A stretch of 21,566 nt of DNA, taken from IMG/VR virus record IMGVR_UViG_3300029319_000595, positions 1-21,566 of that record; one strand, given 5' to 3'. The stretch's first letter is position 1. Each line of letters starts with the position of its first letter. The translations under genes and the position numbers were made by a program. The stretch comes from a virus. Below the pieces are notes generated by a model. The model saw only the letters and a list, made by a program, of their open reading frames with translations. It did no database searches and had not been told where the DNA came from. Positions 1 to 21,566 of this stretch are shown here, in pieces.

Positions 1-1
1 C

Positions 2-100
2 TGCTCCAGCAAGAGTCAAGAGTATTCTCATAGTGAGATTCTGGCGATTCTTAATGCTGATGATGGAGTTTGGTGGAATCCAGAAGAGGATACGCCATAA
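2..100 (+). CDS. C-terminal fragment of an upstream virion protein, possibly lectin-like
   Basis: An open frame enters from the left edge and stops with TAA at 98-100, giving 32 residues. The piece SEILAILNADDGVWW resembles the end of LamG/concanavalin-like phage proteins, and the next gene ends in a comparable TEILNHYKTTK segment, so this is probably the end of a related adhesion protein. The stop overlaps the next ATG by one base (TAATG), the same junction used between the following genes, which supports the frame being real. The start and most of the protein lie outside the window, so the assignment rests on a short tail only. Confidence 0.55.
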   Translation, partial: CSSKSQEYSHSEILAILNADDGVWWNPEEDTP

Positions 101-894
101 TGGGATTAACACACTCTCCTTTAATTCCTACTGATGGGCTTTTATTCGGTGTAGATGCAGCTAATTCTCGCTGTTATCCCGGAACCGGTACGTCAATAGA
201 TGATTTGCTTCTTGTTGCAAGTCCTGTAAATCAACCCGTAAAACTTAGGCCAAACAGCACTAATACAGATAACAATCAACCTCACCGTCCAGTTGCTGGA
301 ACTTTACACAATGGGGTAGGGTTTACGAGCGAGAATGGTGGTGCATTTACATTTGATGGCACTGATGACTATATTGAGTTTATTTCAGAGACACTCAATC
401 CGGGCTTTCCTGCTAGTTTGTTGTGCTGGTTTAAAATTGATCAAAATACATCAGGACAAGGTGTGTTCTCATTGCGTTGGCACGGTAGTAGATATTATGG
501 ATTCTGGTTTAATGTCAATGGTTCAGCAAAATTGTCCATGAACATTGGCGATGGAGGAACTGCTGGAAGTAGTGCTAGAAGAACTGGTCAGCGGGCTGCC
601 GTTAACATGGATACCGGTAGATGGTATCACGGGGCTTTTGTTTGGAACGCTTTAGTTGAAGACATGGTAATGTACGTTGATGGTGAACTTCAAACTTTAA
701 CTTATAGCGGAACAGGAGATAAATTATTTTACGGGGATTCCAGTACCGACCCAAAAACATGGAAGCAAAGAGTAGGTGTGCTTAATGACAAGTATTTACA
801 AGGGTCTGTGGCACAGATTCTTTTTTACGGAAGAGCATTAACACAAACAGAAATTTTAAATCATTATAAAACTACAAAGAGAAGGTTTTCATAA
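100..894 (+). CDS. LamG/concanavalin A-like lectin-fold virion protein
   Basis: 264 residues, probably a tail-associated carbohydrate-binding or adhesion protein. The N-terminus (residues 12-31, GLLFGVDAANSRCYPGTGT) is the cap seen in many marine phage structural proteins that carry a LamG-like jelly roll. The jelly roll follows at about residues 70-250: FTFDGTDDYIEF (83-94), the strand MVMYVDGELQ (189-198) and the closing segment GRALTQTEILNHY (244-256). There is no signal peptide or membrane segment, as expected for a virion part. ATG at 100 is chosen because it overlaps the upstream stop as TAATG; an in-frame TTG at 70 would lie inside the previous gene. The gene ends in another TAATG overlap with the next lectin-like gene, suggesting coupled translation. 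The fold is fairly sure; the ligand is unknown. Confidence 0.75.
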   Translation: MGLTHSPLIPTDGLLFGVDAANSRCYPGTGTSIDDLLLVASPVNQPVKLRPNSTNTDNNQPHRPVAGTLHNGVGFTSENGGAFTFDGTDDYIEFISETLNPGFPASLLCWFKIDQNTSGQGVFSLRWHGSRYYGFWFNVNGSAKLSMNIGDGGTAGSSARRTGQRAAVNMDTGRWYHGAFVWNALVEDMVMYVDGELQTLTYSGTGDKLFYGDSSTDPKTWKQRVGVLNDKYLQGSVAQILFYGRALTQTEILNHYKTTKRRFS

Positions 895-2639
895 TGGGTT
901 GTTCATCTGGACCAAACTTTAATAAAGCATCTCTCGTATACTCTTTGGACGCAACAACTCCAGTAGGATACGACGCCTCCGCGAACACAGTTAGAGATCG
1001 TTGCGGCAGACGCAGAAGAAGAAGAAGACGTAAATCTACTGCTCATAATAGTATTACTCGCAACAGGAACAGAGGTCGCGGTGCGTTCTCCTTAAATGGC
1101 ACTAGCCAATACTTATCTATTCCTATAGATAGTGATGATGATATTTCAGCTTTCACTAAGTTCACTGTATGTGCTTGGATTTACCCAACCACTAGTGCAA
1201 ACTTTTGGATCGTAAGTAAAGGTATCAATGGCGATGATAATGACGACACAGAGTTTGGTGTTTATTTAAATTCTGACGGAAAAGCAGAAGTCCAGATATA
1301 TGATGAAAGTGAAGATAAGTTTACCAAGAGTACCTGTGCAAATGCACTTGCTGCTAATAAGTGGCACTTTGTATCTGCAACATTTGACGGTACAAATCTA
1401 CAGGTTGCTGCTAACATTATAGACAAAGGTGCAAGCCAAGTTAGTACAGTTGTTATTGAAAATACAGATACTCAATTGTATATTGGCAGAAGTCACGGGA
1501 CTGGTGCCACAGACTTTGCTGCTGGCTTTATTGGAATGGTAAAAATATACGACGATAAACTATCAGATAGTGACATATACAATATATACAGATCTAAAAT
1601 TAAAAAGTTTGGTGCAGACCTTGCTACCGCAGTCGCCGGAACTGGTACGGGCGAGGAAGATACTGATGGACTTGGGCCGTTTTTGCAGTATACAGAGGCG
1701 ACTTCTTCTAGTCGGATCGAACTTCAGCTAACTACTTCTACTAATCTAAATATTCAAGTTGATTGGGGCGATGGTAGTTCTATTACAACTATAACTAATC
1801 ACACGGATAGTAATAAAGAACATACTTACTCTAGTGCTGGCGACAAAACTATTAAAGTTTATGGAACGATTGGCAATAATGAGGTATTCGACGGAACCGA
1901 TGTAAAAGCCGTAGACTCAATCGGCACTTGGCTTAGTGGCGGAAGAACTAGTTTTCAAAACTTATTCAGATATAATGATGATATAAATAGTTCAGATATA
2001 GCAAACTGGGATGTTAGTAGTATTACTAATATGAAGCAAACATTTAGAAATTGTGATGCTTTTAATGTAGCTATTGGGTCTTGGGATGTCTCGTCTGTAA
2101 CTGATTTCAATAGTATGTTCCGTAATGCTGACTCCTTTAATCAAGATCTTGGATCTTGGAATGTTGGTGCTGGAACTGACTTTCAATCCATGTTTCGCGA
2201 TATGGCTGCTTTCCAAAACGGTGGCAACGACAATATAAATAACTGGACGTTTAAAAGTACGGGAAGTATAACTATGCGGTATATGTTCCGCAACAATAGT
2301 TTCAATAGAAATATTGGAAGTTGGAACACTAGACGGGTTACTACAATGCGAGATATGTTTCGTGATAATAGCTCTTTTGATCAAGACATTAGCTCTTGGG
2401 ATTTCAGGGGTATTTCAGACGATTCCAACATGAGAGATTTTCTCAAGAACGGAGGGTTGTCTACATCAAACTATGATGCGTTATTAATTAGATGGGCCAG
2501 CCAAGCCAACGAAATGGAAGATGATATGCGTATTGATATGGGTAACAGTCAATACACGGGTGGTAGTTCTGCTGCCAGTGCTAGGTCAACACTTATTAAC
2601 ACTTACGATTGGGAAATTGATGACGGAGGATCTGCATAA
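894..2639 (+). CDS. Multidomain adhesion protein: LamG-like, PKD-like and BspA (DUF285) repeats
   Basis: 581 residues. The N-terminal cap (LVYSLDATTPVGYD, 14-27) parallels that of the preceding gene but is followed by an unusual arginine run (R39-R46, then K47). A LamG-like domain covers about 65-235 (FSLNGTSQYLSI, then KWHFVSATFDGT at 156-167). Residues about 276-325 look like a PKD/Ig-type domain (VDWGDGSS at 289-296, then HTYSSAGDKTIKVYG). Residues about 355-520 hold repeats of the BspA/DUF285 type, with cores such as MFRNADSFNQDLGSWNV and MFRDNSSFDQDISSWDF; each unit is about 25 residues. Such repeats are known from bacterial surface proteins and some phage fibres. Its neighbours suggest a tail fibre or baseplate adhesin for host recognition. 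TAATG overlaps at both ends indicate an operon. The domain calls are fairly sure; the role is inferred. Confidence 0.75.
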   Translation: MGCSSGPNFNKASLVYSLDATTPVGYDASANTVRDRCGRRRRRRRRKSTAHNSITRNRNRGRGAFSLNGTSQYLSIPIDSDDDISAFTKFTVCAWIYPTTSANFWIVSKGINGDDNDDTEFGVYLNSDGKAEVQIYDESEDKFTKSTCANALAANKWHFVSATFDGTNLQVAANIIDKGASQVSTVVIENTDTQLYIGRSHGTGATDFAAGFIGMVKIYDDKLSDSDIYNIYRSKIKKFGADLATAVAGTGTGEEDTDGLGPFLQYTEATSSSRIELQLTTSTNLNIQVDWGDGSSITTITNHTDSNKEHTYSSAGDKTIKVYGTIGNNEVFDGTDVKAVDSIGTWLSGGRTSFQNLFRYNDDINSSDIANWDVSSITNMKQTFRNCDAFNVAIGSWDVSSVTDFNSMFRNADSFNQDLGSWNVGAGTDFQSMFRDMAAFQNGGNDNINNWTFKSTGSITMRYMFRNNSFNRNIGSWNTRRVTTMRDMFRDNSSFDQDISSWDFRGISDDSNMRDFLKNGGLSTSNYDALLIRWASQANEMEDDMRIDMGNSQYTGGSSAASARSTLINTYDWEIDDGGSA

Positions 2640-3277
2640 TGCAAGAATTAGTAGCAACAGAAAAAACATATTATTTTGTAGTAAAACCTAATAACAGAAA
2701 GCTGTCAGAGGGTGTTCTGCAACCCGGACAAGTACATGCTACAAAAAGTGAAAATATGGTTTTTCACGGCCCCAGAAGATTAGATGTGTTAGCAGAAATA
2801 GAATCTATAATCGGTCCTCAAGTAGCATTTAATGATTTGCTTACCAAAGATAAAGTAAGCGGTGGATACACTTGGGGTAGAGATGAACAAGAAGATGATA
2901 CTTTTCTTGTATTTGCTAGACCCTCTGTGGCAGAACCATTGTCTAGGGCATTGTATGAAGTAGTAAACCCCGGACAGACCGGCATGTACGCAAGAGTATA
3001 TCATCACCCAGACCCAACTCAATATTGTATTATGGAATTTAGACAAGAAGATATTGTTCCAATCGCTTTGGGTGCAGACCCAACGCCAATTGAAGACGCA
3101 CTTGCAATTACCGTAACCGATGGTGTATTGACGCAACAAGAGGTAGACAATATTGTTAATGCGGTGACAAGTTATGCTGGTCAAGAAGTCAACTTAGTAG
3201 ACTTTATTCCTCCCTCGTGGGAAGATCAGCGAGTAGATTTAGAGACAGCAACTCTTTTAGGATATAACGTGGAGTAA
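2639..3277 (+). CDS. Unrecognised phage protein, probably virion-associated
   Basis: 212 residues, no family recognised. It is an acidic, soluble-looking protein with no membrane segment or signal peptide. It opens with a beta-rich part (KTYYFVVKPNNRKLSEGVLQPGQV), has a central region around YARVYHHPDPTQYCIMEF, and ends with a segment ITVTDGVLTQQEVDNIVNAV that could be a short helical hairpin. It starts on a TAATG overlap with the adhesion protein upstream and is followed after 3 bases by a fibre protein, so it is probably expressed with them and may be a fibre attachment or assembly factor. That role is inferred from position alone. Confidence 0.6.
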   Translation: MQELVATEKTYYFVVKPNNRKLSEGVLQPGQVHATKSENMVFHGPRRLDVLAEIESIIGPQVAFNDLLTKDKVSGGYTWGRDEQEDDTFLVFARPSVAEPLSRALYEVVNPGQTGMYARVYHHPDPTQYCIMEFRQEDIVPIALGADPTPIEDALAITVTDGVLTQQEVDNIVNAVTSYAGQEVNLVDFIPPSWEDQRVDLETATLLGYNVE

Positions 3278-3280
3278 AAA

Positions 3281-3898
3281 ATGGTACAAGATATTAAAAT
3301 AACACCAGCAACCAACGACCCTCAAATATTATTTCGTGGTAGCGGAACAACTGATACTAGTCTAGAACTTAATGTCATGTCTAGTTATCAGAGTGGAACT
3401 GGCTCTGGTACGGCACTCTTATTCGAGGGTCAAGAGGGACTTTTATTTAGCGTTACCGACAATCTTTCTAGCGGTACACTATTTAGTGTGGCTGATATCA
3501 CGGGACTGCCTACACTAGAAGTCGATGCTAGTGGAGATGTTAAGTTGGCAGAATATGGCAATAGCGTTTCGGTTTATACTGGTTTTAAGACACCGCTCGA
3601 AGACAATACAGATGGGGCAACCGTTACCTTTGACCTAAACGCTGCCAATACGCACACGGTGACATTAGGTGGTAACAGAACTCTAGCTCTTTCAAATGCA
3701 GATGCAGGACAGAAGTTTATTATAAGGCTAGTGCAAGATGGTACAGGTAGCCGAACTGTAACTTGGTTCAGTACGATCAAGTGGGCGGGCGGCGTTACCC
3801 CCACGCTAACCACCACGGCAAATAAGACAGATGTATTTGGATTTATCTGTACTTCTGCCGGAAATTATGATGGTTTTGTTGTGGGGTATAATGTATAA
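3281..3898 (+). CDS. Short tail fibre protein with conserved phage C-terminal domain
   Basis: 205 residues. The first half (about 40-95; LLFEGQEGLLFSVTD, LFSVADITGLPTLEVDASG) matches a beta-solenoid-like segment frequent in marine phage fibres. The second half (about 105-205) looks like a fibre C-terminal domain that recurs in many phages: TVTFDLNAANTHTVTLGGNR, then GQKFIIRLVQDGTGSRTVTW, then WAGGVTPTLTTTANKTDVF. It is likely a receptor-contacting or fibre-tip protein. A GGAG lies about 7 bases before the ATG. The gene ends in a TAATG overlap with the next small gene. The domain match is from memory of the family pattern; the exact position in the virion is unknown. Confidence 0.7.
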   Translation: MVQDIKITPATNDPQILFRGSGTTDTSLELNVMSSYQSGTGSGTALLFEGQEGLLFSVTDNLSSGTLFSVADITGLPTLEVDASGDVKLAEYGNSVSVYTGFKTPLEDNTDGATVTFDLNAANTHTVTLGGNRTLALSNADAGQKFIIRLVQDGTGSRTVTWFSTIKWAGGVTPTLTTTANKTDVFGFICTSAGNYDGFVVGYNV

Positions 3899-4296
3899 TG
3901 TCGAATTCCTTTCAGCCTTACAATACAATCATATCTTCTGCCACCGTTGAATCTGTGACTGGTTCTGGACCTAGTTACACAGTAACGTACTCTACAAACG
4001 TTAGCGACGACACAAAAATAGGAGACAAGGTAATTGTAGAAAAACGCGAGGCTGGCGCTGGAACTGGAAGCACCATACTATCTACCTACACTTACATTGT
4101 CACTGCCGTTGGAAGCCCATTAATGACCATTCCTCCAACCTACGATTTAACCATAAAGTATGAGTACGACACAGCCGGTCTGGGCGATGACTCTCCAGCA
4201 GATTTGTACTCCGGGGGCGGATCTTCTGGTAGCCCTGAGAAGGCACCGCACCTAATTGGAAGACTAACTGCCCCCTTTATTTTATTTGTGGATTGA
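3898..4296 (+). CDS. Small unrecognised phage protein
   Basis: 132 residues, family not recognised. It is rich in Ser, Thr, Gly and Val, with alternating beta-type sequence (SATVESVTGSGPSYTVTYST, then GDKVIVEKREAG), and ends with a Gly/Ser-rich linker (SGGGSSGS) followed by a short hydrophobic tail LTAPFILFVD. The composition suits a small beta-sandwich virion protein or fibre accessory. It starts on the stop of the fibre gene (TAATG) and is the last member of this adhesion block; the following enzyme gene begins 2 bases after its stop, so all are probably co-transcribed. Confidence 0.6.
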   Translation: MSNSFQPYNTIISSATVESVTGSGPSYTVTYSTNVSDDTKIGDKVIVEKREAGAGTGSTILSTYTYIVTAVGSPLMTIPPTYDLTIKYEYDTAGLGDDSPADLYSGGGSSGSPEKAPHLIGRLTAPFILFVD

Positions 4297-4298
4297 TT

Positions 4299-5315
4299 AT
4301 GGAAAAATGCATTTGCGAAAAGCATGGATATTGTAAATATTACAAACAAGAGATGACAGCAAGTCCTCCGAATTGGCAGTGGTGTCAGAACGCTACTGCT
4401 GAAGAAAGAGAAAAGTACAAAACGGACTGTGATAAAAAACATGAGCGTAGACAATCCTATCTTGCTGGGGAATATATTACTAATGCAAAAATGATAGAAG
4501 ACTGTAAAAATTTATTGTTGCCACAAGTACATAATCTTAAACTAAGAGGTGTGCTTGGCGTACCTCGTTCGGGTATGCTACCAGCAAGTATGATTGCTAT
4601 GTGGCTAAATCTACCGCTCTACTATCTAGACGAAAATAATAATGCTAAGATTTTGTCTGGTGCTACCGGCTTTGGTGGAATTAGGATGAAAGACTTTGAC
4701 GATAGAGAGGGTAGAATCTTGGTCGTGGATGATACGATGTATGCTGGTACAGCAATGAAGAACATGAAATCTAGACTACTAGAAGATGTTTATTTTGCTA
4801 CAGTTTATTTTAAACCAGACTGTGAGCAAAAACCAGATTTTTTTGCTAGAGAGCTATCTCCACCGCATTTATTAGAATGGAATCTTTTTAATTGTGCCTA
4901 TATAGAGCAAGCGTTGCTGGACTTTGATGGTATATTCTCTCCAAATGTTCCTGTAGACGTGTGTGAAGATGAACCAAGATACATTGACTTTATTAAGAAT
5001 GTAAAACCATTTCCGCATAGAATACCTAAAACACACTGTGCGGGAATCGTAACGGGAAGATTGGAGAAATATAGAGATATAACAGAAGAATGGTTAGATA
5101 GATACAATGTAAAATATGGTTTTTTAAAAATGTTTCCGACCGAGATGGAAGAAGAAAGAAACAAGAATCACGTAGAAGAAGTTTCTACATTTAAAGCTAA
5201 GATATTCTCTGAGTCTGACGCTCATTTTTTCATAGAAAGCGAAATACCAGAGGCTATTAGGATTAGACAAAAAAGTGGAAAACTCGTTATTTGCCCGGAG
5301 GAGAATTATGGATAA
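4299..5315 (+). CDS. Phosphoribosyltransferase-HAD hydrolase fusion with Cys-rich N-terminus
   Basis: 338 residues in three parts. Residues 4-29 hold a cysteine cluster (C4, C6, C12, C29) that could bind zinc. Residues about 65-175 fit a type I phosphoribosyltransferase: GVLGVPRSGMLPASMIA (84-100), then the PRPP-binding loop ILVVDDTMYAGTAM (140-153) with its two adjacent acidic residues. Residues about 200-335 look like a HAD phosphohydrolase: DFDG at 208-211 (motif I, both aspartates present), TGR at 252-254 (motif II) and a Lys/acidic region at about 299-306. Such a fusion could transfer or release a base on a ribose phosphate and dephosphorylate the product, but the substrate is not visible. 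ATG at 4299 is preferred over an in-frame TTG at 4293 that overlaps the previous gene. The end overlaps the methyltransferase gene by 8 bases. Confidence 0.75.
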   Translation: MEKCICEKHGYCKYYKQEMTASPPNWQWCQNATAEEREKYKTDCDKKHERRQSYLAGEYITNAKMIEDCKNLLLPQVHNLKLRGVLGVPRSGMLPASMIAMWLNLPLYYLDENNNAKILSGATGFGGIRMKDFDDREGRILVVDDTMYAGTAMKNMKSRLLEDVYFATVYFKPDCEQKPDFFARELSPPHLLEWNLFNCAYIEQALLDFDGIFSPNVPVDVCEDEPRYIDFIKNVKPFPHRIPKTHCAGIVTGRLEKYRDITEEWLDRYNVKYGFLKMFPTEMEEERNKNHVEEVSTFKAKIFSESDAHFFIESEIPEAIRIRQKSGKLVICPEENYG

Positions 5316-5868
5316 AATAAAAGAATACGAAACAGTCCATCAAATGTATTTAGATGTACCGAAGGGTGGTGTTGGAGTAGAAATCGGTGTTTGCAAGGGG
5401 TGGAACGCCATCCAATTGTTTCACATTACTAAACCTACTAAATTGCACCTTTGCGACATTTGGAGAGAGAGACACCCCAATGCTTGCTTAATAGAAACCC
5501 CCCATTTATGGGAAGATGACCACAGGGAGCTAGTAGGTAAACTTTTTCAGAGAGAAATAGATTCTGGCGTAGTAGAATTACACAGGGAATACGGTGGTAA
5601 TTTCCTTTTTGGTTTAGAAAATGATTATTTAGACTGGGCTTACATAGACGCTTGTCATGACTATAAATCTGTTTCGATAGAGATTGAGAACGCATTATGG
5701 AAAGTCAAAAAGGGCGGACTAATAATGGGTCATGATTACGTCACAAATGCTCAGGTCTGGAAAGCTGGTGTCATAAGGGCTGTCAATGAGAATATTCAGG
5801 CTGGCAAAATGAAGATGATCGGGATAAGTTTAGAGAGTTACCCTAGCTTTATGTGTGAAGTATTATGA
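5308..5868 (+). CDS. Class I SAM-dependent methyltransferase (Methyltransf_24-like)
   Basis: 186 residues, a compact Rossmann-fold methyltransferase. Motif I is VGVEIGVCKGWNA (22-34), followed by the acidic residue after strand 2 at D50 (LHLCDIW). The strand-4 region is DWAYIDACHDYKSV (109-122) and the later segment is KKGGLIMGHDY (134-144); this ID.cHdY...GG.i.gHDY pattern is typical of the family that methylates small molecules or sugars, including macrocin-type O-methyltransferases. The ATG at 5308 follows a strong Shine-Dalgarno (CGGAGGAG, 5296-5303), better than an upstream in-frame start at 5275 inside the previous gene. The stop overlaps the sulfotransferase ATG as ATGA. DNA methylation is unlikely, since no target-recognition domain or DPPY-type motif is present. 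The substrate is unknown; a sugar or nucleotide derivative is an inference from its neighbours. Confidence 0.8.
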   Translation: MDKIKEYETVHQMYLDVPKGGVGVEIGVCKGWNAIQLFHITKPTKLHLCDIWRERHPNACLIETPHLWEDDHRELVGKLFQREIDSGVVELHREYGGNFLFGLENDYLDWAYIDACHDYKSVSIEIENALWKVKKGGLIMGHDYVTNAQVWKAGVIRAVNENIQAGKMKMIGISLESYPSFMCEVL

Positions 5869-6386
5869 TATATCTACCTGAACGAGCAGTATTTATACAT
5901 ATTCCAAGAACTGGAGGAAATTCTATAAAGAACGCTATTGCATCCACCTGCATTGGAAAAGACATACCAACCGTTGTAAGTACGATGCCCATATACATAA
6001 AAGAGTTTGACAGATGCCAAAGTCACCAAACGGCCTCGATACTAAAGGGGTATATTAGAGAGTGGAATGACATCTATAGATTTGCTGTCCACAGACCAAT
6101 TCAAGAAAGGTTTGAAAGCATGGACAGGTTTATTAAAAAGATAAAAGCGAGACCTAACCACCGGATTCCTGAGCAGCTTAAAGATTTTATGGAAATAGAG
6201 GATCATCTAACTTACTTTAAAGAGGAGTGGTCTGACCACACAACCCAATTTTTCACACAAGGTCTTTATGGTGAAGATTTGGGCGTAGAAGTGTATAATT
6301 ATGAAGACCTACCAAAAAGATGGCATGAAATATGTGATAAATGCCAGATACCTAGATGTGACTTACCCCATTTAAACAAATCATAA
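5865..6386 (+). CDS. Small sulfotransferase family protein
   Basis: 173 residues. The N-terminal segment VFIHIPRTGGNSI (9-21) is the 5'-phosphosulfate-binding loop of PAPS-dependent sulfotransferases (usual form FIHIPKTGGTS; here Arg15 replaces the common Lys). YRFAVHRPIQERFESMDRF (71-89) fits the 3'-phosphate-binding segment (usually VRNPxxRxxSxY), with R77 and S85 in the expected places. The C-terminal LPHLNKS (167-173) and the QFF at 128-130 also fit the Sulfotransfer_2 group that sulfates carbohydrates. The protein is at the short end for the family but keeps both cofactor sites. It has no transmembrane anchor, unlike Golgi relatives. It starts by ATGA overlap with the methyltransferase gene. 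The arginine may weaken or alter catalysis; the substrate is unknown. Confidence 0.8.
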   Translation: MIYLPERAVFIHIPRTGGNSIKNAIASTCIGKDIPTVVSTMPIYIKEFDRCQSHQTASILKGYIREWNDIYRFAVHRPIQERFESMDRFIKKIKARPNHRIPEQLKDFMEIEDHLTYFKEEWSDHTTQFFTQGLYGEDLGVEVYNYEDLPKRWHEICDKCQIPRCDLPHLNKS

Positions 6387-6398
6387 GGAGAATTAAAG

Positions 6399-6701
6399 AT
6401 GGCACAATTTGCAGTTGAAATTGCTGATGCAGACGTTGATAGAGTTTTAGACTCTATAGCAGGAAATTATAAAAGACCAGAACAGGTTGAAAATCCAGAT
6501 TTTAATGATTCTGAACCAGAAAGTGAGACAAATGTTAGACTAATTGACAACCCAGAATCTAAGGCGGTATTCGCAAATAAAATTGTTCGTCAATTTTTGT
6601 CAGAAAATGTTAAAGCATATGAGGTTAAATTGGCAAAAGAGGCTGCTGCTCAAGCTGCTGAAGCTAATTCTGGAGTAACCATTACTGATCCACAGGTTTA
6701 A
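6399..6701 (+). CDS. Small conserved-looking phage protein of unknown function
   Basis: 100 residues, acidic, with an Ala/Lys-rich helical second half. It begins MAQFAVEIADADVDRVLDSI, continues with NPESKAVFANKIVRQFLSENVKAYEVKLAKEAAAQ (in two stretches, about 51-85), and ends SGVTITDPQV. Proteins of this shape occur beside tail fibre genes in aquatic phages, but I cannot assign a function. The long helix could be a coiled coil in a fibre or chaperone role. A strong AAGGAG (6385-6390) precedes the ATG at a spacing of 8 and overlaps the stop of the sulfotransferase gene. The next small gene starts 2 bases after its stop. Confidence 0.7.
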   Translation: MAQFAVEIADADVDRVLDSIAGNYKRPEQVENPDFNDSEPESETNVRLIDNPESKAVFANKIVRQFLSENVKAYEVKLAKEAAAQAAEANSGVTITDPQV

Positions 6702-6703
6702 CA

Positions 6704-6895
6704 ATGATATATGGCTCTTCCGCTTGGTCTGAAACATCTATATCAAGCGTAAAAATACAGGAAACAAGTGGTGAAGAATTGGGGTATATCCTCATAATCG
6801 ACACAAATTTCCCTGCCGCACTATTTGTTTCTCAAAACGATGATTTTAGTTTATCTTTTGTTAGAGAGTTAGAGTTTGAGCTTGATGCAGATTAA
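6704..6895 (+). CDS. Small hypothetical protein
   Basis: 63 residues, strongly acidic at the C-terminus (ELEFELDAD), no family recognised. Its beta-type sequence (VKIQETSGEELGYILIIDTN) and size suit a small virion or assembly accessory. It starts 2 bases after the previous stop with only a weak Shine-Dalgarno (ACAGG inside the previous gene), so translation is probably coupled. Its place in a tight run of same-strand genes is the main support; on sequence alone it would be uncertain. Confidence 0.55.
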   Translation: MIYGSSAWSETSISSVKIQETSGEELGYILIIDTNFPAALFVSQNDDFSLSFVRELEFELDAD

Positions 6896-6939
6896 GGTGT
6901 TAATTTTTTCAATAACAACTAGGCTTGGAGCTTATTATA

Positions 6940-7245
6940 ATGGCTAGTCAAATACATGAAAGTGACATTGGAACCAAACTGGTGATAACCGTAAAAGATA
7001 ACGGTTCAGTTGTAGATATTTCTTCAGCGTCATCTCTGACTATTTTCATAAAAAAACCAAATGGTACAATTTTGACCAGAACTGGGACTTTAGAAACAGA
7101 TGGCACAGACGGTAAAATGTATTACATTGTTGTTGCTGGCGACTTAGATGCCGCCGGGGTTTATAAAATTCAAGGTCGTGTAGTTTTAACTTCAGGCACT
7201 TTTTCTACAAGTACCGCCAATTTTAAAGTCCATTGTAACTTATAG
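6940..7245 (+). CDS. BppU-like N-terminal (Ig-like) baseplate or fibre protein
   Basis: 101 residues. The sequence follows the pattern of the N-terminal domain of phage upper baseplate proteins (BppU/DUF2479): ESDIGTKLVITVKDNGSVVD (7-26) then the strand SLTIFIKKPNGTILTRTGTL (32-51), TDGTDGKMYYIVVAGDLDAAG (two strands, 53-73) and YKIQGRVVLTSGTFSTSTANF (75-95). In those proteins this domain anchors receptor-binding parts to the tail; here it is present alone, without the C-terminal extension. ATG at 6940 follows TTGGAG (6925-6930); an in-frame TTG at 6925 is part of that ribosome site. A 44-base gap before it holds a short T run but no clear terminator. Confidence 0.7.
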   Translation: MASQIHESDIGTKLVITVKDNGSVVDISSASSLTIFIKKPNGTILTRTGTLETDGTDGKMYYIVVAGDLDAAGVYKIQGRVVLTSGTFSTSTANFKVHCNL

Positions 7246-7256
7246 GGGGTTAAATT

Positions 7257-7775
7257 ATGTCTTGGCAAGGTCAAATGGGAACCATCGTCAGATACCTTAT
7301 AGACGATATAGATCCATCAAATTATACATATTCAGATCACAGAATAGAAACAACTGTTCTTGTTGCTGGGCAATTGACCCAGATGAATGTCGATTTTAAC
7401 AAAACATACGATATAAATGTGGAGAACTGCACCCTAGATCCAGATCCAACTGCCGAGGTAGAAGATAAAGCCTTCATAACTTTGATATGCTTACGTGCTG
7501 CGTGTATAATTATAGGGAGTGCAATACGTAGTGAGTCTGGAAATGCCATCTCAATTAAGGATGGACCTTCTGCGATTGACCTTCGTGGCGTGACTCAAAC
7601 CCTAGCGGTTCTTTATAAAGACCTTTGTGAAAAATACGAACAACAATTACTAGAGTATCGGGCTGGAAATAGTATTGGCGGTCAAGCAATTCTTGGTCCT
7701 TACAGTCCGGGTTCAGACTATGTTTCTAGGAATAACTATGGCGGTCACAGAGCCGGTGGATATTTTGAATACTAA
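7257..7775 (+). CDS. Putative head-tail adaptor (neck) protein
   Basis: 172 residues. The N-terminal part (IVRYLIDDIDPSNYTYSDHR, 10-29) and the following helices (ETTVLVAGQLTQMNVDF, 31-47; EVEDKAFITLICLRAACIII, 67-86) have the arrangement of head-tail connector proteins: an N-terminal helical bundle with a YxDxRI turn, then a central loop with conserved SIKDGPSAIDLRG (99-111). The C-terminus (141-172) is Gly, Tyr and Asn-rich and probably flexible. A strong AGGGGG (7244-7249) precedes the start. The assignment rests on overall pattern and the phage context, not on a catalytic motif, so another small virion role is possible. It sits well apart from the other neck genes at 13.8-15.9 kb. Confidence 0.45.
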   Translation: MSWQGQMGTIVRYLIDDIDPSNYTYSDHRIETTVLVAGQLTQMNVDFNKTYDINVENCTLDPDPTAEVEDKAFITLICLRAACIIIGSAIRSESGNAISIKDGPSAIDLRGVTQTLAVLYKDLCEKYEQQLLEYRAGNSIGGQAILGPYSPGSDYVSRNNYGGHRAGGYFEY

Positions 7776-7792
7776 ACAGGAGAGTTAGAAAG

Positions 7793-8788
7793 ATGCCCAA
7801 CCAACTAAATTCAGGTGAATTAATAACTAATATCAGTTCTGAATTAGCAGATAATAATGCTGGTTTGATCTCGGCTTACGATGTCCGTCACAATATGGAA
7901 GATATGGCATTTTCCATCAATAAAATTGTGGCTAGTGGAGATACCGAGGTAGAGTTTCCATTTTTCAATGCTGTAAAGTTTTCTACTGCTGATGCAACCT
8001 CAAACAGTGCGGGTGCTGATCATGGAGACCTTATCGTAGAATCTGGACTCTTTTTTCCAAACGCAGACGATACGGCCAAGCGAACCAAGAGGCAGACTGA
8101 GCCTTGGCTTGGTGATACAGGTATTAATCACGATAATCTTCAGGGTCTTGGAAACGATACCCACCTTCAATACTACAATAGGGATGGTTCTCGCCCTCTA
8201 CAGGGTAATATGTCCACCAATGATGGATCAACAGAGAACTGGATTAACTGTTCTGGTATTAACGATGTTGGGTTTAAGTTTGTTCAAACCAACCCTACCG
8301 CTACAGAACAAGAGATTTATGTTTCTGGAACGATGCGGTGGGCGAATACAGATAATTCAGTTTTAGAAAACGCAAAAGGTGTTGCCAAGGCTTGGGCATA
8401 TTTCAGTGCTAGTGGTGCTGGAAATGTGCCGGAAATTTATTCTTGGCACAATATTGAGAGTATTGCTAGAAAGGGAGAAGCTGGTAAGCTAAAGATTACT
8501 TTCCCATCTGGAACATTCGAAAACAACAATTTTGTTGCCATCGGAACTTCTAACGGTACTACTTCAGATTCGAACCTTCTGGATATGGACGTGAATACCG
8601 TTGCTTGTGTTGCTAGGTCTGGTGACGACGGAACCATGCTAAGATCCGTCACTTATGTAATCCAAGACGAAGCCGGTCAATATGTTGATGGTAAAGTCTG
8701 TAGCTTTGTTGCTTACGGGTATAGTCCTAATGAAACATCTGGTACTGCCCCAACTATGATAGATGAAAGTGCATCACCAACGTTCTAA
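7793..8788 (+). CDS. Tail fibre or adhesin protein
   Basis: 331 residues. Residues 112-140 (NHDNLQGLGNDTHLQYYNRD then GSRPLQGNM) are a clear version of the fibre motif HxxLxGLxxDDHxQYxxxDGSRxLxGN, common in tail fibres of many phages. The region before it (1-110) is probably the attachment part; the region after (150-331) is beta-rich with GTFENNNFVAIGTSNGTTSD and ends in a flexible tail SPNETSGTAPTMIDESASPTF. The role is likely receptor binding or a fibre shaft element. AGGAGAG (7778-7784) lies 8 bases before the ATG. The next gene, also a fibre, follows after 21 bases. Whether the two assemble in one fibre is unknown. Confidence 0.75.
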   Translation: MPNQLNSGELITNISSELADNNAGLISAYDVRHNMEDMAFSINKIVASGDTEVEFPFFNAVKFSTADATSNSAGADHGDLIVESGLFFPNADDTAKRTKRQTEPWLGDTGINHDNLQGLGNDTHLQYYNRDGSRPLQGNMSTNDGSTENWINCSGINDVGFKFVQTNPTATEQEIYVSGTMRWANTDNSVLENAKGVAKAWAYFSASGAGNVPEIYSWHNIESIARKGEAGKLKITFPSGTFENNNFVAIGTSNGTTSDSNLLDMDVNTVACVARSGDDGTMLRSVTYVIQDEAGQYVDGKVCSFVAYGYSPNETSGTAPTMIDESASPTF

Positions 8789-8809
8789 TTAAATTTAAGG
8801 GAAGTTTAG

Positions 8810-11800
8810 ATGTCAAATTTTTTCCTAGCAGATAGAATTAAAGAAACGTCCAGAACGGAGGGGATAGGTAGTATCGTCCTCGACGGTAAGGTTTCCGGGT
8901 TTAGTTCTTTTGCCGACTTTTACGCATCTGGAGATGTTGTATTTTATGCAATTACAGACAACATCAACTACGAAATAGGCTCTGGTGAGTATCGTCAGGT
9001 TGGTTCTAGCAGGGTTCTTACCAGAAATCCTATTAGAAGTTCTCAAATTCAGGTCGGACCTTATTATGTAGAGGGTACTAGTAATAGCGGTCCAACAGAC
9101 GGTCAGAACGGTTTTTTCTATCCTGTTTGGTTAAATAAATCTGCTGCTCTTAGCGGTATTGGTTTTGATGATGGACCGTTTACCGCTGTTAGTGGATTGA
9201 CATTTGACGAGCATCCCGGACAAACATTTTATAGAATTACTGAGCGTGCTAATCCAGTAGATACTGTCGGTATAAGCGGCGGAAATTACGCCACATCTGG
9301 TCAACCAATTAATTTTGGTGGCGGCTTAAAAGAAGTATTTGTAACTTACCCCGGAAAGACCGCTGTTTATAATGGCGTTGGACTTGACACCGATGTAAAA
9401 GAACCAAAACACAGCGGTATTGCCTTCTGGAAAAATGAACAAATTCTTAATTATGACTCTGAACTTGTTTGGGACGACACTAACGGTTTCTTAGGTGTTA
9501 ATCAACCAAACCCTGAGTATCCAATTGATGTAGGTGGTTTAGTTGCGGACTCGATTGTTAGAGCTTCTGGATTTGTAGACGGTGGATCTGGCATCGCCTT
9601 CTCTGGCGGTCAATTGACTGATACGCTTCTTACTGCATCTGGTGGTACACAGCTAGAGCCATTCTTGAGAAATCGCAAGGGCACATCAGCTAATGGTGTT
9701 ATTGAACTTAGCGGTATTGTTGATCAGATTATTGATTTCTCTGACCAGTCAGCAGCTACCGTGTTCGCTGGTCCTGCTAGTGGTGCCTGTGATCCATGCC
9801 CAGATGGACCTCCCACATTTAGACAATTAGTCGCAAGCGATTTACCTACATCTGAGCTTCAGTCTGACTTTGGTTTTGTTATTCAGCAAGACGCAGGTCT
9901 TGATGCTGGAACTCAAAACACAACGGCTACACCATTCGCTGCTGGAATGGTAGCTCTTTATTCAACTAGCGGCAATATTACTTATGATAGTGGTATTTTC
10001 TACGACGCAACAAATAATAGGCTTGCGGTTGGTAAAAACGCATCTGTAGACGGTGCTGTATATACCCTAGATGTAGGTGGAGAAGGCACTCTCAATGCTG
10101 CATCTGGTTACTTTAAACAATTAATTTTTGACAGAAACGTAATTAGGGTTGGTGATAATACTGGCGAATATGCAGACCAGACAAACCTATTTGTTGTAAA
10201 TATTGGCGGTGGTGCTGGTGCTAGTTCTAGTGGACTGCAAGACGTTGTTATAATCGGTAGTGGTGCTGGTAATACCCTCGAAGATGCCGACAGAATTGTT
10301 GCTGTTGGTGGTTCTGCTGGTGCATCTACTAGATATGCTGAAGACTTGGTTGGAGTTGGCTATAAGACATTACAGCTTGGTAGTGGACTTTATAACGTTG
10401 TTTCTCTAGGCAGCAAGTCAGTGTTTAACGCAGATGACCTTACAGATGTAGTTGCGGTTGGAAAAAATGCCGCAGCACACGCTGCTGGAAGCGACAGCCT
10501 TGTTGTAATTGGTGAAGAGGCTGGTTCTGGACTTAATTCTTCTTCAGCGTTTATTGCAATGGGTAAGAATGTTGCACAAGACGCTTCTGGTGTAACCATG
10601 TCTGTTGCACTGGGATCAGATTCACTAAAAGGTTCTAGTGGAGTATTAGATTCTATTTTTGTTGGTGAGCAATCATCAAGCGGTTCTTTTGATCTGTCTC
10701 AGGTTATAGCGATTGGAAACAGTCAAATATTAGTTGAAAGTACAGGTATTTCAAAGAGTACATTTATTGGTCCCGGTGCCGGTAGATACACAGAAAGTTT
10801 AAATAATGTAATTGCTATCGGTCAGAACGCTGCACTTTCGGGTCTTGAACTAGAACGCACAATTGCTGTTGGTGGACTAGCAGCTAGTAATGCAAGTGGT
10901 AATTTCAATACCTACATTGGTCAAGATGCCGGTATAGGTGTTTCTGGAAATAACAATATAGAAATTGTCTCATCCGGTACGAATGTTAGTTTCTTAACTC
11001 ATGAAGCTAGTAACAAAGTAAATATTGCTGAAATCATCGTGGGCGATCAATCTTCTCATCGGGTCGCCGTTGGAAAACCTGATGACGCTTCACCAAATGG
11101 CACGTTTGTTGTTAGACCATTTGATGCTGACGAAGCTGCATTTATTATTCATCATCAAGGCTCTGGATCTGCAACGCCTTACATGGTCTTACAGTCGGGC
11201 GATGGAACCTCTATTTACCACGTTACCAATAGTGGCGATGTCATTTCGAGTGGATTTATGCATCCAAGTGGCGGCCTTAAATTAGATCCACATCTCCCAG
11301 ACAGCATCACTAATAAACTATACAACGAGGGTGGTACTCTCAAATGGAATGGAACTGCGGTCGCTGTTGGTGGTGGATTTACCAGTTTTGATTTACGTGC
11401 TCAAATTGATAATACTGCTGATTCTGGAGTTGAGATCACGACCGGTCAAACGATCTTATTCAGTGGTATTCATGTAGATACACAGATTGATTCTGGCAAT
11501 CGTCAGATTATAGTCGATGCAGGAACCTTATCTGGTGTTCTTCAAAATCAAATCACAAACTCTCTGTACACCTTTGATGCTGTAGCTAGTGGTGTTGGAT
11601 CTAACAATAATTCACCCAAACAAATGGATGACGGTGCCGTACTAGCTATGTCTGGTGTTAGCGGTGTTACCATAGACTTTGACAATCAAACAGATGGAAC
11701 AAACAGTAGTGGTATTTTTGTTATCGGTTACAATCCTGATAGTGATTATACATTTAATATGACCGCCGGTACTACTGCTGATGATATTATTTCTAACGGT

Positions 11801-13531
11801 CAAACAGTTACGATTAGCGGTGTTTCTGGCGTTACGGTAGACTACAATCCTGACAATCAATTCTTCACAATCGGCCCAAATGAACTTTCTGGTGTTCTTT
11901 CCGACACTATAGATAATTCGGGCAATTATCTTCTTGGTCAAATTCAAGAAAATACTACCAGTGGAATTGCCATTAGTGGTGTTGCTGAATGGGCTTCTGG
12001 TGAGTTTGCTAGGGCTGGTCTCACGCAAACCCTTGGAACAAGCGGCCTTATCACGCAAGATGGCTTCCATATCATGGACCCCAACGGGTCTGGTAACTTG
12101 AAGCATTTGAATTTCCCCAATAATGGTGGTAGAATTATAATTCGTGCTGATGAAGAGAGCCTTGGTTCTTTTCAGGGTGGTGTAGGTTCGATTATTATTG
12201 GTTCCGGTGCCGGTACAAGTGCCGCCAATACTGTTGATGACTACGTTACTGCAATTGGTCCTGAAGCCTTTGGTGGGAATCAACAGGGTAGTCGAAGTAG
12301 TATGGTTATCCTTGGTCATAATGCCTTCGTTGCTGAACCGGTATTTGACACCGATTACAGTATTGCTGTAGGTTGGCAGTCTCTTGCCTATTGTTCAGGT
12401 CAGTACAATGTTGCTATAGGGTATCAGGCTGGACAGCAGGCTTCATCAACTACCGCAACTCGTACTTCTGAAAAATCCGTAGATATTGGTTACGGAGCGG
12501 GCTATGGACAACATTACAGTTCGGGAGAGATGATTGATATTGGCATGAACGCTGGTTATAACCAACAATATAGCTATCGCAACATAAACATTGGTAGACG
12601 GGCCGGAGATTCTTGTGAGTACCATACTAGCTCTATATCTTTAGGTGAAAATGCTGGTTTCAATTCCGACAATATGGCATACTGTATAAACCTTGGTTAT
12701 AGTGCCGGAAGTTCTTCTGTACATGCTTACGACACTATTTCTATCGGTAGATCCACTGGGGATAGCACTGATTTTCTCGAAAAATGTGTGTTTATTGGTG
12801 ACAATGCAGGCACATCGGCATCTGGAGATAGCACATCAAATTTAGCTACTAACATTGTAGCCATCGGAACCAACGCAGGAAGACAGACCCACCTGTGTGA
12901 CAATTCGATATTTATCGGCCCATATGCTGGAGACCAGTGTAAGGGAATGAGAAATTCTATCTCGCTATCTAACCGTAGTGCTGCTGCAAGTAGGGATTTC
13001 CTTTTTGCTGATGACCACGATGTTTCACTGTTGGATATCGGATTTGGAATTCAGGGCAGTATTCAAGATGTTGGTGCTCATATTCATGTCGGTCTTCAGT
13101 TAGACAATTATGGAACAGCTAACGGAAGAGATATTGATGATATTAGAGGTACATCCGCACTAACATTGACTCCTGTAGGCGAAAGCGAACATGCATTAAA
13201 GTTAAATCTCCACCCAGAAGATGGAAACATTGGAGATTCAGACCAACTAAACAGTTTGCTTAGAACTGAGTATAGACCGCTGGGTGCTGGAGCAACTACA
13301 AAATACTCAGCAACAAATGAAATCATCAATAAATTTGGTATGCTTAGGATACCAAAAGCATTCACTTCGACTGGAACCGGAAGTTCTACACAACTTGTAG
13401 ACGGACTATCGAATGAAATACCAAGGGAAGATGGTACAATAGCGATGTATGCTTCTACCACACTCGGAACTGGAATAGCGTTTGTCCAAAATAATGTTTG
13501 GTATAAGATTGATTCGACAACAACCTTTTAA
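8810..13531 (+). CDS. Giant tail fibre with YadA-head-like repeat blocks
   Basis: 1573 residues, the largest gene seen. The N-terminus (2-60; ADRIKETSRTEGIGSIVLDG then FYAITDNINYEIGSGEYRQV) matches the virion-attachment domain of many phage fibres. CDPC (327-330) and PTFRQLVASDLP (335-346) are another common fibre segment. Two blocks of short repeats of the form AIGxxAG or VGxxAA lie at about 475-712 and 1127-1379, resembling the left-handed beta-roll of YadA-type trimeric adhesins. Between them are three copies of a segment built on GQTxxxSGVSGVTxDY (about 880-1041). The C-terminus (about 1430-1573) ends in a trimer-tip-like region (EDGTIAMYASTT, then NNVWYKIDSTTTF). The likely role is a long trimeric host-recognition fibre. 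AAGGGAAG (8797-8804) is the ribosome site. There is no signal peptide, so it is not a cell-surface autotransporter. Confidence 0.8.
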   Translation: MSNFFLADRIKETSRTEGIGSIVLDGKVSGFSSFADFYASGDVVFYAITDNINYEIGSGEYRQVGSSRVLTRNPIRSSQIQVGPYYVEGTSNSGPTDGQNGFFYPVWLNKSAALSGIGFDDGPFTAVSGLTFDEHPGQTFYRITERANPVDTVGISGGNYATSGQPINFGGGLKEVFVTYPGKTAVYNGVGLDTDVKEPKHSGIAFWKNEQILNYDSELVWDDTNGFLGVNQPNPEYPIDVGGLVADSIVRASGFVDGGSGIAFSGGQLTDTLLTASGGTQLEPFLRNRKGTSANGVIELSGIVDQIIDFSDQSAATVFAGPASGACDPCPDGPPTFRQLVASDLPTSELQSDFGFVIQQDAGLDAGTQNTTATPFAAGMVALYSTSGNITYDSGIFYDATNNRLAVGKNASVDGAVYTLDVGGEGTLNAASGYFKQLIFDRNVIRVGDNTGEYADQTNLFVVNIGGGAGASSSGLQDVVIIGSGAGNTLEDADRIVAVGGSAGASTRYAEDLVGVGYKTLQLGSGLYNVVSLGSKSVFNADDLTDVVAVGKNAAAHAAGSDSLVVIGEEAGSGLNSSSAFIAMGKNVAQDASGVTMSVALGSDSLKGSSGVLDSIFVGEQSSSGSFDLSQVIAIGNSQILVESTGISKSTFIGPGAGRYTESLNNVIAIGQNAALSGLELERTIAVGGLAASNASGNFNTYIGQDAGIGVSGNNNIEIVSSGTNVSFLTHEASNKVNIAEIIVGDQSSHRVAVGKPDDASPNGTFVVRPFDADEAAFIIHHQGSGSATPYMVLQSGDGTSIYHVTNSGDVISSGFMHPSGGLKLDPHLPDSITNKLYNEGGTLKWNGTAVAVGGGFTSFDLRAQIDNTADSGVEITTGQTILFSGIHVDTQIDSGNRQIIVDAGTLSGVLQNQITNSLYTFDAVASGVGSNNNSPKQMDDGAVLAMSGVSGVTIDFDNQTDGTNSSGIFVIGYNPDSDYTFNMTAGTTADDIISNGQTVTISGVSGVTVDYNPDNQFFTIGPNELSGVLSDTIDNSGNYLLGQIQENTTSGIAISGVAEWASGEFARAGLTQTLGTSGLITQDGFHIMDPNGSGNLKHLNFPNNGGRIIIRADEESLGSFQGGVGSIIIGSGAGTSAANTVDDYVTAIGPEAFGGNQQGSRSSMVILGHNAFVAEPVFDTDYSIAVGWQSLAYCSGQYNVAIGYQAGQQASSTTATRTSEKSVDIGYGAGYGQHYSSGEMIDIGMNAGYNQQYSYRNINIGRRAGDSCEYHTSSISLGENAGFNSDNMAYCINLGYSAGSSSVHAYDTISIGRSTGDSTDFLEKCVFIGDNAGTSASGDSTSNLATNIVAIGTNAGRQTHLCDNSIFIGPYAGDQCKGMRNSISLSNRSAAASRDFLFADDHDVSLLDIGFGIQGSIQDVGAHIHVGLQLDNYGTANGRDIDDIRGTSALTLTPVGESEHALKLNLHPEDGNIGDSDQLNSLLRTEYRPLGAGATTKYSATNEIINKFGMLRIPKAFTSTGTGSSTQLVDGLSNEIPREDGTIAMYASTTLGTGIAFVQNNVWYKIDSTTTF

Positions 13532-13568
13532 TTTTTTAGACAGTTAAATATAAACTTGGAGAGATAAA

Positions 13569-13769
13569 ATGCCAGCACAAGATGCAGTAAGACCTGTAAC
13601 GACCGCAGCAGCGGGAATACAGAATGGCTCTTTAGTCACTCTAGTGTTTGAATCTGGAGATAATTCACAATCTCGTGCTCCAGATGTAAACCAATTCGTA
13701 GCTTCTGGCGATATGAACGTCAGAACAAGCGGCAGGTTTGACGAACACTATGGTGGTGGTGCCTCCTAA
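13569..13769 (+). CDS. Small hypothetical phage protein
   Basis: 66 residues (MPAQDAVRPVTTAAAG at the start, YGGGAS at the end), not recognised. It is beta-type with a flexible Gly-rich end and is likely a small virion or capsid decoration element; this is a guess from size, position and composition. A good TTGGAGAG (13556-13563) precedes the ATG by about 5 bases, and the next gene follows after 12 bases with its own GGAG. The 37-base gap upstream begins with a T run after the giant fibre gene but shows no stem. Confidence 0.6.
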   Translation: MPAQDAVRPVTTAAAGIQNGSLVTLVFESGDNSQSRAPDVNQFVASGDMNVRTSGRFDEHYGGGAS

Positions 13770-13781
13770 TGGAGTTTTAAG

Positions 13782-14267
13782 ATGCCCATTAATATCCCAG
13801 AAAGCGTATTTACTAAATACTACGATATCATTGACTCAACAATCAATGACATCTTTGGTATTGACTGCCAATTGGTATTTACAGAAAAGGTTGAAGAGAT
13901 ATCCGACACCTTTGACAATATACCACATAACAAGTCTGTAAATGCTCATAGAAGACGGTCTGATAACTATAAGCGTGGTGAAAAAACATTCAAGGAAGTC
14001 GAAAAGAAAGAGACTATTAGATTAAAAGTCTACTGGGATAGTAAAAGTTGGTACAAAGCTGGTGGAGATATTGTAGTTCCTGATAACAGTATACAAACAA
14101 TATTTTTTGCTTCTGATTTGGATAAGGTTATGAGGGCAAAATATCTACTTGTACATGATAATATTGAGGAACTAAGACATTTTAAGTTTACTAAATTTGG
14201 AGAGCCTTTCCCAATGGGGTTAAGGCAAAATCGTTACTTCGGCTGTTTTTGGCAGAGAGCATCATGA
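13782..14267 (+). CDS. Putative neck or head-closure protein
   Basis: 161 residues, from the start of the head-tail joining module. It begins with a helical segment (SVFTKYYDIIDSTINDIFGI) and then has beta strands with the charged stretch KETIRLKVYWDSKSWYK and VPDNSIQTIFFASDLDKV, ending RQNRYFGCFWQRAS. Small proteins of mixed alpha-beta type in this position, before a gp10-like gene and the tail terminator, are usually head-closure or stopper proteins. That role follows from gene order and I see no diagnostic motif. Its stop overlaps the next ATG as ATGA. Confidence 0.5.
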   Translation: MPINIPESVFTKYYDIIDSTINDIFGIDCQLVFTEKVEEISDTFDNIPHNKSVNAHRRRSDNYKRGEKTFKEVEKKETIRLKVYWDSKSWYKAGGDIVVPDNSIQTIFFASDLDKVMRAKYLLVHDNIEELRHFKFTKFGEPFPMGLRQNRYFGCFWQRAS

Positions 14268-14896
14268 CTTTAACTGTAAAATTGATTGACTCTAAAGCTA
14301 AGATTGCAAAGGCGATGAACGAGGCTCTTTCGGTAGAGTTAAACAAGAATTTAAAAAAGAATACAAAGAGGGCTCAAGATCAGGTTAAGTCATTTATTCC
14401 GCAGTGGATAAGGGAACAGCCAGAAGTTCAGAGTATTTTAGATCAAGGTGTTTTCGGAAGTCTAAATGCACAGTTTGGGTTTATAGCTGGAACCGCATCC
14501 GAAGCAGTTGAAGCTATAGTGTCGGCAGTTTCCGATTCCATAACTGTAGAGTTTGAAACAGTAAAAGGTAACTTATCTGGTGGTATTGTATTTTACCTGC
14601 AACCAGACAATTTTGCAAATATTTTATCTCTTCCAGAGGCTTTTATTCCAGCATTATCTGGTTCATTGCCTTGGTTGGAGTGGTTATTAACAAGAGGGGC
14701 TACGACTATAGTTTCCGGCTATTCGTATGCTCCAGACAATTCTGGTAGATCTGGTGGTGGAACAATGAGGCTTGGAAAGGCTTGGCGAGTCCCACCTCAG
14801 TTTGCTGGGACAACAGAAGACAATTTTATATCAAGAGCATTAGAGGGTAGAGAGAAAGAACTTTCGTCCATACTTAGGGGAGCGTTAGATGCCTAA
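14264..14896 (+). CDS. Putative tail-completion (HK97 gp10-like) protein
   Basis: 210 residues. The N-terminal half is helical and basic (LNKNLKKNTKRAQDQVKSFI, 26-45, then IREQPEVQSILDQG), as in gp10-like neck proteins that start with a long helix. The second half contains LPWLEWLLTRGATTIVSGYS and GGTMRLGKAW, a pattern also seen in these proteins near their C-terminal strands. It lies between a putative closure protein and a putative terminator, the classic place for such a gene. ATG at 14264 overlaps the previous stop as ATGA; an in-frame TTG at 14249 is less likely. Its end overlaps the next gene by 8 bases. Confidence 0.55.
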   Translation: MTLTVKLIDSKAKIAKAMNEALSVELNKNLKKNTKRAQDQVKSFIPQWIREQPEVQSILDQGVFGSLNAQFGFIAGTASEAVEAIVSAVSDSITVEFETVKGNLSGGIVFYLQPDNFANILSLPEAFIPALSGSLPWLEWLLTRGATTIVSGYSYAPDNSGRSGGGTMRLGKAWRVPPQFAGTTEDNFISRALEGREKELSSILRGALDA

Positions 14897-15869
14897 TTAT
14901 TATGGATTGAAAGGCTTTGATAGTATACAAGATTACAGCCTAAACAATAATATTCAAGATGCGTTAGTCGAATATTTTGATTGGGCACTTCTTGAGAAAG
15001 GAAATTATTTTAATGTGACCAAGGGTGAGCTTGCCCCCAACGGGCAGGATATGAGTCGATTGAGACTTAGCTCAAATGATTCATTTGCCTCTGGTCAAGT
15101 ATGGGAAGGTTTTCGTCAGAATTGGGTTTGGCAAAGTGGTGTTTCAGGTGTGAACCTAGATGCTCCTATTGTCGGTACAAATGTAAATTCTCCGGGCATT
15201 TCCGGCGTTTACATTAATGACCAGTTTGAACCAACTTCTGGAGTAGGACAGTATTCACATTATATTGACTATTTTAACGGTAGAGTTGTTTTTGATTCGC
15301 CTATTCCAACGGGATCTGTTGTCCAAGCGGAGTATTCTTACAAATTCATCAATGTCGTTTATGCAAATAATGTACCTTGGCTCAGGGAGATACAGTCAGA
15401 TACCTTGCAACCAACTAGCAATTTTTATGATGTTAGCAAAGGATCTTGGGATATACCCCCAGAATCCAGAATACAATTACCAGCCATAGCTTTTGAAATA
15501 GTACCAGTGAGGCGGTTTAAAGGTTATCAACTTGGTGGCGGTCAATGGGTTTATACTGATATTATTGCTCACTGCATAGCAGAGGACGATCAGACAAGAA
15601 ATATGCTTGTGGATATAGTTTCTCTGCAAAATGACAAAAGTATTCAAATAATTGACAGTGACAAGCTACATACAGAGGATAAATATCCATTAAGTAATTA
15701 CGGAAGTCCAAATCCAAGTGCTTTACTTTATCCAGAAATTATAGAAAGTTATAATGGAGGTAATTTCCGCATGGAGAACACTATCGTAGAAAATATGGAT
15801 ATGACAACTCCTGATTTGTTTGGAGGGATTGTCAGGTTTACCACTTTAGGAATAAAATCAAATATCTAG
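14889..15869 (+). CDS. Putative tail terminator or tail-joining protein
   Basis: 326 residues, longer than a typical single-domain terminator (about 130-180). The first half includes a recurring phage beta segment: GVYINDQFEPTSGVGQYSHY (106-125) then NGRVVFDSPIPTGSVVQAEY (130-149), also found in structural proteins of large phages. The second half (about 195-290; AIAFEIVPVRRFKGYQLGG then TDIIAHCIAEDDQTRNMLVD) has the strand-helix order of tail terminators, where a variable loop faces the tube. It lies directly before the likely tube gene, where a terminator is expected. It could instead be a fused adaptor-terminator. A GGGGAG lies in the overlap with the previous gene. Confidence 0.5.
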   Translation: MPNYYGLKGFDSIQDYSLNNNIQDALVEYFDWALLEKGNYFNVTKGELAPNGQDMSRLRLSSNDSFASGQVWEGFRQNWVWQSGVSGVNLDAPIVGTNVNSPGISGVYINDQFEPTSGVGQYSHYIDYFNGRVVFDSPIPTGSVVQAEYSYKFINVVYANNVPWLREIQSDTLQPTSNFYDVSKGSWDIPPESRIQLPAIAFEIVPVRRFKGYQLGGGQWVYTDIIAHCIAEDDQTRNMLVDIVSLQNDKSIQIIDSDKLHTEDKYPLSNYGSPNPSALLYPEIIESYNGGNFRMENTIVENMDMTTPDLFGGIVRFTTLGIKSNI

Positions 15870-15880
15870 GAATTTATGTG

Positions 15881-15886
15881 TATAAT
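15881..15886 (+). promoter_or_regulatory. Candidate -10 box before the major tail gene
   Basis: TATAAT starts 12 bases after the stop at 15869 in a 57-base gap, with the ribosome site AGGAGAG at 15914-15920 and the ATG at 15927. A highly expressed tail gene with its own promoter would fit. No good -35 is seen 16-18 bases upstream, so the call is tentative; the match could arise by chance in AT-rich DNA. Confidence 0.25.
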
Positions 15887-15926
15887 TCAATAGAAAATCT
15901 TCATTTTCAAATTAGGAGAGATTTAA

Positions 15927-17141
15927 ATGTCCAGTAACAATAGAATATTTTACGCCTGCCAAGCGGTCTCGATCAACAACGAGGGGTCTACCTCTGTTGC
16001 GACGGGAGATATGGCACATGGTGTTCAAAGTGTTGGGATGACCACGAATTTCAACTTGGAACAGGCTTTTGAGCTTGCTCAGATCGAAATTTATGAAAAC
16101 ATCGAAGGTACTCCAGACGTAGAAGTAACCTTAGAAAAGGTTATTGACGGACACCCACTGATTTACCACATGGCATCCACCGGTGTCGCAGGCACAGCGA
16201 ACAGTGGACTTGCTGCCCGATCAGATGTGAAGTGTGACGTTCGTCTTGGAATTTTTGATGCCCAAGCTAACAATGTGGCTAGTGCAGAAGGTGCTGGTAC
16301 AGGCACTAACCCCGGAGATGCAGAAGTTGAAGTTTACTGCTCCGGCATGTTCATCTCGTCTGTTAGTTACACTATTCCAGTTGATGGAAATGCAACTGAA
16401 TCTGTTACGCTGGTTGGTAACAACAAACAGTGGTTGACTGGAACTGATGTTCTCATCAAAGATGGAGATGTTGCAGCTTTCAATGGTACAGATACACCTA
16501 AAGCCTTTGGTGAAGCTGGTGCCGCATCTGGCGGTATTCAGCGACGTGAAGATGTCATCCTTAGCGGATGTATCCTTCCCACCGTTATTGACGGTGTTGT
16601 TGGTTCTGGATACGGTAATGCAGCTAATTCAGATGGCACTCCTAGAATTCACATTCAGAACTTCACCTGTAGTACAGACTTTAGTCGTGAAGACATTCTT
16701 GAGTTGGGACGTAAAACGCCTTACTTCCGACCTGCTAACTTCCCGATTGAAGTTACCTGTGAAATCGAAGCTATTACCACTTCTGGTGACTTTGTTAGTG
16801 CTTACGAGTTTGGAGATTCAGAACTGTATAGCACCGTTGACTCTGGTAACAACGTTTCTAACGAAGTTATCTTTATGTTCATGAGAGGCGGTCTTGGACT
16901 CGACCTTGGAAATAAAAACAAGTTGTCTTCCGTGAGTTATGGTGGTGGTGACGCTGGTGGTGGTAACGTATCATGTACCTACAGTTTCTCCAACTTTAAC
17001 CAGTTAGACGTTCAGGACCGACTGAATCAACAATTGCTTGGTTTTGGCGGAATTACACTGGGTGCTGGATTTGATAGTAATGGACTTTCAAACGATAGAG
17101 GTTCAGGACCATTCCCTGCTGACCTCGTAGCTAACTTATAA
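15927..17141 (+). CDS. Likely major tail (tube) protein
   Basis: 404 residues. The central part is typical of phage tail tube proteins: FNLEQAFELAQIEIYENIEG (42-61) then TPDVEVTLEKVIDGHPLIYH, and later SGMFISSVSYTIPVDGNATE with VTLVGNNKQW. Residues about 250-290 (STDFSREDILELGRKTPYFR) and IEVTCEIEAITTSGDFVSAY are another conserved stretch. Codon choice favours C-ending forms (TTC, AAC, GAC) more than most neighbours, as expected for an abundant virion protein. It follows a putative terminator and precedes the chaperone-like genes and tape measure gene, the usual tube position. At 404 residues it is larger than most simple tubes, so an extra surface domain is likely. No sheath gene is seen beside it. 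Confidence 0.7.
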   Translation: MSSNNRIFYACQAVSINNEGSTSVATGDMAHGVQSVGMTTNFNLEQAFELAQIEIYENIEGTPDVEVTLEKVIDGHPLIYHMASTGVAGTANSGLAARSDVKCDVRLGIFDAQANNVASAEGAGTGTNPGDAEVEVYCSGMFISSVSYTIPVDGNATESVTLVGNNKQWLTGTDVLIKDGDVAAFNGTDTPKAFGEAGAASGGIQRREDVILSGCILPTVIDGVVGSGYGNAANSDGTPRIHIQNFTCSTDFSREDILELGRKTPYFRPANFPIEVTCEIEAITTSGDFVSAYEFGDSELYSTVDSGNNVSNEVIFMFMRGGLGLDLGNKNKLSSVSYGGGDAGGGNVSCTYSFSNFNQLDVQDRLNQQLLGFGGITLGAGFDSNGLSNDRGSGPFPADLVANL

Positions 17142-17144
17142 TAC

Positions 17145-17210
17145 TAGCAAGTGACTGTTGTTAGTGGACACGCTCATCAAGTTGCGATAGCATTTCAGGA
17201 TAGCAAGTGA
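17145..17210 (+). repeat. Imperfect direct repeats in the leader region
   Basis: TAGCAAGTGA occurs at 17145-17154 and again at 17201-17210; both copies continue into similar TGTTG...GTGG sequence with small gaps. A further GATAGCA lies at 17186-17192, close to the second copy. The repeats are non-coding and lie just after the tail gene stop. Confidence 0.5.
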
Positions 17211-17238
17211 TGTTGGTGGGCAAAGGAAAGGAAACAAT

Positions 17239-17277
17239 ATGAAATTCAACTACTCCCGTTTCGTGAGGTTCGCATGA
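17239..17277 (+). CDS. 12-codon micro-ORF (possible leader peptide)
   Basis: ATG at 17239 encodes MKFNYSRFVRFA and stops with TGA at 17275-17277, overlapping the next gene's ATG (17274) as ATGA. It has the strongest ribosome site of the region, AAAGGAAAGGAAA (17222-17234), whereas the next gene has only a weak GTGAGG. Codons 5-7 form the left arm of a hairpin that encloses the next start. Translation of this peptide would be expected to open that hairpin and feed ribosomes to the following gene. Whether the peptide itself matters is unknown, and a chance reading frame is possible. Confidence 0.45.
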   Translation: MKFNYSRFVRFA

Positions 17278-17296
17278 ATACTTATGAGCGGGAGTA
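17251..17296 (+). promoter_or_regulatory. Hairpin enclosing the start of the chaperone-like gene
   Basis: TACTCCCG (17251-17258) and CGGGAGTA (17289-17296) are perfect 8-base complements separated by 30 bases. The loop contains the weak ribosome site GTGAGG and the ATG at 17274. A fold of this kind would limit independent initiation and make the gene depend on translation of the overlapping 12-codon frame. This is a prediction from complementarity only. Confidence 0.5.
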
Positions 17297-18311
17297 TTTT
17301 GTATCTAGGATAAGATCAGGATTTTTAAATCTCAAACTAGGAAATGTAAGGGTTAGGGTTTTAAACCCGACACTGGAAGACGAATATCTATCTAATGAAA
17401 TTTTTATGGAATCCTTTGATCAGGCTAGATCTGATGAGATCATGACTCAAGATGAGATGTTTGATTGGATGATGGACAGAGGCTTATGGTCACAAGAAAA
17501 TGAAGATAAGATCAAGGCTTGTGAAGGAAACATAGAAAAGTTAAAAATAGAGATATTCAACGCAAGAAGCAAGGAAAAGCTAAGAGAGACTGCTAGAACT
17601 TATCTGAGGGCTACCGAGAAAGCCCTCGCCAAGTTGCAGTCAGAAAAAGACGAGTTATTTTCAAAGACGTGTGAGGGGTTGGCAACTCAAGATAAAATGA
17701 TGTTTCTCTTTGAGAGGTGTTGTTTTGTTGGATCACAACCTTTAGATTTTAAAGATATAGAGATAGGCGATCTTTATTATCAATTTAACCAGTCACAACT
17801 CAATGAAAAACAGTTAAGAGAATTAGCAAGAAATGACCCTTGGAGATTAGCTTGGTACGCAAAGGATCACTCGCCGTTATTTGCGAATGATCCAAGCAGA
17901 ACATTGTCAAACGAGCAGAAGGGAATTTTAATCTGGGCAAACATGTATGACAACATTCAGGAGTCTATGGATTGCCCAACTGAAGATGTAATAAATGACG
18001 ATGATATGCTTGATGGTTGGTTTATTATACAAAGGAAGAAGCAAGCAAGTGAAAAAGCCAAATCAGAATTGGAAGCAAAAACGACCAACGAAAAAATAGC
18101 AAATGCCGATGAAGTGATGATATTTACTGATTCTAGAAAAGAAGCAGAAAGTATTCATAACATGAATTCAATCGGGGGAGACATCATAAGAAAGCAAAGA
18201 ATTGCTAAGGCAAAAAAACTTGGAAAGGCGACGGATTTTGATTTTGATGACAGAAAAATAGAGATTCAGAATCAGCAGCGTCAAATGTTCAAGGACTCAA
18301 CAAGGAGATAA
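17274..18311 (+). CDS. Putative tail assembly chaperone, paralog of the 18681 gene
   Basis: 345 residues, family seen in large marine phages before the tape measure gene but without a firm name. Residues 21-75 are acidic alpha-beta with DEIMTQDEMFDWMMDRGLW (54-72), followed by a predicted coiled coil (about 75-130; KACEGNIEKLKIEIFNARSK) and then a helical part with FLFERCCF (144-151). The C-terminal 100 residues are charged (many K, E, D), with no membrane segment. The DEI.T..E.....M..RG.W segment and the following coiled coil and CxF motif recur in the product at 18681-19553, so the two are divergent paralogs. Its location suggests a role in tape measure or tail assembly. Start chosen by ATGA overlap with the micro-ORF. 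Confidence 0.6.
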   Translation: MNTYEREYFVSRIRSGFLNLKLGNVRVRVLNPTLEDEYLSNEIFMESFDQARSDEIMTQDEMFDWMMDRGLWSQENEDKIKACEGNIEKLKIEIFNARSKEKLRETARTYLRATEKALAKLQSEKDELFSKTCEGLATQDKMMFLFERCCFVGSQPLDFKDIEIGDLYYQFNQSQLNEKQLRELARNDPWRLAWYAKDHSPLFANDPSRTLSNEQKGILIWANMYDNIQESMDCPTEDVINDDDMLDGWFIIQRKKQASEKAKSELEAKTTNEKIANADEVMIFTDSRKEAESIHNMNSIGGDIIRKQRIAKAKKLGKATDFDFDDRKIEIQNQQRQMFKDSTRR

Positions 18312-18313
18312 AA

Positions 18314-18688
18314 ATGGAAAATTTTGACGATTTGATTAGGCAGCAGTCGGAATACAAAAGTGTTAGGGAAGATAAGTTTAAACAAGACTCACGAGATAGA
18401 TTAAGTAAAATTCTTAAAAAGAAAGTGGAAACTACGATGATCGGGGCGTTAAGCTCTATCGAAGACCATTTTGCTTTTTTGTGGACATCTAAAGATGGAG
18501 GAATGTCACCAGAGCAGAAGATTATGTATGATACTTTTCAGAAGGTTAGATCTGAAATTTTAGACAAGGGAAACACTCAGTCTAGGAATGTGGACGCAGA
18601 GTTAGCTCAGTACGAGGTTAAATGGCTAAGGTATCAAACCAATATGCCGGTTATTTCAAGAAAGACAGGAGAAGAACAAGATGATTAA
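18314..18688 (+). CDS. Small helical protein in tail chaperone position
   Basis: 124 residues, highly charged and helical (LIRQQSEYKSVREDKFKQDS, then RLSKILKKKVETTMIGAL), family not recognised. It contains SSIEDHFAFLWTSKDGGMSP, possibly the only globular core. It is flanked by the two paralogous genes and starts 2 bases after the stop of the first with a strong AAGGAG (18302-18307); its end overlaps the third gene by 8 bases. No slippery site joins it to either neighbour, so it is not a frameshift extension. A chaperone or scaffold partner role is inferred from position. Confidence 0.6.
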   Translation: MENFDDLIRQQSEYKSVREDKFKQDSRDRLSKILKKKVETTMIGALSSIEDHFAFLWTSKDGGMSPEQKIMYDTFQKVRSEILDKGNTQSRNVDAELAQYEVKWLRYQTNMPVISRKTGEEQDD

Positions 18689-19553
18689 GAATAAGATGGA
18701 AAGCAAGGTCACTATCGAATTAGAAGGTGGAGAAAAGAGGGAAGTAGAGATTTATGTGCAGAAGCCTAACAACGATACTGTAAAAAAGGCAGATAGGCAT
18801 AAATCTAAGGTTTGGAATCAGTGTATCCAAGACGAAATTCTCACAAAAAAAGAACTTGCTGTTCTGATGCGTAAACGTGGCATCTGGGACGACAAGAAAG
18901 ATAAAGAAGAAGAAGAAATCACACAAGCAATTGTCGATTTGGAGAAAGAGCTTTCGTTTGGTAAAAATGGTAAAAAACCAAAGGTTTCAGAGGGTAGGGA
19001 TATTGCCGTTGAAATCAGGAGAAAACGCTCTGATCTAAGAGACCTAATTGCAGAGAGAATTGGGCTAGAAGAGAATACTGCCGACAGCTTGGCGGATAAC
19101 GCCCGATTTGACTTCCTTGTAGCTCATTGTACTTTCTATAAAGACGGTAAACCCGTGTATAAAGACTATGATGAGTATAATAATAAGAGTGCGGATGAGA
19201 TCGCATTTGAAGCAGCAAGCCTTTTAGGTAGGATGCTTTATAATTTAGATAATAATTTTGAGAAAAACTTACCAGAGAATAAATTTCTTACCAAATTTAA
19301 CCTTGTTAATGATGATCTGAGCTTGGTTGACCCCAACAATCCAGAGCATTTAATTGACACCAAAGGTAAGCGAATTGATGAAGATGGTTATTATCTTGAC
19401 GAAGATGGTAAGAGGATAGATAGAGAGGGTAACAAGTTATCTGAAGATGGTAGTTATGAGATCGTAGAATACGAAAACGATCTTTTGGACAAACCTAAAC
19501 CAAAGAGACGAACCAGAAAGACTAAAACAGAAGAGACTGATACGGAAAGTTAG
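18681..19553 (+). CDS. Putative tail assembly chaperone with acidic repeat tail
   Basis: 290 residues, paralog of the 17274 gene product: DEILTKKELAVLMRKRGIW (51-69) then a coiled-coil region (about 72-130) and FLVAHCTF (145-152) line up with the equivalent segments there. The C-terminus is different: about 225-260 hold short repeats built on DEDG (RIDEDGYYLDEDGKRIDREG, then NKLSEDGS), followed by an acidic stretch and a basic end (KPKPKRRTRKTK, 271-282). The repeats could bind calcium or form a beta-solenoid. It directly precedes the tape measure gene, the usual place of tail assembly chaperones. AGGAG (18667-18671) serves the ATG at 18681; an in-frame ATG at 18696 is a second choice. Confidence 0.6.
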   Translation: MIKNKMESKVTIELEGGEKREVEIYVQKPNNDTVKKADRHKSKVWNQCIQDEILTKKELAVLMRKRGIWDDKKDKEEEEITQAIVDLEKELSFGKNGKKPKVSEGRDIAVEIRRKRSDLRDLIAERIGLEENTADSLADNARFDFLVAHCTFYKDGKPVYKDYDEYNNKSADEIAFEAASLLGRMLYNLDNNFEKNLPENKFLTKFNLVNDDLSLVDPNNPEHLIDTKGKRIDEDGYYLDEDGKRIDREGNKLSEDGSYEIVEYENDLLDKPKPKRRTRKTKTEETDTES

Positions 19554-19559
19554 ATTGGA

Positions 19560-19582
19560 TAGTGTAGTCTAAATTTACACTA
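19560..19582 (+). promoter_or_regulatory. Short hairpin before the tape measure gene
   Basis: TAGTGTA (19560-19566) and TACACTA (19576-19582) are perfect 7-base complements with a 9-base loop. The right arm ends at the ribosome site TAAGGG (19581-19586) of the tape measure gene. No T run follows, so it is not a classical terminator. It may tune translation. Confidence 0.4.
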
Positions 19583-19592
19583 AGGGTAAAAT

Positions 19593-21566
19593 ATGGCTCA
19601 ATTTGTACTGACTGCACAACTTCAATTACAAGCACCTAGAAACGCTAGTAAAGTAGTAAACCAGATTCAAAATCAGTTAAAGGGTGTTCAGATCCCTGTA
19701 ACTGTAAAATCTGCTGCACAGGCTACAAAACAAATTAATCAAGTAACCGCTGCGACCAACAAGGCTGCATCGGCTGCTGAAGCTATGGGTAAATCTTTTG
19801 GTTTAGCCATTAAACGTTTTGCTGCCTTTACCGTCGCTAGTCGTGCCGTTAGTCTATTCACTAATAGTCTTGCAAGTGCCGTAGATGAAGCTATTGGCTT
19901 CCAACGTGAGATGGTCAAGATCTCTCAGGTTACTGGTAAAACAGTGAAAGAGTTGAAAGGTCTTGAACAAACTATTACTAGATTATCTGTAACTTTAGGT
20001 ACTTCTAGTAAAGAGTTGTTGAGTACAGCTAGAATTCTTTCTCAGGCTGGTATCAAGGCCGGTGATCTTAAGGTCGCTATTGAAGCACTTGCTAAAACCA
20101 CGCTTGCCCCGACGTTCGAAGATATCAATAAAACCGCAGAGGGTGCGGTTGCTATTCTCGCTCAGTTTGAGGGCGGCGTTGGCAGGCTGGAAAAACAGCT
20201 TGGTGCTATTAATGCAGTTGCTGGTCAGTTTGCTGTTGAGTCTGGTGACTTAATTTCTGCTGTTCGTAGGTTTGGTGGCGTGTTTAAATCTGCGGGTGGT
20301 GAGCTAGAAGAATTGCTCGCACTGTTCACATCTGTTCGTGCTACGACTCGTGAAAGTTCTGAAAGTATTGCAACCGGTTTGCGTACTATCTTTACTCGTA
20401 TTCAGCGTCCAAAGACGATTGAATTTCTTAGACAGTTTGGTGTTGAACTTTTAAATGCAGAGGGCAAGTTTATTGGGCCGTTAAAGGCGGTAGAACAGCT
20501 TAACAAAGCATTTGCTGGTCTGGATCAGGGTGATATTACCTTTGTTAGAGTGGCAGAAGAGCTTGGTGGTTTCCGTCAGATTGGTAAGGTTATTCCGCTT
20601 ATTCAGCAATATGGAATTGCTGTTGACGCCCTTTCCGCAGCACAAGAAGGTCAGAATAGTTTATCCGCAGATGCAGAAAAAGCACAGCAGGCATTAGCTG
20701 TTCAAATTACCAAAGTCAAGGAAGAGTTTCTAGCTTTAGTTCGTGGTATTGCTGGAAGTGACTCTTTCCAATTGTTCGCTCGTACTGCTCTAGAAGTTGC
20801 GAGTGCTCTCATCAAGGTGGCAGATGCTATAAGGCCACTTATCCCCCTAATCGGTGCCCTTGCTGCTGTTAAATTTGCTAGGGGTATTGGTGGCTTTGCT
20901 GCTAGTGCTGGGTCTGCCCTCAAGGGTCTTGGTAAAAATCAGGGCGGTGTTATTCAGGCGTTCGCTAGGGGTGGTTTCGTTCCGGGGCAGGGCAACAGAG
21001 ATACTGTGCCTGCTATGCTTACTCCGGGCGAGTTTGTTATCAAGAAAAGCAGTGCTAAGAAACTAGGTGCTGGTACGCTACAAGCGATGAATCAGAATAG
21101 GTTTGTTCTTGGTGGTAAAGTTGGTGCTATAGCTCTTAATCCTATAGGTGGGGAAGCTGACGCTACTGGTAAAGTAACCCTCAAGGATATCAAAGAAACT
21201 TTATTTAATAATAATCAACTTAGGGGTGATACATCTGGAAACAAGAAGATTTTTGATAATTCTACTTCTGGATTTCAAAAAACTATAAAACCAAAGTTTG
21301 CTGAACAAGGCAAACGTCCATTTAGAGAAAGATTTGACCGTCTCATCAACAAGATTGCTTTTGGTTCGGCAGCAAAAACAAGTCAAGGTTTTACGGTTAA
21401 TGGTGCGGCTTTTCCTAGTACCAAAGAGGGTGAATCAACCACAGAGGATAAGATTAAACAAAGGCTAAGAGACTCGTTTTCAGACATTATACCGGAAGCA
21501 GCTAAAGACCTTAAATCTACACTACCAAAAGGTGCAGGCGTAAAAACTGGGGAATTTAACCCAAGC
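19593..21566 (+). CDS. Tail tape measure protein, N-terminal part
   Basis: 658 residues to the right edge, open frame, protein continues. It starts MAQFVLTAQLQLQAP, followed by a helical Ala/Gln/Lys-rich region typical of tape measure proteins, which set tail length and are threaded through the tube. The conserved phage tape measure core is recognisable in FQREMVKISQVTGKTVKELK and RTIFTRIQRP (about 108-275), similar to PhageMin_Tail domains. A hydrophobic stretch (PLIPLIGALAAVKFARGIGG, about 412-431) may insert in the host membrane at infection. GGFVPGQGNRDTVPAM and TPGEFVIKKSSAKK (about 462-490) are a motif found in many large phage tape measure proteins. After this, a charged region (500-658) lacks similarity I know. 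The ATG at 19593 has TAAGGG 6 bases upstream. It is the expected neighbour of the chaperone-like genes. Confidence 0.85.
   Translation, partial: MAQFVLTAQLQLQAPRNASKVVNQIQNQLKGVQIPVTVKSAAQATKQINQVTAATNKAASAAEAMGKSFGLAIKRFAAFTVASRAVSLFTNSLASAVDEAIGFQREMVKISQVTGKTVKELKGLEQTITRLSVTLGTSSKELLSTARILSQAGIKAGDLKVAIEALAKTTLAPTFEDINKTAEGAVAILAQFEGGVGRLEKQLGAINAVAGQFAVESGDLISAVRRFGGVFKSAGGELEELLALFTSVRATTRESSESIATGLRTIFTRIQRPKTIEFLRQFGVELLNAEGKFIGPLKAVEQLNKAFAGLDQGDITFVRVAEELGGFRQIGKVIPLIQQYGIAVDALSAAQEGQNSLSADAEKAQQALAVQITKVKEEFLALVRGIAGSDSFQLFARTALEVASALIKVADAIRPLIPLIGALAAVKFARGIGGFAASAGSALKGLGKNQGGVIQAFARGGFVPGQGNRDTVPAMLTPGEFVIKKSSAKKLGAGTLQAMNQNRFVLGGKVGAIALNPIGGEADATGKVTLKDIKETLFNNNQLRGDTSGNKKIFDNSTSGFQKTIKPKFAEQGKRPFRERFDRLINKIAFGSAAKTSQGFTVNGAAFPSTKEGESTTEDKIKQRLRDSFSDIIPEAAKDLKSTLPKGAGVKTGEFNPS

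Follow-up and report, generated by a model that had tools for sequence, protein, structure and literature searches.

A PRTase-HAD, methyltransferase and sulfotransferase gene cassette beside the fibre tip gene of an environmental virus, with a probable role in decorating the fibre or its receptor

Results

Gene organisation of the locus

The window analysed here is the complete 21,566-base virus record IMGVR_UViG_3300029319_000595 of IMG/VR. A sequence-only reading of this DNA had described three overlapping enzyme genes at 4299–6386, and we recovered all the open reading frames, their starts and both overlaps just as it gave them; each frame runs from an ATG at the first position in Table 1 to a stop codon ending at the last. 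The PRTase-HAD and methyltransferase (MT) genes overlap by 8 bases (5308–5315), with GGAGGAG immediately 5' of the MT start, and the MT and sulfotransferase-like (ST) genes overlap by ATGA (5865–5868).

On the 5' side of the trio lie two LamG/ConA-lectin proteins (window 70–2639), the second with BspA-like DUF285 repeats, followed by a short tail-fibre-like protein; on the 3' side are a BppU_N baseplate-type protein and then large fibre-like proteins. The earlier placement of the trio between adhesion genes and fibre or neck genes was supported for adhesion and fibre by the LamG/ConA, BspA-like, BppU_N and fibre-like matches, whereas the downstream proteins had no match in PHROG and hence gave no backing to the label 'neck'. 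The large fibres of the window (8810–9040) and of locus L002 (2768–3000) share at the N-terminus a domain some 75 aa long (FLADRIKET...), which is probably their attachment end.

Table 1. Coordinates of the cassette and adjoining features in the window
Feature	Position	Strand	Description
Fibre-tip-like protein, 205 aa	3281..3898	+	PHROG 9017 tail fiber, 2.2e-12
'up132', short conserved protein	3898..4296	+	Motif GDDSPxDLxxGxGSSGSPxxAxH
PRTase-HAD fusion	4299..5315	+	Cys motif (C4, C6, C12, C29), type I PRTase domain, PNKP-like HAD phosphatase domain
Class I SAM-dependent methyltransferase (MT)	5308..5868	+	Methyltransf_24 (Pfam match), O-methyltransferase type
Sulfotransferase-like protein (ST)	5865..6386	+	P-loop FIHIPRTGGNS, second motif HRPxxxRxxS; PHROG 3347
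Exchangeable block, right edge	6386..6388		L131 identity begins 6388; L002 block stops 6378

Domains and conserved residues of the PRTase-HAD protein

The PRTase domain matched Pribosyltran slightly below the Pfam cut-off (E 9.6e-6) and was nearest to xanthine/guanine (6-oxopurine) PRTases, by sequence and by fold. The HAD domain is of the PNKP type (PHROG 415, 1.2e-4), and among PDB chains its profile was nearest to Pnkp1. The model of the whole protein had a pLDDT of 81 and a pTM of 0.68; when viral structures were searched, the top matches were PRTase-only or PNKP-only proteins.

Conservation was examined in 37 diverse PRTase-HAD members. All of them (37/37) kept the PRPP/ribose residues DD, T and G, together with R-S-G in the pyrophosphate loop; the D, D, T and K of the HAD domain were likewise invariant, and a PHLLEWN hood motif was nearly so. 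The columns corresponding to Asp92 and Lys115 of XGPRT were assigned through an HMM alignment of the PRTase profile to XGPRT; in the numbering and roles that we assume for this enzyme, Asp92 is catalytic and contacts purine N7, and Lys115 contacts purine O6. In the Asp92 column D was found in 0/37 members, Y, M, F and others standing in its place, and K occupied the Lys115 column in 3/37. Because the PRPP and HAD residues are invariant and the Asp and Lys columns are not conserved, PRPP chemistry is kept, and purine recognition appears to have been lost. We did not place the protein among the 6-oxopurine PRTases, which were judged by this conserved purine Asp and Lys, nor among the PNKP enzymes, where a phosphatase and a kinase are both needed: unlike PNKP, PRTase-HAD has a phosphatase-like domain only and the kinase domain is absent.

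The methyltransferase and the sulfotransferase

MT matched Methyltransf_24 above the curated cut-off (E 5.4e-14; 53.4 bits, cut-off 26.3), and ST matched the sulfotransferase family PHROG 3347 (1.1e-11). The ST of the window had no match in Pfam, and of 15 members of its family one matched a Pfam sulfotransferase model, at E 0.01, with none above the cut-off. The ST profile was aligned by hhalign with relatives at 99.2%, some of which match Sulfotransfer_2, and the family alignment contains the two PAPS-sulfotransferase motifs of Table 1, the 5'-PSB-like P-loop and the 3'-phosphate motif. PDB matches of the ST profile (OCRL-1, ubiquitin) were discarded as spurious, and the AlphaFold model of ST, with a pLDDT of 51, was too poor for a fold search. 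A membrane segment was found in none of the three proteins, and the trio cassette contains neither a flippase nor a lipid-carrier enzyme.

Recurrence of the trio and its partner enzymes

A search of relatives for the same trio near fibre genes, as the sequence-only reading had proposed, showed that the trio recurs. PRTase-HAD occurs together with MT and a sulfotransferase at 16 non-redundant IMG/VR loci, and at 10 of them, the window included, the sulfotransferase is of the window's ST family and the order is the same. In L002 (IMGVR_3300032087_005453), which has this gene order, the protein identities are 95, 84 and 72% for PRTase-HAD, MT and ST, respectively; more diverged trios in the same order are present in L005, L007, L011 and L037. 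The ST gene is doubled in L012, L019 and L020, and a radical-SAM gene is inserted into the trio in L008. A second sulfotransferase family is found at the ST position in L003, L035, L043 and L049, and a third is placed before MT in L059 and L061; the neighbours of PRTase-HAD span four sulfotransferase subfamilies. The trio was found on two kinds of tail backbone with its tight overlaps conserved. The sheath of L011 showed no more than that some of the relatives have a contractile-tail backbone.

Other partner sets were also seen. PRTase-HAD is accompanied by GT8-like, sulfotransferase and pyruvyl transferase genes in L038, L039, L041 and L051, by sulfotransferase, pyruvyl transferase and radical-SAM genes in L014, L028, L029, L048 and L058, and by glycosyltransferase-like and cytidylyltransferase genes in L004 and L025. 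When 66 PRTase-HADs were placed on a tree, those carrying the N-terminal Cys motif formed a clade of 32 rows, each of which has one or more glycan, sulfo or methyl enzymes adjoining or fused to PRTase-HAD (31 rows were scored by script and L056, with GT8-like and sulfotransferase genes just upstream, was added). Homologues occurring only singly and scattered, the case that was to refute a functional unit, are thus not what this clade shows. Along the tree the presence of MT switches at least 8 times and the sulfotransferase class 13 times.

In L061 and L064 a single protein is composed of the Cys motif, a GT8-like domain, PRTase and HAD, and in L044 the order is Cys motif, PRTase, HAD, GT8-like; L056 has a separate protein made of a Cys motif and a GT8-like domain. 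The GT8-like domains in the fusions are below the curated Pfam cut-off (E 1.7e-4 to 1.8e-3), and the label is a superfamily call. A GT8-like domain is fused to PRTase-HAD in L044, L061 and L064, and glycosyltransferase genes adjoin it elsewhere; the window's cassette has no dedicated glycosyltransferase.

In L088 (5344–12628) a long glycan island lies 3' of PRTase-HAD, with an MT, a cytidylyltransferase of the CTP_transf_3 type, a glycosyltransferase-like gene, a radical-SAM-like gene and a second MT. A second clade, which lacks the Cys motif, stands alone where a tail module ends, following what is probably a tape-measure gene (L076, 334–6831, and about 15 similar loci); no partner-enzyme match was obtained in the neighbourhood of these loci.

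Exchange of the cassette with the fibre tip

The C-terminal half of the 205-aa fibre-tip protein corresponds to the distal part of the L002 fibre, a protein of 1617 aa, with 87.5% identity to residues 1514–1617. At the nucleotide level, L002 is 79.6% identical to the window over 3605–6378 and about 67% beyond it. L131, whose fibre is different and which lacks the trio, is 91% identical over 6388–15769 and unrelated before 6388. From these identity patterns we conclude that up132 and the trio were exchanged together with the distal fibre as one block, whose right edge in the alignments coincides with the 3' end of ST.

In most loci the up132 gene immediately precedes PRTase-HAD. Three more copies were seen: one in L115, which lacks PRTase-HAD, one in L125, where the contig end cuts it off, and a second up132-like domain with no PRTase-HAD nearby in L126 (4725–5321), a phage that also has an up132/PRTase-HAD cassette. 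L115 and L126 show that up132 can occur apart from the cassette; we infer that it is a candidate fibre component or acceptor.

When the non-redundant loci that encode the downstream 172-aa protein were compared, partner enzymes were present in 23/23 with PRTase-HAD versus 4/44 without it, a contrast that is inflated by the enzyme profiles having been built from PRTase-HAD neighbours. The slot can also hold other sugar-enzyme sets without PRTase-HAD (L149, 985–7073; L204, 498–4863; L202; L208), comprising sulfotransferase, GT34, WavE-like, radical SAM, ATP-grasp, GT2/GT92 and cytidylyltransferase.

Distribution of the family

When PRTase-HAD and ST were compared by tblastn with 50,697 phage records, no match was obtained and no cultured-phage homologue was found; MT gave two weak matches in the same records. 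A literature search for the combination of PRTase-HAD, MT and ST turned up no paper describing it.

The PRTase-HAD family was detected in 5 of 245 sampled Planctomycetota genomes. In Thalassoglobus neptunius (L107, 1216–8798) the gene has phage portal and capsid genes around it, and the locus is therefore probably a prophage. In the planctomycete contigs L105 (11–6795) and L104 (3734–7765), PRTase-HAD adjoins GT2/GT4 and epimerase genes, or a GT41 gene. The cassette of phage L005 was also seen on a 152-kb contig of a SAR202 MAG (L100), which may be a host link or a possible mis-binning; this contig was insufficient to fix SAR202 as the host.

Discussion

Proposed function of the cassette

The cassette probably builds a small decoration of ribose, methyl and sulfate, placed either on the fibre or on its receptor. 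The best reading, which we put forward tentatively, is that the trio serves glycan-type decoration and goes with the fibre tip. The PRTase domain would move ribose-5-phosphate from host PRPP onto a non-purine acceptor, the candidates being a sugar and a residue in either the fibre tip or up132, and the fused HAD would strip the 5-phosphate to leave a ribofuranosyl group. The Methyltransf_24 enzyme would then O-methylate and ST would sulfate that group, using host SAM and PAPS. All these steps would be cytosolic and take place during virion assembly, and the outcome would be a negatively charged, variable decoration on the tip. Gene order, domain identities, the conserved catalytic residues, the loss of purine-recognition residues, the link with glycan enzymes and the co-exchange with the tip are read from sequence, whereas the acceptor, the order of the steps, the product and the target are inferred. 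A search of 20 related virus records, which may be incomplete, revealed neither an APS kinase nor a PRPP synthase, so PAPS and PRPP would be supplied by the host.

The sequence-only reading had suggested that the product could be a nucleotide-sugar-type or glycan group, on the fibres or on the host surface. The GT8-like, pyruvyl, cytidylyl and sulfotransferase partners give good support to glycan-type chemistry, while a purely nucleotide product is less likely given that the purine residues are not conserved. Counting against a tip-decorating cassette, the PRTase is closest to 6-oxopurine PRTases and not to known gPRT or CriT, the HAD is closest to Pnkp1, the window's own cassette includes no dedicated glycosyltransferase, and the sulfotransferase call is weak in Pfam.

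The fibre is favoured as the target because the enzymes are soluble, come without a flippase and are encoded inside the structural gene block; co-transfer with the fibre tip fits either the fibre or the host surface. In the main rival reading, the cassette alters a receptor on the host surface (LPS, capsule or a glycan of the wall) and is matched to the tip in such a way that progeny or superinfecting phage no longer bind to infected cells; this would also account for the joint exchange with the tip. Pyruvyl transferase, cytidylyltransferase, WavE-like and GT8-like enzymes are of the surface-polysaccharide type, gPRT-PRP enzymes are known in O-antigen and capsule synthesis, and the cassette does travel with the tip; we nevertheless regard an action on the host receptor as rather unlikely, as the overlapping frames sit within a structural gene block and the trio has no flippase, lipid-carrier enzyme or membrane segment.

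It is improbable that PRTase-HAD makes a modified nucleoside, joining a base to PRPP and dephosphorylating the nucleotide before methylation or sulfation, for instance as an anti-defence or signalling molecule. The closest solved folds are xanthine/guanine PRTases and the HAD resembles polynucleotide-kinase phosphatases, but the family has not conserved the catalytic Asp and the O6-binding Lys that purine PRTases use, and PRTase-HAD is fused or linked to glycosyltransferases. We would give just as little weight to a loose set of morons, gained independently and tolerated at a fibre/baseplate hotspot with no common pathway: the contents of the slot do differ between phages, some without PRTase-HAD (L149, L202, L204, L208), and the partners change often on the tree (13 sulfotransferase-class and 8 MT-presence changes), yet PRTase-HAD stays constant while its partners vary inside one chemical theme, and the trio keeps its tight overlaps on two kinds of tail backbone. 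Repair of RNA or other nucleic acids, with the PNKP-like phosphatase and MT acting on RNA ends, is very improbable; the PHROG labels (polynucleotide kinase, DNA methyltransferase) point that way, but kinase and ligase domains are absent, sulfotransferase and GT8-like partners do not fit, and MT matches Methyltransf_24.

A broader proposal can be built on the tip-decorating cassette: that a virus-borne family of PRPP-dependent transferases on a purine-PRTase fold, HAD-fused and with purine recognition lost, ribosylates fibre tips and, paired with exchangeable methyl, sulfo, pyruvyl and glycosyl finishing enzymes, forms a swappable system of decoration linked to the fibre. We consider this conceivable but doubtful. 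If it is true, tail fibres of environmental phages bear enzyme-made ribosyl, methyl and sulfate groups chosen along with their tip, there is variation in host range or shielding that is invisible from protein sequence alone, and PRPP-based glycosylation has an additional enzyme family. Phage sulfotransferases, whose function was called unclear in PMC10580990, would also gain a testable role.

Comparison with known systems

PRTase-HAD shares with XGPRT (Gpt) the fold, the PRPP loop and the pyrophosphate loop, and differs from it in the loss of the purine-contacting Asp and Lys, in the PHLLEWN hood and in the HAD fusion. In bacterial Ribf transferases a gPRT domain uses PRPP and a HAD phosphatase then acts (Kelly et al. 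2022, 2024; PMC11127046). Like gPRT-PRP, in which the two domains often share a protein, the window protein joins a PRPP-using PRTase-type domain with intact catalytic residues to a HAD in one polypeptide and is cytosolic, and its relatives are associated with glycosyltransferases; unlike gPRT-PRP, the window's cassette is virus-borne in a fibre module, and its PRTase is XGPRT-like with a DDT...G loop. With the domain profiles, no PDB chain of a characterised gPRT/PRP or CriT/CrpP was matched at E up to 1, and none was among the 50 best folds. By sequence, PRTase-HAD would thus stand outside the known gPRT/PRP family and at most work like a member of it. The cassette looks like a version of that scheme carried by a different PRTase branch, with methylation and sulfation as finishing steps.

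The Hib capsule polymerase Bcs3 has CriT/CrpP modules in which PRPP donates the ribose and a HAD step then removes the phosphate (PMC10299916), and by analogy the same sequence of ribose donation and dephosphorylation is proposed for the window's PRTase-HAD. CriT has D680/E818 in place of the DD pair, whereas the window's PRTase keeps DD. In Che8-type mycobacteriophages, virion glycosylation was shown experimentally on capsid proteins and attributed to glycosyltransferases (Freeman et al. 2023, as cited in PMC11256854). The window likewise has phage-encoded sugar enzymes, which would decorate the virion; PMC11256854 reports no PRTase-HAD or sulfotransferase. The sulfotransferases of marine phages belong to the Sulfotransfer_3 family, were described without a cassette and were called unclear in function by their authors (PMC10580990); the window's ST resembles them as a PAPS-type gene of an environmental phage and belongs to a different family.
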